NCBI GenBank assembly: GCA_947492185.1
Contig: CANLMR010000003.1
Coordinates: 124,001-188,000 of the forward strand
Source of the DNA: an uncultured Tenacibaculum sp.
GTDB taxonomy: Bacteria; Bacteroidota; Bacteroidia; Flavobacteriales; Flavobacteriaceae
DNA length: 64,000 bases
Reading direction: 5' to 3'
Under the pieces are notes generated by a model. The model was not told the DNA's origin and did no database searches. It was given only the letters and a program-made list of their open reading frames with translations. Of the stretch, positions 1 through 64,000 are shown one piece after another; the stretch's first letter is position 1; each line of letters opens with the position of its first letter. A program made the position numbers and the translations under genes.

Positions 1-176
1 TAGATTCATAATATCGGGGGTTTAAAATGTTTAGAAGAGTTTTTGAGCACTCAACCAATCTTAAGAATTTTAAAAATATTAAATGGTTATAACTGTTAAA
101 CTCTCACTTTCTTAATCTTTAATCTTAATGGACATATACTTTAATTTGTATTTGGGTTCTATAATAAATTTTAAAT

Positions 177-1016
177 TTATTCAATCTTTACTTTTTCGTA
201 TAAGTTGGTAATTTTATTAAAAATTTTAGTTAAAGAATTACTTAACTTATAAATTTCATCATCATTATATCCTTGCTTAAATAATTTTTCACTATTCTCT
301 TTAACAGTTTCCCACATCATAGTTACATCACCTAATGCACTATCAATCCTATCATTATTAAAGCTTGACAATAACAAATCATTCAATGCATCATCTAATT
401 CGATATAAACCTGTCTTAAAACATTTTCAGTTTTTTGATTTTTTAATTCAGGTTTATTAGCAAAATAATACAAGGCTAATCGCTGTGATAGCATACGTTG
501 TCTACCAGACTTATTAATTGTTTTCTTTAATTCAGAATCTTCTTCAGTAACATAATCATCTGAACTACCTGTACTTTCTTTTGATTCTAGTATAATTGCA
601 TTGACTAAACTATTTGCTTGTTTTAAAATTGTTGAATTAGTGTTAACAATCTTCTCTGCATTTTTTAAAGTAGGTGTCGATTCAATAATTTTCTTATACT
701 TTTCCCAAGTATCTTCTACAGTTTTTGCTCTATTTTTAGTAATTAACAAACTTGCATTTCGTTCAAGAATAGAAAGTTGCTTTTCAAATATAATCTTAGT
801 AATTCTTAAATCTTTTTTAGCTTTTAAATCATTAGGGTTACTTAATAAGTATAAATATATTTTACCCATACGTTGAGTTAACATCCTTTGTTTCCCAGAA
901 ATATTTACTGCTTTATTAAAGGATAATGAGCCATATTTTTTTTCTTGTGAATATGCTAACTGAATAACAAAAAACAAAAGGCAAATAAGAGCCATTTTTT
1001 TTAGGTCTTTTCTCAT
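177..1016 (-). CDS. Secreted PilJ-type sensory domain protein
   Basis: A 279-residue protein with an N-terminal signal peptide (hydrophobic residues about 8-23, ending in YSQ). Two copies of a motif typical of the PilJ/NIT-like type IV pili methyl-accepting chemotaxis N-terminal domain are visible: ISGKQRMLTQRM near residue 40 and KSGRQRMLSQRL near residue 168. Proteins of this family are helical periplasmic sensory domains, often tied to nitrate or other small-ligand sensing. No kinase, HAMP or methyl-accepting domain follows, so this is a free-standing sensory or binding module. It lies 28 nt downstream of the small secreted-protein gene and probably shares its transcript. The family call is firm; ligand and role are unknown. 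Confidence 0.75.
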   Translation of the reverse strand: MRKDLKKMALICLLFFVIQLAYSQEKKYGSLSFNKAVNISGKQRMLTQRMGKIYLYLLSNPNDLKAKKDLRITKIIFEKQLSILERNASLLITKNRAKTVEDTWEKYKKIIESTPTLKNAEKIVNTNSTILKQANSLVNAIILESKESTGSSDDYVTEEDSELKKTINKSGRQRMLSQRLALYYFANKPELKNQKTENVLRQVYIELDDALNDLLLSSFNNDRIDSALGDVTMMWETVKENSEKLFKQGYNDDEIYKLSNSLTKIFNKITNLYEKVKIE

Positions 1017-1044
1017 AATTATAAATATAAAATGTGTTTAAATA

Positions 1045-1401
1045 CTAATATTCTTTGATAACAAAAGTTGATATTTTACCATCAGATGTTAATTGAAGCA
1101 GCATCAAAAGTGTTCCGTTTTCAAATTCGACGAGGTAATTTCTTTCTTCTTCTTCTAAGATTAATTCATAAGAGGAAATTATACCTTTATTATTCTGTAA
1201 ACTATCAATAGTTTTTTTAAAAGCCACTGATTTCAATTTACTTTTTAAAGCATCGTTAAACTTTTCATGAATTAAAGAAGCGTTACTTTCATTAAAAGCT
1301 TTTTTAACTAGTTCTAAAGTATTTTTGTAATCGTCTTCCGTCTGGGAAAAAATCGAAATTTGAAAAAATAGAATACACAAAGAAGTGAACAAAATTTTCA
1401 T
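1045..1401 (-). CDS. Small secreted protein of unknown function
   Basis: A 118-residue protein when started at the ATG at 1401, which places a clean signal peptide (MKILFTSLCILFFQISIFSQ) at the N-terminus; the open frame extends 21 codons further upstream but without a plausible leader. The mature part is a small alpha/beta domain with alternating helix and strand segments (for example KKAFNESNASLIHEKFN, then three short strands near the C-terminus). It resembles DUF3887-like or NTF2-like small secreted domains only in general form, and I do not assign a family. It precedes the PilJ-domain gene in the same direction, suggesting a two-gene operon. Confidence 0.6.
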   Translation of the reverse strand: MKILFTSLCILFFQISIFSQTEDDYKNTLELVKKAFNESNASLIHEKFNDALKSKLKSVAFKKTIDSLQNNKGIISSYELILEEEERNYLVEFENGTLLMLLQLTSDGKISTFVIKEY

Positions 1402-1810
1402 AAGCGGGGGGAATTTTGTTATTATTTTCTTATCTAATGTAATGTATTTCAGAATACTAAACAAAATTTAATTTAGCATTTGTTAAAATCTCAGGAAAAC
1501 CACCTTTTTTTTATAATACACAATAATTCAAAGCCTCTAGATTATTATTTTGATAATTTGGTTAAAAAGAATTCTATCAAAAAATAACATAAATTAACTT
1601 TAATTAACTTTTTGAAGAATTGTTTTTTTTGTTCTTTTGCCTCTGAATTTAAAAGAGGATAATTTTCTATGAAAAAGAATATAAGTGCCCCCACAAATTA
1701 TATTCAAAACAAAGAAATCACAATTGACTACATAAAAAGGACATTTGGTTACAACTCATTCTTTATAAAGGGATACAGTTAAATACATTTGTCCGCATAA
1801 ATCAAGAACT
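1402..1810. other. Long intergenic region between divergent genes
   Basis: About 400 nt between the leftward small secreted-protein gene and the rightward TonB-dependent receptor gene. It is very AT-rich with long T and A runs. It holds a Bacteroidetes-type -7 element (TACATTTG at 1784-1791) for the receptor gene. A 37-codon ATG-started frame at 1669-1782 is present but has no recognisable features, so I do not call it a gene. No RNA gene or repeat is visible. Confidence 0.6.
1784..1791 (+). promoter_or_regulatory. Promoter -7 element of TonB-dependent receptor gene
   Basis: TACATTTG matches the Bacteroidetes -7 consensus TAnnTTTG and lies 19 nt before the ATG at 1811, the same distance seen at other genes here. 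The -33 region is weak (TTTA at 1762-1765, 18 nt upstream). Confidence 0.45.
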
Positions 1811-4585
1811 ATGAAAAAATTATTTATTGCTATTGCCCTTATTTTATCTCTTTGTGCCAACGCACAATCCTATAAATTCAGGATTTCAGGTAAAATACAA
1901 ACCGAAAAAGAAAAAACACCTATCGAAGCTGCTACTATTCACTTAGAAAAAGTAAAAGACAGCTCTATAGTTTCTTATACTATTTCAGATGATAAAGGAT
2001 ATTTTTCTTTAGAAGGCAAAGCTTTCCATAAAAACGTTAAGCTATTTATTTCATTCATTGGAATGGATAACTACAGTAAATTAATTTCTCTAGATAAAAC
2101 TCCAGATGTAAATCTAGGTACAATTAATTTAAAAGAAGAATCTAATCTTCTTAATGAAATAGTAATTAAATCAAGAGCTCCCATTACTATTAAAAAAGAC
2201 ACCTTAGAATTCAACGTAAAATCTTTTAAAACAAAAAAGAACGCTAACGTTGAAGATCTTTTGAAAAAATTACCAGGAGTAGAAGTTGATGAAGAAGGTA
2301 AAATTACAGTTAATGGAAAACCTGTAAATAAAATATTAGTAAATGGTAAACCTTTTTTTGGTAACGACCCTACAATTACAACAAAAAATTTATCCAAAGA
2401 AATTATCGAAAAAGTACAGATTACTGATACAAAATCTAAATCTGAAGCTTTTTCTGGTGAAAAAGGAGATGCAAATAATAAAACCATAAATCTTACGATT
2501 AAAAAAGAAAATAATAAAGGGTGGTTTGGACGTGTATCAGCAGGTGGAGGAACCGATGAACGATATGAAGGTGCTACCATGGTTAATAGATTTGACAACA
2601 ATCAACGTTTTAGTGTTTTAGCCAGTGCGAATAACATCAATTCCCCAGGGTTTAGTTTTGGAGAAATTCAAAAAATGTTTGGAAATGGTAGTGGAGCTTG
2701 GTTTAGTGGTAATGGTTCTTTTAGTGTTGGTGGAAGACGCTTTGGTGGAGGAAGTGGGATTATATCGTCTAAAACTGCCGGAGCAACTTATGCTGATGAA
2801 TATGGAAAAGGCTTTGATGTAAATGCTGATTATTTCTATTCTGGAAGTAACTCTAAAGATGTTTCAAGAAACAATAGAGAATTCACCTTACCTGATAGAA
2901 GATATTTTACCAATTCAAATTCAAACTCAGATAATGAAAATCATAATCACAGTATCAATGCAGAGTTAGATATAGAAATTGATTCTACATTTTTAATTAA
3001 TATAAATCCTTCGTTTATCTTAAACCAAAGAGAAAGTATTTTCAACACATTCGAAGAATCTTTAGATGAAAATCAAGTTGTAACTAATGAATTTAATAGT
3101 AGCACATTCTCAACATCTGACGCTAAAAACTTTCAAAACAGTATTGATGTTACAAAACGTTTCGGTAAAAAAGGATCTTTTATTAAAGCTACCGTAGAGA
3201 ATCAAATCGATCAATCTAACGGAGAAGATTTTAATAATTCAACTATTAATATTTTTGGAACTACACCAAGTTCTGAAATTAGAAATCAAAAAAGTACAAT
3301 CGATAATGAATTGAATAGTATTCGATCTCGTATTTCATATCGTATTCCTTTAATCGCTAAAAAGTTATTTATTGATACTAAATATCGTTTTAGAAGAGAT
3401 GAACGAACAAATGTGGAAAGCACTTTCGATTTTGATAACAGTACGCAAGACTTTACAATTTTCAATACGGATTTAAGTTCTAATTTTACTTATAACGATA
3501 TTACTAAGACTCCTTCTATTGATATAGTTTATAATGTAAAAAAATGGCGTTTTAGCTTCGAAGTTGGACAAGTAAACCGAACTTTAGAAAACATCGATTT
3601 ATTACGTCCGAATTTGAGTTTAGAAAAAGACTTCAATAATATTACATTAGATGGAACATTTAGATATCGTTTTGACTCGAAAGCATCAGTCTATTTTAAT
3701 TACTCTTTAGATAACAATGCTCCTAATCTTAATCAGTTACAACCATTTAGCGATGTAACGAATCCATCGAATATCATTACGGGTAATCCAAACTTAAAAC
3801 CGAGTCAAACGCATAGAATCTATGCTAACTTTAACAAGTATAATTGGCAAAAAAGAACAGGTTTCTTTATGTATATGGGAGGAAGTTTAACAAATAATCA
3901 AATTGTAAACAGAACAAGTATTGATGATAATTTAGTTAGAACTTCTACCTATGATAATGCTGATGGAGTATATGATTTCTGGAGTGGAGCTAATTACAAT
4001 AAAAATGTAAAATTAGATTCTATAACTGCAATTAACTTAAGAATAGGAACTCGAGTTAATGGTAATAGAAGTGTAAATATTTTAAATGATGTAGATAATA
4101 TTGCAGAGACATTCTCTGTAACTCCAAACATTGGTTTTACCTTCAATTGGAATAAAATTGTTTCTATTGAACCTAGATATGATATTACATTCTCAAAAAC
4201 ATCTTATAACGTAGATTCTTTCTTAGATCAAGAATTTACTAGTCATAGAGTTCGTATTAGAACAAAAACAAACGTTCCTAAAAAATTAGAGTGGAGAAAC
4301 GATGTTAATTACACCTACAATCCAAATGTTATTGGTTTCAATCAATCTGCTTGGTTCTGGAATTCAACACTAGCTTACTCTATTTTAAATGATAAAGCAA
4401 CAATTACACTGAAAGCATACGATTTATTAAATCAAAACACCAATGCCAGAAGAATTGCAACAGCAAACTATATTGAAGATTCAGAAAGTACTGTTTTACA
4501 ACAATATTTTATGCTTGGATTTAGTTGGAAATTCAACAGCTTAGGTAAAAAAGGAAAAATTCGAGACTATGATTTTAGTTTCTAA
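1811..4585 (+). CDS. TonB-dependent receptor, OMP_b-brl_3-type barrel
   Basis: A 924-residue outer-membrane protein. Order of parts: signal peptide (residues 1-19, ending CANAQS), a CarboxypepD_reg-like domain (about 24-110, with GKI and DDKGYFSL segments), a TonB plug (about 115-230, including LKKLPGVEVDEEGKITVNG and the KILVNGKPFFG segment), then a barrel of alternating aromatic-rich strands to the C-terminal FSF. The layout matches the 'outer membrane protein beta-barrel family' of TonB-dependent transporters in Flavobacteriia. No SusD partner is adjacent, so this is not a SusCD polysaccharide locus, and the substrate cannot be named. A Gly/Ser/Phe-rich stretch (about 275-320) probably forms a loop. 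Transcription ends at the hairpin just downstream. Confidence 0.9.
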   Translation: MKKLFIAIALILSLCANAQSYKFRISGKIQTEKEKTPIEAATIHLEKVKDSSIVSYTISDDKGYFSLEGKAFHKNVKLFISFIGMDNYSKLISLDKTPDVNLGTINLKEESNLLNEIVIKSRAPITIKKDTLEFNVKSFKTKKNANVEDLLKKLPGVEVDEEGKITVNGKPVNKILVNGKPFFGNDPTITTKNLSKEIIEKVQITDTKSKSEAFSGEKGDANNKTINLTIKKENNKGWFGRVSAGGGTDERYEGATMVNRFDNNQRFSVLASANNINSPGFSFGEIQKMFGNGSGAWFSGNGSFSVGGRRFGGGSGIISSKTAGATYADEYGKGFDVNADYFYSGSNSKDVSRNNREFTLPDRRYFTNSNSNSDNENHNHSINAELDIEIDSTFLININPSFILNQRESIFNTFEESLDENQVVTNEFNSSTFSTSDAKNFQNSIDVTKRFGKKGSFIKATVENQIDQSNGEDFNNSTINIFGTTPSSEIRNQKSTIDNELNSIRSRISYRIPLIAKKLFIDTKYRFRRDERTNVESTFDFDNSTQDFTIFNTDLSSNFTYNDITKTPSIDIVYNVKKWRFSFEVGQVNRTLENIDLLRPNLSLEKDFNNITLDGTFRYRFDSKASVYFNYSLDNNAPNLNQLQPFSDVTNPSNIITGNPNLKPSQTHRIYANFNKYNWQKRTGFFMYMGGSLTNNQIVNRTSIDDNLVRTSTYDNADGVYDFWSGANYNKNVKLDSITAINLRIGTRVNGNRSVNILNDVDNIAETFSVTPNIGFTFNWNKIVSIEPRYDITFSKTSYNVDSFLDQEFTSHRVRIRTKTNVPKKLEWRNDVNYTYNPNVIGFNQSAWFWNSTLAYSILNDKATITLKAYDLLNQNTNARRIATANYIEDSESTVLQQYFMLGFSWKFNSLGKKGKIRDYDFSF

Positions 4586-4586
4586 T

Positions 4587-4616
4587 AAAAAAGCCATCAA
4601 ATTTGATGGCTTTTTT
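4587..4616 (+). terminator. Rho-independent terminator after the receptor gene
   Basis: Perfect inverted repeat: six A, then GCCATCAAATTTGATGGC, then six T, starting 2 nt after the stop codon. A nearly identical hairpin follows the OmpA gene near 44335. Confidence 0.85.
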
Positions 4617-4698
4617 ATTATTCTTTTGCAAGTTGCTCTATGTCAATGCGACTAAAATAAACATTTCGTAATTTTGTAATTACATAAAGAAAGGAAAA

Positions 4699-7086
4699 AT
4701 GACAATACGAAACTTCCATAGCAGTTCAGATTTAGAATTACCTTTACATATAAATATTAGTTTTAAAAAGATATATGATCTTTTTAAAAAATACACTGAT
4801 AATCAATACAAAGAACATCCGTATCATGTTTCTGCGATTAAAATGGTAGAAGAAATTGATAAAATTCCTGAGTTAATTGAAGGGTTTTCGGATTTTTCTT
4901 TATTGGAAAAACACGAAGAAATAATCGATCTTGTTTTAGATCCATTGTTTCCAGAAATCTTAACTCAAAACGAAATTAAAGCAGCTACTGTTCCTTTCTC
5001 TTTTACTTGTTTTAAATTCACGGAACGTTTCGAAAGTATTCTAGATAATGCAGGAGAAGATTACCTTTTTGAGGTCCGTAATTTTGAACCGGATGCCATG
5101 TATATTTATGCATGTACGTTAATTCTTGGAACGATACATGGACGTAATGTTGATTTGAAACGCCCTTTCTATTTTGATATTCCAGATGTGAATACTGGTT
5201 TTACAAGACATTATAGAGTAGCCTTCAATGGAGATTTTATGGATATTACTCCAACTGAAAATGCTCCTGAAATTACTGAAGATGATATCAAGTTATTATT
5301 AGATAATTTTGATAATATCGATATATGGAGAGAAAAATTCCCTCCAAACTCATACATTTTTAGAGGGTTTGGTATTATGAACCTTTTTGATGTAACTACA
5401 GATGAAACTATTAATTCTATACAGAATAACTTAATCGGTAGAGAAGATGAATCAATGACAGAAAAAATCAGAAATAACCTGAGAGATTTCTTTGGGATTG
5501 GTGATTTAAAAGTTGGTTATTCTGTTTTTGATATTAGTAATTTAGACGAAGGACATGTAAAAGTAAAAAGGTCTGAAAGTATATTATTAAATAATGAACA
5601 AGACATTACTTGCGATAAATATTTTTGTAATCATTTAATCAATAAAATTTTCGTAGAAAATGAGAGTGTTGTCATTTCAGATTTAAATAATTATAAAAAA
5701 TCATCTGGAGGTAATAAATTCTCTCAAAACCTAGAGAGTAAGGATATAAAAAGCATTATTCTTATTCCCATTAAAACAGCTACAAATCAAGACTTGTTGT
5801 TGCTTGAAATGGCTTCTCCTAGAGCTTATGAGTTAAATTCTGTAAACAAGCAAAAGCTAAAAGACATAATACCAATGTTTACGGCTGCTGCTGAACGTAA
5901 CTCAGAAGAGTATTTGAATATTTTAGAAGCTACTATCCAAGAATTTTATACTTCTATTCATCCATCTGTTAAATGGAGGTTTTATGAAGCTGCTGAAAAT
6001 TATCAAAATGCTATTTTAGATAAAGATGAAGATGCTAAAATTGAGAAGATTGCTTTTCATGATGTATATCCACTTTTTGGTCAATCAGATATTAAAGGAT
6101 CTTCTATTGCAAGAAATACAGCAATTAAACAAGATTTAACAAAACAATTAAATGCAGCAATTCATGTATTAAGAGAAGCTTGTAAGAAAGAAACTTTACC
6201 TATTTACGATGAACTGATGTATCGTGTAGAAGACTATTTAGTAGAAGTAAACAAAGGAATGAAAGCTGGTGATGAAATTGCTATTCTTGACTTTTTAAAA
6301 CGTGATATCTATCCAGTTTTTAATCATATTAAAGAAATAAATGAAGAGCTTACTCAAATAGTAAATGAGTATTTAAGTCTTCTAGATGAAAACCTACAAG
6401 TGGTTTATGAAAAAAGGAAAGATTATGAAAATAGTGTAACTAAACTTAACGATAAGCTTGCAAAGTTTATAGATAAGAAACAAGAAGAAGCTCAGAAAAT
6501 ATTTCCTCACTATTTTGAACGCTATAAAACAGATGGTGTGGAATATAACATGTATATAGGGCAATCAATTACTAAGCAGAATAAGTATGATTCTTTATAC
6601 TTATACAACTTACGTTTATGGCAATTACAAACCACTTACGAGATGGAGAACGTTGCTTATAAATTAAGAGATAAACTTGACCATGATTTACGTGTTGCTT
6701 CATTAATATTAGTGCATAGTAATCCACTTTCAATAGAATTTAGAATGGATGAAAAGCAATTTGATGTTGATGGTGCTTATAACATTCGTTACGAGATTAT
6801 AAAGAAAAGAATTGACAAAGCACATATTAAAGGAACTACAGAAAGATTAACTGTTCCTGGAAAAATAGCAATTGTATATTCTCAAGATAAAGATGCTGAT
6901 GAGTATTTAAAATACATTAAATTCTTACAATCTAAAAATCAATTAGGAAAAATTGAGTTATTAGAATTAGAGGATTTACAGGGCGTTTCTGGATTAAAAG
7001 CAATTCGAGTAGAAGTGATTTACGAAACTAAAGAAGATGAAAAATCTTCTATTTCTATTGATGAATTAATCAAGGATATGAAGTAA
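4699..7086 (+). CDS. GAF domain-containing protein
   Basis: A 795-residue cytoplasmic protein with no signal peptide or membrane segment. An N-terminal helical region (about 1-240) precedes a GAF-like domain (about 255-400), recognised from the alternating strand/helix pattern and the segments SVVISDL and SIILIPIKT. The remaining about 390 residues are mainly helical, with likely coiled coil around 560-610 (IVNEYLSLLDENLQVVYEKR), and end in an alpha/beta segment. It matches the general form of long GAF proteins conserved in Flavobacteriia. No histidine kinase, GGDEF or HTH domain is present, so it is not a standard signalling enzyme. It converges on the HD-PycTM gene, with only 18 nt between their ends. 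Confidence 0.65.
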   Translation: MTIRNFHSSSDLELPLHINISFKKIYDLFKKYTDNQYKEHPYHVSAIKMVEEIDKIPELIEGFSDFSLLEKHEEIIDLVLDPLFPEILTQNEIKAATVPFSFTCFKFTERFESILDNAGEDYLFEVRNFEPDAMYIYACTLILGTIHGRNVDLKRPFYFDIPDVNTGFTRHYRVAFNGDFMDITPTENAPEITEDDIKLLLDNFDNIDIWREKFPPNSYIFRGFGIMNLFDVTTDETINSIQNNLIGREDESMTEKIRNNLRDFFGIGDLKVGYSVFDISNLDEGHVKVKRSESILLNNEQDITCDKYFCNHLINKIFVENESVVISDLNNYKKSSGGNKFSQNLESKDIKSIILIPIKTATNQDLLLLEMASPRAYELNSVNKQKLKDIIPMFTAAAERNSEEYLNILEATIQEFYTSIHPSVKWRFYEAAENYQNAILDKDEDAKIEKIAFHDVYPLFGQSDIKGSSIARNTAIKQDLTKQLNAAIHVLREACKKETLPIYDELMYRVEDYLVEVNKGMKAGDEIAILDFLKRDIYPVFNHIKEINEELTQIVNEYLSLLDENLQVVYEKRKDYENSVTKLNDKLAKFIDKKQEEAQKIFPHYFERYKTDGVEYNMYIGQSITKQNKYDSLYLYNLRLWQLQTTYEMENVAYKLRDKLDHDLRVASLILVHSNPLSIEFRMDEKQFDVDGAYNIRYEIIKKRIDKAHIKGTTERLTVPGKIAIVYSQDKDADEYLKYIKFLQSKNQLGKIELLELEDLQGVSGLKAIRVEVIYETKEDEKSSISIDELIKDMK

Positions 7087-7104
7087 ATTACTTTATAGTA
7101 TACT

Positions 7105-8334
7105 TTAAAATAAACTCGCTATAGCAGTTGCTGCTGAATTCCCACTTTGTTTGTAAAACGCAATTGCAAAAGCAATTACACTTACAATAATTCCGATCAT
7201 AAAAACAGTATACGTAGTGCGTAATAAACTGTACTTTCTGTTTAATACTAAACCAAGGAAGTATAAATCTTTAGTTAAAGATCCATATAAATAGTCTCTA
7301 TCCTTCATCATTTCACTCATTCCCCATTCGAACTCTTGTAAACTCATTTTATGAAAATTCCCAAAGAAAATTAGATTCACTTTTTTATTTGCAATATCTT
7401 CTTTCGAGAACTTTCCTTGAGTTACATTTGGTCTGGTTGCTAATATTGAAAGCACAATAGAAACTACCGTAAAAAAAATAAATATTATACTAGGAATAAT
7501 TAAATAACTATTCGACGGATTATCTAACTTAGGAATTAAAGTAGATAATGCCATAGAAATAATAATTGCATTCACCGATAATAAAATATTGGCTTTCGTA
7601 TCGGCAATATCACTAAGTGTTATATGGTTTCGCAAAGCCACTCTAAACATGGTTTCAATTCCACGTTCTGGTAGTTCTACTTTCTCTTTTTTAAACTTAA
7701 GCTCTTCTTTCTTTTGAGATAGTTTTTTATTTTCTTGTTTAATTTTTTTCTCAGTTTTAATTAACTGAGCTAAATTCTTCGATTTTTGTTTTTCCCATTT
7801 TTTAACGGCTACATCAGTATAAAATCGATGCTCATTGGTTAAGAAATCAATATTTTTATTAATCCAATCTGTTTCCTTAATCTTTTCATCAGTCAATAAT
7901 TCCATTTCTTTTTGAAGTAATTGAGAAAACTCATTGTAATTTTTACTACCTAAATGAGAACAATCCGCATCCTTTAATAATTTCTCCAATTTAGAACTCG
8001 GTGTAACATCCATTTTAGTAGCTAAAATTATCTGATTCACCTCATCTACAAAGCCTGCCTCTACTCCTTCATTTTTCAAAAACTCAGATGCAATTTTCAC
8101 ACTTTCATCTTCATGTCCGTTCGAATTCACCGTAAATCCAGTATCATGAAACCAAGCAGCAATAAGTAAGCGTTCTTTTTCCGACTCTTCTAATTTTGCT
8201 CCCTCCGCCAACTCAGCAGCTTTTTCAACAACACGTAAAGTATGAGATAAACTATGATAAACTAATTTTTTATCTAGTTTTTCATTCAACTTATCCATTA
8301 CAAAACTTTCTGTTTTTTCTAGAAGAGTGCTCAT
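7105..8334 (-). CDS. HD-domain protein with Pycsar-effector-like (PycTM) membrane domain
   Basis: A 409-residue protein. The N-terminal HD phosphohydrolase domain (about 1-200) shows the metal-binding pattern H31, H63-D64 and D124 (motifs HSLSHTLRV, WFHDTGF, KDADCSH). A charged helical linker follows (about 180-220, rich in K and E). The C-terminal part (about 225-405) carries a conserved NHITLSDIADTKANILLSVN segment leading into two transmembrane helices, then a third near residue 375-395. That segment is characteristic of DUF5706, now called PycTM, the membrane effector domain of Pycsar anti-phage systems. No cyclase gene is adjacent, so a defence role is unproven. HD-PycTM fusions occur widely in Bacteroidota and may be housekeeping proteins. 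Divergent from msrB. Confidence 0.75.
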   Translation of the reverse strand: MSTLLEKTESFVMDKLNEKLDKKLVYHSLSHTLRVVEKAAELAEGAKLEESEKERLLIAAWFHDTGFTVNSNGHEDESVKIASEFLKNEGVEAGFVDEVNQIILATKMDVTPSSKLEKLLKDADCSHLGSKNYNEFSQLLQKEMELLTDEKIKETDWINKNIDFLTNEHRFYTDVAVKKWEKQKSKNLAQLIKTEKKIKQENKKLSQKKEELKFKKEKVELPERGIETMFRVALRNHITLSDIADTKANILLSVNAIIISMALSTLIPKLDNPSNSYLIIPSIIFIFFTVVSIVLSILATRPNVTQGKFSKEDIANKKVNLIFFGNFHKMSLQEFEWGMSEMMKDRDYLYGSLTKDLYFLGLVLNRKYSLLRTTYTVFMIGIIVSVIAFAIAFYKQSGNSAATAIASLF

Positions 8335-8420
8335 AAATCAGTAATTTAGTTTAGTAAAAGTAATTAAACTTTAGCAATTTTAATAACGTAAGTTTTCTTA
8401 CTAGTTAACGACAAAAAACT

Positions 8421-8870
8421 ATGCTTACTTGGAAAAATATTATAGATTTTACAGTTAATGGAAATCCATTACCTGACAAAAGAATTGAAAAAACAGATGA
8501 AGAATGGAAAGCGAAGCTAACTCCAGAACAATTCAGGATTACTAGACTCAAAGGAACCGAAAGACCTTTTAGCGGAGAACACTGTTCTTCTTTTAGCTCT
8601 GGTAAATACAGTTGTATTTGTTGTGGAACACCTTTATTTGATTCTACAATTAAATTTGACTCAAGTTCAGGGTGGCCAAGTTTTACGCAACCCACAAAAG
8701 AGAATGCAGTAAAATATCACAAAGATACTACTCATGGAATGATTAGAGTAGAAATTGTTTGTAACACTTGTGATTCTCATTTAGGACATGTATTTCCAGA
8801 TGGCCCAGAACCAAGCGGATTAAGATACTGTGTTAACTCATTATCAATTGAATTAGAAGATGAAAACTAA
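8421..8870 (+). CDS. msrB: Peptide-methionine (R)-S-oxide reductase
   Basis: A 149-residue MsrB, which reduces methionine-R-sulfoxide in proteins. Visible are the two zinc CxxC pairs (CICCGTPLF and CNTCDSHLGH), the SGWPSFTQP substrate segment and the RYCVNS motif holding the catalytic Cys. There is no signal peptide, so it acts in the cytoplasm. Length is normal for a single-domain MsrB. Its stop codon overlaps the start of msrA by 11 nt, so the two stereo-specific reductases are made from one mRNA, probably with coupled translation. Confidence 0.95.
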   Translation: MLTWKNIIDFTVNGNPLPDKRIEKTDEEWKAKLTPEQFRITRLKGTERPFSGEHCSSFSSGKYSCICCGTPLFDSTIKFDSSSGWPSFTQPTKENAVKYHKDTTHGMIRVEIVCNTCDSHLGHVFPDGPEPSGLRYCVNSLSIELEDEN

Positions 8871-9390
8871 AATAGCTACAGTTGGCGGTGGATGTTTTTG
8901 GTGTACCGAAGCTGTATTTGATCAAATTAAAGGAGTAGAGAAAGTAGTTTCAGGATATGCAGGAGGAAACGTTCCTGGTTATCCAACATACAGAGAAGTT
9001 TGTTCTGGATTAACGGGACATGCAGAAGTTGTTCAAATATCGTATGATCCTGAGGTAATTTCATATCAGGAGATTTTGATTATTTTCATGACCACTCATG
9101 ATCCGACTACATTAAACAGACAAGGAGCTGATGTTGGTACGCAATACAGATCTGTAATTTATTATACTAACGGAGAAGAAAAATCGGTAATTGAAGAAGT
9201 TATAAGGCAAGTTCAACCGTATTACGATAACCCAATAGTAACAGAAGTTAGTGAATTACCAACGTTTTATCCTGCAGAAGAGGATCATCAAAACTATTAT
9301 GCAAATAATAAAGAGCAAGGATATTGCAACTTTGTAATTACCCCAAAAATTTCGAAGTTAAGAAAGTTGTATGCTGATAAATTGAAATAG
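8860..9390 (+). CDS. msrA: Peptide-methionine (S)-S-oxide reductase
   Basis: A 176-residue MsrA, which repairs methionine-S-sulfoxide. The hallmark GGCFWCTE motif with the nucleophilic Cys lies at about residues 11-18, followed by VSGYAGG, GHAEVVQ and AEEDHQNYY, all family signatures. It is cytoplasmic, with no leader. The start at 8860 lies inside the end of msrB, giving an 11 nt overlap. Together the pair handles both methionine sulfoxide epimers, consistent with an oxidative-stress repair role next to the OsmC-fusion gene downstream. Confidence 0.95.
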   Translation: MKTKIATVGGGCFWCTEAVFDQIKGVEKVVSGYAGGNVPGYPTYREVCSGLTGHAEVVQISYDPEVISYQEILIIFMTTHDPTTLNRQGADVGTQYRSVIYYTNGEEKSVIEEVIRQVQPYYDNPIVTEVSELPTFYPAEEDHQNYYANNKEQGYCNFVITPKISKLRKLYADKLK

Positions 9391-9466
9391 ATAGTATATC
9401 GGGGTATCGTAAGTATCTTGGAAACTTTTCGACATACAAATTATTACTAAAATGTAATCAAAATCC

Positions 9467-10690
9467 ATGAAAAGATCTAAACTTACTATACCCAACGATA
9501 AAGGATATCAACTTAATGCTTTTTTAGAATTACCTGCCAATCAAAAACCGGAATTCTATGCAATTTTTGCACACTGTTTTACGTGTACAAGTTCTTTAAG
9601 TGCTGTCAAAAATATTAGTAGGGCTCTTACTAATTATGGTTTTGGAGTTGTACGCTTTGATTTCACGGGCTTAGGTAAAAGTGAAGGAGAGTTTCATGAA
9701 AGTCATTTCTCCGCTAATGTTACCGATTTAATTGCTGTGAGTAATTATATGGAAGCACATTTTCAAGCTCCTTCCTTGTTGGTTGGTCATTCTCTAGGTG
9801 GAGCGGCTGTAATTACTGCAGCTTCGAAATTAGTTTCTGTAAAAGCTGTTGCAACTATTGGTGCTCCAGCTGACGTTGAACATGTAACTCATTTGTTCTC
9901 TCATGGAATTCATGAAGTACAAGAAAAAGGCGAAGTAAATATTAATATTGGTGGAAGACCATTCAAAATAAACAGAGACTTTGTAAATAATTTCACAAAA
10001 ACTAATCTATCAGAAATAGTAAGAAATCTAAGAAAGCCAATATTAATTATGCATTCTCCTACTGATAGGATTGTAGGGATTAATAATGCTGAAAAAATAT
10101 ATGTAAACGCACATCACCCAAAGAGTTTTGTGACCTTAGACAATGCCGATCATTTATTAACTAATCCTGAGGATAGTAAATATACTGGAAATGTTATTGG
10201 AACTTGGGTACAAAGATATTTTCCTAAGAAAACTATTGAAAAACTAGATGCTAATCAAGATCAAGCTGTTGGTCATTTAAATTTAGTCGAAGACAATTTC
10301 ACAACTAAAATTCAAGCGAGCAATCATAACTTAATTGCTGATGAACCTGAAAGTGTTGGTGGAGACGATTTTGGTCCTTCCCCTTTCGATCTCTTAAATT
10401 CTGCACTTATCGCTTGTACAACAATGACTTTAAAAATGTATGCGAATAGAAAGCAATGGGATTTACAAGAAGTGTATGTTTATGTAACTCGTGTGAAGAA
10501 ATCAAGTGAAGAATTAGGAATCACCTCAGAAAAATTGAATAGACACGATTTCTTTACAAAAAAAATTAAGTTAGTTGGTAACTTGGATGAAAAACAAAAA
10601 GCGCGTTTACTAGAAATTGCGGCAAAATGTCCGGTTCATAAAACATTGGAAAACCAAGCGTATTTTCAAAGTGAATTAATTAACAATTAA
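9467..10690 (+). CDS. Bifunctional alpha/beta hydrolase-OsmC fusion protein
   Basis: A 407-residue fusion. The N-terminal half (about 1-250) is an alpha/beta hydrolase with nucleophile elbow GHSLGGAA, an Asp in SPTDRIVG and a His in DNADHLL, completing a Ser-Asp-His triad. The C-terminal half (about 270-400) is an OsmC/Ohr-type domain with the two expected cysteines, in LIACTTMTLKM and AAKCPVHKTLEN, which in the family reduce organic hydroperoxides. This fusion is a recognised architecture in proteobacteria and Bacteroidota. It could link removal of an acyl or ester group to peroxide reduction. It sits 76 nt after msrA and may be co-expressed with it, though the gap is large enough for its own promoter. 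Confidence 0.9.
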   Translation: MKRSKLTIPNDKGYQLNAFLELPANQKPEFYAIFAHCFTCTSSLSAVKNISRALTNYGFGVVRFDFTGLGKSEGEFHESHFSANVTDLIAVSNYMEAHFQAPSLLVGHSLGGAAVITAASKLVSVKAVATIGAPADVEHVTHLFSHGIHEVQEKGEVNINIGGRPFKINRDFVNNFTKTNLSEIVRNLRKPILIMHSPTDRIVGINNAEKIYVNAHHPKSFVTLDNADHLLTNPEDSKYTGNVIGTWVQRYFPKKTIEKLDANQDQAVGHLNLVEDNFTTKIQASNHNLIADEPESVGGDDFGPSPFDLLNSALIACTTMTLKMYANRKQWDLQEVYVYVTRVKKSSEELGITSEKLNRHDFFTKKIKLVGNLDEKQKARLLEIAAKCPVHKTLENQAYFQSELINN

Positions 10691-10719
10691 AAAACAACCT
10701 AAAAATAAAGGATCTCGTG

Positions 10720-11115
10720 CTATTGTATATCACTATTATTTGGAATTTGAAGTTTTAAATGATATAACTTTAAAATAATTAAACCACTAAAAAGAAGTAA
10801 AGAATAATAGCACATTGGTGTATCAGAATTCGTTTTTGGACATTCTGCATTACCCATGTATTGCATAATTGAAGCAATTAAAGCAATGCTGCCAGCTAAT
10901 CCTGTAAATATAAAGTAGAGGATTTTTTTCTTTATAAATAAATGTACAATTAATGGAACTAAAAAACATATTAGAATTACCAAGCACATTGGGATGTATA
11001 TTATTTTTGGACATCCATTTCCTGTTTTAAACTCATCAATTACTAATCCACCAGCGCCTATTAAACCAATAATTAGAATAACGGTAATGCTGTGATATAT
11101 TATCATTTTCCACAT
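10720..11115 (-). CDS. Small integral membrane protein of unknown function
   Basis: A 131-residue protein with four predicted transmembrane helices (about 4-24, 37-62, 67-88 and 100-120). Cysteines occur at GNGCPK, NAECPK and PMCYY, possibly forming disulfides outside the membrane. I recognise no family. It starts 3 nt after the stop codon of the zinc-ribbon gene, so the two form an operon. It converges on the hydrolase-OsmC gene, ending 29 nt from it. Confidence 0.6.
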   Translation of the reverse strand: MWKMIIYHSITVILIIGLIGAGGLVIDEFKTGNGCPKIIYIPMCLVILICFLVPLIVHLFIKKKILYFIFTGLAGSIALIASIMQYMGNAECPKTNSDTPMCYYSLLLFSGLIILKLYHLKLQIPNNSDIQ

Positions 11116-11118
11116 TAA

Positions 11119-11385
11119 TTAAAATGTTACTTTACATGTAGGGCATTCATTTCCTTTTACAGTACTTTTTAGTTTAATTCCATTTACATGATTTACAATA
11201 AAATCCTGAATAAAGGCATATTTACTATTGTGATTGTTAACATCTATTTGAGCGTCTTTAAATTTTTCACGCACTATATTATCGTATTCTTGGTCACCCC
11301 AACAGTTCGGACAAATGCCTTCAGGTACTTGGGTAAAATCGTCTTGAATTTTCTTTTTTTTGAATAATTCTTTTATAAATTTCAT
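11119..11385 (-). CDS. Small zinc-ribbon-like protein
   Basis: An 88-residue cytoplasmic protein with a lysine-rich start (FIKELFKKKK) and two CxxC pairs, CPNCWGDQ at about residues 25-32 and CPTCKVTF at the very C-terminus. The pairs would form a zinc-ribbon knuckle around a short helical insert. I do not recognise a named family. It is the first gene of a two-gene leftward operon with the four-helix membrane protein, which starts 3 nt later, so the two products may work together. Confidence 0.6.
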   Translation of the reverse strand: MKFIKELFKKKKIQDDFTQVPEGICPNCWGDQEYDNIVREKFKDAQIDVNNHNSKYAFIQDFIVNHVNGIKLKSTVKGNECPTCKVTF

Positions 11386-11601
11386 TTCTATATTGTTTGG
11401 TTTTCTTCGTTAAGAAAAAGCAAAATAAATCTATATCCAAAAACAGATGTTTAATTGTATTGTTTTAAAAATCAATAGTTTAAAAAATAAAACTATACTT
11501 TTAAATAGTTTTGAAAAAGCATTGACTTTTAAAAGATTATTCTACAAGACACTTTTGCCGTTTTTTTATCTGTATTTATATATCTCGTAGAATTTTAATC
11601 A

Positions 11602-13290
11602 TTATTCTCCACTATCTTTTAAAGATGATTTAATTACTTCTAGTTCTTTAATTTTAGCTTTTAAAGCTACAATACTGTTAATTTTTGGGTTATCAATACT
11701 TATGGTTTTTTCATTAGTTAAGTGTACTGTTAGATTAGATATCTTTCGTTCTTGACCTAATCCAAACTGTAATAAAGAAGTTTGATCACTAGCTAATCCT
11801 TCTCCTGTTACTAACCATTCGGTAAGTGTTTTTGTTGGTGTAGTTACAGTTACTTTAGCTCCTTGTACATTTACAAATTCTCCTAAATCTACTTGCAAAT
11901 AATTATTATCTCCTCCTTTGTTAATATAAGCTAATGAAGGTGTATCAATATTAACCCAAATCATATCTAAAGAACCATCTTTATTAAAATCACTTACTAA
12001 AGATGTAATAGCAAAGTGTGGATTTACCACACCACTTTTTTCCTCAGTTGGTGCGAATGTACCATCTTCCTTTTGAACAAGGAATCTACTCTTTAATCTA
12101 AATAATTTATTAGGTGCTAAATCCACATAATTTTCAGCAACCATTAAATCCTGTAAACCATCATTATTCATATCAGCAAATGTACAACCCCAAGAAAATT
12201 CATAATCTGCTATTTTAGCTTCGGCAGCAGTATCTGTAAATTTAAAATTACCATCATTTTTAAATAAAATCCATTTTTCGTTAAATAAAGAAGCATCTTT
12301 AATATCTCCTTTTGCTATGGCTCTAGGCAAAGTACTTCCTGTATTAGAGAACATAAAATCTACTAAGCCATCATTATTATAATCTCCTACTGCTAATCCC
12401 ATTGGATAAGCAAACTTCTTGGTTAACGGATTAGGTTTCATGGTATACGTTAAATCACCATTGTTTTTGTATGTTCTAGCCTCTCCAGTATCATGCACAA
12501 CTACTAGGTCTAACCATGTATCATTATCAATATCTACTAAAACACCTTGGAATGTATTATGTACATAATCTAATCCAGCTTGTTTTGTAATACTTACGTA
12601 ATTTTCATTTCCTGTATTCAATAATAATTCACTGGTAGAACCATAAGTATAATCTTCAAAAATAGTCTGTCCCTCCATAAGTTCTTTTTTTATATATGTG
12701 GCAAGGAATATATCTAAATCACCATCTTTATCAATATCCCCAACAGTTATTCCTGCAGGTGTAGATTTTTCGTTAATAGGGGTTTCTATTTTTTTTGATG
12801 TAAACTTTCCATTTGTGTTATAATAAATAGTTAGTCCATCTTCTCTACTAATAATTAAATCTGAAAATCCATTATTATCAAAATCTGCAGAAACAACGCC
12901 GATAGTTGTAACTTGATTTCCTTTTTTAGGTAAATTAACTTCAGTTGAAATATCTACAAACTTGTTATCTCGATATGCAAAGATCGCATCTTCTTGATTC
13001 ATTCCTCCTCCAAAGAAAATCTCATCAACATTATCATTATTAATATCAATTAATCCAGCCGGTGCTATAGGTAATGATTTCTCACCGTTGTATTTATGCT
13101 TAAAATTTAAACGCACTTCTTCAAATACAGGGATTTTACTATCTTCTATTGTTATATTATATTTTTCTGAATTAGCATCGTTCCAAAAAAACCAAATAAC
13201 TAATACTATTAGAGCAACTAAAATTAAACCAATACTAATAAAAGTTTTCTTTAATAAACTTAATAGGTTTCGAGTGTTTTTACTTAACAT
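11602..13290 (-). CDS. Membrane-anchored FG-GAP/VCBS repeat protein with UnbV/ASPIC domain
   Basis: A 562-residue protein. A single transmembrane helix (about 13-31) anchors it, after which a beta-propeller is built from seven or so FG-GAP/VCBS repeats, each with a calcium-loop-like DxDxDG pattern (for example DIDKDGDLDIF, DYNNDGLVDFM, DFNKDGSLDMI). The C-terminal about 80 residues match the ASPIC/UnbV domain (GAKVTV, SLLQFGLGQ), as in the CRTAC1 family. Such proteins are exported and thought to bind ligands or other proteins; no enzyme activity is evident. It is the last gene of the operon headed by the Crp/Fnr regulator, 5 nt after the DUF6796-like gene. Confidence 0.85.
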   Translation of the reverse strand: MLSKNTRNLLSLLKKTFISIGLILVALIVLVIWFFWNDANSEKYNITIEDSKIPVFEEVRLNFKHKYNGEKSLPIAPAGLIDINNDNVDEIFFGGGMNQEDAIFAYRDNKFVDISTEVNLPKKGNQVTTIGVVSADFDNNGFSDLIISREDGLTIYYNTNGKFTSKKIETPINEKSTPAGITVGDIDKDGDLDIFLATYIKKELMEGQTIFEDYTYGSTSELLLNTGNENYVSITKQAGLDYVHNTFQGVLVDIDNDTWLDLVVVHDTGEARTYKNNGDLTYTMKPNPLTKKFAYPMGLAVGDYNNDGLVDFMFSNTGSTLPRAIAKGDIKDASLFNEKWILFKNDGNFKFTDTAAEAKIADYEFSWGCTFADMNNDGLQDLMVAENYVDLAPNKLFRLKSRFLVQKEDGTFAPTEEKSGVVNPHFAITSLVSDFNKDGSLDMIWVNIDTPSLAYINKGGDNNYLQVDLGEFVNVQGAKVTVTTPTKTLTEWLVTGEGLASDQTSLLQFGLGQERKISNLTVHLTNEKTISIDNPKINSIVALKAKIKELEVIKSSLKDSGE

Positions 13291-13295
13291 TATTA

Positions 13296-13949
13296 TTAAT
13301 TTTTAGTTAGTTTGTTTAATTGAAAAAGAGATAATCCAAATAAGATAAAATGAGTTACATTCATTAAAATTGGTAACATGTGCTTTCCTATAGATGGGAT
13401 TAACTTACCAATAATTACAAGCGTAATTAATATGGTAATTGGATTAAAAATGGCCATCCATTTTTTATAATAAGTATTTCCTTTTAAAATTGCTATAGCA
13501 AATACCACAGACAATGCTGCAATAATTATTCTTAAAGCTTGCACTAGTATTTCCATATGATTTGTATAATGAGCTAATAAATTTTGATATGTAAATACAT
13601 CTATTGTATCTTTTAAATTTACAATGTTACCTATAGAAGCTCTAGAACCAATCCAGACACCTCCAACCGCAAAAGCAATAAAACCTATAGCTAAAACCAA
13701 ACGTGCTAACACTTCATTTCCAGGTCTTAACATTCTATATAAATGAATATATCCTGCAAAATAAAAAGGGAGTCCAATGACAGCTAAAAAATGTCCTTTA
13801 GTTAGATTATTTGATGGTACAAACTTAAAAAACTCATAATTTTCAGAATGCTCTAAAATGTTTGTAGAATAGTGTAAAAAATATTCTCCTAATCCTACCA
13901 TAATTGATGCGATAAGACCTAGATAGCCTAATGTTTTGGTGAGCTTCAT
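13296..13949 (-). CDS. DUF6796-like integral membrane protein
   Basis: A 217-residue polytopic membrane protein with about six hydrophobic helices. I start it at the ATG at 13949 (MKLTKTLGYLGLIAS), which overlaps the stop of the DUF2062 gene by 4 nt in the ATGA arrangement; a longer frame upstream lies wholly within the DUF2062 gene and looks like a shadow. The pattern of glycine-rich helices with GHFLAVIGLPFYFAGY and GSRASIGN resembles DUF6796, whose function is unknown. Translational coupling with its neighbours suggests a shared envelope role. Confidence 0.65.
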   Translation of the reverse strand: MKLTKTLGYLGLIASIMVGLGEYFLHYSTNILEHSENYEFFKFVPSNNLTKGHFLAVIGLPFYFAGYIHLYRMLRPGNEVLARLVLAIGFIAFAVGGVWIGSRASIGNIVNLKDTIDVFTYQNLLAHYTNHMEILVQALRIIIAALSVVFAIAILKGNTYYKKWMAIFNPITILITLVIIGKLIPSIGKHMLPILMNVTHFILFGLSLFQLNKLTKN

Positions 13950-14416
13950 TTTGTTAGTTTTTGATTTTTGTGTTTGAGTTCGTCGAAATATGTTAAAACT
14001 CCTTTCAGAAAGAAATAAATTACTACCCCTAAAGGTATTGCAGTAAATAACCATCCCACGCTTCCACAAAGTAATTCATAAGACAAATCTCTTGCTGTAT
14101 CCAAAAAACTAGTTTCATAACTTATTTTTATAGACTCAAACGTCAACAAAGTATGCTCTGTACCAAATATTGAAGATCCAATATTAATAAAAGGGATAAG
14201 TACTAAGAATTTTAAAGGCCCAACAATATAACTAAAGGCAATCATAATAGGTAAATTAAGCCTAAATGGTATAGCAATGCATGTTAATACTATTGTACTA
14301 ATTCCAAATATTGGAAAAATAGACACTAATGTTGAAATCACTAAACTTAACGCTAATCCCTGTGGTGTTAAACCTTGTTTCAGAAGAGATTTGATTTTAA
14401 ATTTAGTGAGATCCAT
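13946..14416 (-). CDS. DUF2062 domain-containing membrane protein
   Basis: A 156-residue membrane protein. The segment GLTPQGLALSLVISTLVSIFPIFG near residues 16-40, then GPLKFLVLIPFINIG, are typical of DUF2062, a family of small membrane proteins with a GxxP-rich helix pair and no known biochemistry. Three to four transmembrane helices are likely. It begins 11 nt after the Crp/Fnr gene and its last bases overlap the next gene by 4 nt, so it is the second member of a four-gene operon. Confidence 0.8.
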   Translation of the reverse strand: MDLTKFKIKSLLKQGLTPQGLALSLVISTLVSIFPIFGISTIVLTCIAIPFRLNLPIMIAFSYIVGPLKFLVLIPFINIGSSIFGTEHTLLTFESIKISYETSFLDTARDLSYELLCGSVGWLFTAIPLGVVIYFFLKGVLTYFDELKHKNQKLTK

Positions 14417-14427
14417 AAATCAAATTA

Positions 14428-15093
14428 TTATTCTTTATTAGTAATTGAAATAAATTGTTTATTGTATTCAATAATATCTTTCTTTCTTAAATTACTCATC
14501 ACATTATTAACGGTTTGTCTTGATGTGTTAGTAAGATTTGCAATTTCTTTATGCGATAGTAAGCTTTTTGCAACAAATTTTCCCTGTCCATTATCTTCAC
14601 CAAACTCTTCTATATAATCAAATAAAAATTCTTTTATTCTAGTTGAGCTATCTTTGTATAGTAAATCATTAAGTCGTCTTTCAAGTTTTTTAATTCGTAA
14701 TCCATAAATTTTGAGGATACCATTTTTTAAAGATTTATGTTTTTCCATTAAAGATTCCATCTGATCTGAATCTATATAACATATTATACAATCTTCTAGT
14801 GCGTATGCAACTTCTTGTGTTGCAACTTCTTTGTCAAAAAGTATTAATTCGCCAAATACATTTCCTCTTTTTACAATATATTTTACAACATCATTCTGAG
14901 TGTTTACAATTTTAACACTACCTTTTTTAAGAAAGAAAACACTTTTTTTATCTTTATCTTTTAGTAATATTAACTCTCCTTTATTAATATTATCCATTTC
15001 TAGAATTTCACAGATTTTCATCATATTGAACATCCCTATTTTTTTAAAAAGATTAAAACCTTCTAGAAACCAGTATTTTGTAATTGTTTTCAA
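14428..15093 (-). CDS. Crp/Fnr family transcriptional regulator
   Basis: A 221-residue regulator. The N-terminal about 130 residues form a cyclic-nucleotide-binding-type jelly roll (KGELILLKDKDKKSVFFLKKGSVKI, then RGNVFGELILF), followed by a dimerisation helix and a C-terminal winged HTH with SHKEIANLTNTSRQTVNNVMSNLRKK as recognition region. There is no Fnr-type cysteine cluster, so it is not an iron-sulfur oxygen sensor. The start is a TTG: an in-frame TAG lies two codons upstream and the next ATG is 20 codons in, which would remove the conserved FLEGFNLF segment. It heads the leftward four-gene operon and is divergent from selO. Confidence 0.88.
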   Translation of the reverse strand: MKTITKYWFLEGFNLFKKIGMFNMMKICEILEMDNINKGELILLKDKDKKSVFFLKKGSVKIVNTQNDVVKYIVKRGNVFGELILFDKEVATQEVAYALEDCIICYIDSDQMESLMEKHKSLKNGILKIYGLRIKKLERRLNDLLYKDSSTRIKEFLFDYIEEFGEDNGQGKFVAKSLLSHKEIANLTNTSRQTVNNVMSNLRKKDIIEYNKQFISITNKE

Positions 15094-15324
15094 ATACTAA
15101 ATAAATTTATTTATACCGTAAATGTAATGAATTTCATAACCAGATAATTATGCTTTTTTTTCAAAAGTTACTTTATACGACAACAGGTTTTATTTCTAAT
15201 AAAATTATTTTAAAGCTCACATTAATGCTTTGTATTAATTGCTTCACCTTATAGAAACGAAACTCAATACTCAAAAAGAATCAGAAAAAATTAGTACTTT
15301 AATTGATTGATTGATCAAAAAAAA

Positions 15325-16887
15325 ATGGATTTTAAAATTTCAAATACTTTTACCAAAAAGCTTCCAGCTGATATAACTCAGGAAAATACAAGAAGACAAG
15401 TATATAATGCTTGTTATTCTTTTGTTACTCCAAAGCAAACTTTGAATCCTAAACTGATTCATTTTTCAGATGGTTTTATACATGAAGTTGGAATTACAAA
15501 AGAGGATACTCAGAGTGACGAATTCCTTAAGATTTTTTCTGGAAATAAAGTATTGGAAAATACGCATCCTTATGCCATGTGTTATGGTGGACATCAATTT
15601 GGTAATTGGGCAGGACAACTAGGAGATGGCAGAGCCATTAATCTATTTGAAATTAATCATAATAATAAACATTGGACTTTTCAATTGAAAGGTGCAGGTG
15701 AAACTCCATATTCAAGAACTGCGGATGGATTAGCCGTTTTACGTTCTTCAATAAGAGAACATTTATGCAGTGAAGCCATGCATTATTTAGGTGTTCCTAC
15801 TACTAGATCTTTAACGCTAAGCTTAACCGGAGATCAAGTGATGAGAGATATTATGTACAATGGAAACGCTGCTTATGAAAAAGGTGCTGTAGTTTGTAGA
15901 GTGGCTCCTAGTTTTATTCGTTTTGGGAATTTTGAAATTTTCGCAGCTAGACAAGATAGTGAAACACTTAAAAAGCTTGCTGATTACACTATCGAGCATT
16001 TTTATTCGAACATTACTTCAACAGGAAAACAAAAGTATTTAGATTTTCTAACGGAAGTTCGAAATAGAACTATCGAAATGATTGTTCATTGGCAACGCGT
16101 TGGATTTGTTCATGGTGTAATGAATACGGATAATTTATCTATTCTTGGGCTAACGATTGACTTCGGACCTTATGGTTGGTTAGAAGGATTTGATTATGAA
16201 TGGACTCCGAATACCACTGACGCACAAAACAAAAGATATCGTTTTGGAAATCAGCCATACATTGCCATGTGGAATTTATATAAACTTGCCAATGCTTTAT
16301 ATCCATTAATTGAAGAAGTAGATCCGTTACAGTCAATATTGAATGAATATGAAACTTTGTACTTGAAACAGTATAAGACTATGATGAAGCAAAAATTAGG
16401 TTTGGATACAGAGTCAGATTATGCTTCTCTTATATCTGGAATTGAAAAAACATTGCAATTAATCGAAACAGATTATACTATATTTTTTAGAAAACTATCA
16501 TTGGTAACTAAAAATGATACTCCAACAAGTGCAATACCGAAAATATCGGATGCTTTTTATAACCTTAAAGAACTTCAAAAAGACATCAAAGAACAATGGC
16601 TTTCTTGGTTTGCACAGTATATCGAAACTATTCAGAAATTAGATTCAACAGATGAAGAAAGAACAGTACAAATGAATACCGTAAATCCGAAATATGTTTT
16701 ACGAAATTATATGGCGCAATTAGCTATTGATGATGCAGATAAAGGAAACTATGCTTTAATTGACGAATTATATCAACTACTTAAAAATCCATATGATGAA
16801 CAACCAACTTATGAGAAGTGGTTTGCCAAACGTCCTGAATGGGCGCGTCATAAAGTTGGTTGCTCAATGTTATCTTGTAGTTCCTAA
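15325..16887 (+). CDS. selO: Protein adenylyltransferase SelO (YdiU family)
   Basis: A 520-residue pseudokinase-fold enzyme that transfers AMP from ATP to protein Ser, Thr or Tyr. Signature segments are YGGHQFGNWAGQLGDGRAINLFE (first ~20 residues shown by GGHQFGNWAGQLGDGRA), LKGAGETPYSRTADG and VHGVMNTDNLSILG with the catalytic DN. The ATG at 15325 is preferred over a TTG six codons upstream. The protein ends in SCSS: the antepenultimate Cys is where selenocysteine sits in eukaryotic SelO. In E. coli SelO is linked to redox stress and glutathionylation. It converges on the endonuclease gene with a 5 nt gap. Confidence 0.93.
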   Translation: MDFKISNTFTKKLPADITQENTRRQVYNACYSFVTPKQTLNPKLIHFSDGFIHEVGITKEDTQSDEFLKIFSGNKVLENTHPYAMCYGGHQFGNWAGQLGDGRAINLFEINHNNKHWTFQLKGAGETPYSRTADGLAVLRSSIREHLCSEAMHYLGVPTTRSLTLSLTGDQVMRDIMYNGNAAYEKGAVVCRVAPSFIRFGNFEIFAARQDSETLKKLADYTIEHFYSNITSTGKQKYLDFLTEVRNRTIEMIVHWQRVGFVHGVMNTDNLSILGLTIDFGPYGWLEGFDYEWTPNTTDAQNKRYRFGNQPYIAMWNLYKLANALYPLIEEVDPLQSILNEYETLYLKQYKTMMKQKLGLDTESDYASLISGIEKTLQLIETDYTIFFRKLSLVTKNDTPTSAIPKISDAFYNLKELQKDIKEQWLSWFAQYIETIQKLDSTDEERTVQMNTVNPKYVLRNYMAQLAIDDADKGNYALIDELYQLLKNPYDEQPTYEKWFAKRPEWARHKVGCSMLSCSS

Positions 16888-16892
16888 GCTTT

Positions 16893-19800
16893 TTACTTAA
16901 GCACTATTTTTTTTATGATTTTACTTTTACTAGTATCTAGTTGTAAAATGTATAATCCTGTCGCTAACTTTTTCATTGGAACACTGTTATTCCCATTTCC
17001 GATAAAATTAGAAGCAACTATTTTCTGTCCTGAAATATTGAATAAAGTTACATCAGTATTCTCATAAATTCCTTTTACCTGAATCGTATTATTTTCATCT
17101 ACAAAAACCGTAACCGATTGTAAAGTCGTATCATCTACATTTAAAACAGATTGACTTGTGTGCAAGTAAAATCGTCCAGTACCTGAAACATTCTCAGTTA
17201 ATTGTTTTGTATAATTAGAAGATCCATCTAACAATATAAAAACTCCTTCAACTCGGTCTTCCAAGTACATTTCATATCCTGTTGGTAAATTCGAAGATTC
17301 GGCAGTAATTGTTATCTCCATATTTTCTGAAGCATTAACACCTAATGGAATAACTTCACTAAATGTATCATTTGATAATGATTGAATGGCAAGCTTTTGT
17401 CCTTCACTATTTTCAACCAACTCTGAATACATAATCAGATCGGTATTTGCTCCACCAAAAATAGTTGAGTCCCAACCATTATCCCATCCTGAAGTCGCTC
17501 CTTGAACGTATAAAATATCTGTCTCTTTATCTGAATTACCATCAACACTTAACTTCAACTTTATACTTGAATGATTTTGGTTAATTCCTTTTGCAAAAGT
17601 GTCTGAAGACTGATGACTTTGTAAAGATTCAGGAAAACTAAAGTTTCCTCCAGTTGTATTTGATCTCACAAAGAAACCTTGACCTGGAGCAATATAATAG
17701 ATTCCATTTAAAATTGCCGTAGCTTGATTTACCAAAGAATATTGGCTAGTTGCTTGATTCCAAAACCAAATAGTTTCTTCCTCTAGAATACCTGTATTTA
17801 AACTTAATAAGTTATTTGAACCTGTAGGAGAAGAATGATTTGCAGTTACATAAGACGGGAAAGGATTTCCGATCAAATTAAAGCCATTTCCTCCTGCTCC
17901 ACCATCAGCAATTGCTATTGTAACATCATTTAAAGGCATCAACCCACTAAATGAAACATCGTCTGCTGCAGTTAATTTTATCGAACGACCTTCACCACTA
18001 GCCAGAGCTCCAGTTGTTGAAGCATTAGCATATGTCCAACCTGGAGTTGAATTATCATAATCTCCAATTCCAATATTTCCAGATGACCCCGATGCTAAAC
18101 TGTGATTGCTAATAATATCTTGAATTGTTTCATTTGCAACCGTTGAAGAAACCAAATACCAATTTGTGGTTCCTAATGATCTATTATAAGTTAAATTAAA
18201 ACTTGTTGAATTTTGTGCGATTAAAGAAGCTCCTGAATTGACAGTTACAGTTCCTGAAGTTGTAAGATTTGTTCCCACAGTTAATGATGTTCCTGGATCA
18301 AGAGTTAAATTTGCCACTGAAATACTTCCACTAGCACTAACGTCTTTACCTGATCCAATCATAACATTTGTATTACTTGGAACCGTTGCAAAACTCCAGT
18401 TCGATGTTGTATTCCAATCGCTATCTGTATTTCCAGTAAAAATATTTGTAGTTCCAGCAATATGAAATCCAATATTCGTAAATGTATCTGAAGCGAAAGA
18501 ATCCCATTCAGCAACAGAATATGTTGTTGATGGTCCACTAACCGTTGATTTTCTAACTAAAGTCGTATTAATTGCAAAGTTCCCTGAACCTCCATCAAAA
18601 GTTCCGATAATATCAATAAGTACATCATTTTTAAACAATCCTACTGGATCATTTCCATTAAATGATAATTCGGAAGCATTTGAGGTTTCATTTGCTTTAC
18701 TTGTAATATCTGTAGAAGCACCAGAATTTGCAACTACGTAAACATTTCCATTAGATAAACTACCTGTGAGAGATAATCCACCTGACCAAGTTCCAGCTCC
18801 ATTAGTTTGTCTTTTTATAGAATACACATTTAAATCTACTGTACTACCTGTATAATTCGCAATTTCTACCGCTTTATTTACAGAAGAACCTTCAATATAT
18901 TCCGAGAAAAATAATTCTGAAGCAAATCCAGTTTGAACATCAGTTGTTACCATAATTTGAGTACTTGAAGCAGAAGTATTTCCTACTGCATCGTATGCTT
19001 GAACAGTAACATTGTATGTTGTAGAACCTGTTAAACCCGTTGCATTATAACTTGTAGTATTTGATGTTCCCACTTGAACATTATCAAGTAGAATATTATA
19101 TCCTGTTACCGCTGTGTTATCTGTAGAAGCTGTCCAAGAAACAGTAAACGAAGTTGAAGCAATATTTGAAGAAACTAGTCCTGTTGGAACAGTTGGTGCT
19201 TCAGTATCACCTCCTCCGCCTCCACCAAAAAGATCTTCAGCTTGTGGTCCGCCCCAAATTTCAGTTGCAAATGCAGGATTATCTATAAAAGGATTTCTAT
19301 TTCCTTGCGCATATGTTCCTGCACTATCATGGTATGTATTTCTTTGCTTTTCAAAATCAGAAACAGGGTCTTCCGCATTCCAATCTAAAAATAAATCAAT
19401 CATATCATCAGGAGTTGAAGCACTACTTCCCACTCCTAATAAAGTTGGCAAACATTGGCTTCCGTATCGTAAATACATGTACATAGCAATTCTGGCTACA
19501 TCACCTTTCCATTCATCTCCAGGATACCAGCCTCCGGTAACCGAACCCGCATTTCCAGTTCCATCCGTAAATAATTGATTACTTCTTGTAGAATTTGTTT
19601 GTACATCACAAGGTCTTAAATTATGAGCATCAGAATATGGTGGGCCACTTGTTCCAGACGCATCTAAATCTGGATTTGCTAAAGAGTTTGGAAAAACATG
19701 TTCCCTATTCCATTGCCCATTACTACCACCATTATTATTAATACCTCTTGTTCGAGAAGTTATTCCTGATGCACTATAACCATATATCAATAGTACTTCA

Positions 19801-20015
19801 GAATTATTTGAAGGATTAACATCTGTTATTTTTGAAGCATCCCAAATATTTGAATAAGACAAACTGTTCGTATGTGTATTAATAATCTTTGTTGCCAATT
19901 CATTTTTTAAACTGACTCCAGTTAAGTTCAAATTAACATCATTATAATAAGTAGGAATTTGCGCAAAAATTGTTATAGAAAATAACAGCACAGGAAAAAG
20001 TATGAATTTCTTCAT
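16893..20015 (-). CDS. T9SS-exported endonuclease I family protein
   Basis: A 1040-residue secreted nuclease started at the ATG at 20015, which gives the signal peptide MKKFILFPVLLFSITIFAQ. Parts in order: an endonuclease I domain (about 20-250) with NREHVFPNSL and DAHNLRP metal/active-site segments; a glycine stretch; a fibronectin type III domain (about 270-360, APTVPTGL to TSASSTQ); a lamin-tail-like domain (about 365-480, ELFFSEYIEGSS); a large beta-rich region; and a C-terminal type A T9SS sorting domain (about 970-1040, ending KIIKKIVLK). It probably degrades extracellular DNA for nutrients or phosphate. The frame extends 25 codons upstream but without a leader. A TACTTTTG -7 element (20043-20050, minus strand) supports the chosen start. 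Confidence 0.92.
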   Translation of the reverse strand: MKKFILFPVLLFSITIFAQIPTYYNDVNLNLTGVSLKNELATKIINTHTNSLSYSNIWDASKITDVNPSNNSEVLLIYGYSASGITSRTRGINNNGGSNGQWNREHVFPNSLANPDLDASGTSGPPYSDAHNLRPCDVQTNSTRSNQLFTDGTGNAGSVTGGWYPGDEWKGDVARIAMYMYLRYGSQCLPTLLGVGSSASTPDDMIDLFLDWNAEDPVSDFEKQRNTYHDSAGTYAQGNRNPFIDNPAFATEIWGGPQAEDLFGGGGGGDTEAPTVPTGLVSSNIASTSFTVSWTASTDNTAVTGYNILLDNVQVGTSNTTSYNATGLTGSTTYNVTVQAYDAVGNTSASSTQIMVTTDVQTGFASELFFSEYIEGSSVNKAVEIANYTGSTVDLNVYSIKRQTNGAGTWSGGLSLTGSLSNGNVYVVANSGASTDITSKANETSNASELSFNGNDPVGLFKNDVLIDIIGTFDGGSGNFAINTTLVRKSTVSGPSTTYSVAEWDSFASDTFTNIGFHIAGTTNIFTGNTDSDWNTTSNWSFATVPSNTNVMIGSGKDVSASGSISVANLTLDPGTSLTVGTNLTTSGTVTVNSGASLIAQNSTSFNLTYNRSLGTTNWYLVSSTVANETIQDIISNHSLASGSSGNIGIGDYDNSTPGWTYANASTTGALASGEGRSIKLTAADDVSFSGLMPLNDVTIAIADGGAGGNGFNLIGNPFPSYVTANHSSPTGSNNLLSLNTGILEEETIWFWNQATSQYSLVNQATAILNGIYYIAPGQGFFVRSNTTGGNFSFPESLQSHQSSDTFAKGINQNHSSIKLKLSVDGNSDKETDILYVQGATSGWDNGWDSTIFGGANTDLIMYSELVENSEGQKLAIQSLSNDTFSEVIPLGVNASENMEITITAESSNLPTGYEMYLEDRVEGVFILLDGSSNYTKQLTENVSGTGRFYLHTSQSVLNVDDTTLQSVTVFVDENNTIQVKGIYENTDVTLFNISGQKIVASNFIGNGNNSVPMKKLATGLYILQLDTSKSKIIKKIVLK

Positions 20016-20042
20016 ATGATATTGGGGATTTAATTTACTATA

Positions 20043-20050
20043 CAAAAGTA
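20043..20050 (-). promoter_or_regulatory. Promoter -7 element of the endonuclease gene
   Basis: On the minus strand this reads TACTTTTG, matching TAnnTTTG. It ends 27 nt before the ATG at 20015 and supports that start over the upstream frame extension. No clear -33 TTTG was found. Confidence 0.4.
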
Positions 20051-20168
20051 GTATTTTAATTTTAAAACCCCATAAAAAACTAACTATCAAGTATTAAGCT
20101 TTTTTTTATTATAATTCACTTACTGTTCTATAGTATATTTCAAAATTTAATGCTCTTAACTAAGTTTG

Positions 20169-20176
20169 TATATTTG
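20169..20176 (+). promoter_or_regulatory. Promoter -7 element of the metallophosphoesterase gene
   Basis: TATATTTG, with TTTA at 20146-20149 in the -33 position (19 nt spacing). It ends 21 nt before the ATG at 20198. It lies inside the upstream extension of the reading frame, which argues that the true start is 20198. Confidence 0.55.
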
Positions 20177-20197
20177 TTATATATCAACTCTACTACC

Positions 20198-23100
20198 ATG
20201 AAAAAAATCTATGTTGTTATATTAGCTCTTTTATGCTTTTATGGATGTGCTACTTATAAAGCACAATATGCTTCTAAAAATTATTCGCCAAAAACCACTA
20301 AAAAAAAACCTATACATTCTTTCTATTTAATTGGAGATGCCGGTAATGCTAAAATGAATGAAAATGTAGTTTCTTTACAATATTTTCAAAAAGAGATAGC
20401 CAGAGCAACAAAAAATAGCACAGCACTTTTTTTAGGTGACAATGTATATCCTTATGGTATATACCCTAAAGAACATAAAGACTATCCTCTAGTCAAACAT
20501 CGTCTTAAAATCCAAACTGATGCAGTTAAAAACAATTCTGGAAAAACAATTTTTATTCCTGGAAATCATGACTGGTATAATGGGGTTGAAGGTTTAAAAA
20601 GACAAGAGAAGTTAGTAGAAAAAGCTTTAGGTAAAAATTCGTTCTTACCTGAAAATGGATGTGGTTTAGATAAAGTAGATATTAACGACAATCTTACCTT
20701 AATTACTATCGATAGTGAGTGGTATATAATGAATTGGGATAAAGAACCAAAAATTAATGACAATTGCGATATTAAAACTCGAGAACGTTTTATAGAAGAA
20801 CTATGGAGTTTATTCAAAAAAAATCGCTACAAAAATGTGGTAGTAGCTATGCACCATCCGATGTATTCGAATGGACCACATGGCGGTAGTTTTTCTGTAA
20901 AAGATCATATGAGCCCTATTCCTGTTTTAGGGACTTTGAAAAATATGTTACGATCGCATGCAGGAATTCAAACGGATAACTTTCATCAGCAATATCAAGA
21001 TTTTGTTCGCCAGATTGAAACTATAGCTAACGATTTTAAAAATAATATTGTTTTTGTAAGCGGGCATGAGCACAACTTACAATACATTGAAAACAATGGT
21101 TTCAAACAAATAGTTAGTGGTGCCGGTTCTAAACAATCTCCTGCTTTGGTTGGTTACGGAGCGGAATTTACGTATGGTAATTATGGTTATTCTAAATTAA
21201 ATTTTTATAAAGATGGTTCTGCAATTGTAGAATATTATGCTGCAAATAATGAAGATGAAAACAAACTTCTTTTCAGCAAGCAAATTATAAACCCTGTCGA
21301 AAAAGAAACAAACTTCGATTTTTCTGAATTCGAACAACATAAGAAAGAGGTTACTACTTCTTTATACTCAAAAGAAGATGTTGATGTTACTGGATTTCAT
21401 AAATTTATGTGGGGTGATTTAAACCGTGAGAAATATGGTAAAGAAATTACAGTTCCTGTTTTAGAGCTAGATAAAATGTTTGGCGGTTTAAAACCTATTC
21501 GAAGAGGAGGAGGAAATCAAACCAACTCATTACGTTTAGAAAATCCTAACGGAAAACAATACGTACTTCGTTCTATGTATAAAGACGGAAGTAGAATTAT
21601 GGGTGGTGTTTTAAAAGGAACTTTTTTAGTAGACGTTGTTCAAGACATTTTCACCATGTCGCATCCATATGCTGCTTTTGTTATTCCAGATATGGCAGAA
21701 GCTGTTGAAATTTACCATACTAATCCTAAACTATATTACATGCCTAAACAACCAAGTTTAGGAATGTATAATGACGTTTTTGGAGGTGGAATGTATTTAT
21801 TAGAAGAACGACCAGCAGGAAATAGAGATGATGTTGCGTCGTTTGGAAATTCAAAAAAAATCATTAGTACTTATGATGTGTTAGAGAAGATTCGTAAAAA
21901 CGGAAAACATACAATTGATCAAAATTTCACTGTTCGTTCACGACTGTTTGACATGGTAATTGGAGATTGGGATAGACATGAAGATCAATGGCGTTTTGCT
22001 TCATTTAAAACCGATAATGGAAAAACCTATTACAGACCAATTCCTAGAGATAGAGATCAACCTTTTTCTAAATTTGATGGTGTAATAATTCCACTATTAA
22101 AGCAAAACACTCCGCTTATTAAAAATATGCAGTCTATGGATTATGATATCAAAGACATGAAGTGGTATAATAATTATCCTCGTTTCTTTGATGCAGAATT
22201 CTTAAATCAACTTACATTAAAAGATTGGTTAAAAGAAGCAGAACATATTCAAAATAAACTTACCAACGAAGTAATTGAAAATGCTATAAAACAATTTCCA
22301 AAAAGTGTTTATGATATAGACGGAGATGAATTAATTGCTAAAATTAAATCAAGAAGAGATAAACTAAAAGTATTTGCAACAAAATATTACAAAAAACAAG
22401 CTAAAAAGATCCAAGTTGTCGGTACAGATAAGGACGATAAGTTCATAATTAAAAGGTTGAATGACAATGAAACCAGTATTGAAATCTTTAGAAAAGACAA
22501 CAAAATATTTAGTAGAATTTTCTTAACCGATGAAACAGATGAAGTTCAATTATATGGTTTAAATGGTGATGATGAGTTTTACATTTCTGGCGATGTTGAT
22601 GATAGTATTTTAATTCGATTAATTGGTGGCCATAATCATGATACTTATAACGATTCTTCTTCAGTTTCTGGATGGAGTAAAAAAACCAAAGTTTACGATT
22701 ATCTTTCTAAGAAAAATACAGTTAAAGGTGGAAAAGAATTAGATGATTTAAGAGAAGATAATTACTTCAAAAACACGTATAATCATAGAGATATTGAAAA
22801 TAACACAACACTTATTTTCCCAAGTTTAGGATTCAACCCAGATGACGGATTCTTCTTTGGTGTGAATGCTACACACACTCGTTACGGATTTAAGAAAAGA
22901 CCATTTGATAATCGTCATAACATTACTGCTAATTTCTATTCTGCAACTAGCGGATTTGACATCAATTATACTGGAGAGTTTGCTGAATTTATTGGGGATT
23001 GGATGTTAGAATTAAAAGCACGAGCTACAAGTAGTAACTATGCCTTTAACTTCTTTGGGTTTGGAAATAAAACTGAATTTCCAGATTCTAGAGATTTAGA

Positions 23101-23845
23101 TTTCTATCGTGTAAAAAGAGAAGAATTTATAATTGCACCATCTTTAGTTCGACAGTTTAATTGGGGAAGTACATTAAAATTTACAGGAACATTTGAGGCT
23201 ATTAAAGTTGAGAATACTCCCGGAAGAAACATCACAAACTTTACAAATGGAGTTACCAATATTTTTGATAGAAATTACTTTGTTGGTGGTGAAGTAAACT
23301 TTAATCATAATAGAACTGACAACAATAGTTTTCCTACGAAAGGGATGAATTTCGATTTAATAATGGGAGCTAAAATGAACGCAGAAAACACTGATCGTAA
23401 TTTTGGATACTTAAGAACTTCATTAGCCATTTACCAAAACTTAGTTTCCAACAGAAGTCTTGTTTTCGCTTCAGAAATTGGAAGTCATTTAAACTTTAGA
23501 AATCGATTTGAAATTTATCATGCAGCTAGCTTAGGTGGAAATAGAACTTTACGAGGGTACAACAACCAACGCTTTACTGGATCTGAAAGTTTTTATCATT
23601 CTAATGATCTGAGATTACGTTTAGGAAGTATTAAAGCCTTTATTCCTATGCGACTTGGAATTACAGGTGGTTTCGATTATGGAAAAGTATGGAGTCCTTT
23701 TGCTCCTACAAATTCAGAATCTTGGAACTCAAGTTATGGAGGTTCTTTTTGGTTAAGTGGATTAGATATGTTTACCATGAATTTAGCTATGTTTAATGGT
23801 AATGATGGTGGTAGATTTACTTTTAGTTTAGGTTTTAATTTTTAA
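20198..23845 (+). CDS. Metallophosphoesterase lipoprotein with Omp85-like beta-barrel
   Basis: A 1215-residue lipoprotein (hydrophobic leader, FYGC with Cys17). Residues about 40-350 are a calcineurin-like phosphoesterase with all metal motifs: GDAGN (D47), GDNVYP (D81), GNHDW (N123, H124, D125), AMHHPMYSNG and SGHEHN. Residues about 400-720 hold a second module with GDWDRHEDQW (589-598) and PIPRDRDQPF (614-623), reminiscent of CotH/Fam20C-type secreted kinases. The C-terminal about 330 residues form a surface-antigen/Omp85-like barrel (RTLRGYNNQRFTG, ending FTFSLGFNF). It should lie in the outer membrane, but whether the enzymatic modules face the periplasm or the outside is not shown. It is followed after 2 nt by the DUF423 gene. 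The ATG at 20198 is chosen for the lipoprotein leader and promoter position. Confidence 0.85.
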   Translation: MKKIYVVILALLCFYGCATYKAQYASKNYSPKTTKKKPIHSFYLIGDAGNAKMNENVVSLQYFQKEIARATKNSTALFLGDNVYPYGIYPKEHKDYPLVKHRLKIQTDAVKNNSGKTIFIPGNHDWYNGVEGLKRQEKLVEKALGKNSFLPENGCGLDKVDINDNLTLITIDSEWYIMNWDKEPKINDNCDIKTRERFIEELWSLFKKNRYKNVVVAMHHPMYSNGPHGGSFSVKDHMSPIPVLGTLKNMLRSHAGIQTDNFHQQYQDFVRQIETIANDFKNNIVFVSGHEHNLQYIENNGFKQIVSGAGSKQSPALVGYGAEFTYGNYGYSKLNFYKDGSAIVEYYAANNEDENKLLFSKQIINPVEKETNFDFSEFEQHKKEVTTSLYSKEDVDVTGFHKFMWGDLNREKYGKEITVPVLELDKMFGGLKPIRRGGGNQTNSLRLENPNGKQYVLRSMYKDGSRIMGGVLKGTFLVDVVQDIFTMSHPYAAFVIPDMAEAVEIYHTNPKLYYMPKQPSLGMYNDVFGGGMYLLEERPAGNRDDVASFGNSKKIISTYDVLEKIRKNGKHTIDQNFTVRSRLFDMVIGDWDRHEDQWRFASFKTDNGKTYYRPIPRDRDQPFSKFDGVIIPLLKQNTPLIKNMQSMDYDIKDMKWYNNYPRFFDAEFLNQLTLKDWLKEAEHIQNKLTNEVIENAIKQFPKSVYDIDGDELIAKIKSRRDKLKVFATKYYKKQAKKIQVVGTDKDDKFIIKRLNDNETSIEIFRKDNKIFSRIFLTDETDEVQLYGLNGDDEFYISGDVDDSILIRLIGGHNHDTYNDSSSVSGWSKKTKVYDYLSKKNTVKGGKELDDLREDNYFKNTYNHRDIENNTTLIFPSLGFNPDDGFFFGVNATHTRYGFKKRPFDNRHNITANFYSATSGFDINYTGEFAEFIGDWMLELKARATSSNYAFNFFGFGNKTEFPDSRDLDFYRVKREEFIIAPSLVRQFNWGSTLKFTGTFEAIKVENTPGRNITNFTNGVTNIFDRNYFVGGEVNFNHNRTDNNSFPTKGMNFDLIMGAKMNAENTDRNFGYLRTSLAIYQNLVSNRSLVFASEIGSHLNFRNRFEIYHAASLGGNRTLRGYNNQRFTGSESFYHSNDLRLRLGSIKAFIPMRLGITGGFDYGKVWSPFAPTNSESWNSSYGGSFWLSGLDMFTMNLAMFNGNDGGRFTFSLGFNF

Positions 23846-23847
23846 GT

Positions 23848-24219
23848 ATGACCCAGCAAATCGTTTTAGCTACAGCCTCAATTTTAGGAGCTTTATCAAT
23901 TATATTAGGAGCTTTTGGAGCTCACGCTTTAAAGAAAAAATTAACTTCAGAACAATTAACAAGTTTTGAAACCGGAGTTAAGTATCAAATGTATCATGCC
24001 ATTGTATTACTGATGTTAGGATTTAATTTTAATCCAAACTTTAATAATGCAGCACTATTTTTTATAATCGGAACGATACTCTTTTCCTTTAGTATTTATG
24101 GATTAGTTTTATCAGATGCTTTCGGAAAAAAAATGAAATTCTTAGGTCCAATTACCCCTATAGGTGGATTGTGTTTGTTAGTGGGTTGGGTTTTAGTATT
24201 ACTTAATTGTTTAGTATAA
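23848..24219 (+). CDS. DUF423 family small membrane protein
   Basis: A 123-residue membrane protein with four hydrophobic helices. The start LGALSIILGAFGAHALKKKL, then FETGVKYQMYHAIVLL, and PITPIGGLCLLVGW near the C-terminus, match DUF423 (YgdD type), a widely conserved inner-membrane family of unknown function. It begins 2 nt after the stop codon of the phosphoesterase gene, so the two are co-transcribed, although a functional tie is not obvious. Normal length for the family. Confidence 0.9.
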   Translation: MTQQIVLATASILGALSIILGAFGAHALKKKLTSEQLTSFETGVKYQMYHAIVLLMLGFNFNPNFNNAALFFIIGTILFSFSIYGLVLSDAFGKKMKFLGPITPIGGLCLLVGWVLVLLNCLV

Positions 24220-24299
24220 AAAGCACCTAGGAAATAAGGCAAAAAAAAAGACAAATAAATATTTTGTTTAACAAGTTTTAAAATAAATTAGACAATTTA

Positions 24300-24307
24300 T
24301 ATCTTTG
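24300..24307 (+). promoter_or_regulatory. Promoter -7 element of the Lacal_2735 family gene
   Basis: TATCTTTG matches TAnnTTTG and ends 18 nt before the ATG at 24326. The -33 region holds only TTTT (24276-24279, 20 nt upstream). Confidence 0.45.
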
Positions 24308-24325
24308 TACTGAAAATCTATCATT

Positions 24326-24508
24326 ATGTTTGGTTTATTTAAAAAGAAATCTGAGAAAGAAAATCTTCAGAAATTATATGCTAAATTGTTGGCAGATGCC
24401 CATAAACTATCAACCTCAAACAGAAAATTGAGTGATCAAAAAGTTTATGAAGCAGAGGAAATCATGAAACGCATTGAAGCAATAGAAAAACAGTCTCAAA
24501 ATGACTAA
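24326..24508 (+). CDS. Lacal_2735 family small protein
   Basis: A 60-residue, highly charged protein (MFGLFKKKSEKENLQKLY, then AHKLSTSNRKLSDQK), predicted to be almost entirely helical. It matches the Lacal_2735 family of tiny proteins found in Flavobacteriaceae; no function is known. Its end overlaps the start of the DUF2452 gene by 8 nt, so the two are translationally coupled. Confidence 0.85.
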   Translation: MFGLFKKKSEKENLQKLYAKLLADAHKLSTSNRKLSDQKVYEAEEIMKRIEAIEKQSQND

Positions 24509-24902
24509 AAAGAAAAAGCCAGATGCTGTTGTTTATAACACGGAAACGGATCGTTATGATGCAGCGTTAAAGCCTTACGCAACTTCAGTTGGTGCTCCAG
24601 TTATTACACCAACAGATACAACTGCATGGAAAAATCGCAGTATCAACAAGGTTAACCATAAAATTAAAACAAAATATCTAGAGCTTAAAGCTGAGTACGA
24701 ACGTATGATGCAAGAGTTTGAATACAACAACTTAATTCTAAACGCTAACTTCTCTTTCGAACCAATTATTGGTGAAACCTATCACTTGTATCTAAATAAG
24801 AAAGAAGAACATTTTTTATCGTTAATCGCTCCGGATCACTGCAATTTTAATTATGTCGGTAGTTTTATATTAAACGCCGATCAAATCTGGGAAAAAATTT
24901 AG
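24501..24902 (+). CDS. DUF2452 domain-containing protein
   Basis: A 133-residue soluble protein matching DUF2452: PDAVVYNTETDRYDAALKPYATSVGAP at the start (key residues PDAVVYN and YATSVGAP), a coiled helix (KYLELKAEYERMMQEFEYN), then a beta region with FEPIIGETYHLY and LSLIAPDHC. The family is common in Bacteroidota and proteobacteria and has no known activity. It overlaps the Lacal_2735 gene by 8 nt and converges on the lipoprotein gene at 24916. Confidence 0.85.
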   Translation: MTKKKKPDAVVYNTETDRYDAALKPYATSVGAPVITPTDTTAWKNRSINKVNHKIKTKYLELKAEYERMMQEFEYNNLILNANFSFEPIIGETYHLYLNKKEEHFLSLIAPDHCNFNYVGSFILNADQIWEKI

Positions 24903-24915
24903 TTACTATTAGAAA

Positions 24916-25764
24916 TTATAAAGGAATTTTCATCTCATATAAATTTCCTCCTTGAGTATGAGATCTTTCATCAGAAATATAAAGCGTATTATTACCCATA
25001 AAATCAACGGCTTCTTTTTGAGAAGAAAAGCCTAAATCAATTCTGGTTAATTTACCATCAAAGAAATTATCACTTTTATAATCACTAAACAACAATACTT
25101 CATGTGAAGTTAACAAGGCTACTTTTGAATTGTCTTCTGAAATCGCCGCTCCTGTAATCCAACAATCCATATTAGAGCAATTTTCAAATTCACTTATTAA
25201 TTTCGCTTGATATTTACCGGGCTTAGCAGAAATTTTATATAAACTCGTTTTACCATAATTTTGTTTTACTCTACTCTTTGTAAAAACATATAAATATCCA
25301 CTTATATAGAGTATACTCTCCGCATCAAAATAACGATATTTCTTATTAGGTGGGAATTTGTGTTGTTCTGGATATTCGAATTGTATCTTTTCAACTTCAA
25401 CTGATTTTTGAGTTAAAAGGTCCTCTTCCTTTATTTTAAGAATCACTAAATCTTTACGTTTGCTTTCGTTATTTCCAAAATCTGCTACATAAATATTTCC
25501 TTGGTCATCTGAAGTAATGTCTTCCCAATCTTTGTTTTTAGCATTTATGTGAACATTTCGAATTATCTCTCCTTTTGTATTGACCAAATATAATTCACTC
25601 TTATTTCCTCCGTCATTATGCATCCAAAATGTAGAGTCACTTACTTTTTCAAGCCCTGAAACTTCTTTCAGTTTTTTTGGAAGTTTAGCAACATAAGTTA
25701 CCTGACTGTAATTTGTGCATCCATAAAAGACAAATAAGAGGAATATAAACTGTACTATTTTCAT
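24916..25764 (-). CDS. Lipoprotein with beta-propeller-like fold
   Basis: A 282-residue lipoprotein when started at the ATG at 25764 (MKIVQFIFLLFVFYGC, with FYGC as lipobox); the frame upstream contains the terminator hairpin of the TPM operon and is not a plausible start. The mature part has repeated beta segments (LKEVSGLEKV, WMHNDGGNKSELYLVN, NIYVADFGNN, LYISDERSH), suggesting a propeller similar to SdiA-regulated or esterase-like phytase folds. No catalytic residues can be named. The protein is probably held on the periplasmic membrane surface. Confidence 0.7.
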   Translation of the reverse strand: MKIVQFIFLLFVFYGCTNYSQVTYVAKLPKKLKEVSGLEKVSDSTFWMHNDGGNKSELYLVNTKGEIIRNVHINAKNKDWEDITSDDQGNIYVADFGNNESKRKDLVILKIKEEDLLTQKSVEVEKIQFEYPEQHKFPPNKKYRYFDAESILYISGYLYVFTKSRVKQNYGKTSLYKISAKPGKYQAKLISEFENCSNMDCWITGAAISEDNSKVALLTSHEVLLFSDYKSDNFFDGKLTRIDLGFSSQKEAVDFMGNNTLYISDERSHTQGGNLYEMKIPL

Positions 25765-25776
25765 AGTTTTAAAGAT

Positions 25777-25803
25777 AAAAAAAGCTCTTGGAACCAAGAG
25801 CTT
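25777..25803 (-). terminator. Rho-independent terminator of the LemA-TPM operon
   Basis: On the minus strand: AGCTCTTGGTTCCAAGAGCT followed by a run of T. It lies 30 nt after the stop of the last TPM gene and just before the lipoprotein start at 25764. Confidence 0.8.
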
Positions 25804-25832
25804 ATTATATTGTATTTTCTGTATAGTAAAAA

Positions 25833-26657
25833 CTACCAACTTCCACCAGCTCCACCTCCACTAAAGCCTCCTCCACCGAAGCCACCACCAAAACCTCCAC
25901 CGCCGAAACCTCCAGAACTACCTCCAAAGCCTCCGCTTCCAAAACCGCCACTACGTCGGTAACCACCTCTTCCTGAGTTACTTAAGATTATAGTTTCTAG
26001 AATGTCTCGTGAGTCAGAATCCGAATAATATCTTCTACCTCCTTTTCCTCTTCCTCCTCTAGAAATAAGTATAAAAAAGATGATTAAAATGATAATAAAA
26101 ATGATAAAAGCAAAATCTCCTCCTTCATTCTTTGATTTTTTACGAGTCCCTTTATACTCCCCTTGGAGAACCTTAAAAATGGCATCTGTTCCTTTATCAA
26201 GTCCGCCATAATAATTTCCTTTTTTAAATTCAGGAATTATAACATTTCGAATAAGTTGGCCATTAATTCCAGCTGTTAACTTATGCTCCACTCCATATCC
26301 GGGAGATATCCATATTTTTCTGTCATCTCTAGCTAATAAAATAAAAACTCCATTATCTTCTTCAGCTTGTCCAATACCCCATTCATGAGCCCATCTTGGA
26401 GTTAAAATCCCAATACTTTCATTATTTGTCGAACTAATTATTCCTACCACTATCTGAGTAGATGTGGTATCAGAATATCTTATTAATTTATTCTCAAGAT
26501 TCTTTTTTTGAGAAGGAGAAAGCAGATTTATATAATCATAAACACTTGTCTGTTTACTTTCTACTTTGGGTTTTTCAGGAATTTGAAATTGAGAAAAAAC
26601 TGATTGTGCTCCTATAAAAAGAAACGTTAGTAAAAGTATAAATTTTGTCTTTTTCAT
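25833..26657 (-). CDS. TPM domain membrane protein with Gly-rich tail
   Basis: A 274-residue protein: signal peptide (to about residue 22), a TPM domain (about 35-165, with RYSDTTSTQIVVGIISS and ARDDRKIWISPGYGVE), a transmembrane helix (about 183-200), and a C-terminal tail of about 70 residues made of GGFGGGGF-type repeats ending GGSW. This is the YgcG architecture. Related TPM proteins are linked to envelope maintenance and, in plants, photosystem II repair. It directly follows the second TPM gene (no gap), in the order lemA-TPM-TPM, which is conserved in many bacteria. Confidence 0.88.
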   Translation of the reverse strand: MKKTKFILLLTFLFIGAQSVFSQFQIPEKPKVESKQTSVYDYINLLSPSQKKNLENKLIRYSDTTSTQIVVGIISSTNNESIGILTPRWAHEWGIGQAEEDNGVFILLARDDRKIWISPGYGVEHKLTAGINGQLIRNVIIPEFKKGNYYGGLDKGTDAIFKVLQGEYKGTRKKSKNEGGDFAFIIFIIILIIFFILISRGGRGKGGRRYYSDSDSRDILETIILSNSGRGGYRRSGGFGSGGFGGSSGGFGGGGFGGGFGGGGFSGGGAGGSW

Positions 26658-27095
26658 TTATCCTTTCGATACTTCATTAGGTAATTCATCTTTATCATCA
26701 GCATTCCAAGGAAAATGTTCTTTTAATTCTTCTCCGGCTTTTAAAACACCTTTAATTATGCCTTGTTTAAACTCTCCTCTCTTAAAAAGGTTTTGCATAG
26801 TGTTTTTCGTTCCTTCCCAAAAATTATCAGGAACTACTTCATTAATTCCTTTATCACCATAAATCACAAATTGATGATCATCTACGGCAATATAAATCAA
26901 CACAGCATTTTGTTGCTTGGTATTATCCATTTTTAGCTTTCCAAATACTTCTAGAGCTCTATCAAAATGAGAGATTTCTGTAGTTCTTTCAATATGAACT
27001 CGTATTTCTCCAGAAGTATTTCGTTCCGCTTTTATAATGGCTTGAACAATTTCTTGTTCTTCATCAAATGATAGAAATTTTTCTACGCTAGACAT
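26658..27095 (-). CDS. TPM domain-containing protein
   Basis: A 145-residue TPM-domain protein without leader or membrane helix. Key segments are IIKAERNTSGEIRVHIE, AVLIYIAVDDHQFVIYGDKGINEVVP and FWEGTKNTMQ. It is the short cytoplasmic-type relative of the following gene. It abuts both neighbours (stop and start separated by 0 nt on each side), so lemA and the two TPM genes are one transcription unit. Confidence 0.88.
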   Translation of the reverse strand: MSSVEKFLSFDEEQEIVQAIIKAERNTSGEIRVHIERTTEISHFDRALEVFGKLKMDNTKQQNAVLIYIAVDDHQFVIYGDKGINEVVPDNFWEGTKNTMQNLFKRGEFKQGIIKGVLKAGEELKEHFPWNADDKDELPNEVSKG

Positions 27096-27704
27096 TTATT
27101 TTTTGTTTCCAAAATCAAAATTAACATCCGGAGCTTTTTCTTTTCCTGGCTCTGCGTCAAAATAAGGTTTATCGTCAAAACCAAACCAACCTGCAAAAAT
27201 ATTATTTGGGAACGTTTTCACATGATTATTATAAGGTTTAATAGCTTCATTAAACCTTGTTCTAGCAGTTAAAATTTGATTTTCTGTACTAGCTAACTCA
27301 TCTTGTAATTTTAAAAAATTCTGATTAGTTTTTAAATCAGGGTATCTCTCTACTGTAACTAATAAACTTTTTAGAGCACCACTTAAACCTCCTTGAACTT
27401 GATTAAATTGTGCTAATTGCTCTGGAGTAATTTTAGAAGGATCTATATTAATTGAAGTAGCTTTAGCTCTGGCATTTATTACAGCTTCTAAAGTACTCTT
27501 TTCAAAATCAGCTGCTCCTTGTACTGTTTTTACTAAATTACCTATTAAATCACCTCTTCTTTGGTAAGCTGTTTGAACATTTCCCCATGATTCGGACACG
27601 TTTTCATTCAGCTTTATCGCTGAATTATAAAATCCTTTTCCTGAACTGTACGCATATAAAACTATAGCTCCAATTACTAATAGAGGTACTAACCATTTTT
27701 TCAT
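27096..27704 (-). CDS. lemA: LemA family protein
   Basis: A 202-residue LemA protein: a short N-terminal membrane helix (MKKWLVPLLVIGAIVLYAYS) then a four-helix bundle with the family motif WGNVQTAYQRRGDLIGNLVKTVQG and VERYPDLKTNQNFLKLQDEL. The family is broad and its role is unclear, though it recurs with TPM/YgcG genes at membrane-linked loci. First gene of the LemA-TPM-TPM operon, starting 16 nt after the MerR gene ends. Confidence 0.93.
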   Translation of the reverse strand: MKKWLVPLLVIGAIVLYAYSSGKGFYNSAIKLNENVSESWGNVQTAYQRRGDLIGNLVKTVQGAADFEKSTLEAVINARAKATSINIDPSKITPEQLAQFNQVQGGLSGALKSLLVTVERYPDLKTNQNFLKLQDELASTENQILTARTRFNEAIKPYNNHVKTFPNNIFAGWFGFDDKPYFDAEPGKEKAPDVNFDFGNKK

Positions 27705-27720
27705 AATTTCTCTCTTTTTA

Positions 27721-28053
27721 TTATTCTAATTGATTTTTTATTTTGATTAACTCGGCTTTCACCGCTTCTAATCTACTAATTATTTCCTGATTGTCCACAA
27801 CCTTCTCAGGGTTTTGCTTTAGTTTTTGCTTTGCTCCTTCTAAAGTAAACCCTCTTTCTTTAACTAAATTGTAAATTAATTTGAAGTTTTCAATGTCGTT
27901 TTGTGTAAATAATCGATTACCTTTTGCGTTTTTTTTGGGTTTGATAATATCGAATTCTCCTTCCCAAAAACGAATCAAAGATGTATTCACATCAAAGGCT
28001 TTAGCAACCTCTCCTATTTTGTAGTATCTTTTCTCAGGTAAGTCAACGTGCAT
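27721..28053 (-). CDS. MerR family transcriptional regulator
   Basis: A 110-residue protein: an N-terminal MerR winged HTH (YYKIGEVAKAFDVNTSLIRFWEGEF, residues about 10-35, then a wing ending RLFTQNDIENFKLIYNLV) and a short C-terminal coiled coil. No metal-binding cysteines are present, so it is not a metal sensor. It lies between the M23 peptidase gene (27 nt upstream) and lemA (16 nt downstream), in the same direction, and may be in one operon with both. Confidence 0.9.
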   Translation of the reverse strand: MHVDLPEKRYYKIGEVAKAFDVNTSLIRFWEGEFDIIKPKKNAKGNRLFTQNDIENFKLIYNLVKERGFTLEGAKQKLKQNPEKVVDNQEIISRLEAVKAELIKIKNQLE

Positions 28054-28080
28054 CAGGGATTTTTATTTGCAAGTTACAAA

Positions 28081-29049
28081 TTAATCAAAAGATTGACGTT
28101 GCTCTTGAGAAGCTTTTTGCATTGCTATAAATTCTTCTGGAGATAAATCACCATAGTAATAATAAATTGGGTTTACTGGTCTTCCATTTCTATGCACTTC
28201 ATAATGTAAATGTGGCGCAGCAGAACGTCCAGTATTACCAACATAGCCTATCAAGTCACCTCTTTTAACTTTCTGTCCTCTTTTTGCTATAATTTTACTC
28301 ATATGAGCATAAACAGTTTTATAACCATAATCATGCTCAATATAAACAACCTTTCCAAACGTAGCACTTCTGTTAGCTCTTACTATTTTACCATTTCCAG
28401 ATGCATATATTGGAGTACCAGTTGGCGCCGTAAAATCCATTCCATTATGCATACGCCAAGATTTTAATATAGGATGCAAACGCATTCCGTATCCAGAAGC
28501 CATCCGCGTTTCATCTTCATTTTTAATTGGTTTTATAGCAGGAATAGAAGCTAGCATTTTTTCTTTTTTCTTTGCTAATTCAACAATTTCGTCTAGAGAT
28601 TTTGATTGTACAACAATTTGTTTAGATAAAACATCTAGATCCATTGTAACATCCTTGATCATCTCAGAATTATCAAATCCTTCTAAATTTTTATATCGAT
28701 TAACTCCACCAAAACCAGCTTTACGTTGTTCATCTGGAATTGGATTGGCTTCAAAATAAGTTCTATATATATAATTATCGCGTTCTTGTAAATCAGCAAG
28801 AACATCTGTGGTTTCTTGCATTCGTTTACTTAATAATTCATAGTGCAATTTTAAATTCTCCATTTCTCTTCGTTGAGCCTTTTCTGTTGGAGACTCTAAG
28901 AATTGGCTTAACACAACAAACCCTAAGAATGCAACTAAAGCTACGCCAATCAATCCAATTAGTGTGTTCTTTAATTTATCCCTTTTTCTTACCTCTATTT
29001 GCTGGTAAGATAGTGTCTCTGGGTCATAATAATATTTTACTTTTGCCAT
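28081..29049 (-). CDS. M23 family peptidoglycan metallopeptidase
   Basis: A 322-residue membrane-anchored hydrolase. A transmembrane helix (about 28-48) is followed by a periplasmic coiled coil (about 60-180) and a C-terminal M23/LytM domain (about 190-300) with MHNGMDFTAPTGTPIYASG, where the His and Asp bind zinc, and HLHYEV holding further ligands. LytM proteins cut peptide cross-links of peptidoglycan; the coiled coil suggests use as a cell-shape or division factor. A TACATTTG element ends only 5 nt before the ATG at 29049, so the mRNA may be leaderless. Divergent from alaS. Confidence 0.92.
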   Translation of the reverse strand: MAKVKYYYDPETLSYQQIEVRKRDKLKNTLIGLIGVALVAFLGFVVLSQFLESPTEKAQRREMENLKLHYELLSKRMQETTDVLADLQERDNYIYRTYFEANPIPDEQRKAGFGGVNRYKNLEGFDNSEMIKDVTMDLDVLSKQIVVQSKSLDEIVELAKKKEKMLASIPAIKPIKNEDETRMASGYGMRLHPILKSWRMHNGMDFTAPTGTPIYASGNGKIVRANRSATFGKVVYIEHDYGYKTVYAHMSKIIAKRGQKVKRGDLIGYVGNTGRSAAPHLHYEVHRNGRPVNPIYYYYGDLSPEEFIAMQKASQEQRQSFD

Positions 29050-29071
29050 ACGACCAAATGTAGTATTTTTG
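29042..29071 (+). promoter_or_regulatory. Candidate alaS promoter
   Basis: TTTG at 29042-29045 and TATTTTTG at 29064-29071 with 18 nt between them fit the Bacteroidetes -33/-7 pattern. The -33 element lies in the first codons of the divergent M23 gene. It leaves a leader of about 100 nt before alaS at 29181. Confidence 0.45.
29055..29062 (-). promoter_or_regulatory. -7 element abutting the M23 peptidase start
   Basis: On the minus strand TACATTTG, followed by 5 nt and then the ATG at 29049. This places the transcription start at or next to the start codon. Confidence 0.4.
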
Positions 29072-29180
29072 TGTCCTTTATTAAGAGGAAAACATATTAG
29101 GTTAGACAGACAAATTTATAAAATGTTTCAATACATATGTATTCTTTCTGCTCAATTAGAAATAATTTAACGAAAAAACA

Positions 29181-31796
29181 ATGAAATCTCAAGAGATAAG
29201 AACTAAGTTTTTAGAATTTTTCAAGTCTAAACAACATGAAATTGTTCCTTCTGCACCTATGGTGTTAAAAAATGATCCAACCCTAATGTTTACAAACTCA
29301 GGTATGGCTCCATTTAAAGAATATTTCTTGGGAAATGCCACACCAAAAAGTACTCGTATTTCTGATTCTCAAAAATGTCTACGTGTTTCTGGAAAGCATA
29401 ATGATTTAGAAGAAGTAGGGTATGACACGTATCACCATACTATGTTTGAAATGTTAGGAAACTGGAGCTTTGGTGATTATTTCAAAAAAGAGGCAATTGC
29501 TTGGGCATGGGAATTATTAACTGAAGTTTATAAAATCCCTAAAGACATTTTATATGTTACCGTTTTTGAAGGTGATGAAAAAGATGGAACAAAAATGGAT
29601 CAAGATGCTTACGATATTTGGAAACAATACATTTCTGAAGATCGTATTTTGATGGGAAATAAAAAAGACAACTTCTGGGAAATGGGGGATCAAGGACCAT
29701 GCGGACCATGTTCTGAGATTCATGTTGATATTCGTTCTGAACAAGAAAGAACTAAAGTTGATGGTAAATCTTTAGTAAATGAAGATCATCCACATGTTGT
29801 CGAAATTTGGAACTTAGTTTTCATGCAATTCAATAGAAAAGCTAACGGCTCTTTAGAAGAATTACCGGCTAAACATATTGATACAGGAATGGGATTTGAG
29901 CGTCTTTGTATGGTTTTACAAGGAGTTCAATCTAATTACGATACTGACGTATTCACACCATTAATTCGAGAAATTGAAACAATTACTGGAATTGAATACG
30001 GAAAAGATGAGAAAATTGATATTGCAATTCGTGTAATTGCAGATCATGTAAGAGCTGTTTCTTTTGCTATTGCAGACGGACAGTTACCAAGTAATAATGG
30101 CGCTGGATATGTAATTCGTAGAATTTTAAGAAGAGCAATTCGTTATGGATTTACCTTCTTAAATAAAAAAGAGCCTTTCATTTACAAATTGGCAGAAACG
30201 CTTTCTCATCAAATGGGAGATGCTTTTCCTGAAATTAGAAAGCAAGACACACTTGTGCATAATGTAATTAAAGAAGAAGAGCAATCTTTCTTAAGAACTT
30301 TAGATCAAGGATTATTATTACTTGACAAAGTAATTGAAGGAACAAAAGGTAAAGAAGTTTCTGGTAAAAAAGCTTTCGAATTGTATGATACTTATGGTTT
30401 CCCTTTAGATTTAACTCAGTTAATCGCTCGTGAAAAAGGGTATGAAATTAATGAAGAGGAATTTAATGCTGGAATGAAAGCTCAAAAAGATCGTTCAAGA
30501 GCTGCATCTGCTAGTGAAACTGGTGATTGGGTTATATTGATAGAAGACGAAACTGAAGAATTTGTAGGTTATGACACCTTAGAAGTTGATGTAAAACTGA
30601 CACGTTACAGAAAAGTAACTACTAAAAAAGATGGTGATCAATATCAACTAGTATTTAATATGACACCTTTCTATCCTGAAGGTGGTGGACAAGTTGGTGA
30701 CAAAGGTTATTTAGAGGCTCCAAATGGAGACAATATTTATATTTTAGACACTAAGAAGGAAAACAATGTAATTATTCATTTTACAAAAAACCTTCCTAAG
30801 CATCTTAATGAAACTTTTAAAGCAGTAGTAAATGATGAATTCAGAAAATTATCTGCTAGCAATCATACAGCTACTCACCTATTACATCAAGCGTTACGTA
30901 CAATTTTAGGAACACATGTTGAACAAAAAGGATCTTTAGTTAGCCCTGATTATTTACGTTTTGATTTTTCTCACTTCTCGAAAGTGGACAAAGATCAACT
31001 TGTAGAAATTGAAGAGTTTGTAAATGCTCGAATTCGTGAGAACTTACCCTTAGAAGAAAAAAGAAACATTCCAATGCAACAAGCAATTGATGAAGGAGCT
31101 ATTGCATTATTTGGAGAAAAATACGGTGATAGCGTAAGAGCAATTCGTTTTGGGCAATCTATGGAATTGTGTGGAGGAACACATGTTCAACAAACTGGAG
31201 ATATTTGGTATTTCAAAATAAAATCTGAAGGAGCTGTTGCTTCAGGTATTCGTCGTATTGAAGCGATTACAAACCTTGCTGTTGGAGATTATTTTGAAAA
31301 TGTAGAACGTAATTTCTCTAAAGTTAAAGCATTACTTAAAAATCCAAAAGATGTAGCAAAATCAGTGAGTTCTTTACAAGATGAAAATGCTGCTCTTAAA
31401 AAACAAATTGAGCAATTACAAAAAGATAAGGCTAAGAATATGAAAGGTGATTTAAAAAACCAAATCACTGAAATAAATGGTGTAAACTTTTTAGCTACAA
31501 AAGTAGATTTAGATCAAGGTAGCGTTAAAGATGTTATGTTTGAACTAGGTAGAGAAATTGATAATCTTTTTGTGTTATTTGCTACTGCACCAACTAAAGA
31601 AAAAGCAATGTTAACTTGCTATATTTCTAAAGATTTAGCAAACGAAAAAGGTTATGATGCTGGAAAGGTAGTTAGAGAATTAGGAAAACTTATCCACGGT
31701 GGTGGTGGTGGACAAAACTTCTTCGCTACAGCTGGTGGTAAAAATCCTGGAGGAATTCCAAAGGCTATAGAACGCGCTAAAGATTATATAGTTTAA
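29181..31796 (+). CDS. alaS: Alanine--tRNA ligase
   Basis: An 871-residue enzyme that charges tRNA-Ala. The N-terminal class II core shows [15 protein letters not shown] motif 1 ([15 protein letters not shown]), then [15 protein letters not shown]; the editing domain holds the [12 protein letters not shown] zinc site and [11 protein letters not shown]; the C-terminal DHHA1 part carries a glycine-rich [14 protein letters not shown]. Length is normal. A terminator with a GAAA loop follows the stop. It stands divergent from the M23 gene. Confidence 0.98.
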
Positions 31797-31806
31797 AACA
31801 CATATT

Positions 31807-31834
31807 AAAAACCAACTGAAAAGTTGGTTTTTTT
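31807..31834 (+). terminator. Rho-independent terminator after alaS
   Basis: AAAAACCAACT, GAAA tetraloop, AGTTGG and then seven T, 10 nt after the alaS stop. Confidence 0.85.
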
Positions 31835-31861
31835 GTTTAGTTTTATTCCAAAATCAACTCA

Positions 31862-32344
31862 ATGAATATTTATACAGCTGATTTATGCGATGATTTTATT
31901 GATGTACTCCAAGTGGCTACTCCAATAGGGTTTAAAGACTATGGTGCAAAAAAGAATTTTAATGGTGAGATCGTTACTGTAAAATGTTTTGAAAAGAACC
32001 CATTAGTAAAACAAACTCTTAATACTGATGGAACAGGAAAAGTTTTAGTTGTTGATGGTGGCGGATCATTAAATTGTGCTCTTATGGGAGATAATTTAGC
32101 TGCTATGGGAATTAAAAATAATTGGAATGGAGTTGTTATTTTTGGTTGTATTCGTGATAGCAGAGAAATAGCAAACATGGAAATTGGTGTAAAAGCATTA
32201 GGTACAACCCCTAGAAAAAGCATAAAAATTCCTGAAGGAGAGGTTAATATTAAAATATCTTTTGCTAGTATAGATTTTATTCCTGGCCATTATATTTATT
32301 GTGATGAAGATGGAATTGTAGTATCAAAAACTAAATTGGTTTAA
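31862..32344 (+). CDS. rraA: Ribonuclease E activity regulator RraA family protein
   Basis: A 160-residue RraA-like protein. The typical GNGKVLVVDGGGSLNCALMGDNLA-type core (KVLVVDGGGSLNCALMG), the NNWNGVVIFGCIRDSREIA segment and GTTPRKS are all present. In E. coli RraA binds and inhibits RNase E; related folds also include 4-hydroxy-4-methyl-2-oxoglutarate aldolases, which share GD and R metal/substrate residues, so an aldolase activity cannot be excluded. It precedes the GSCFA gene by 9 nt, probably as an operon. Confidence 0.88.
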   Translation: MNIYTADLCDDFIDVLQVATPIGFKDYGAKKNFNGEIVTVKCFEKNPLVKQTLNTDGTGKVLVVDGGGSLNCALMGDNLAAMGIKNNWNGVVIFGCIRDSREIANMEIGVKALGTTPRKSIKIPEGEVNIKISFASIDFIPGHYIYCDEDGIVVSKTKLV

Positions 32345-32353
32345 ACTCTTTAT

Positions 32354-33304
32354 ATGAATCTACAAACTCAAATATCACTTCAAAAAGAAGCTCATCATCA
32401 AATTGATTACAATTCTAAATTGTTTCTTTTAGGTTCTTGTTTCTCTGAAAATATTGGAAACAAACTTTCGTATTATAAGTTTCAATCAACTCAAAATCCA
32501 TTAGGTATTTTGTTTCACCCAAAAGCTATTGAACAATTAGTTTTAAATGCAATAAACTCTAAAAAATATACAGAAGAAGATATTTTCGAATTAAATGAAC
32601 GCTGGCATTGTTTTGATGCGCATTCTCAAGTGAGTTCCAATTCAAAAGAAGAACTGCTTCAAAACTTAAACACAGCTATTAAAACAACCAAAGAACAACT
32701 TCTTAGTTCAACGCACATTATAATTACCTTAGGAACGGCTTGGGTTTATAGATATATTAGTTCTGATACAATAGTTGCAAACTGTCATAAAGTTCCGCAA
32801 AAGCAATTTTTAAAAGAATTACAATCTGTTGATGAAGTAACTGAAAATTTAGAGAGCATCTCCGAATTGATTAAATCGGTAAATCCTAAAGCTTCAATTA
32901 TTTTTACAGTTTCTCCTGTGCGACATATTAAAGATGGTTTTATACAAAACCAACAAAGTAAATCGCATTTAATTGCTGGCATTCACAACGTAGTTGAACC
33001 AAGAAAAAACATCCACTATTTCCCTTCATATGAAATTATGATGGATGAACTTCGTGATTATCGTTTTTATAAAGAAGATATGATTCATCCAAATCAAACG
33101 GCAATTCATTATATCTGGGAAAAGTTCGTATATGGTTGGTTTAATGAATCTTCATTATCAACTATGAAAAGAGTTGAGGAGATTCAAAAAGGAATAATTC
33201 ATAAACCCTTTAACCCTAATTCTGATGCACATCAGAAATTTATAGAAAAACTAACATTAAAAAAAGAGCAACTCAAAAAGGAATTTTCATTTATGGAATT
33301 CTAA
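32354..33304 (+). CDS. GSCFA domain-containing protein
   Basis: A 316-residue protein of the GSCFA family, related to SGNH hydrolases. The name-giving motif is in FLLGSCFSENIGNKL (about residues 29-43), followed by IITLGTAWVYRY, TVSPVRHIKDGF and a HPNQTAIHYIW segment with the Asp/His-like end of a catalytic site. Substrate unknown. It has no leader, so is probably cytoplasmic. It begins 9 nt after rraA. Confidence 0.9.
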   Translation: MNLQTQISLQKEAHHQIDYNSKLFLLGSCFSENIGNKLSYYKFQSTQNPLGILFHPKAIEQLVLNAINSKKYTEEDIFELNERWHCFDAHSQVSSNSKEELLQNLNTAIKTTKEQLLSSTHIIITLGTAWVYRYISSDTIVANCHKVPQKQFLKELQSVDEVTENLESISELIKSVNPKASIIFTVSPVRHIKDGFIQNQQSKSHLIAGIHNVVEPRKNIHYFPSYEIMMDELRDYRFYKEDMIHPNQTAIHYIWEKFVYGWFNESSLSTMKRVEEIQKGIIHKPFNPNSDAHQKFIEKLTLKKEQLKKEFSFMEF

Positions 33305-33484
33305 TAGTAATAAACTACTAAAGTTTTAATTCCTTAAAAACCTTAACTCATTCCAATAAACTCTTTATTCGTTCTATTTTTCGTTTTCTCATTGAGTTTA
33401 GTTCAGATATTTGAAGTGTTCAAGAAAATCAAAAAAGCTTTTCTAAACATACTAAACTTAATATTAACTTAAAACTTTATAAAA

Positions 33485-33805
33485 ATGGGAAATGTTAAAT
33501 CAACAATTTATTCAACTACTGCAAAAGATCCAATGACACAGTTAAACTTTTCAACTGAATTCAATTGTGAAGCTGCTGTTGTAAAAGTAGATTTTTTGAA
33601 AAGTGGGAGTGTTGTAACTAGCCAGAGCTACAACTTAGATAACGCTAATCGTATTGCTGAAATTAAATTAGAAGTTACAGATATGAAATCTGAAGGCACA
33701 TTGACTTTTGCTGCTGATGGTAATGCAATTGCTTATTCAGGAGTTGGAATTTGGGGAAATGTTACTTCTTTTAGAGCAGAAAATGTTGCTGTTGCTTATA
33801 GATAA
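33485..33805 (+). CDS. Orphan 106-residue beta-rich protein
   Basis: A 106-residue protein with no leader and no family I recognise. It is made of alternating short strands (AAVVKVDFLKSGSVVTSQSYNLD, then IAEIKLEVTDM and GTLTFAADGNAIAYSG), giving a compact beta-sandwich impression. A 180 nt AT-rich gap precedes it and a strong hairpin terminator follows, so it is transcribed alone. Codon use looks like its neighbours. Confidence 0.6.
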   Translation: MGNVKSTIYSTTAKDPMTQLNFSTEFNCEAAVVKVDFLKSGSVVTSQSYNLDNANRIAEIKLEVTDMKSEGTLTFAADGNAIAYSGVGIWGNVTSFRAENVAVAYR

Positions 33806-33832
33806 GCTTTAAGAATGTAATCGTAAGTAAAT

Positions 33833-33861
33833 AAAAAGAGATGCTTTTAGCATCTCTTTTT
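33833..33861. terminator. Bidirectional terminator between the orphan gene and rhodanese gene
   Basis: AAAAAGAGATGC, a five-base loop, and GCATCTCTTTTT form a stem with A and T tails on either side. It can end transcription from both converging genes. Confidence 0.8.
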
Positions 33862-33871
33862 ATTTTAAATC

Positions 33872-34183
33872 TTATAAATATTGATCAACATTACCCCAAG
33901 GTCCACCGTTGATTATATCAACTCCATGTCCTTGTAAAAATTCGGTAGCTTGTCCACTTCTTCCTCCGCTTCTACAAACAGCTACTACAGGTTTATTCCA
34001 AGATTTAATCTCTTCTACATTCTCTGGAATCGTATTTAATACAATGTGTTTTGCTCCTTCACTATGTCCTTCATTCCACTCTGCTAAAGTTCTTACATCT
34101 AAAACAACTGCACCTTTTCCTAGGTACTCTTGAATTTCATTTGCCATATTTTTCTTTCTAAATAATAAATTAAATAATTTCAT
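33872..34183 (-). CDS. Rhodanese-like domain protein
   Basis: A 103-residue single-domain rhodanese. VVLDVRTLAEWNEGHSEGAKHI and VVAVCRSGGRSGQATEFLQGHG hold the fold and the active-site Cys in the CRSGGRS loop, consistent with sulfurtransferase activity. A second possible start is at residue 13 (MANEIQEYL). It starts 3 nt after the phenylalanine hydroxylase gene and is probably co-transcribed with it. Confidence 0.9.
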   Translation of the reverse strand: MKLFNLLFRKKNMANEIQEYLGKGAVVLDVRTLAEWNEGHSEGAKHIVLNTIPENVEEIKSWNKPVVAVCRSGGRSGQATEFLQGHGVDIINGGPWGNVDQYL

Positions 34184-34186
34184 TTT

Positions 34187-35944
34187 TTAAACTACTTGCT
34201 CGTTATAGATAATAGACAATCCATCATTAATTAGACTTGAATATTCTTCATCAACTTTAAGATTATCTAAATACGTTTTTATTTCATGCTGAACATTGTA
34301 ATTATTACCTACAGATAATTCATACAATTCTAATGCCAATAACCAATCAGCATTAAACTTTTCTTGTACAATACTAAAGATTCCTAAAATTGCATTCTCA
34401 GAAACAGTATTTTCTTCTCTCATTTGTCGAACTTGGTCATACAAAGCATAGAGTTCTCTATCAGCATCTGAGTAATTAATTTTATGTGTTTTAGTTTCAG
34501 AAACCTTACCAAGATCTTCATAAGAATTTACATCTGCTGGTCCAGCATAAGCTGAAACAATATCAACTCCAACAGCCATATCATAAATCCCCCAATCTGG
34601 ATGGAATAACACTTTATCAAAATGAGTTACAGTACAATTTTTAAAAGAAATTAATAAAATTCTACCTCTTAAATCTCTTGTTCCTGTAATTACTTCCCCT
34701 TCAACTTTTACTCCACCTTCAAACTCTAAATTTACGGTTTTACCTTCATAGATACCATAAGCTTCTAAATCTCTTGGGCTCATATTCTCAATTGGAATAT
34801 TTATTCCTTTTAATTTACCAATTGGACTTCCAAATCCCTCTTTATGATAATTAATTCCATGTCCAATTAATTCTTTATCTCTATTGGCAAGTGCAGTACC
34901 TCCAGTAGTTTGAATATAAATTGGTTTATTATTTGTATTTGTAATTACATTTGAAAATACTCCTGAAATTTGGATTCCTGTAGACAACTCAATAGTTCCT
35001 AAATTTTTAGAATCTATTAGTTTTTTCACTCCACTTAATCCTCCTTTACGGATTCCCATTGTATTTGCATATTGCTCTAACACTAAACTTAAATGCGCAA
35101 AATCTGGAGTAACAAATAATTGTGGTTGTGGTTTAGTAATATCAAAAGAAACATTTGATGCTTCAAGTGTGTAAGGTAATTTTTTAACCGAATCTTGCAT
35201 ACACCATTTACTTTCACCAATAGAAGATAATAAACCAGCTCCATAAATCTTAGGATTTTTTAACATTCCTATCAAACCATACTCTACAGTCCACCAATGT
35301 AAATTTCTAATCTGAGCCATTTCAGAAAGTTCTCCCATATTATTCTGCAACCATTCGACTTTCTCTTGTGCATCTTGAATTTCTTTTTTCGCAGAATTTG
35401 GGTTTTCTTTTAAAATAGAAAGTAATCGAATCGCCTCATACATCTCATAATCCCGTGAAGATGAAATTGCTTTTGCTCCTATTTCACCAAACCTCCTTAA
35501 ATATTCAGCATATTCGGGATTTGCAATAATTGGTGCGTGACCTGCTGCTTCATGAATAATATCTGGAGCAGGTGTGTATTTAATATGATCTATAGTTCTC
35601 ATATCTGAAGCAATTACCAAAACATTATAGGCTTGAAATTCCATAAATGCATTAGGAGGAATAAACCCATCAACAGACACTGCAGCCCAACCTATTTCCT
35701 TTAAAATTCTATTCATACCTTCCATTCTGGGGATTGTATCAATAGAAATACCTGTTTTATCTAAACCTTTTAAATAAGAGCCATGTGCTACTTTTCCTAA
35801 ATAATCTACATTCATTCTCATTACATATCGCCATACTGCTTGGTTTTGAGAAGTATATTCATTGTAGGGTTGCTTTACCACAAATTTATGAAGATGTTTA
35901 GGCAACTTCTTAGTAACTTCATTAAGCTCAAAGTGAGTATCCAT
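34187..35944 (-). CDS. phhA: Phenylalanine-4-hydroxylase-type aromatic amino acid hydroxylase
   Basis: A 585-residue non-haem iron, pterin-dependent hydroxylase. Ligands are H131 and H136 (HEAAGH) and E221 in WWTVEYGL. The catalytic domain occupies about the first 270 residues, as in bacterial phenylalanine hydroxylases; it lacks the eukaryotic ACT domain. The remaining about 300 residues form a C-terminal extension with beta-rich segments (PIYIQTTGGTALANRDKEL, VNLEFEGGVKVEGEV) and a helical end, characteristic of a Bacteroidota/Flavobacteriia subfamily. A pterin dehydratase gene is not in this window. Divergent from the M48 gene. Confidence 0.85.
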   Translation of the reverse strand: MDTHFELNEVTKKLPKHLHKFVVKQPYNEYTSQNQAVWRYVMRMNVDYLGKVAHGSYLKGLDKTGISIDTIPRMEGMNRILKEIGWAAVSVDGFIPPNAFMEFQAYNVLVIASDMRTIDHIKYTPAPDIIHEAAGHAPIIANPEYAEYLRRFGEIGAKAISSSRDYEMYEAIRLLSILKENPNSAKKEIQDAQEKVEWLQNNMGELSEMAQIRNLHWWTVEYGLIGMLKNPKIYGAGLLSSIGESKWCMQDSVKKLPYTLEASNVSFDITKPQPQLFVTPDFAHLSLVLEQYANTMGIRKGGLSGVKKLIDSKNLGTIELSTGIQISGVFSNVITNTNNKPIYIQTTGGTALANRDKELIGHGINYHKEGFGSPIGKLKGINIPIENMSPRDLEAYGIYEGKTVNLEFEGGVKVEGEVITGTRDLRGRILLISFKNCTVTHFDKVLFHPDWGIYDMAVGVDIVSAYAGPADVNSYEDLGKVSETKTHKINYSDADRELYALYDQVRQMREENTVSENAILGIFSIVQEKFNADWLLALELYELSVGNNYNVQHEIKTYLDNLKVDEEYSSLINDGLSIIYNEQVV

Positions 35945-36056
35945 AGGTTAAAATTCTTACTGTTGTTTGTAAGCATAAAAATACTCAATTGAAAATAAAT
36001 AACCTTTAAAATTTTGATTTTTGTATCTTTACATGTAACACAAAAAACTATAAGAA

Positions 36057-36839
36057 ATGAGAAGAGGAGGATTAAAATTCCGACTGTTAATTGGTCTTGT
36101 AATTGTTGCTTTTGCTTATTTAAGAAAATGCAGTCAACGCCAAGAAAACCCATATACTGGAAAAGTTCAAACAATTAGTTTAAGTCCAGAGCAAGAAATA
36201 GCTATTGGTTTACAACAGGCGCCTTCAATGGCCAATCAACATGGAGGTTTATACCCAAGTAATGACTATCAAACATACATAGATAAAATTGGTCAACGTT
36301 TAGTTGATAATTCTATGGCCAAAAGATCGGAATATAAATACGAATTTCACTTACTTAGAGATGATAGAACAATAAATGCGTTTGCTTTACCTGGTGGGCA
36401 AATTTTTATTACTTATGCGCTACTTTCTAAATTAACAGATAATTCTGGTAAAATAAGTGAAGACATGGTTGCTGGAGTTTTAGGTCATGAAATTGGTCAT
36501 GTTTTAGGAAGACACTCTAACGAACGTATTAGTGAAGCTAATTTCTGGAAATTAATTACAATGGGAGCTTCAGTTGGAGCAGATTTAGGGAGCTTAGCTA
36601 ATAGTGTAGGTCAAAACACCTTACTTAAAAACGGTAGAGGCGATGAATTAGAGAGTGATGACTTAGGTGTTAAATTAATGCTCGATGCAGGTTACGACCC
36701 AAGGTATTTAATTAATGTAATGGAAGTGTTAAAAGCAGCAGCTGGACCAAATAGAACTCCAGAATTTCAAAGTACTCACCCTGATCCAGAAAACAGAATT
36801 CAAAAAATAAAGGAAGCCATTCAAAAATATGGTAGATAA
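36057..36839 (+). CDS. M48 family metallopeptidase
   Basis: A 260-residue zinc peptidase. A short N-terminal hydrophobic leader (about 8-22) places it at the periplasmic side or as a membrane-anchored protein; a Cys follows in YLRKCSQ. The zinc motif HEIGHVLGRHSNE lies near residue 146, with a downstream ELESDDLGVKLM Glu as third ligand. Such M48/BepA-like proteins act in outer membrane protein quality control. A hairpin terminator follows. Confidence 0.92.
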   Translation: MRRGGLKFRLLIGLVIVAFAYLRKCSQRQENPYTGKVQTISLSPEQEIAIGLQQAPSMANQHGGLYPSNDYQTYIDKIGQRLVDNSMAKRSEYKYEFHLLRDDRTINAFALPGGQIFITYALLSKLTDNSGKISEDMVAGVLGHEIGHVLGRHSNERISEANFWKLITMGASVGADLGSLANSVGQNTLLKNGRGDELESDDLGVKLMLDAGYDPRYLINVMEVLKAAAGPNRTPEFQSTHPDPENRIQKIKEAIQKYGR

Positions 36840-36857
36840 AAAACTAATCTTTAAAAT

Positions 36858-36894
36858 AAAAAAAGGCCAATACGTTCTGTAATGGCCTTTTTTT
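36858..36894. terminator. Bidirectional terminator between M48 and coiled-coil genes
   Basis: Stem AAAAAAAGGCCA / TGGCCTTTTTTT around a 13 nt loop, positioned between two converging genes. Confidence 0.75.
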
Positions 36895-36915
36895 GGTTTT
36901 AACAAAATGTGAAAA

Positions 36916-37743
36916 TTAAGCTCCTTTTAGCTTTTTAATAGCTTCTTTTTTGTTTTCTATCTCTCTCTCTATCTTATTTAATCTCTTTTCAATTCTTTCA
37001 ATAACCGAAGTTCTTCTAACGATAGATTCTTGTGATAAAGAACCATCATTTTTGGCAGCTTCTAATTTGTTCTTCTTTCTTTTTAAACCTTCTCTTCCAC
37101 TGATTAAAATTTCCTCATTAACACTAATATCATCTTCATACTCCATTATTTTTTCTCTGTTTTCAGCAGTTATCTTATCCTGAATAGCTTTCTTTTCAGC
37201 TTCAATCTTTTTGTTTAGCTTAGTTAACTCCTCATTCTTCTTACGCAACTCTTCTTGTTGTTTAGCATAAGCTTCTTGACTTGCTTTAATTTCTTGAGCT
37301 AACTTTTCTTTAGCTAATTTTAATTTCTGTTCTTGTTCTTTTATATCAGAGATTTCCTCTTTAGCAACTACTTCCTTAACCTCAACTTCTGCTTTCTCTT
37401 CTACTTTTATATCTAAACTTTTCTTGAATGAAACAAGATCAGATTTTTGTTTAGTAATTTTTGATTCTAAATGAGTTAATCTAGATTCAACACTTCTAAT
37501 AATTTTTTCTTTTCTTTCTATTTCTGCTTTAGAAATTCTTTTTTTGTTTTTATCTTTTTCTAGTCTATCTTTAATTCTAGTTAATCCTTTTACTCCAGAA
37601 ACTAACATTTCTTCATTAACCTTAATTTCTTCTTCTTGAGTTTTAATTTGCTTTTTGTTTTCTCTAGAAATTTCTTGAGCAAAAGACATTTGAATATTTA
37701 AACACACTAATATAAGTGCTGGGAAAATTTTAAATACTTTCAT
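36916..37743 (-). CDS. Secreted coiled-coil protein with duplicated module
   Basis: A 275-residue protein: signal peptide (to about residue 22, ending MSFAQ), then almost entirely charged coiled coil. Two related modules are clear: residues about 30-100 (IKVNEEMLVSGVKGLTRIK ... IIRSVESRLTHLESKI) and about 200-270 (ISVNEEILISGREGLKRKK ... VIERIEKRLNKIEREI), separated by a glutamate/lysine-rich helix. No family is recognised. It could be a periplasmic spacer or scaffold. A minus-strand TTTG-N17-TACATTTG promoter lies about 95 nt upstream. Confidence 0.75.
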   Translation of the reverse strand: MKVFKIFPALILVCLNIQMSFAQEISRENKKQIKTQEEEIKVNEEMLVSGVKGLTRIKDRLEKDKNKKRISKAEIERKEKIIRSVESRLTHLESKITKQKSDLVSFKKSLDIKVEEKAEVEVKEVVAKEEISDIKEQEQKLKLAKEKLAQEIKASQEAYAKQQEELRKKNEELTKLNKKIEAEKKAIQDKITAENREKIMEYEDDISVNEEILISGREGLKRKKNKLEAAKNDGSLSQESIVRRTSVIERIEKRLNKIEREIENKKEAIKKLKGA

Positions 37744-37839
37744 TTTGTACTATACTTTTAATTTATTCTTTATTTACACTAATGTTTGATGCATAATTTT
37801 ATAAAAAGTCACAAACATTATCTTATTTTTTTGGGGCTG

Positions 37840-37868
37840 CAAATGTACAAATAAAAATGAAACACAAA
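37840..37868 (-). promoter_or_regulatory. Promoter of the coiled-coil gene
   Basis: On the minus strand TTTG (37865-37868), 17 nt, TACATTTG (37840-37847), a Bacteroidetes -33/-7 pair, leaving about a 90 nt leader. Confidence 0.55.
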
Positions 37869-37958
37869 AATGCAATACCAAAAAATAAAAACCTTTAACA
37901 AAAACGTAACATTTTCAATGATTTAACTACTTATTAGTAAATTAAAAAAATATTTGCT

Positions 37959-38237
37959 ATGGGGTTTGGAGGTACGGTATCTGCTATGATTACCACATTA
38001 AAAAACAATAAACGAGATCGAAAAAGTACTTTTGACACTTTAAAAGATCATAATAGAAAAACTAAGAATTATAATAAATTAGTTTTCAATAAAGAAGCGT
38101 CAAAAGAGCAACTACAAAAAATTAGAAACTCAATTCAAAAAGAAAACAGAAAAAAATTACTGATAAACGGAATAGGAATCCTGGTTATCGCTATTGGAAT
38201 ATTTGTCTTTTTAACTCAGTTGAAAATTAAATTATAA
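37959..38237 (+). CDS. Small membrane protein, tandem paralogue 1
   Basis: A 92-residue protein: basic, helical N-terminal two thirds (LKNNKRDRKSTFDTLKDHNR ... KEASKEQLQKIRNSIQKENRKK) and one C-terminal transmembrane helix (about 68-88). The next gene encodes a clear relative, with KNNKRxR, KLVxNKxxSKExLxKI and IQKxNRK in common, so the pair arose by tandem duplication. The cytosolic N-terminus and single C-terminal anchor are inferred. Function unknown. Confidence 0.65.
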   Translation: MGFGGTVSAMITTLKNNKRDRKSTFDTLKDHNRKTKNYNKLVFNKEASKEQLQKIRNSIQKENRKKLLINGIGILVIAIGIFVFLTQLKIKL

Positions 38238-38242
38238 AAACG

Positions 38243-38536
38243 ATGAGAACCAAAAACTTTAACGGTTTACAAAGCCTTTCTAGTCATGCAACATTGATGA
38301 TGACTATACTTAAAAACAATAAAAGAAATCGAATTAACGTATTAAAAAAGATTGGAAAATATACTAAAAGCAGTTCATCTAAACTTGTTTTAAACAAAAC
38401 AATTTCCAAAGAAAATTTACTTAAAATCAAGGATGAAATCCAGAAACGAAATAGAAAAAATCTGGCATATCAGTTAACTTTTGTTTCTGTTTTTTCTTTA
38501 ACTGTATTATTCGCAATCGGTTTCGTTAAATTTTAG
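38243..38536 (+). CDS. Small membrane protein, tandem paralogue 2
   Basis: A 97-residue relative of the preceding gene product with the same order of parts: a basic stretch (LKNNKRNRINVLKKIGKY), KLVLNKTISKENLLKIKDEIQKRNRKN, then one transmembrane helix (about 75-95) and a very short tail. It follows its paralogue after 5 nt, so both are made from one mRNA. No family is recognised and no partner gene is evident; gpmI follows 51 nt later. Confidence 0.65.
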   Translation: MRTKNFNGLQSLSSHATLMMTILKNNKRNRINVLKKIGKYTKSSSSKLVLNKTISKENLLKIKDEIQKRNRKNLAYQLTFVSVFSLTVLFAIGFVKF

Positions 38537-38587
38537 CTTTAGGTTCTAAATCTTTACTACTTTTACTATCCAAACGAAATCAATCTA

Positions 38588-40105
38588 ATGGACAAGAAAG
38601 TAATTTTAATGATTTTAGATGGTTGGGGAATTTCACCTAACCCAGAAGTATCAGCTGTTGATAAAGCAAATACTCCTTTTATAGATTCATTGTATAACAA
38701 TTATCCACATTCTGAATTAAGAACTGATGGTGAACATGTTGGATTACCTGTTGGACAAATGGGTAATTCTGAAGTTGGTCATATCAATTTAGGCGCAGGA
38801 AGAATTGTATATCAAAATCTAGCTAAAATTAATAAGGCAATTACTGAAAATACGTTGGCTTCTGAAGTAACTTTAGTAAACACCTTTGAATTTGCGAAAA
38901 AAAATAACAAAACTGTTCATTTATTAGGTTTGGTTTCTGACGGAGGAATTCATTCACACATCAATCATTTAAAAGGGTTAATTAAAGCAGCCGAAGATTA
39001 TGGTCTTAACGATGTATTCTTACATGCTTTTACAGATGGTAGAGATACTGATCCAAAATCAGGAAAAGGTTTTATTCAGGATATTGAAAACTTTATGAGT
39101 TCAACTTCTGCTGAATTAGCCTCTATTACCGGACGTTATTATGCAATGGATAGAGATAATAGGTGGGAACGAGTGGCTTTGGCTTATAACGCTTTAGTTA
39201 ATGGTGAAGGAGAGCATTCTACAAATGCATCAGAAAGTATTGAAAAAAGTTATACCGAAAACGTAACTGATGAGTTTATTAAGCCAATTATTATGGTTGA
39301 TGATAACAATCAACCAAAAGCAATAATAAAAGAAGACGATGTTGTCATTTTCTTCAACTTTAGAACAGATCGCGGACGTCAACTAACTCAAGCTTTAAAT
39401 CAGCAAGATTTCCCTGAACAAAATTTGAAAAAGCTTCCATTGTATTATGTAACAATGACAAATTATGATGCTACTTTTGAAAGTATTAAAGTAATTTACG
39501 ATAATAAAAACATTGAAAATACTATAGGTGAAGTTTTAGCCAATGCTGGTAAAAAACAAATTCGAATTGCTGAAACAGAGAAATATCCACACGTGACATT
39601 TTTCTTCTCAGGAGGAAGAGAAAAAGAATTTGAAGGTGAAAAACGATTATTATGTCCTTCTCCGAAAGTAGCTACATACGATTTACAACCAGAAATGAGT
39701 GCTTTTGAAATTAAAGATGCAATTATTCCTGAATTACAAACAGGTGAAGTAGATTTTGTTTGTTTAAACTTTGCAAATGGAGATATGGTTGGTCATACAG
39801 GAGATTTTGATGCAGCAGTAAAAGCTTGTGAAGTTGTTGATCAATGCACAAATGAAATTATTGCAACAGCTTTAGAAAATGGCTATACTACGCTTGTTAT
39901 TGCGGATCATGGAAACTGTGAGACAATGAAGAATCCTGATGGTTCTCCAAACACAGCTCACACCACAAATCCGGTCCCATTAATTTTAGTAGACAAGGAT
40001 TTAAAGTCAATTAAAAATGGTATTTTGGGAGACATTGCTCCAACTATTTTAAAATTAATTGGAGTTGAGCAACCAAAAGAAATGACACAACATCCGTTAG
40101 TTTAA
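38588..40105 (+). CDS. gpmI: 2,3-bisphosphoglycerate-independent phosphoglycerate mutase
   Basis: A 505-residue glycolytic enzyme interconverting 3- and 2-phosphoglycerate. The alkaline-phosphatase-like metal sites are visible in LMILDGWG (D11), GQMGNSEVGH with nucleophile S61, HAFTDGRDTDP and IADHGNCE. Normal length. The stop is followed 7 nt later by the thioredoxin-like lipoprotein gene. Confidence 0.98.
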   Translation: MDKKVILMILDGWGISPNPEVSAVDKANTPFIDSLYNNYPHSELRTDGEHVGLPVGQMGNSEVGHINLGAGRIVYQNLAKINKAITENTLASEVTLVNTFEFAKKNNKTVHLLGLVSDGGIHSHINHLKGLIKAAEDYGLNDVFLHAFTDGRDTDPKSGKGFIQDIENFMSSTSAELASITGRYYAMDRDNRWERVALAYNALVNGEGEHSTNASESIEKSYTENVTDEFIKPIIMVDDNNQPKAIIKEDDVVIFFNFRTDRGRQLTQALNQQDFPEQNLKKLPLYYVTMTNYDATFESIKVIYDNKNIENTIGEVLANAGKKQIRIAETEKYPHVTFFFSGGREKEFEGEKRLLCPSPKVATYDLQPEMSAFEIKDAIIPELQTGEVDFVCLNFANGDMVGHTGDFDAAVKACEVVDQCTNEIIATALENGYTTLVIADHGNCETMKNPDGSPNTAHTTNPVPLILVDKDLKSIKNGILGDIAPTILKLIGVEQPKEMTQHPLV

Positions 40106-40112
40106 TTTAATA

Positions 40113-40664
40113 ATGAAAAAATTACTTTTAGTTCTATCTCTTGTATTAGTAGCTTCTTGTGCTTCTAATCCAAAAACCAACACTTCAGTTTCTAAAATAA
40201 AAGCCGCAAAAGATGCTAGTGGGAACTTGGTAGGCTTTGCTACAAAAACTAATTTTAAACAAGAACCTTATGGTAGCGAATGGTTTAATGATTATTACGA
40301 ATATTATGAAACTGATAAATCTACAGTAGCATCTATTAAACCGTTATTAAAAGATATTACCATTAAAGGATTTATGGGAACTTGGTGTAGTGATAGCCAA
40401 AGAGAGATTCCAAATTTCTACAAAATATTAGACGAAGCAGGATTTGATTATAACAAATTAGACCTAGTAACAGTTAATAGAGATAAAAAGGCCAAAGGGC
40501 TGGAAAAAGGATATAAACTTGTAAGAGTTCCTACATTTATTTTTTACAAAGACGGAAAAGAAATTGGACGTTTTGTAGAACATACTGTTGACGGAGCAAC
40601 TTTAGAGCATGATTTACTACAAATTGTATCGCAAAAAGGATACAAGCATGCATATGAAAAATAG
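40113..40664 (+). CDS. Thioredoxin-like lipoprotein with CxxS motif
   Basis: A 183-residue lipoprotein (leader ending VASCASN, lipobox Cys at 16). The thioredoxin fold is recognised from GFMGTWCSDSQREIPNFYKIL and the cis-Pro segment VRVPTFIFYKDGKEIGR. The active site is CSDS, so the second cysteine of the usual CxxC is Ser. Thus disulfide exchange would be monothiol, or the domain may be structural. Related WCSDS proteins are common in Bacteroidota. It follows gpmI by 7 nt and lies just upstream of the map promoter. Confidence 0.85.
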   Translation: MKKLLLVLSLVLVASCASNPKTNTSVSKIKAAKDASGNLVGFATKTNFKQEPYGSEWFNDYYEYYETDKSTVASIKPLLKDITIKGFMGTWCSDSQREIPNFYKILDEAGFDYNKLDLVTVNRDKKAKGLEKGYKLVRVPTFIFYKDGKEIGRFVEHTVDGATLEHDLLQIVSQKGYKHAYEK

Positions 40665-40697
40665 ATTGATAACCTTATTTTTTCAAGGAATACACCC

Positions 40698-40705
40698 TAT
40701 ATTTG
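40698..40705 (+). promoter_or_regulatory. Promoter -7 element of map
   Basis: TATATTTG, 19 nt before the ATG at 40725. No matching -33 TTTG at the expected distance. Confidence 0.5.
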
Positions 40706-40724
40706 CAGTCTCATTTTTTAGGTT

Positions 40725-41540
40725 ATGATCATACAAAAAACTAAGGAAGAAATAGAATTAATGCGTGAAAGTGCTTTGGTGGTTTCTAAAACTTTAGGAA
40801 TGCTTGCTAAAGAAGTTAAACCTGGAGTTACTACTTTACATTTAGATAAGCTAGCTGAAGAATTCATTAGAGAACAAGGAGCTATTCCTGGTTTTTTAGG
40901 ATTATATGACTTTCCTAATACATTATGTATGAGCCCAAACTCTCAAGTAGTTCATGGAATTCCTAATAATACACCTTTAGTAGAAGGAGATATAATTTCT
41001 ATTGATTGTGGTGCTATTTTAAATGGATACTACGGAGATCACGCATATACTTTTCCTGTAGGAGAAATAGCTGCAGAAACTCAACAATTATTAGATGTAA
41101 CTAAAGAGAGCTTATATGTTGGTATTCGCGAGTTTAAAGTTGGAAACAGAGTTGGAGATGTCGGATATGCGATTCAACAATTCACAGAAAAACATGGGTA
41201 TGGTGTAGTTAGAGAGTTAGTTGGACACGGTATTGGTAAAACCATGCATGAAGATCCAGAAATGCCTAACTACGGACGAAGAGGAAGAGGAAAGAAATTT
41301 GTTGAAGGAATGGTGGTTGCGATAGAACCTATGACAAATATGGGAACTCAAAAAATCAGACATCATAAAGATGGATGGACAATTACTACTTTAGACGGAA
41401 AACCTTCTGCTCATTTTGAACATGATGTTGCCATAGTAGATGGAAAACCAGAGTTATTATCTACTTTCCAATATATTTACGACGCTTTAGGTATTGAAAG
41501 TGATGAAGAGAATGAGTTCAGAACTAAAATTATTAACTAA
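40725..41540 (+). CDS. map: Methionine aminopeptidase type I
   Basis: A 271-residue metalloenzyme that removes the N-terminal Met from new proteins. Metal ligands are in SIDCGAILNGYYGDHAYTF (two Asp), ELVGHGIGKTMHEDP (His), VAIEPM (Glu) and FEHDVAI (Glu). Type I length with no N-terminal extension. It has its own promoter and is followed by a palindromic repeat element. Confidence 0.97.
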   Translation: MIIQKTKEEIELMRESALVVSKTLGMLAKEVKPGVTTLHLDKLAEEFIREQGAIPGFLGLYDFPNTLCMSPNSQVVHGIPNNTPLVEGDIISIDCGAILNGYYGDHAYTFPVGEIAAETQQLLDVTKESLYVGIREFKVGNRVGDVGYAIQQFTEKHGYGVVRELVGHGIGKTMHEDPEMPNYGRRGRGKKFVEGMVVAIEPMTNMGTQKIRHHKDGWTITTLDGKPSAHFEHDVAIVDGKPELLSTFQYIYDALGIESDEENEFRTKIIN

Positions 41541-41541
41541 T

Positions 41542-41605
41542 TGTCATTCCGTACTTGATACGGAATCTCATTACAAATAAGATTTCCGATTTTTCGGAAA
41601 TGACA
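41542..41605. repeat. REP-like palindromic element
   Basis: A 64 nt unit bounded by TGTCATTCC and its near-complement GGAAATGACA. Two internal hairpins can form: ATTCCGTA/TACGGAAT (41546-41566) and ATTTCCGA/TCGGAAAT (41582-41600), joined by CTCATTACAAATAAG. Elements of the form GTCATTCCG...GGAATCTCATTA...GGAATGACA are scattered through many flavobacterial genomes. It fills the whole space between map and the methyltransferase gene and ends 1 nt before that ATG. Confidence 0.7.
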
Positions 41606-41606
41606 T

Positions 41607-42377
41607 ATGAGAATATTCAAAACCATACTAAATACTATCCCTAGACCTATCCTTATAAAGGTTAGCTATATAGTTAGGCCATTTATAGCTTGGTGGTTAA
41701 AAGGAAATAAATTTACCGATCCTATTGATGGTAAATCTTTTAGAAAGATGCTTCCTTACGGGTATGCAATTCAAAGAGAAAATGTATTATCTCCTTCTAC
41801 GTTATCATTAGAAAGACATCGTTTACTTTGGTTATATTTAAAAAATGAAACTGATTTTTTTACTTCTACTAAAAAAAGGAAATTACTTCATATTGCCCCA
41901 GAACAATGTTTTTTAAAACGTTTTAAAAAGCAAAAAAACCTTGAGTATATCACTTCAGATATAGAGTCACCAATTGCTGACGTTAAAGCAGATATTTGTG
42001 ATTTACCCTTTGAAGATAATTCTTTCGATATCATATTTTGTAATCATGTTTTAGAACACATTCCAGATGACTCTAAAGCAATGCAAGAATTATTTAGAGT
42101 ACTAAAAAAAGGAGGGTTTGGTATTTTTCAAATCCCTCAAGATTTAAACAAAGAAAAAACTTTCGAAGACGATTCTATTACTGATCCTAAAGAAAGAACC
42201 AAAATCTTTGGTCAATACGATCATGTACGTGTTTATGGAAAAGATTATTTTGATAAATTAAGATCTCATGGTTTTGAAGTAAAAGAAATAGGTTATAGTA
42301 AACAAATCTCTTCAGAATTAGTTACTAAATATGCTTTATCAAAGGGAGAAATACTACCTGTTTGTTTTAAAAATTAG
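41607..42377 (+). CDS. Class I SAM-dependent methyltransferase
   Basis: A 256-residue methyltransferase of the Methyltransf_11 type. Motifs: LLHIAPEQCFLKRF with the SAM-binding acidic strand following, DICDLPFEDNSFDIIFCNHVLEHIPDD (key residues DLPFEDNSFD and HVLEHI) and FRVLKKGGFGIFQIP. The N-terminus is basic with no leader. Substrate unknown. The repeat element lies immediately before the ATG, so its ribosome-binding region is inside a potential hairpin. Its 3' end overlaps apbE by 4 nt on the opposite strand. Confidence 0.85.
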   Translation: MRIFKTILNTIPRPILIKVSYIVRPFIAWWLKGNKFTDPIDGKSFRKMLPYGYAIQRENVLSPSTLSLERHRLLWLYLKNETDFFTSTKKRKLLHIAPEQCFLKRFKKQKNLEYITSDIESPIADVKADICDLPFEDNSFDIIFCNHVLEHIPDDSKAMQELFRVLKKGGFGIFQIPQDLNKEKTFEDDSITDPKERTKIFGQYDHVRVYGKDYFDKLRSHGFEVKEIGYSKQISSELVTKYALSKGEILPVCFKN

Positions 42378-43345
42378 TTAGAAAACTCTAAAATTTCTCC
42401 TTCTTTAGCATAGAGCAGCACTACTTTCAATTCTGGATGATTTATTAAAAATGATTTTGTTTTTTCTAATCCCATAGCCATAAAAGCCGTTGCGTAAGCA
42501 TCAACATCTGCACAATCCCCTTGAATTAAAACTGATGCACTTAATAAATTATTTTCTTGAGCTAAACCTGTTTTAGGATTCACGGTATGCACAACTTTGT
42601 TTCCATTAGGATTAATTTTAAATTTTCTATAGTTTCCAGAAGTAGCCATTGATTGATTATTCAACTTTATAGTTCTAGACTGACTTCTGCTTCCATCAGT
42701 ATTTGGATCATCAATCGCAACTTTCCATAATGTTCCTCTAGGACTATTACCTCTAGCTCTAATTTCGCCACCTATTTCTACCAAATAGTTTTTAATGTTT
42801 TTACTTTCTAAAAAACGTCCAACAACATCAACTCCCAAACCTTTAGCATATGCATTTACATTAAACTCAATTTCTTCAGGTTTCACAACCTTATTTCCTT
42901 TCAACAAAATCTTTTCAAAACCCATAAAGTTTTTAAGAGAATCTACTTCACTTTGCGTTAAATTCTTTTTCTCTTTTCCTGAACCAAAACCATATGCATT
43001 GATTAACTTACCTATAGTTGGATCGAAAAAACCATCAGTTTCCTTGTAAATTCTTTTCGCCTTATCAAAAGCTTCTATAAAATATTCATCAACTAAAACA
43101 GTAGAATCATTTTGATTTACTTTAGACACTATTGAATTTGGTATATATGTAGAAAGTGAATTATTGAAATTATTAAAGATTATATTGACTTCTTCCTGAT
43201 AATTATTGGAATTTTCGTAAATAATTGAGTAAGTAGTCCCAAAAATATCACCACGCAACTTGATATACTCTTCTTTTTCTTTAGTTTTACATGAAGTAAT
43301 AAAAAATGAAACTAAAAGTAATACAATTGTATATTGCTTAAACAT
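42374..43345 (-). CDS. apbE: FAD:protein FMN transferase
   Basis: A 323-residue lipoprotein (ATG at 43345 gives leader MFKQYTIVLLLVSFFITSCK). ApbE attaches FMN to Thr/Ser of target proteins using FAD, in the periplasm. Signature segments are GTTYSIIYEN, NVNAYAKGLGVDVVGRFL, IGGEIRARG and HTVNPKTG, with an Asp/Thr metal site near VLIQGDCADVDAYATAFM. Such enzymes usually serve Na+-translocating NADH:quinone reductase or Rnf, which are not in the window. It overlaps the methyltransferase gene by 4 nt on the opposite strand. Confidence 0.93.
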   Translation of the reverse strand: MFKQYTIVLLLVSFFITSCKTKEKEEYIKLRGDIFGTTYSIIYENSNNYQEEVNIIFNNFNNSLSTYIPNSIVSKVNQNDSTVLVDEYFIEAFDKAKRIYKETDGFFDPTIGKLINAYGFGSGKEKKNLTQSEVDSLKNFMGFEKILLKGNKVVKPEEIEFNVNAYAKGLGVDVVGRFLESKNIKNYLVEIGGEIRARGNSPRGTLWKVAIDDPNTDGSRSQSRTIKLNNQSMATSGNYRKFKINPNGNKVVHTVNPKTGLAQENNLLSASVLIQGDCADVDAYATAFMAMGLEKTKSFLINHPELKVVLLYAKEGEILEFSN

Positions 43346-43427
43346 GGTAGATTTAGGTTTATTTAACAAAAATAAAGTAATATCTACTAAAATACCGTTA
43401 AGATAACTTTTAGTTTAATCATTTTTT

Positions 43428-43435
43428 TAAATTTG
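43428..43435 (+). promoter_or_regulatory. Promoter -7 element of the OmpA lipoprotein gene
   Basis: TAAATTTG matches TAnnTTTG and ends 26 nt before the ATG at 43462; the -33 region is weak. Confidence 0.45.
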
Positions 43436-43461
43436 TAATTTACCATTAACTATAAAATAAG

Positions 43462-44307
43462 ATGAAAAAAATAGTATTATTTGTATCAGCTACATTTTTG
43501 TTGGTATCATGTGCTGCTAATAAAGAGTTAGAGGCTCTAAAATTGAAGCACGAACAGACAAAAGACGAATTGTTAACTGTTAAAACCAACTTAACTAAGT
43601 GTTTAGTAGAAAAGGAGAAGTATCAAGATAGGTCTAAAGATTTAGAAGGTAGAGTTGAAGAATTAAAGAAAGACAAAGAAAATACTATTCAACAAGTAGA
43701 AAATTTAACGGTTCTTACTAAGGGAGCTAATGATAATATTAAAGAAACATTATCACAATTAAGTAAGAAAGATAAATACATCAATAAAATTAGAGCTGCA
43801 GCTACTAAAAAAGACTCTCTTAACTTAGTTGTTGCTTTCCATTTAAAGAAAGAATTACAAGATGGAATTGACGATCAAGACATTGAAGTTAATGTTGAGA
43901 AAACTGTAGTATTTATTTCTATCTCTGATAAATTATTATTTAAGAGCGGAAGCTATACTATTACAGATAAAGCTTCTAAAGTTCTTCAAAAAGTAGCTAC
44001 AGTTGTAAATGCACAACCTGAAATGGATGTAATGATTGAAGGTCATACTGATGATACTCCAATTGCAAACGATGCTGTTAAAGATAACTGGGATTTAAGT
44101 GTAAAAAGATCTACAGCTATTGTTCGTGAATTACAATCTAAATATAATGTTGCTCCACAACGTTTAATCGCAGCAGGTAGAAGTAGTTTTCTCCCTTTAG
44201 TAGCAAACGACTCTCCTACTAATAAAGCTAAAAATAGGCGTACAAAAATTATTATTTTACCACGTTTAAATCAATTCTTTGATTTATTGGATCAGAAAGT
44301 AGAATAA
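43462..44307 (+). CDS. OmpA family lipoprotein
   Basis: A 281-residue outer-membrane lipoprotein: leader with LVSCAANKE (Cys17), a long coiled coil (about 20-125), and a C-terminal OmpA peptidoglycan-binding domain (about 150-270) with KLLFKSGSYTITDKASKVL, IEGHTDDTPIAN, WDLSVKRSTAIVREL and NRRTKIIILPR. The coiled coil would span the periplasm between lipid anchor and cell wall. It resembles the MotB-like OmpA proteins common in Flavobacteriia. A terminator follows. Confidence 0.9.
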   Translation: MKKIVLFVSATFLLVSCAANKELEALKLKHEQTKDELLTVKTNLTKCLVEKEKYQDRSKDLEGRVEELKKDKENTIQQVENLTVLTKGANDNIKETLSQLSKKDKYINKIRAAATKKDSLNLVVAFHLKKELQDGIDDQDIEVNVEKTVVFISISDKLLFKSGSYTITDKASKVLQKVATVVNAQPEMDVMIEGHTDDTPIANDAVKDNWDLSVKRSTAIVRELQSKYNVAPQRLIAAGRSSFLPLVANDSPTNKAKNRRTKIIILPRLNQFFDLLDQKVE

Positions 44308-44328
44308 TCATTTTACCTTTATATAATA

Positions 44329-44356
44329 AAAAAAGCCATCAATATTGATGGCTTTT
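44329..44356 (+). terminator. Rho-independent terminator after the OmpA gene
   Basis: An A run, GCCATCAATATTGATGGC (44335-44352), then T4 and further T-rich sequence. Differs by only two central bases from the hairpin at 4593-4610. Confidence 0.8.
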
Positions 44357-44375
44357 TAATTTTTTAAAACAGCTA

Positions 44376-46994
44376 TTATAAGAATCTATAGGTTGCTTTA
44401 ATTAAAAAAGTATTATCTAGTGTATTATCTATTATTTGATTATTTAAGCCTCCAAGCAAAGATCTATCCGAATCTACACTTCCTGTAGTTCCTTGTGCCC
44501 AAACTAAGAACAATTCTGAACCTGGAATATATTCCCATCTTGCTACCAGATTTGAACGAAACTGAACGAATGAGAAATTAGGATTAGAAAATTGATAATC
44601 AGTAACTCCGTTTACATCTTCGTCTACTAAATAATCGCCACTAGGTGCTTGCTGAATTTGATTATTTCCATACCAAGTAACACGTTCATTTAAATCTTTA
44701 GCAATTGAATTATTTACGTAATTGAAATTATTATATCTACCTCTAGAAATAAATGGCTGCCCATAATACTGAATAGATAAATTAGGATTAATACTATAAT
44801 TCAAACGTAATGTTGTACTCCAAGTCTTTTGATCTATATTTCCTAGTATATACCTTTTAACTGAACCAAAATCAGCCTCATTTACATATTGAGTTTTATT
44901 CGGATTTTCAGTAAATTCAGTAGTTAGTGATGCATTGAAAGAATCAAAAGGTTGGTAATTAAATCCTAACACATACCTAGTAAAAGAAAAGTTATTCTGT
45001 TCAGTTTCACTTTTAATATAGCCTACTCTAAAATTGAATTTTTTACTTTGATCAGACCCAAAGAACAACACCATAAAGTTTTCTTCTGAAAAACGCCATC
45101 TTGGTCCACCTCTTAAAAATGTATTTATAAATATTCTTGGTTTATGAGTTAACTCTAATTCTGTCCACCAGTTATTAATCCAATTAATATTCCCTTGAAG
45201 ACTATATTCCATTCTATTATAGTTTCCTTCAAAATCAAATGATGATAACTGACGTAATCTTACACTTGCATCTCTATAGGTTTCTGTAGGCACTTGCCAT
45301 AAATATCGTAAACTCGCAAATTGTCTGATTTCATCTGCTTGTCTTAAAAAACCAACATCATTAAGCTCAAGTTCTGGTGAGCGCCAATTTACACCAGCCC
45401 AATAACGCCAATTTCCTCCTCCTCTTTTTCCTCCAAAAATTCTTCCTCCAGATCCTGTTAATGAAGTTCTATTAGGATCTACTTCAACATGACTTGCATC
45501 TACTCTTTGGAATAAATGTGTTAACGACTCTTGAGTTGCTTGAATAGCTTCTTTACTACCCGTAACATGACTTAATACCATATCGCTTTGAATAAAGTAA
45601 TCTCTATTATGCCATTCATGACGAAAATCTAAACCTCCTGTGTAAGCTGCTTTTCTTAGAAAACTTAGTTTCCCATCAAGATTTCTATTTGTTGAAGTAA
45701 ATATTCCTCCAACATAACTGTTACGTTCATTGAAATCTTTTTGAACTCTGGCAACAAAATAATTGGTTAATGGCTCTACTAATTCTTCTCTTCTATTCCC
45801 ATTATTATCTATTTCAGCATATTCATTAGAAGTAACTGTCTCTAGTACCCCAATAGACCAACCATCTCTTGTTTTTCCTGAAAATTTTGCAGCTCCTAAA
45901 ATTGTTGTATTCACTGGGATATCAGCAAATTCATTTGAATTAAGGCTAACACCTCCTTGAGGAGCCCTACCAATTCTTCTACTATAAAAAACATTATCTG
46001 GCCCATTAGCAAATTGAAAATCAAAAATGTTTTTGTTTTCTACAAAAAACGGACGCTGCTCATTAAAGAAAATTTGAAATCCATCTAACGCAATAGCACC
46101 AGGATCAGCTTCTACTTGACCAAAATCAGGATTAACAGTTAAATCAAGAGTTAAATCATTTGTTATACCAATTTTAGCATCTAATCCTGCATTTATACTA
46201 AAATCGCTTCCGTCTCTAAAAGGATTGGTTCCTTCTTTTTCATAAGTATCGTACTGAAAAACAGTAAATGGTTGAATTTCTAATTGTTTTTGTGATTTCA
46301 GTCCTTTCAATCCATGTAATTCTCCTGCTTCGCTAATAAAACCAGAAACTTCATTTGGAATTCTTTGCCAAAGAGATCTTTCTTGTTCTCTAAAAAAAGT
46401 CCTATTAACGTTTAATCCCCAAACTTGCTCCTCTGCTTTACCAAATCTTAACTGCGTAAATGGAATTTTCATTTCTGCAGTCCATCCTTTATCATCAACA
46501 ACTGCATCAGTATACCAAATAGGGTTCCAACTAGCATCCCAATTTTGTCCATTTCTTGTAGATAATTCTTCTCCTTTTACTCCCGCAGCAGTAACTGTAA
46601 ACACAAAGGCTGTTCTTTTATCATGATAACTATCTATAATTACATTTACCCTATCCCCAGCAAAACCATCTCTTCGAGATAATCGTGCCTCTATTTTATC
46701 TGGTTCATCATCAAAGGCTCTTATGGCAACATACAAGTACTTTTCATCATAACCTATTTTAAATTTAGTTTGATAAGTTGGTGGTTTACCTTCATCAGGT
46801 GCTTTTTCTACAAAATCGGCACCCCAATCTAAATGATCCCAGGCTTTATCTGTAATTACACCATCTATTTCTGGAAGTGTAATCATTTTTTTAGTAAAGT
46901 ACTTTTTCTTAGGCACAGTTACTGAGCTCTCTTGACTATTTATATTTTGAAAAATAAAAAATCCAAAAAAGGGGAGTAAATATCTTGTTTTCAT
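44376..46994 (-). CDS. DUF5916 outer-membrane protein with CBM9-like domain
   Basis: An 872-residue exported protein. A signal peptide (to about residue 20) is followed by a carbohydrate-binding family 9-like domain (about 35-215, ITLPEIDGVITDKAWDHLDW and YLYVAIRAFDDEPD), then DUF5916 (about 235-870), recognised from NPDFGQVEADPGAIALDGFQIFFNEQRPFFVEN (key residues NPDFGQVEADP) and SRRIGRAPQGG. The C-terminal half is made of aromatic, alternating strands like an outer-membrane barrel, ending YRFL. The family is abundant in Bacteroidota; substrate and activity are unknown. Divergent from rplM. Confidence 0.9.
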   Translation of the reverse strand: MKTRYLLPFFGFFIFQNINSQESSVTVPKKKYFTKKMITLPEIDGVITDKAWDHLDWGADFVEKAPDEGKPPTYQTKFKIGYDEKYLYVAIRAFDDEPDKIEARLSRRDGFAGDRVNVIIDSYHDKRTAFVFTVTAAGVKGEELSTRNGQNWDASWNPIWYTDAVVDDKGWTAEMKIPFTQLRFGKAEEQVWGLNVNRTFFREQERSLWQRIPNEVSGFISEAGELHGLKGLKSQKQLEIQPFTVFQYDTYEKEGTNPFRDGSDFSINAGLDAKIGITNDLTLDLTVNPDFGQVEADPGAIALDGFQIFFNEQRPFFVENKNIFDFQFANGPDNVFYSRRIGRAPQGGVSLNSNEFADIPVNTTILGAAKFSGKTRDGWSIGVLETVTSNEYAEIDNNGNRREELVEPLTNYFVARVQKDFNERNSYVGGIFTSTNRNLDGKLSFLRKAAYTGGLDFRHEWHNRDYFIQSDMVLSHVTGSKEAIQATQESLTHLFQRVDASHVEVDPNRTSLTGSGGRIFGGKRGGGNWRYWAGVNWRSPELELNDVGFLRQADEIRQFASLRYLWQVPTETYRDASVRLRQLSSFDFEGNYNRMEYSLQGNINWINNWWTELELTHKPRIFINTFLRGGPRWRFSEENFMVLFFGSDQSKKFNFRVGYIKSETEQNNFSFTRYVLGFNYQPFDSFNASLTTEFTENPNKTQYVNEADFGSVKRYILGNIDQKTWSTTLRLNYSINPNLSIQYYGQPFISRGRYNNFNYVNNSIAKDLNERVTWYGNNQIQQAPSGDYLVDEDVNGVTDYQFSNPNFSFVQFRSNLVARWEYIPGSELFLVWAQGTTGSVDSDRSLLGGLNNQIIDNTLDNTFLIKATYRFL

Positions 46995-47015
46995 TAGTAG
47001 GTTTTAATCCGACAT

Positions 47016-47023
47016 CAAAAGTA
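47016..47023 (-). promoter_or_regulatory. Candidate -7 element of the DUF5916 gene
   Basis: On the minus strand TACTTTTG, 21 nt before the ATG at 46994. No clear -33 element. Confidence 0.35.
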
Positions 47024-47095
47024 CCGCAGAATTCTCTTAATAATATGTTAATTTAAGATATGCTTTTCATAAATTAAAACAAAAGCAACTTACTA

Positions 47096-47126
47096 TTTGT
47101 CAGTAAAATAAATAATTGTAAATTTG
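47096..47126 (+). promoter_or_regulatory. Strong promoter of rplM-rpsI
   Basis: TTTG (47096-47099), 19 nt, TAAATTTG (47119-47126) followed by C. This is the best -33/-7 match in the window. It predicts a leader of about 50 nt that begins with a small hairpin (TCCTT-TTTG-AAGGA, 47130-47143), a possible site of ribosomal-protein feedback. Confidence 0.7.
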
Positions 47127-47181
47127 CACTCCTTTTTGAAGGAAAAAATTAAATTATTAACAGACAAAAACTAAATCGTGT

Positions 47182-47637
47182 ATGAACACATTAAGTTACA
47201 AAACGGTATCAGCTAATAAAGCTACTGTAAACAAAGAGTGGGTTATAGTTGATGCGGACGGGCAGGCATTAGGTCGTTTAGCTTCTAAAGTTGCAAAACT
47301 TATTAGAGGTAAACACAAACCTAACTACACTCCACACGTTGACTGTGGTGATAACGTAGTTGTCATTAACGCCGACAAAATCAATTTAACAGGAAGTAAG
47401 TGGACTAACAAAACTTACATCCGTCACACAGGTTACCCTGGTGGACAAAAATCTCTTACTGCACAAGAAATTTTCGAAAAAAACCCTACAAGGTTAGTAG
47501 AAAAAGCAGTAAAAGGTATGTTACCTAAGAATAAATTAGGTAGCGCATTATTTAGAAATTTATATGTATATGCTGGTACAGAGCACGAACAAGAAGCTCA
47601 AAAACCAAAAACTATTAACCTTAACGATCTTAAATAA
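47182..47637 (+). CDS. rplM: 50S ribosomal protein L13
   Basis: A 151-residue uL13. Family segments: EWVIVDADGQALGRLASKVAKLIRGKHKPNYTPHVDCGD (key residues DADGQALGRLAS and NYTPHVDCGD), YIRHTGYPGG and AVKGMLPKNKLG. It assembles early in the large subunit. Its stop overlaps the rpsI start by 1 nt (TAATG), the usual coupling of L13 and S9. Confidence 0.98.
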   Translation: MNTLSYKTVSANKATVNKEWVIVDADGQALGRLASKVAKLIRGKHKPNYTPHVDCGDNVVVINADKINLTGSKWTNKTYIRHTGYPGGQKSLTAQEIFEKNPTRLVEKAVKGMLPKNKLGSALFRNLYVYAGTEHEQEAQKPKTINLNDLK

Positions 47638-48023
47638 TGGAAACAGTTCACAAAATAGGTAGAAGAAAAACAGCTGTTGCTCGTGTATATGTTTCTGAAG
47701 GAAAGGGAAACATCACAATCAACAAAAGAGAATTAAATAATTATTTCACTACACCAACTTTACAATATAAAGTTAGACAACCTTTAATGTTAACTGAGAA
47801 CTTAGCTTCTTATGATATTAAAGTAAATGTTTATGGAGGTGGTGTTACTGGACAAGCAGAAGCTATCCGTTTAGCGATTACTAGAGCTTTAGTTTCTATT
47901 AACGAAGACCATAGAACTGTATTAAAGCCAGAAGGATTATTAACTCGTGATCCAAGAATGGTTGAACGCAAGAAATTCGGTCAGAAGAAAGCACGTAAGA
48001 AATTCCAGTTCTCTAAACGTTAA
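47637..48023 (+). CDS. rpsI: 30S ribosomal protein S9
   Basis: A 128-residue uS9 with GRRKTAVARVYVSEGKGNI near the N-terminus, GGGVTGQAEAIRLAITRAL in the middle and the basic C-terminal tail ending KKARKKFQFSKR, which reaches the tRNA in the ribosomal P site. Overlaps rplM by 1 nt. Confidence 0.98.
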   Translation: METVHKIGRRKTAVARVYVSEGKGNITINKRELNNYFTTPTLQYKVRQPLMLTENLASYDIKVNVYGGGVTGQAEAIRLAITRALVSINEDHRTVLKPEGLLTRDPRMVERKKFGQKKARKKFQFSKR

Positions 48024-48027
48024 TATA

Positions 48028-48053
48028 ATGCTGGATTTATTTCAGCATCTTTT
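48028..48053 (+). terminator. Weak terminator or attenuator after rpsI
   Basis: ATGCTG, nine-base loop, CAGCAT then CTTTT, beginning 5 nt after the rpsI stop. A further hairpin (ACTGTTA/TAACAGT, 48066-48092) lies in the remaining gap before rpsB. Either could regulate rpsB. Confidence 0.4.
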
Positions 48054-48165
48054 AAATGTTTCGAGACTGTTATTTATAAAATTATTAACAGTTTAGTATC
48101 TAAATATTTCAGACTTAATAACTACTGAAGTATTGCGAAAACAGAACGTAAACACATTTATTAAA

Positions 48166-48924
48166 ATGGCAAACATTCAAGAATTATTAGAAAGTGGAGT
48201 ACACTTTGGTCACTTAACTAGAAAGTGGAATCCTAACATGGCTCCATACATTTATACTGAACGTAATGGTGTTCACATCATCGACTTGTATAAAACTTCA
48301 GCTAAAATTGACGAAGCTAAAGAAGCTTTACAAAAAATAGCAAATTCAGGACGTAAAATCTTATTCGTTGCTACTAAAAAGCAAGCTAAAGATATCGTTG
48401 CTGAAAAATCAAAATCTGTAAACATGCCTTACATTACTGAAAGATGGCCAGGTGGTATGTTAACTAACTTCGTTACTATTCGTAAAGCTGTAAAGAAAAT
48501 GGCTTCTATTGATAGAATGAAACAAGATGGTTCTTTTGATGCATTATCTAAAAGAGAAAAATTACAAATTAACCGTCAACGTGAGAAATTAGAAAAGAAT
48601 TTAGGTTCTATCTCTGACATGACTCGTTTACCAGGTGCTTTATTTGTAATTGATGTTAAGAAAGAACACATTGCTATTGCTGAAGCTCAAAAATTAAATA
48701 TTCCAATCTTTGCAATGGTTGATACAAATTCTGATCCAAGACCGATTGATTTTGTTATACCTGCAAACGATGATGCTTCTAAATCTATTGACAAAGTTTT
48801 ATCTTATGTTACTGAAGCTATTTCTGAAGGTTTAGCTGAAAGAAAAGCTGACAAAGAAAAAGCTAAAGCTGAGAAAGAGGTTGAAGCTCCAAAGAAAGAG
48901 GCTAAAACTGAAGAAGCTAAATAA
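48166..48924 (+). CDS. rpsB: 30S ribosomal protein S2
   Basis: A 252-residue uS2. I use the ATG at 48166 (MANIQELLESGVHFGHLTRKW), as a TTG-started 11-residue extension is not conserved in the family. Other signatures: RNGVHIIDL, TERWPGGMLTNF and DTNSDP. The C-terminal about 30 residues are a charged E/K/A tail, common in Flavobacteriia. A hairpin separates it from tsf. Confidence 0.97.
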   Translation: MANIQELLESGVHFGHLTRKWNPNMAPYIYTERNGVHIIDLYKTSAKIDEAKEALQKIANSGRKILFVATKKQAKDIVAEKSKSVNMPYITERWPGGMLTNFVTIRKAVKKMASIDRMKQDGSFDALSKREKLQINRQREKLEKNLGSISDMTRLPGALFVIDVKKEHIAIAEAQKLNIPIFAMVDTNSDPRPIDFVIPANDDASKSIDKVLSYVTEAISEGLAERKADKEKAKAEKEVEAPKKEAKTEEAK

Positions 48925-48930
48925 ATTTTA

Positions 48931-48964
48931 AAATAAAGGTTTCATCATATTGAAACCTTTATTT
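48931..48964 (+). terminator. AT-rich hairpin between rpsB and tsf
   Basis: Perfect 14 bp stem AAATAAAGGTTTCA / TGAAACCTTTATTT with a 6 nt loop and a T-rich tail. It is likely a partial terminator that lets some transcription pass into tsf, as known between these genes in E. coli. Confidence 0.65.
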
Positions 48965-49007
48965 TATTATATAATTGTAATAATTAATACAACTAAAAAA
49001 AAATAAA

Positions 49008-49976
49008 ATGTCAAAAATTAGCGCTGCTGACGTAAAAAAATTAAGAGAAACTACTGGTGCAGGAATGATGGACTGTAAGAATGCTTTGGTAGAAGCTGAA
49101 GGAAACTTCGATAAAGCTATTGAAATCTTACGTAAGAAAGGACAAAAAATCGCTGCTAAAAGAGCAGATCGTGATTCATCTGAAGGTGTAGCAATTACTA
49201 AAGTTAGTGATGATAACACGTATGGTGTTGCTATTGTTTTAGCTTGTGAGACTGATTTTGTTGCTAAGAATGATAGTTATAAAGAATTAGCTCAACAATT
49301 TGTTGATATTGCTATTAATTTCACAAACAAAGAAGAATTTTTAGCTGCTGATTTTGGTGATGGAAATACTGTTGCTGAAAAGTTAATTGAGCAAACTGGT
49401 GTAATCGGTGAGAAAATTGAGGTTCCTTCTTTCGAAAGAATAGAAGCTCCATATGTAGGTTCTTACACTCATGTTGGTAAAATTGCTTCTTTAGTTGGAT
49501 TAACTCAATCTATTGATAAAGCAGCTGATTTAACTAAAGACTTAGCTATGCAAGCTGCTTCTATGGGAGCTACTACTTTATCTTATAAGGATTTTTCTCC
49601 TGAATATGTAGCTACTGAAACAGAAGCTAGAATTGCTGCAATTGTTAAAGACAATGAAGAATTAGTACGTTTAGGTAAAACGTTAAAGAACGTTCCTCAA
49701 TTTGTTTCAAGATTACAGTTAACTGATGAAGCTTTAGCTCAAGCTGAAGAAGCAGCCAAAGAGCAATTAAAATCTGAGGGTAAACCAGAAAAAATCTGGG
49801 ATAAAATTTTACCAGGTAAAATGGAAAGATTTATTTCTGATAATACTACTTTAGATCAAGAGCAATGTTTATTAGATCAAAAATTCATCAAAGACGAGAA
49901 GAAAACTGTTGCTGAATATGTTTCTTCTTATGGTGAAGTTGAAGTTAAAAACTTCGTAAGAGTTACTTTAGGGTAA
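49008..49976 (+). CDS. tsf: Elongation factor Ts
   Basis: A 322-residue guanine-nucleotide exchange factor for EF-Tu. The N-terminal UBA-like domain carries LRETTGAGMMDCKNALVEA, followed by the core with VALACETDFVAKN-type segment (IVLACETDFVAKNDSY) and HVGKIASLVGL. It is longer than E. coli EF-Ts by about 40 residues, typical for Bacteroidota. Terminated by the hairpin at 49998-50031. Confidence 0.97.
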   Translation: MSKISAADVKKLRETTGAGMMDCKNALVEAEGNFDKAIEILRKKGQKIAAKRADRDSSEGVAITKVSDDNTYGVAIVLACETDFVAKNDSYKELAQQFVDIAINFTNKEEFLAADFGDGNTVAEKLIEQTGVIGEKIEVPSFERIEAPYVGSYTHVGKIASLVGLTQSIDKAADLTKDLAMQAASMGATTLSYKDFSPEYVATETEARIAAIVKDNEELVRLGKTLKNVPQFVSRLQLTDEALAQAEEAAKEQLKSEGKPEKIWDKILPGKMERFISDNTTLDQEQCLLDQKFIKDEKKTVAEYVSSYGEVEVKNFVRVTLG

Positions 49977-49997
49977 GCTCTTCCATAATATATTTTT

Positions 49998-50031
49998 AAA
50001 AAAGACCTTTGTTTATTCAAAGGTCTTTTTT
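49998..50031. terminator. Terminator after tsf, also facing the beta-helix gene
   Basis: AAAAAAGACCTTTG, six-base loop, CAAAGGTCTTTTTT. It sits between two converging genes and can work on both strands. Confidence 0.85.
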
Positions 50032-50044
50032 ATTAATTAGCAAC

Positions 50045-52189
50045 TTATTTCTTAATAAACTTCATTTTCTTTTGCCCCTTATTTATTGAGAGAATATAAA
50101 TTCCTTGAGGTAATTTTGTCACTTGAATTTCCGGATTACTTCCTTCAACAGTTACGCTTAATAATTCCTTACCTAACAAATTATAAATAACAACATCGTT
50201 TTTGTTTTGAATTGAATTCATATGGATTTTCAATATATCGTCAACTGGGTTTGGAAACAAAATAATAGTCTTATTATTATTTACAATATCGTCAGTGCTT
50301 AAAACTGACGCCTCACAATCTTCACCAGGCAAATTATAACATCTGTTTGCTGGCCCCAATTTAGGATTCCAATCTATTCCTGCCAACCATAACTCACCAT
50401 TATATTCATAAGCCCCAACATCAGGTGCAACTCCTTCAAAACCATCAGTTATTCCTGTGATTAGTCTTCCTTTATCAATAGCAGTTGCGCCATTTGTTAA
50501 ATTAAAATTTCCTTGAGATACATTATCAAAATCCGAAGCCTGAGCAATGAAGTTATTTTGTTTATCAGACTGAGGTTCCCATTCTCCTTTAAATCCAAGA
50601 TTATTCCAGACCTTAACATTGGTAAATACCGTTCCAGCTTTATGCCAAGCTCCCATTTCATCAGAATTATTCCAAAATGTATTGTTAAACACATCAATAT
50701 CTTTACCATCCCAATTAATTTGCACTCCAGTCCATTCTGTATTCCAAATTACATTATGATGAACCGAAAAAGCTTCGGCATCATTATCTAAATAAATACC
50801 TGCAGCTTTTCGTTTATCACCTCTCGATGCTGTATCATGAAACCAATTATGATGAATCTCTGTATTTTGTGGACCACCGACAGTATAAAATGTTGCGCAA
50901 TCATCAGCAATAAGATTACTTTTATACACATCATTATAGGCTATTTCACAACGGTTTCCATTATAGTTAATTCCGTCTCTACCTCCATTAAAAATGGTGT
51001 TATTTAGAATTTTGTTATCCGTTCCTCCCCTAGCTACTAATGGAGCATCATATGAACCTAAATAATTAAAATCGTGCACATAACAATTCTTTAATAAGTT
51101 AAAGTTACCTCCAAGTCGAATTCCAGTAGCTGCACTAAATGCTATCTCACATTTTTCAATAACATTGTTTGCTCCATTAACTTCAATACTTGGTTTGCCT
51201 GCATTAAATCCTTTAAAAACACCTTGAGTATGATTACCATAAAAAGAAGAAATACCATACAATTTATTATTATTAGAATTCGACTTCAATTCAATTCCAC
51301 CACCAAAAACTGCAAGATTCTTAATTTCTATATAACTTCTTTGATTCAAATCAATAGTTAAATTTCTTTTTCTCATTTTCACTACTTCTTCAACAGGTTT
51401 ACTACCTCCTGGCAAAAGTACATACAACTCTTTTGTTGCACTGTCAAACCACCATTCATTATCATAATCAAGAGCTTCTTTTACACCTTCTAAATAAAAA
51501 TCACCTTTGTCAGCAGGGGCATGAAAGGTTCTTATCCAAGTTGGGTTTTTATCTAAAATAAAATTTACTCTTCCAGAAGTACTAGAAGTGATAAATGATT
51601 TCCATGCAATCCATCCAGATCCTGGCTTATCTCCATAGAAAAAAACAGATCCGCCTGTCCAGTTAATATTAGGAATTTGATTTGAAGTAAGATAAGCTCC
51701 ATTAACAATATCAGAACCACTACCACCATCATTTCTCAAAGAGTTTAATGTAAACGGATTCCCATCTGTATTATTTGGCCATCTAGCTAAGTCCATGGCA
51801 ACACTTCCATTCATTACGAAGTTTTCTTGACCTAAATCCCAATCTACAGTAGTTTTATAAATATTCCCACTATCCTTAGTCCAGCCACTCAAGCTTTGCA
51901 TTGCACTTATTATTACATTATCCCCTTCTTTTGAAGTATATATAATTGGGTTTCCTGCAGTGCCTGATCTTTCAGGGCGCAGTATCTCTTCATAAAAACC
52001 TTCTCCTATAATTATAATATCACCAGGTTGTGCTACAGAAGAAGCTTTACCTATTGTTTTAAATGGTTGATTAATTGTTCCAGAATTAGAATCATTTCCA
52101 GATTTAGCAACATAAATATCTTTCGCATAATTATGATAATAACTAAAAAACAACACTAATAATAGCGCTTTTGTATAATACGTTTTCAT
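50045..52189 (-). CDS. Secreted right-handed beta-helix protein with T9SS sorting domain
   Basis: A 714-residue exported protein. Signal peptide (to about residue 22), then IYVAKSGNDSNSGTINQPFKTIGKA (key YVAKSGNDSN), the usual entry of DUF1565-like/parallel beta-helix proteins, followed by many short repeat coils (NNKLYGIS, NVIEKCEI, NLLKNCYVHD, NKILNNTIFNGG, CEIAYNDVYKSN). The C-terminal about 80 residues form a type A T9SS sorting domain (ILFPNPVDDILKIHM ... LPQGIYILSINKG). Such helices often act as polysaccharide lyases or glycosidases on alginate, pectin or chondroitin; catalytic residues cannot be assigned here. Confidence 0.85.
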   Translation of the reverse strand: MKTYYTKALLLVLFFSYYHNYAKDIYVAKSGNDSNSGTINQPFKTIGKASSVAQPGDIIIIGEGFYEEILRPERSGTAGNPIIYTSKEGDNVIISAMQSLSGWTKDSGNIYKTTVDWDLGQENFVMNGSVAMDLARWPNNTDGNPFTLNSLRNDGGSGSDIVNGAYLTSNQIPNINWTGGSVFFYGDKPGSGWIAWKSFITSSTSGRVNFILDKNPTWIRTFHAPADKGDFYLEGVKEALDYDNEWWFDSATKELYVLLPGGSKPVEEVVKMRKRNLTIDLNQRSYIEIKNLAVFGGGIELKSNSNNNKLYGISSFYGNHTQGVFKGFNAGKPSIEVNGANNVIEKCEIAFSAATGIRLGGNFNLLKNCYVHDFNYLGSYDAPLVARGGTDNKILNNTIFNGGRDGINYNGNRCEIAYNDVYKSNLIADDCATFYTVGGPQNTEIHHNWFHDTASRGDKRKAAGIYLDNDAEAFSVHHNVIWNTEWTGVQINWDGKDIDVFNNTFWNNSDEMGAWHKAGTVFTNVKVWNNLGFKGEWEPQSDKQNNFIAQASDFDNVSQGNFNLTNGATAIDKGRLITGITDGFEGVAPDVGAYEYNGELWLAGIDWNPKLGPANRCYNLPGEDCEASVLSTDDIVNNNKTIILFPNPVDDILKIHMNSIQNKNDVVIYNLLGKELLSVTVEGSNPEIQVTKLPQGIYILSINKGQKKMKFIKK

Positions 52190-52286
52190 GAGGATTATAG
52201 TTTGATTGATTAATAGTGAATAAAGGGTTAATTAATTATTTCAATTAAACTAAAAAAGAGAGTAAATATTATTTAACCATTAATGA

Positions 52287-53087
<801 letters not shown>

Positions 53088-53132
53088 AATCGTATTAATT
53101 AAATAAATACAGGTTTACAAAAATTTCGAAAG

Positions 53133-53687
53133 ATGACTGAAGAAATAGACTTTATATTAGATAGCACAAAAGAAGCAATGGATAGCGCAATTTCTCATTT
53201 AGAGAAAGAGTTACGTAGCATTAGAGCTGGTAAAGCTTCTCCTGCAATGTTAGCAAACGTACAAGTTGATTATTACGGTTCTCAAACACCATTAAGCCAA
53301 GTTGCAAACGTTAACACTCCGGATGCAAGAACAATTTCTATTCAACCATGGGAGAAGAACATGCTGCAAGAAATTGAAAAAGCTATTATGATTGCTAATT
53401 TAGGCTTCAACCCAATGAATAATGGAGAGAGCATTATTATTAATGTTCCACCATTAACAGAGGAGCGCCGTCGTGATCTTGCTAAACAAGCTAAAGCTGA
53501 AGCTGAAAATGCTAAAGTTGGAATTAGAAATGCAAGAAAAGATGCTAACAATGAAATCAAAAAATTAGATGTTTCTGACGATATGAAAAAAAACACAGAA
53601 GCGGATATACAAAATTTAACAGATGATTACGTTAAGCAAGTTGACGAAAAGTACGCTGTTAAAGAAACAGAAATAATGACTGTATAA
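53133..53687 (+). CDS. frr: Ribosome recycling factor
   Basis: A 184-residue RRF, which with EF-G splits terminated ribosomes. Conserved segments: LEKELRSIRAGKASPAMLANVQVDYYGS (key residues IRAGKASPAML), PDARTISIQPWEKNML and LTEERRRDLAKQAKAEAENAKVGIRN (key EERRRDLAK). Probably co-transcribed with pyrH. A terminator follows. Confidence 0.98.
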   Translation: MTEEIDFILDSTKEAMDSAISHLEKELRSIRAGKASPAMLANVQVDYYGSQTPLSQVANVNTPDARTISIQPWEKNMLQEIEKAIMIANLGFNPMNNGESIIINVPPLTEERRRDLAKQAKAEAENAKVGIRNARKDANNEIKKLDVSDDMKKNTEADIQNLTDDYVKQVDEKYAVKETEIMTV

Positions 53688-53702
53688 CTAAAAAAAGTAT
53701 TG

Positions 53703-53735
53703 AAAAAAAGAGTGTTTTTACAACACTCTTTTTTT
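53703..53735 (+). terminator. Rho-independent terminator after frr
   Basis: AAAAAAAGAGTGTT, 5 nt loop, AACACTCTTTTTTT. Confidence 0.85.
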
Positions 53736-53781
53736 TGTTCTATTATCTCTTTTTAACCTACCTTTACACAAACTTTATTGA

Positions 53782-56151
53782 ATGACTTTTTGGACTAAAA
53801 TCGCAGGATTTATTTTACGAAATCGCTACCTAGTATTAGCAGTAATTATTGGTATTACTGCATATTTAGTCTCACAAACAAGTAACATTCGGTTTTCATA
53901 TTCCGAAGCAAACTTGCTTCCAGAAAATCATGAAGTAAACGTACAATACAATAAGTTTTTAGAAATATTTGGTGAAGAAGGAAATTTAATTATTCTTGGA
54001 CTTAAAGATAGCACTGTTTTTGAAGTTGAAAAATTTAATGCTTGGAACGAATTAGCCAGAAAGTTAGACTCTACTTCCCAAGTAGAATTAACAGTTTCAA
54101 TTACTGATATTAAAAAACTTGAAGCTGATAGGAAGAAAAGAAAATTTGTTATCACTCCACTTTTTGAAAAAAAACCTACCCAACAAGAAGACATTGAAAA
54201 CATAAAAAAGGAGTTATTTGAAAAATTACCCTTTTATGATAATATCTTATATAACGGAGAAGGTACTATTCAAACTGCTATTTACTTAAAAAAAGATATA
54301 ATTAATACTCCGGAGAGAGCTGATTTTATTGAACAAAAGTTAATTCCACTTGTAGAGAAATTTGAAGCTAGCAATAATCTAGATGTAAAAATATCGGGTA
54401 TGCCATATATTCGAACATTAAACTCTAAAAATATTGCTGACGAAATGCTACTTTTTGTTGGTGGAGCATTATTAATTACTGCTATTATTTTCTTCTTCTT
54501 TTTTAGATCATTCAGGGCAACATTCATCACCTTATTAGTAGTGGGGATTGGAGTAGTTTGGGCGTTTGGTTTTATTGGCTTATTAGGTTATGAACTTACA
54601 GTTTTAACAGCACTTATTCCTCCTTTAATTATTGTTATTGGAGTTCCAAATGCAGTTTTCTTAATTAATAAATACCAACAAGAAGTAAAAAAACATGGTA
54701 ACCAAGCGAAGTCATTACAACGTGTAATTTCAAAGATTGGTAATGCAACTTTAATGACTAATATTACAACAGCTTCTGGTTTTGCAACTTTCGTCTTTGT
54801 TAAGAGTCAATTATTACGTGAGTTTGGTGTTCTTGCTTCAATTAATATTATCAGTATTTTCATTTTAGCTTTATTAATCATTCCGATTTTATACAGTTTT
54901 ATGCCATTACCACAGAAAAAACATCTGAATCATTTGGAGAAAAAATGGATGGAAAATGTGGTTAACTGGATGGAACGAACGGTTAGAAACCATAGAATAG
55001 CTATATATATTACAACTGTTGTTATCATTATTTTAAGTATGTCTGGGCTTGCTCTTATTAGAGTTTCAGGTAGTTTAATTGAAGATATGCCAAAAGGAAA
55101 ACAGTTTTATAAAGACATTAAATTTTTCGAAAATGAATTTGGAGGTATAATGCCTTTAGAAATATTGATAGATACAAAAAGAAAGAAAGGCGTAATGAAA
55201 CTTTCTACTCTTAAAAAAATGGAAAAGTTAATTGAAACCATCGAAACTTTTCCAGAGTTATCAAAACCTATCTCAGTAAACAACTTAGTAAAATACTCAA
55301 AGCAAGCTTTTTATAAAGGAAATCCAAAATATTATCAACTCCCAACTGGTCAAGAGCAGAGCTCCATATTTGCATACACTAAAAATTCTGAAGGAAATTC
55401 TGGTATGCTTAAAAACTTTGTTGATAGTACTGGTCGTTATGCGCGTATTACTACGTTTATGAAAGATGTTGGTACTGACAAAATGGATATCATTCAAGAA
55501 CGTTTATATGCTGTAATCCAAAAGCAATTTCCAGATAAAAAGTTTGAAGTTTCCATGACTGGTAAAGCTTTAGTATTTTTAAAAGGAACTAATTATTTAA
55601 TAAAGAATTTAGTAATATCGTTATCCCTAGCTATTCTATTAATTTCAATATTTATGGCTTGGATGTTTAGATCTTTAGAAATGATATTAATATCATTAAT
55701 TCCAAACATGTTACCGTTATTAATGACTGCAGGATTAATGGGATTCTTTAATATTCCAATAAAACCATCTACAATACTTGTATTTAGTATAGCTTTCGGA
55801 ATATCAGTAGATGACACCATTCACTTCTTAGCTAAATATCGTCAAGAATTATTAGCAAATAATTGGAGAATTAAACCTGCCGTTTACTCTGCTTTAAAGG
55901 AAACTGGAGTAAGTATGTTTTATACTTCTATAGTATTATTTTTCGGTTTCTTAGTATTTACGGTTTCTAGTTTTGGTGGAACAATAGCGCTTGGAGGGTT
56001 AGTTTCAGTAACACTTTTATTAGCAATGGTTTCAAATTTATTACTGTTACCTTCTCTCCTATTATCTTTTGAGAAAAAAATAGCCAATAAGAAAGTATTA
56101 AAAGAAACGAATTTCAAAATTTTACCACCAAAAGAAAAAACTGAAAAATAA
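53782..56151 (+). CDS. MMPL/RND family transporter
   Basis: A 789-residue inner-membrane protein with about 12 transmembrane helices in two similar halves, each half having one helix, a large periplasmic loop and five clustered helices. The second half has the characteristic AFGISVDDTIHFLAKYRQEL helix with paired Asp, the proton-relay site of RND/MMPL proteins; the first half has IGVPNAVFLINKYQQEV at the same point, without the Asp pair. No membrane-fusion or outer-membrane efflux gene is adjacent, so it is more likely a lipid or hopanoid-type MMPL exporter than a drug pump. Preceded by the frr terminator; asnS follows. Confidence 0.88.
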   Translation: MTFWTKIAGFILRNRYLVLAVIIGITAYLVSQTSNIRFSYSEANLLPENHEVNVQYNKFLEIFGEEGNLIILGLKDSTVFEVEKFNAWNELARKLDSTSQVELTVSITDIKKLEADRKKRKFVITPLFEKKPTQQEDIENIKKELFEKLPFYDNILYNGEGTIQTAIYLKKDIINTPERADFIEQKLIPLVEKFEASNNLDVKISGMPYIRTLNSKNIADEMLLFVGGALLITAIIFFFFFRSFRATFITLLVVGIGVVWAFGFIGLLGYELTVLTALIPPLIIVIGVPNAVFLINKYQQEVKKHGNQAKSLQRVISKIGNATLMTNITTASGFATFVFVKSQLLREFGVLASINIISIFILALLIIPILYSFMPLPQKKHLNHLEKKWMENVVNWMERTVRNHRIAIYITTVVIIILSMSGLALIRVSGSLIEDMPKGKQFYKDIKFFENEFGGIMPLEILIDTKRKKGVMKLSTLKKMEKLIETIETFPELSKPISVNNLVKYSKQAFYKGNPKYYQLPTGQEQSSIFAYTKNSEGNSGMLKNFVDSTGRYARITTFMKDVGTDKMDIIQERLYAVIQKQFPDKKFEVSMTGKALVFLKGTNYLIKNLVISLSLAILLISIFMAWMFRSLEMILISLIPNMLPLLMTAGLMGFFNIPIKPSTILVFSIAFGISVDDTIHFLAKYRQELLANNWRIKPAVYSALKETGVSMFYTSIVLFFGFLVFTVSSFGGTIALGGLVSVTLLLAMVSNLLLLPSLLLSFEKKIANKKVLKETNFKILPPKEKTEK

Positions 56152-56195
56152 TTTTTGCTTTTCTTTAAAAACCAATTATTCATACTACAAATGCG

Positions 56196-56226
56196 TTGTT
56201 AGTTTCTCTTTAAAAAATTATATTTG
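56196..56226 (+). promoter_or_regulatory. Promoter of asnS
   Basis: TTG (56196-56198), 20 nt, TATATTTG (56219-56226), then 18 nt to the ATG at 56245. It overlaps the upstream frame extension and so supports that start. Confidence 0.6.
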
Positions 56227-56244
56227 TCGTTCAATTTTTTAAAC

Positions 56245-57687
56245 ATGAAAACAAGTAGCGTAAAAGAATTATTAGCTTCAGAGAAATTTTTACAAGAAGT
56301 AAACGTAAAAGGTTGGGTAAGAGCATTTAGAAGCAATCGATTTATTCAATTAAATGATGGTTCTACTATTAAAAATATTCAATGTGTTGTTGATTTCGAA
56401 AATACAGATGAAACTCTTTTAAAGAGAATTACTGTAGGCGCTGCGGTTTCTATTAAAGGAACATTAGTTGAAAGCCAAGGAAAAGGGCAATCCGTGGAAA
56501 TTCAGGTAACTAATGTTGACATATTAGGAGATGCTGATCCGGATGAAGTTGCGAAAACCATATTACAACCTAAGCGTCATTCTTTAGAGTTTTTAAGACA
56601 ACAGGCTCACCTACGTGTAAGAACAAATACGTTTAGTGCTGTAATGAGAGTTCGTTCTGCATTATCTTTTGCAGTACATCAATATTTTCAGCAAAACGGA
56701 TTTTACTATGTAAACACTCCTATTATTACTGGATCTGATGCTGAAGGAGCTGGAGAGATGTTTAAAGTAACCAACTTTGAAACTAATAAAGCTCCTTTAA
56801 ATGAAGAAGGAGAAATAGATTACACTCAAGATTTTTTTGGCAAGCAGACGAACTTAACAGTATCTGGACAACTAGAAGCTGAAACGTATGCAATGGGGCT
56901 TGGTAAAGTGTATACTTTCGGACCAACATTTAGAGCTGAAAACTCGAATACTACGCGTCACTTAGCAGAATTTTGGATGATTGAACCTGAGGTTGCATTT
57001 AATGATTTAGATGCTAACATGGATTTGTCTGAAGATTTCATTAAATACGTTTTACAATATGTATTAGACAACTGTAAAGACGACTTAAATTTCTTAGAAA
57101 ACAGATTACTTCAAGAAGAAAAGACAAAACCGCAGGCAGAACGAAGTGAAATGTCTTTAATTGAAAAAATAAAGTTTGTAGTAGATAACAATTTCAAAAG
57201 AGTTTCTTACACAGAAGCTATTGATATTCTACGTAATAGTAAACCTAACAAAAAGAAAAAATTCCAATTCCCTATTGATGAATGGGGTGCCGATTTACAA
57301 TCTGAACACGAACGTTATTTAGTAGAGAAACACTTTAAGTGTCCAGTAATTTTATTCGATTATCCAGCGAAAATTAAAGCATTTTATATGCGTTTAAATG
57401 ACGATGAAAAGACAGTAAGAGCAATGGATGTTTTATTCCCAGGAATTGGCGAAATGGTTGGTGGATCTCAAAGAGAAGAACGTTTAGATGTTTTGAAAGA
57501 GAAGATGGCCGCTTTAGATATTGAAGAAGATGAATTATGGTGGTACTTAGATACTCGTAAATTTGGAACAGCTGTTCACTCTGGGTTTGGACTAGGTTTT
57601 GAACGTTTAGTATTATTTACAACAGGAATGGGTAATATTAGAGATGTAATACCATTCCCAAGAACTCCACAGAACGCAGAATTCTAA
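56245..57687 (+). CDS. asnS: Asparagine--tRNA ligase
   Basis: A 480-residue class IIb synthetase charging tRNA-Asn. N-terminal OB fold (about 10-110, VKGWVRAFRSNRFIQLNDGS), then the catalytic core with FRAENSNTTRHLAEFWMIEPE (key residues FRAENSNTTRH; motif 2) and GFGLGFERLV (motif 3). The ATG at 56245 is used; a TTG seven codons upstream overlaps the promoter. An insertion of about 60 residues near 270-330 is usual in this family. A terminator follows. Confidence 0.97.
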   Translation: MKTSSVKELLASEKFLQEVNVKGWVRAFRSNRFIQLNDGSTIKNIQCVVDFENTDETLLKRITVGAAVSIKGTLVESQGKGQSVEIQVTNVDILGDADPDEVAKTILQPKRHSLEFLRQQAHLRVRTNTFSAVMRVRSALSFAVHQYFQQNGFYYVNTPIITGSDAEGAGEMFKVTNFETNKAPLNEEGEIDYTQDFFGKQTNLTVSGQLEAETYAMGLGKVYTFGPTFRAENSNTTRHLAEFWMIEPEVAFNDLDANMDLSEDFIKYVLQYVLDNCKDDLNFLENRLLQEEKTKPQAERSEMSLIEKIKFVVDNNFKRVSYTEAIDILRNSKPNKKKKFQFPIDEWGADLQSEHERYLVEKHFKCPVILFDYPAKIKAFYMRLNDDEKTVRAMDVLFPGIGEMVGGSQREERLDVLKEKMAALDIEEDELWWYLDTRKFGTAVHSGFGLGFERLVLFTTGMGNIRDVIPFPRTPQNAEF

Positions 57688-57714
57688 AAAGAATTATAAA
57701 TTATACATATCAAT

Positions 57715-57742
57715 CGCCATTCCTAGCAAGAATGGCGTTTTT
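57715..57742 (+). terminator. Terminator after asnS
   Basis: CGCCATTC, 7 nt loop, GAATGGCG and a T run. Its end overlaps the expected -33 region of rpoN. Confidence 0.85.
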
Positions 57743-57758
57743 ATTTTTACTGAATTCA

Positions 57759-57766
57759 TATATTTG
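57759..57766 (+). promoter_or_regulatory. -7 element abutting the rpoN start
   Basis: TATATTTG followed by 5 nt and the ATG at 57772, which predicts a leaderless or nearly leaderless mRNA. The -33 position holds GTTTTT, not TTTG. Confidence 0.4.
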
Positions 57767-57771
57767 TAATT

Positions 57772-59235
57772 ATGCTAAAACAAAGTTTACATCAAAAATT
57801 ACTTCAAAAACTTTCTCCTCAACAAATTCAGTTGATGAAACTAATTCAATTGCCTACACAGGCTTTTGAAGAACGTTTAAAACAAGAGATTGAGGAAAAT
57901 CCTGCACTTGATACTGGAAAAGAAGAAAGCGATAATTTTGAAGATAATTTCGCTAATGACAACGATTATGACGATGCTGGAAACGAAAAGATTGAAGCTG
58001 AAGACATTAACATAGATGAATATTTAAGTGACGATGAATATCCTAGCTATAAAACTCAAGCAAACAATTATTCATCTGATGATGAAGAAAAACAAGTTCC
58101 TTATGCAGCTGGAACAACTTTTCACCAATCTTTAAAAAATCAACTAAACACCTTCAGAATAGATGATGAAGAGAAGTCTATTGCGGAATTTTTAGTGGGA
58201 AGTATTGATGAAAGCGGATACATTCGTCGCGAATTAATCGACTTAATTGATGATTTAGCATTTACTCAAAATGTATTTACCTCTGAAGAAAAAGTAGCTC
58301 ATGTTTTAGTTAATGTTGTACAAAAACTTGATCCAATAGGAGTTGGAGCTAGAGATTTAAAAGAATGTTTAATTATTCAGTTAAAATCAAAATCAGAGAC
58401 CAAAAGTCGTTCTTTGGCAATTAAAGTTTTAGAAAATGCTTTTGATCATTTTGTAAAGAAACATTATAAAAAATTACTAGATAAGTTCAACATATCTGAA
58501 GAAGAACTAAAAGCTGTAAATACTGAGATCTCGAAATTAAATCCTAAACCCGGGAGTTCTTATGCTGGAAATAATAAAATTGCAGAGCAAATTGTTCCTG
58601 ATTTTACAATTAGAATTATTGAAGGGAAATTAGAACTTACATTAAATTCAAGGAATGCTCCGGAATTACATGTATCCAAAGAATACAATAATATGTTAAA
58701 AGGGTACCAAGATTCTAAAGATAAAACAAAGTCTCAAAAAGATGCTGTAATGTTTATCAAACAAAAATTAGATGCTGCAAAATGGTTTATTGATGCTATT
58801 AAGCAACGTCAGCAAACTTTGTTAGTTACAATGAATTCTATTATGCATTATCAATATGATTATTTTCTAACTGGTGATGAGCGCAAGTTAAAACCAATGA
58901 TTCTTAAAGATATTGCTGACACAATTAACATGGATGTTTCTACAGTATCCAGAGTAGCAAACAGTAAATATGTTTCTACTCCATACGGAACAAAATTAAT
59001 TAAAGACTTTTTCTCTGAATCAATGAAAAATGATCAAGGTGAAGATGTTTCTACTAAAGAAATAAAAAAGATTTTAGAGAATGTAATTGCTGAAGAGAAC
59101 AAAAAGAAACCTCTTACAGATGAGAAATTATCCGGTATTTTAAAAGAAAAAGGATATCCTATTGCAAGAAGAACAGTGGCTAAATATAGAGAACAATTAG
59201 ATATTCCTGTAGCTAGACTTAGAAAAGAAATATAA
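57772..59235 (+). CDS. rpoN: RNA polymerase sigma-54 factor
   Basis: A 487-residue sigma-54. Region I is the Q/L-rich start (LKQSLHQKLLQKLSPQQIQLMKLIQLPTQ, key LSPQQIQLMKLIQLP), followed by an acidic linker (about 48-115), the core-binding region, an HTH (ADTINMDVSTVSRVANSKYV) and the RpoN box ARRTVAKYRE near the C-terminus, which reads the -24 promoter element. All parts are intact. No enhancer-binding activator is in the window. Its stop overlaps the next gene by 1 nt. Confidence 0.97.
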   Translation: MLKQSLHQKLLQKLSPQQIQLMKLIQLPTQAFEERLKQEIEENPALDTGKEESDNFEDNFANDNDYDDAGNEKIEAEDINIDEYLSDDEYPSYKTQANNYSSDDEEKQVPYAAGTTFHQSLKNQLNTFRIDDEEKSIAEFLVGSIDESGYIRRELIDLIDDLAFTQNVFTSEEKVAHVLVNVVQKLDPIGVGARDLKECLIIQLKSKSETKSRSLAIKVLENAFDHFVKKHYKKLLDKFNISEEELKAVNTEISKLNPKPGSSYAGNNKIAEQIVPDFTIRIIEGKLELTLNSRNAPELHVSKEYNNMLKGYQDSKDKTKSQKDAVMFIKQKLDAAKWFIDAIKQRQQTLLVTMNSIMHYQYDYFLTGDERKLKPMILKDIADTINMDVSTVSRVANSKYVSTPYGTKLIKDFFSESMKNDQGEDVSTKEIKKILENVIAEENKKKPLTDEKLSGILKEKGYPIARRTVAKYREQLDIPVARLRKEI

Positions 59236-59834
59236 TGCGGTGGCATAAATTTTTATCAACTATCTTGCATCCAATAGTAATGCCTACTATTGGTTTATTA
59301 TTGTATTTTTATTTATGTCCAATCCAAATAAATTTTAGAGAGCAATTATATTTTTTAAGTATTGTATTTACAACTACATATATAATACCAATACTTATAC
59401 TAATATTCCTAAAACTTTCTAATAAAATTAGTTCTGTAGAACTTCCATCTATAAAGGAAAGAAAAGTTCCTTTATTTATAATGATGTGTGTGTTTTTAGT
59501 TTTAGCTAAATATTTCAGTCTTTTCAGAAATGTTCAAGAATTATCTTATTTGTTTTATGGAACGCTCATAGGATTGATAGCTATTTATTTAATCTTCTTC
59601 ACGGGAATAAAAACAAGTATCCATTTACTATCAATAGGAAGTGCCGTTGGTTACTTTATCGTATTTCAAATCATATACAACACATCAGTAATACCGCTAT
59701 TAATTATTTTAATACTGCTTTCTGGCCTTTTAGCTTCATCTAGACTATATTTAAGAGCTCACACTCCAAAAGAGGTTTATTTAGGCTTTTTTATAGGGGT
59801 TTCATGTCAACTTTTAACATATTATATACTATAA
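59235..59834 (+). CDS. PAP2-like integral membrane protein
   Basis: A 199-residue protein with six hydrophobic helices. Near the C-terminus SRLYLRAHTPKEVYLG resembles motif 3 of PAP2 phosphatases (SR...H...D), but the final Asp is Glu here, and the usual PSGH motif is replaced by TSIH, so activity is doubtful. It could be a degenerate or divergent lipid phosphatase. It overlaps rpoN by 1 nt, so is translated with it, and converges on the PorT-like gene with 6 nt overlap. Confidence 0.65.
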   Translation: MRWHKFLSTILHPIVMPTIGLLLYFYLCPIQINFREQLYFLSIVFTTTYIIPILILIFLKLSNKISSVELPSIKERKVPLFIMMCVFLVLAKYFSLFRNVQELSYLFYGTLIGLIAIYLIFFTGIKTSIHLLSIGSAVGYFIVFQIIYNTSVIPLLIILILLSGLLASSRLYLRAHTPKEVYLGFFIGVSCQLLTYYIL

Positions 59835-60500
59835 TAGATAGAAGATTAAACCAAATTTTGTAATTTTTGAAGAAACGTTTTCTCCGTTAATAACAGCATC
59901 TTTATATACCGGACTCAACCCATAATACATATAAAAATTGAAAGCTCCATAACCAGCAGACAATTCTAAACCAGTTTGAAATTTATTAAAAATAGCAACG
60001 TTAGAGAATTCAACCGTTTGATTATTACTATTTAATTGGTAAGAGAACTTATTATTCAAATTATAATTCAGTTTTACTCCTGCATAAACTCTCCAAAAAG
60101 AATAAGTAACAGCGTCAGATGTTCTCCAGCGCAGTTGAATAGGAAACTCTAAATTATGAAGTCTTAATTTATTAAATGAAATATCTGAAGCAAGTTGAAT
60201 TGTATTATTATCAATTACTTGTAAATCATGATTAAATGAATTATACCCATACCCAGCTCCTATTCCTGCTGATAAATTACCTCGTTTTGTAAATGGAATG
60301 TCTTTAATATAACCAAAAGATAGACTATATGAAAAACCTGTAATATCTGTAGAAGTAGGTTGACTTCTCATAATATCATAGGAAATACTCATGTATAATT
60401 GATCCTCCCAATATTTATCACCCAATTTTAAAGAATCCTTTTGTGAAAAAGAACAGACACTAAAAAAAGAAAAAATTATTATAAAGATCTTTAACTTCAT
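59829..60500 (-). CDS. PorT-like outer-membrane beta-barrel protein
   Basis: A 223-residue outer-membrane protein started at the ATG at 60500 (signal peptide ending CSFSQ). The mature protein is made of alternating strands typical of the OMP_b-brl_2/porin-like barrel group (FSYSLSFGYIKDIPF, LSAGIGAGYGYNSFN, KFQTGLELSAGYGAFNFYMYYG), probably eight strands. Although similar proteins are annotated PorT family, it lacks what I would expect of the T9SS protein PorT/SprT itself, so no symbol is given. It lies downstream of the ExbD genes, beyond a hairpin. Confidence 0.75.
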   Translation of the reverse strand: MKLKIFIIIFSFFSVCSFSQKDSLKLGDKYWEDQLYMSISYDIMRSQPTSTDITGFSYSLSFGYIKDIPFTKRGNLSAGIGAGYGYNSFNHDLQVIDNNTIQLASDISFNKLRLHNLEFPIQLRWRTSDAVTYSFWRVYAGVKLNYNLNNKFSYQLNSNNQTVEFSNVAIFNKFQTGLELSAGYGAFNFYMYYGLSPVYKDAVINGENVSSKITKFGLIFYLL

Positions 60501-60524
60501 AAAGTAAAATTTAAAAGAGGTTAT

Positions 60525-60559
60525 AAAAATAAAAAAGAGCAATTAAATAATTGCTCTTT
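60525..60559 (-). terminator. Terminator of the ExbB/ExbD operon
   Basis: On the minus strand AAAGAGCAATT, 4 nt loop, AATTGCTCTTT and a T-rich tail, 28 nt after the ExbD stop and upstream of the barrel-protein gene. Confidence 0.75.
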
Positions 60560-60586
60560 CATATATATAATAAATCAAAATGAAAT

Positions 60587-61057
60587 TTATTCACTAATAG
60601 CACTTCCCTTATGAGTAGACAAACTTAATTTAAGAGCATTTACATCTCTTAATCGCTGTCTAATATCTGTTAAAGTACCTACACTCATTTGCTTATCTGC
60701 TTTGATTGAAGTTGTCATTCTTGGATGATTCTCTTCTTTGATTTTTAATCTAGCATTAATAATAAAAGCCGGAATATCTTCTGCAGTCGCAATCTTATCA
60801 TTCAATTGAATACTGTTGTATTTCTTACCATATTTAGCATCCTTAGCTTGACCAACATATATCGTAGTAACTAAACTTTTTTGCTCAAGTTTTTTTACTT
60901 CAGACGCACTTGGTAAACTAGGGCTGTTAATTTGTAAGTCAGTTTCTCTCATCACAGTAGTTACCATGAAAAAGAAAAGTAACATAAAAACAATATCAGG
61001 TAAAGACGCCGTTGAAATGGCTGGTGAACCTTTTTTCTTCTTTCCAAATTTAGACAT
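60587..61057 (-). CDS. exbD: ExbD/TolR family protein (second copy)
   Basis: A 156-residue ExbD-like protein: basic start (KFGKKKKGS), one transmembrane helix with the key acidic residue D21 in SLPDIVFMLLFFFMVTTVM, then a periplasmic domain (about 50-156). It works with ExbB-like channels to convert proton flow into energy for TonB or Tol-type systems. It is the last gene of a four-gene operon with the longer ExbD 24 nt upstream. Confidence 0.92.
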   Translation of the reverse strand: MSKFGKKKKGSPAISTASLPDIVFMLLFFFMVTTVMRETDLQINSPSLPSASEVKKLEQKSLVTTIYVGQAKDAKYGKKYNSIQLNDKIATAEDIPAFIINARLKIKEENHPRMTTSIKADKQMSVGTLTDIRQRLRDVNALKLSLSTHKGSAISE

Positions 61058-61081
61058 AATTAATTGTTTTTATAGTTAAGT

Positions 61082-61714
61082 TTATTCAGAATCAGTTGGA
61101 TCTAAATCTGTAATAATTTGTGGGTAAGAATTCTTGATTTGCTTAACTTGTTCCTCAAGATTTTTATTCTTATTACCACTTTTCTTATATGCTGATTCTA
61201 TTTCCGCAAAAGACTTGTTATATTTCTTCATTGCAAGTTCATTTCTTAATTCAGTATAAGCTCTTCTTAACTCATTCTGAATACTTACATAAACTTCATA
61301 GTCTGAAGCTCTATCACTTTCAATAGAAATAATTGCTTTATTTGGATGATCAGACGATTCAGGATTTCTATCTCCTGTACAATAATCACATTCTTTACCC
61401 TTCTCTTCTCCTGGCATTGGGTTTCCAACACCTCCACCATTATCTATAAATTTCTTAGCAGCTTCTTTAAGATCTTTTAATTCCATAACGTCTCCATCTA
61501 CAAATAAGTCGTTATTTCTGTTAATACTAATCTCAAAGATATTCTTCTCTTTAATTTTTGGTGGATCGTAATTTGCTGGCGGTTTTTCTGGTAATTTCAT
61601 TGAAATACCTGAATCAACGTCCATTGTTGTTGTTACAAGGAAAAAGATAAGTAGCAAGAAGGCGATATCTGCCATCGAACCTGCGTTAATTTCTGGGTTT
61701 TCTCTTCTTGCCAT
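61082..61714 (-). CDS. exbD: ExbD/TolR family protein with periplasmic insertion
   Basis: A 210-residue ExbD relative. D16 in MADIAFLLLIFFLVTTTM is the transmembrane acidic residue. The periplasmic part is about 60 residues longer than in E. coli ExbD and includes KECDYCTGDR, a CxxC pair, and a C-terminal helical stretch (KKYNKSFAEIESAYKKSGNKNKNLEEQ). Bacteroidota commonly carry two different ExbD proteins in one operon; the longer one is thought to serve a paired role. It is 24 nt before the second ExbD and 6 nt after the membrane-protein gene. Confidence 0.92.
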   Translation of the reverse strand: MARRENPEINAGSMADIAFLLLIFFLVTTTMDVDSGISMKLPEKPPANYDPPKIKEKNIFEISINRNNDLFVDGDVMELKDLKEAAKKFIDNGGGVGNPMPGEEKGKECDYCTGDRNPESSDHPNKAIISIESDRASDYEVYVSIQNELRRAYTELRNELAMKKYNKSFAEIESAYKKSGNKNKNLEEQVKQIKNSYPQIITDLDPTDSE

Positions 61715-61720
61715 GGTAAA

Positions 61721-62158
61721 TTATTTAATTAATCCTTTTAATAAATCAAATATAAAGAAAGCTCCTCCTACTACTAATAAGAATAAACTCCCCCATATAC
61801 CTGTACTAGTTAATTTAGAAACAGAACTTCCTGCAGCTGCAATCTCTTTCTTATTCGCATCAACTACTAAATTAGAATCAGCAATTAAGTAAGCAATTAA
61901 GATTACTACTCCTAAACTAACAACTCCTAATAACGTTTTCTTTAAAGCAGCTGGATTTTTTAAAACTCCTAATAATGAAGCAACCACTGTAATAACAATA
62001 GAAGCTATTAATAATACTATAGAAAAAGTTACCATTGGAGATGCAGCAACGTCTTGCGCTACTTTATCTTCACCGTCAACCATCATGATGTTTACATATA
62101 GGGCAAAACCTACAACACCTATAATGGCAATCAATATTGTTAAAAATCTTTTATTCAT
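61721..62158 (-). CDS. Small membrane protein between ExbB and ExbD
   Basis: A 145-residue protein with four predicted transmembrane helices (about 5-27, 44-66, 76-95 and 115-140) and no recognised domain. It sits between the ExbB and ExbD genes, 10 nt and 6 nt from its neighbours, in an order seen widely in Flavobacteriia, so it is probably part of the same energiser complex. No catalytic motif is seen. Confidence 0.75.
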   Translation of the reverse strand: MNKRFLTILIAIIGVVGFALYVNIMMVDGEDKVAQDVAASPMVTFSIVLLIASIVITVVASLLGVLKNPAALKKTLLGVVSLGVVILIAYLIADSNLVVDANKKEIAAAGSSVSKLTSTGIWGSLFLLVVGGAFFIFDLLKGLIK

Positions 62159-62168
62159 GCTAGTTATA

Positions 62169-62882
62169 TTATTTTTTATACTTAGCTAATAAATCGATTA
62201 AAGATATAGAAGCATCTTCCATGTTGTTTACAATACTATCAACTTTAGATACGATGTAGTTATAGAAAATTTGTAAGATAATTGCTACAACAAGACCAAA
62301 TACTGTAGTTAAAAGTGCAATTTTAATACCACCTGCTACTACCGCTGGAGAGATATCATTTGCTACAGCAATTTTATCGAAAGCATCAATCATACCGATT
62401 ACAGTTCCCATGAATCCTAACATCGGTGCAAGTGCGATAAATAAAGATAACCAAGAAATGTTTTTCTCTAATAATCCCATTTGAACTCCTCCGTATCCTA
62501 CTACTGCTTTTTCAGCTGCATCTAAACCTTCATCAGCTCTTTCTAACCCTTGGTAAAAAATAGAAGCAACAGGCCCTTTAGTATTTCTACAAACCTCTTT
62601 AGCTGCCTCAACACCACCAGAACTTAATGCATCGTCAACACTAGCTACTAATTTCTTAGTATTTGTAGTTGCCATGTTTAAGTAGATAATTCTTTCAATT
62701 GCAATAGCTAAACCTAAAATTAAGGTAACTAATACAATACCCATAAACTTTGGATCTCCTTCAATAAAACGTTGTTTTAACTCTTGGTGAAAAGTTTTTT
62801 CCGCTTCTTGTGCAAAAGTTGATTGAATAGCCCCAAAGAACATAAATCCTGTAAGAGTTAGGACATTTACTGCTTTTTTCAT
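62169..62882 (-). CDS. exbB: MotA/TolQ/ExbB proton channel family protein
   Basis: A 237-residue ExbB-like protein: an N-terminal hydrophobic leader (about 7-24), then three transmembrane helices with the conserved AERADEGLDAAEKAVV-like cytoplasmic loop and LAPMLGFMGTVIGMIDAFDKIA and GGIKIALLTTVFGLVVAIILQIFYN helices (conserved GTVxGM and ALxTTxxGL). It forms the channel of the proton-motive TonB energising complex with the ExbD proteins downstream. First gene of the operon; the 225 nt gap upstream holds no other gene. Confidence 0.93.
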   Translation of the reverse strand: MKKAVNVLTLTGFMFFGAIQSTFAQEAEKTFHQELKQRFIEGDPKFMGIVLVTLILGLAIAIERIIYLNMATTNTKKLVASVDDALSSGGVEAAKEVCRNTKGPVASIFYQGLERADEGLDAAEKAVVGYGGVQMGLLEKNISWLSLFIALAPMLGFMGTVIGMIDAFDKIAVANDISPAVVAGGIKIALLTTVFGLVVAIILQIFYNYIVSKVDSIVNNMEDASISLIDLLAKYKK

Positions 62883-63107
62883 TTTGTTATAATTAATTTA
62901 AAATAGTTAACGTGTTAAAAATACAAATTTTTATATAGCTAACCAGCCTGATTACTAGTAACCTATTAATATTATTTGGTATAACTCGAGTAACCCCGCC
63001 AGTTTTCAGAGAGCCAAGTAACAAAAAAATGTTGGTACATTAAAAAAAATTAACGCTAATTGTTAAAAAACTTTTCCTTTTTGTCACTTAAATTTAAAAA
63101 TTATCAT

Positions 63108-64000
63108 TTACGATTGCAAACTTATTTCTCCTCTTAGAGGTTTTTCAAAATAATGTTTAAAATCTTCTCTAGATAAGTCTTCCCCTAACAAGTACATCAT
63201 TTTCGCTACAGCAGTTTCTGTTGTAATATCTTTCCCGTTAATAATCCCTATTCTTTTCAAATCTGTACTTGTTTCATACAAACCTAAAATAACACCTCCA
63301 CCAGTACATTGAGTAACATTTACAACCTTAACTCCTTTTTCTATAACCTGTTCAATTAGTTTTATAAACCATTTCTCTGTTGGTGCATTACCAGAACCGT
63401 AAGTTTCTAAAATAACTCCTTTTAAATTTTCTATATTCAAAATTGTTTCAACAACTTTGGGTGTAATTCCAGGAAATAATTTTAATATTACAATATCGTC
63501 AATTAAATTTTTTCTAAAAATCAACTTACCTTCTTTAACTTCATTTTTGAATAGTAAATGATGATTAAAATGTAAATGAACTCCACTTTCTGCTAATGGT
63601 GGATAATTCATAGAAGCAAAAGCTTCAAATTGTTCTGCGTTAATTTTGGTAGTTCTATTTGCTCTGTATAATTTATATTCGAAATACAATCCAACCTCTT
63701 TAATTATAGGCTCTTTTTTTTCTCTTGCACACGCAATTTCAATAGAAGTAATTAAATTCTCTTTAGCATCCGTTCTTAAATCCCCAATAGGTAATTGCGA
63801 ACCAGTAAAAATTACTGGTTTTTGAAGATTTTCAAACATAAAGCTTATTGCCGAAGATGTATACGACATGGTATCTGAACCTGTTAACACCACAAAACCA
63901 TCATATTCATTATAGTTTATCTCAATTATTTCGGCTATTTTTATATAATATGATGTGTTCATATTTGAAGAATCTATAGGTTCTTCAAATGAAATTGTAG
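63108..64000 (-). CDS. ansA: Type I asparaginase, 5' end cut off by the window
   Basis: At least 296 residues are visible. The internal ATG at 63962 is not the start: the frame continues upstream to the window edge with ISFEEPIDSSNMNTSYY, a conserved asparaginase stretch containing DSS. GFVVLTGSDTMSYTSSA and KPVIFTGSQLPIGDLRTDAKEN carry the catalytic Thr-Asp-Lys set. It hydrolyses asparagine to aspartate and ammonia in the cytoplasm. About 45 residues are estimated to be missing from a normal length near 340. No leader is visible in what remains. Confidence 0.93.
   Translation of the reverse strand, partial: TISFEEPIDSSNMNTSYYIKIAEIIEINYNEYDGFVVLTGSDTMSYTSSAISFMFENLQKPVIFTGSQLPIGDLRTDAKENLITSIEIACAREKKEPIIKEVGLYFEYKLYRANRTTKINAEQFEAFASMNYPPLAESGVHLHFNHHLLFKNEVKEGKLIFRKNLIDDIVILKLFPGITPKVVETILNIENLKGVILETYGSGNAPTEKWFIKLIEQVIEKGVKVVNVTQCTGGGVILGLYETSTDLKRIGIINGKDITTETAVAKMMYLLGEDLSREDFKHYFEKPLRGEISLQS

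Follow-up and report, generated by a model that had tools for sequence, protein, structure and literature searches.

A predicted outer-membrane lipoprotein of Tenacibaculum with a phosphatase-family domain, a kinase-like domain and an Omp85-type barrel

Heinz and Lithgow (2014, PMC4104836) described a 'Metallo' subfamily of Omp85 proteins in which a PF00149 domain precedes the barrel and POTRA domains are lacking, and for which a part in quality-control proteolysis or in virulence at the surface was proposed in 2014. PF00149 is there named a metalloprotease domain, and the available portion of that text makes no mention of a kinase-like domain. Lipoproteins with an Omp85 barrel have also been described, namely TamL, a lipidated TamA-like Omp85 protein of Bacteroidota (PMC12045153, available portion), and the 'Lipo' subfamily (PMC4104836, available portion). 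We looked at a gene in a window of 64,000 nucleotides (the whole stretch of DNA analysed) from an uncultured Tenacibaculum sp., whose product shares the PF00149-barrel order without POTRA with the former and the combination of lipoprotein and barrel with the latter two. Searches of the open-licence PMC literature brought up no paper describing Omp85 proteins that contain a kinase-like domain.

Layout and anchoring of the protein

The open reading frame coincides exactly with the gene given in Table 1 and encodes 1215 residues plus a stop without interruption; an in-frame ATG at 20150 is an alternative start that would place 16 extra residues ahead of the signal peptide. The gene is present in a single copy in its own genome. 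The Omp85 barrel of the preliminary description was confirmed by a PF03865 match (residues 1057-1167, E 1.1e-7), by 16 long strands in the model and by Foldseek matches that include BamA, TamA and Sam50-type structures, and the protein, as modelled, belongs to the Omp85 superfamily through its C-terminal 16-strand barrel. By DSSP of the model, the linker ahead of the barrel lacks the beta-alpha-alpha-beta-beta order of POTRA domains; no POTRA domain was matched by Pfam in the protein, and none was seen between the enzyme part and the barrel in the model.

Table 1. Features of the gene and its recurrent neighbours in the window
Feature	Coordinates	Strand	Basis
Whole gene: metallophosphoesterase (MPE), kinase-like domain, beta linker and Omp85 barrel; 1215-aa lipoprotein	20198..23845	+	ORF, Pfam, predicted model
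Signal peptide with lipid cysteine C17; CATYKA without acidic export signal after it	20198..20248	+	sequence, conservation
Purple-acid-phosphatase-like MPE domain, about residues 40-375	20315..21322	+	PF00149, TRAP structures, conservation
Modelled kinase-like domain (residues 385-775), with kinase-fold matches over about 418-737	21350..22522	+	model, Foldseek, VIA
Gly-rich loop, G437-G439, flanked by two strands of the N-lobe	21506..21514	+	model, conservation
R458 (in next strand) and K462; presumed role	21569..21583	+	each in 97/97 full-length proteins
Putative catalytic-loop motif GDWDRHEDQW, residues 589-598: D592, Q/N597 at D+5	21962..21991	+	model, conservation
Putative metal-binding motif D618-R619-D620, DFG position	22049..22057	+	model, conservation
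All-beta linker, about residues 736-865	22403..22792	+	DSSP of model
16-strand Omp85-type outer-membrane barrel, residues 870-1215, RTLRGYNN loop	22805..23842	+	Pfam, model, Foldseek
Recurrent neighbour: SdiA-regulated-like (PF06977) protein	24919..25764	-	Pfam, own profiles
Recurrent neighbour: HD-domain + PycTM protein	7105..8334	-	genome counts

The protein had been taken for a surface lipoprotein, and the two halves of this proposal fared differently. C17 is kept in 78/80 rows of an alignment whose rows were chosen by similarity to the middle region, and in 74 of 97 full-length proteins (22 of the rest have a gap there and one has K; several of the fetched stretches start later), in agreement with lipidation. 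Surface lipoproteins of Bacteroidota are described as following an export-signal rule (PMC5080379 and PMC12578637, available portions), and the signal, two acidic residues shortly after the cysteine, was found in 0/74 and 1/78 sequences. Because no such signal was found after C17, the kinase-like and MPE parts more likely face the periplasm than the surface, a placement that leans on negative evidence. A crude lipobox pattern flagged 11/37 MPE-less proteins; because several flags lay within ordinary-looking signal peptides, the pattern was discarded and its result is not used.

These observations bear on a type Vd-like arrangement, as in PlpD, in which the MPE and the kinase-like domain would be exported by the barrel to the surface, where extracellular ATP is possibly available. 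N-terminal enzyme domains on an Omp85 barrel suit it, and the possibility was raised by Heinz and Lithgow for the MPE-Omp85 subfamily (PMC4104836, available portion), but the lack of a detected POTRA domain between enzyme and barrel, the conserved N-terminal lipid cysteine and the failure to find an export signal make it quite unlikely.

In the N-terminal part, PF00149 matched residues 42-235 above its cut-off (E 4.7e-9), as expected from the calcineurin-like metal motifs noted earlier. Purple/tartrate-resistant acid phosphatases carry the ligand set GDxG / GDNxY / GNHD / H / GHxH. This set is complete in the Tenacibaculum protein, where we take D47, D81, Y84, N123, H220, H290 and H292 to be the ligands from the known family motifs, and all seven are kept in 86/97 full-length proteins. 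The profile match to TRAP structures had an E of 1.4e-6, with its best stretch only around the GHxH motif. A Riemerella 'metallophosphoesterase' with phosphatase activity was set aside as a functional precedent; PMC10202324 (available portion) lists it among type IX effectors.

The kinase-like domain and its conservation

GDWDRHEDQW and PIPRDRDQPF (residues 614-623) lie where the preliminary description had placed them. In the model, D592 comes after a helix and before a beta hairpin, and D618 after the same hairpin, which is the kinase order of catalytic loop then DFG. Kinase-fold structures stood at the top of the Foldseek list and were matched in the rows listed by VIA for the predicted domain; the relation to them is distant, since TM-scores were low (best 0.40 on query length). 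As modelled, the domain has the two-lobed kinase fold of the protein-kinase-like (PKL) superfamily, and model and conservation give it a presumed catalytic Asp, an N/Q at D+5 and a metal-binding Asp after the following hairpin. The kinase-like reading proposed earlier is thus supported by the structure matches, by D592 and D618 in kinase positions and by the alignment with CotH given below, and the predicted structure is neither a propeller nor a carbohydrate-binding fold. In the N-lobe, R458 sits in a strand and K462 just past it, and one of the two probably fills the role of the nucleotide-binding lysine. The last position of the Gly-rich loop, G439, is K or R in 23/97 full-length proteins.

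The domain matched no Pfam or NCBIfam family, and single-sequence Pfam searches with the protein and 69 members gave no kinase family at cut-off. This and the low TM-scores would suit a middle domain of unrelated fold, with a kinase resemblance arising from chance arrangement, which we consider very improbable. A match to Dna2 at residues 681-761 was below cut-off (E 0.033 for the whole protein, 0.005 on the piece) and is regarded as a chance match to helical sequence, as are the eS7 and HDAC6 matches of profile A2. BamD-like matches to residues of this stretch were rejected too.

The module is not unusual in the sense of rare, as had been supposed: it is encoded in 143/395 sampled Bacteroidota genomes, against the genus-level conservation described for 'Metallo' (PMC4104836, available portion). 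One search gave 5699 proteins matching the kinase-like domain, and the best hits carry source names such as metallophosphoesterase, hemolysin secretion/activation protein, BamA/TamA family and hypothetical protein. The hit lists of 120, 80 and 120 proteins used here are the best of longer lists. D592, R593, H594, D618 and D620 were identical in 80/80 alignment rows, a count biased by the choice of rows for similarity to this same region. We also counted them in full-length proteins chosen by whole-protein match, for which we took, among the matches listed, the 97 rows that reach from the MPE to the barrel: D592 is kept in 95, R593, H594 and D618 each in 96, and D620 in 97. Left out of this set were the G320 copy (one in-frame TAG), G239:C62 and G360:C84 (match stops before the barrel), and three long rows, two from G072 and one from G387, in which the match begins after the MPE; of these long rows (L194, L195, L196), only L194 has the DRH motif.

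The MPE domain is present in the branch of the Tenacibaculum protein and missing or decayed in other branches; what stays constant across the family is the kinase-like domain, and the MPE is accessory. MPE-less relatives keep D592 in 33/37 and D618 in 35/37, with all three key residues retained in 32/37. Conservation of D592, R593 and D618, whose absence the preliminary description would have counted against the kinase-like reading, holds among full-length relatives, but for D592 it fails in short ones (the 119 new proteins among the best 120 matches, many named partial): D592 is present in 68/119 and replaced by Gly (30) or Ser (21) in 51/119. K462, R593, D618 and D620 are each kept in 119/119, including those lacking D592. 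A large branch thus lacks the presumed catalytic base, as if binding had been retained without the base or the chemistry had changed.

A pseudokinase, which would bind a ligand or give structural support to the MPE and the barrel and leave the MPE as sole enzyme, could be read from the loss of D592 in 51/119 short, 4/37 MPE-less and 2/97 full-length proteins, and inactive kinase-fold domains are common. Yet the MPE site is the only one decayed in 9 of the 97 full-length proteins and the kinase site the only one in 0, opposite to the expectation of this reading, and the 32 MPE-less relatives with intact key residues also speak against it; we find it unlikely.

Proposed activity and gene neighbourhood

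We put at roughly one half the probability that this predicted outer-membrane lipoprotein, with its phosphatase-family domain and predicted kinase-fold domain, phosphorylates an envelope component while facing the periplasm at the outer membrane. Both ends would be tethered to that membrane, the C-terminus by the modelled Omp85 barrel and the N-terminus by a lipid on the conserved cysteine. The kinase-like domain would bind a nucleotide through the Gly loop and R458 or K462, D592 would act as catalytic base with D618/D620 holding the metal, and phosphate would be passed to a protein, lipid or glycan. The purple-acid-phosphatase-like domain may then take off this phosphate or a related one, so that writer and eraser would be fused in one protein. 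ATP is not expected to occur free in the periplasm, so the phosphate donor is puzzling.

The domain may instead transfer a group other than the gamma-phosphate (AMP as in SelO, glutamate as in SidJ) or use a non-ATP donor, the periplasm being without ATP. Kinase-fold proteins with other chemistry are established, and some, like SelO and SidJ, lack the usual catalytic Asp. The short relatives, with four residues invariant and D592 often Gly or Ser, fit a D592-independent reaction, and a SelO gene nearby (below) may be counted in favour. On the other side, no result points to a specific alternative reaction, and D592 is kept in 95/97 full-length proteins, the Tenacibaculum protein included; we see this as a possible but doubtful reading.

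The window also contains, 3.3 kb upstream, the gene for SelO, as far as known a cytoplasmic protein. Two neighbours recur (Table 1). The PF06977 protein of the window was above cut-off when searched alone but was missed by the six-frame PF06977 search, and neighbour counts therefore rest on our own profiles. They cover 79 named loci, 40 phylum loci and the window, which are related by descent, Flavobacteriaceae dominating the 79; five entries at distance 0 or -4 carry a 'down' label through a sign artefact. The module occurs in 30 PycTM-positive genomes, of which 10 match the PycTM half only, some with an internal stop reported. One genome (G029) with HD and part of PycTM but without the module was scored negative; the count is 4/63 if it is included.

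More speculatively, and we think improbably as a whole, Bacteroidota may operate a system of phosphorylation on the inner side of the outer membrane, in which an unrecognised kinase family, built onto Omp85 barrels or standing next to them, phosphorylates envelope components and the fused purple-acid-phosphatase domain erases the mark. The conserved SdiA-regulated-like partner and the HD-PycTM partner would complete a trans-envelope signalling module, and the Gly/Ser branch would have turned to another chemistry or to sensing. If the domain is active, the outer membrane would carry a kinase although its compartment is thought to be free of ATP. How bacteria phosphorylate outside the cytoplasm, and with which donor, could then be tested directly on a protein whose key residues are defined and which has two candidate partners.

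Relation to kinase-fold families and Omp85 proteins

The likeness of the middle motifs to secreted kinases had been drawn from their spacing, with CotH, Fam20C and HipA named as families to compare. In profile comparisons (28 CotH and 24 HipA rows; two CotH and one HipA row omitted as empty or short), both motifs aligned in register with CotH. Spore-coat CotH kinases (PF08757; PDB 5jd9/5jda) show 13-17% identity to the kinase-like domain in alignments, with 23 residues between the two Asp against 26 here, and, unlike the protein here, they have no barrel or lipid anchoring. PF08757 gave no Pfam match in the Tenacibaculum protein and weak ones in 2/69 members (best E 0.017, below cut-off), no stronger than chance-level matches such as EnY2 in 9/69. 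The other two families fell short. Fam20C (PF06702) was absent from the protein and reached at best 20.4 bits in a single relative, against a cut-off of 26.8. HipA was rejected as closest family, its profile match (E 0.29) being not significant and no better than shuffles, and HipA_C (PF07804) had no match in the protein or its own genome; HipA/CtkA kinases also lack a barrel anchor. Phosphatidylinositol 4-kinase type II is eukaryotic, unlike the family here, and PF00454 (PI3_PI4_kinase) matched nothing in the protein or in 148 Bacteroidota genomes that include family members.

BamA, TamA, TamL and PlpD have one or more N-terminal POTRA domains, which the Tenacibaculum protein lacks; in 'Lipo' proteins (PMC4104836, available portion) there are three, and here the MPE and kinase-like domains take their place. 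Judged from the description of the 'Metallo' subfamily in the available portion of that paper rather than from its clusters, Tenacibaculum-type proteins are probably the same as that subfamily; if the kinase-like domain is active, the MPE-Omp85 subfamily would be recast as a kinase-centred family.

The kinase-barrel gene and its neighbours

The preliminary description had placed a gene for a lipoprotein combining a metallophosphoesterase (MPE), a kinase-like module and an Omp85-like barrel, and its position was correct (see the table). The gene is present in one copy in its own genome and, among the matches listed, the nearest named relatives of its product belong to Tenacibaculum, the best with 87-88% identity. 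Pfam recognized the two ends of the protein only, PF00149 at residues 42-235 and PF03865 at 1057-1167, and NCBIfam gave an extra Omp85 match below its cut-off. No Pfam or NCBIfam family reached the cut-off in the middle, searched as a piece (residues 382-767) and inside the whole protein. The linker at residues 736-865 carries repeated G-x-D/N-x-D motifs, which to us recall calcium-binding beta-rolls, and it matched no Pfam family at cut-off.

Features of the window around the kinase-barrel gene
Feature	Position	Strand	Remarks
795-aa protein	4699-7083	+	no Pfam match at E 0.001
HD-PycTM protein	7105-8334	-	11.9 kb upstream, opposite direction, single-copy
MsrB	8421-8867		upstream; likewise in related loci
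MsrA	8860-9387		upstream; likewise in related loci
SelO adenylyltransferase	15325-16884	+	3.3 kb upstream; in 30 compared loci, window included
Endonuclease I, fn3 and lamin-tail domains, type IX sorting tail	16896-20045	-	divergent from kinase-barrel gene
Kinase-barrel gene	20198-23845	+	1215-aa ORF
All-beta linker	22403-22792		residues 736-865
SdiA-regulated-like (PF06977) protein	24919-25764	-	single-copy
TPM-domain proteins (two) and LemA protein	25836-27704	-	consecutive genes, next to that of the PF06977 protein

Relatives of the PF06977 protein were found in 52 of 79 loci of MPE-type relatives, 35 of them at 1.5 kb or less and 34 of these 35 convergent. In 18/40 phylum loci, a related protein is encoded next to the family gene and in the same direction, at a distance of -4 to 250 bp, and 16 of these 18 adjoin an MPE-less gene; the profiles of the two PF06977 groups match each other (E 2.6e-15). 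PycTM-type proteins occur in 30/36 genomes with the kinase-like module, 10 of these 30 matching the PycTM half only, versus 3/63 without it (Fisher p 4e-16 without correction for descent), and their genes lie within 13 kb of the module in 23/30 and within 3.2 kb in 19/30. Both neighbours were present in 14 of the 40 phylum loci, one in 8 and neither in 18. The kinase-barrel, PF06977-like and HD-PycTM proteins likely share a process. A cluster of proteins of about 791 aa was also seen upstream of the kinase-barrel-family gene in 48 loci.

Cellular location and the MPE domain

The candidate lipid cysteine, C17, is conserved among relatives and would be lipidated. According to PMC5080379 and PMC12578637, the export signal of Bacteroidota lipoproteins consists of two acidic residues soon past the Cys. 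At least two acidic residues at +2 to +6 were found in 0/74 and 1/78 Cys-bearing rows; C17 is followed by ATYKA, and by the rule as applied in PMC12045153 the window protein would face the periplasm. Pfam detected no POTRA domain in it, and in the structure model the linker between kinase-like domain and barrel is all beta. The missing export signal, the missing POTRA and the all-beta linker speak against a PlpD-like exporter and against the surface enzyme first imagined; both are now less likely.

The MPE bears the motifs GDAG, GDNVY, GNHDW, MHHP and GHEHN, which we take to be the purple-acid-phosphatase set. Its alignment profile matched tartrate-resistant acid phosphatases (E 1.4e-6) and GAP50 (7.4e-6), best over the GHxH-motif stretch, and GAP50 was also among the Foldseek matches of the protein model. 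Judged by its sequence, the MPE is of the phosphoesterase type and not a protease. Heinz and Lithgow defined an Omp85 subfamily with PF00149, 'Metallo'. They labelled it a metalloprotease and discussed a role in quality control within the periplasm or, alternatively, export to the surface; their section 10, on 'Metallo', makes no mention of a kinase-like domain (PMC4104836). Since this subfamily was already defined, and we found no paper describing such a domain in Omp85 proteins in the open-licence PMC literature, the architecture is known and its central kinase-like domain unrecognised. The MPE and the kinase-like domain could form an eraser-writer pair.

Distribution and constraint of the kinase-like domain

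At E <= 1e-10, the kinase-like module was found in 143/395 Bacteroidota genomes (140/371 of good quality), and the best short matches listed include partial sequences named Gemmatimonad (two) and Ignavibacteria (one). Proteins aligning only from about residue 385 onwards are common, mostly of 850-960 aa; among six tested, PF01103 was present in five and PF00149 in none. At two loci (L198, L199) the kinase-like part and the barrel are two adjacent genes, the former encoded by ORFs of 530 and 579 aa and the latter by ORFs of about 400 aa. Domain-only proteins also occur on long contigs. Examples are P0168, of 390 aa on a contig of 877 kb, and P0237 of Pontibacter burrus, of 530 aa on one of 474 kb; each has the presumed catalytic base, D592. 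The relatives P0192 and P0228 have Ser at this position.

We then looked at the window protein together with 96 full-length relatives, 97 MPE-type proteins in all, taken from a phylum search and selected by neither domain. The seven MPE ligands and K462 (the candidate nucleotide lysine), D592 and D618 (presumed metal site) were all intact in 86. Two or more MPE ligands were lost beside an intact kinase site in 9, both sites were damaged in 2, and the kinase site alone in none (Fisher p 0.012, the rows being related by descent). Because the MPE decays alone in 9/97 and the kinase site alone in 0/97, and because 32 of 37 MPE-less relatives keep K462, D592 and D618, the kinase-like domain is the constant part of the family. 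Five loci (L221, L222, L224, L225, L226) hold second copies, in genomes that also have a better-matching full-length member, with 3-6 MPE ligands lost and the kinase site intact. At three others (L195, L196, L204), an N-terminal PGDKDW replaces the expected GNHDW and the DRH motif is absent; L196 gave no Pfam match at E 0.1.

Among 119 further short hits, the new ones in a best-of list and including fragments of longer proteins, several being named partial, D592 is replaced by Gly in 30 and by Ser in 21 (P0126 among these 51), while K462, R593, D618 and D620 are kept in all 119. A branch has therefore swapped the presumed base alone and retained the rest, a result against a simple kinase. The pattern fits nucleotide binding without transfer, or other chemistry, and this branch is possibly a pseudokinase or has a second chemistry. 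The window protein falls in the D592-bearing branch. At one locus (L175:7521 onwards, + strand), a tandem second copy of 863 aa with K462 changed to R and D592 to E lies directly behind an intact MPE-less member and is likely a pseudokinase paralogue.

Fold of the kinase-like domain and its relation to CotH

A kinase-like fold and a barrel are predicted for the window protein. In the model, whose mature-protein numbering is given here as precursor numbering, strands 432-438 and 443-448 flank G437-G439, R458 (the alternative candidate for the nucleotide residue) is inside strand 454-459 with K462 directly behind, D592 is preceded by helix 575-588 and followed by strands 598-604 and 610-616, and D618 stands immediately behind the latter. 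The modelled order of elements is that of Gly loop, strand 3, catalytic loop and DFG. The position of the catalytic-loop Asn, D592+5, is occupied by Q597, and it is N in 6/80 alignment rows and 6/43 divergent rows. The domain would use a nucleotide and carry out a transfer reaction.

The suspected likeness to CotH was borne out by profile comparison. The kinase-like profile (158 pieces, 138 left after the hhalign filter) matched that of 28 Bacteroidota CotH domains with a score of 37.3 (E 5.2e-4). By comparison, 50 column-shuffled targets reached 21.4 at most, the reversed target 16.5, and 18 neighbour-gene families at most 22.6. By the same method CotH and HipA, both accepted kinase-fold families, scored 40.8. 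SelO, one of the 18, is itself a kinase-fold family, and its profile scored only 22.1 against the kinase-like family versus 29.9 against CotH. Single members were less telling: Pfam CotH was touched by 2/69 (best E 0.017) and the unrelated EnY2 by 9/69, CotH being no stronger. HipA, also proposed for comparison, gave no significant match to the kinase-like profile (E 0.29). For Fam20C, a model run over 148 Bacteroidota genomes returned a single match that fell short of the cut-off at 20.4 bits (E 4.8e-4); it does sit in a member of the kinase-like family (G130:C1:1189770-1193441) and ends at its DWDRH motif; PF00454 had zero matches in 148 Bacteroidota genomes. In the CotH alignment, GDWDRH stands opposite the CotH catalytic segment and PRDRDQ opposite IPxDxD. 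The two Asp residues are 26 residues apart in the window protein versus 23 in solved CotH and likewise between D228 and D251 of B. subtilis CotH, mutants of which are reported inactive (PMC7821199).
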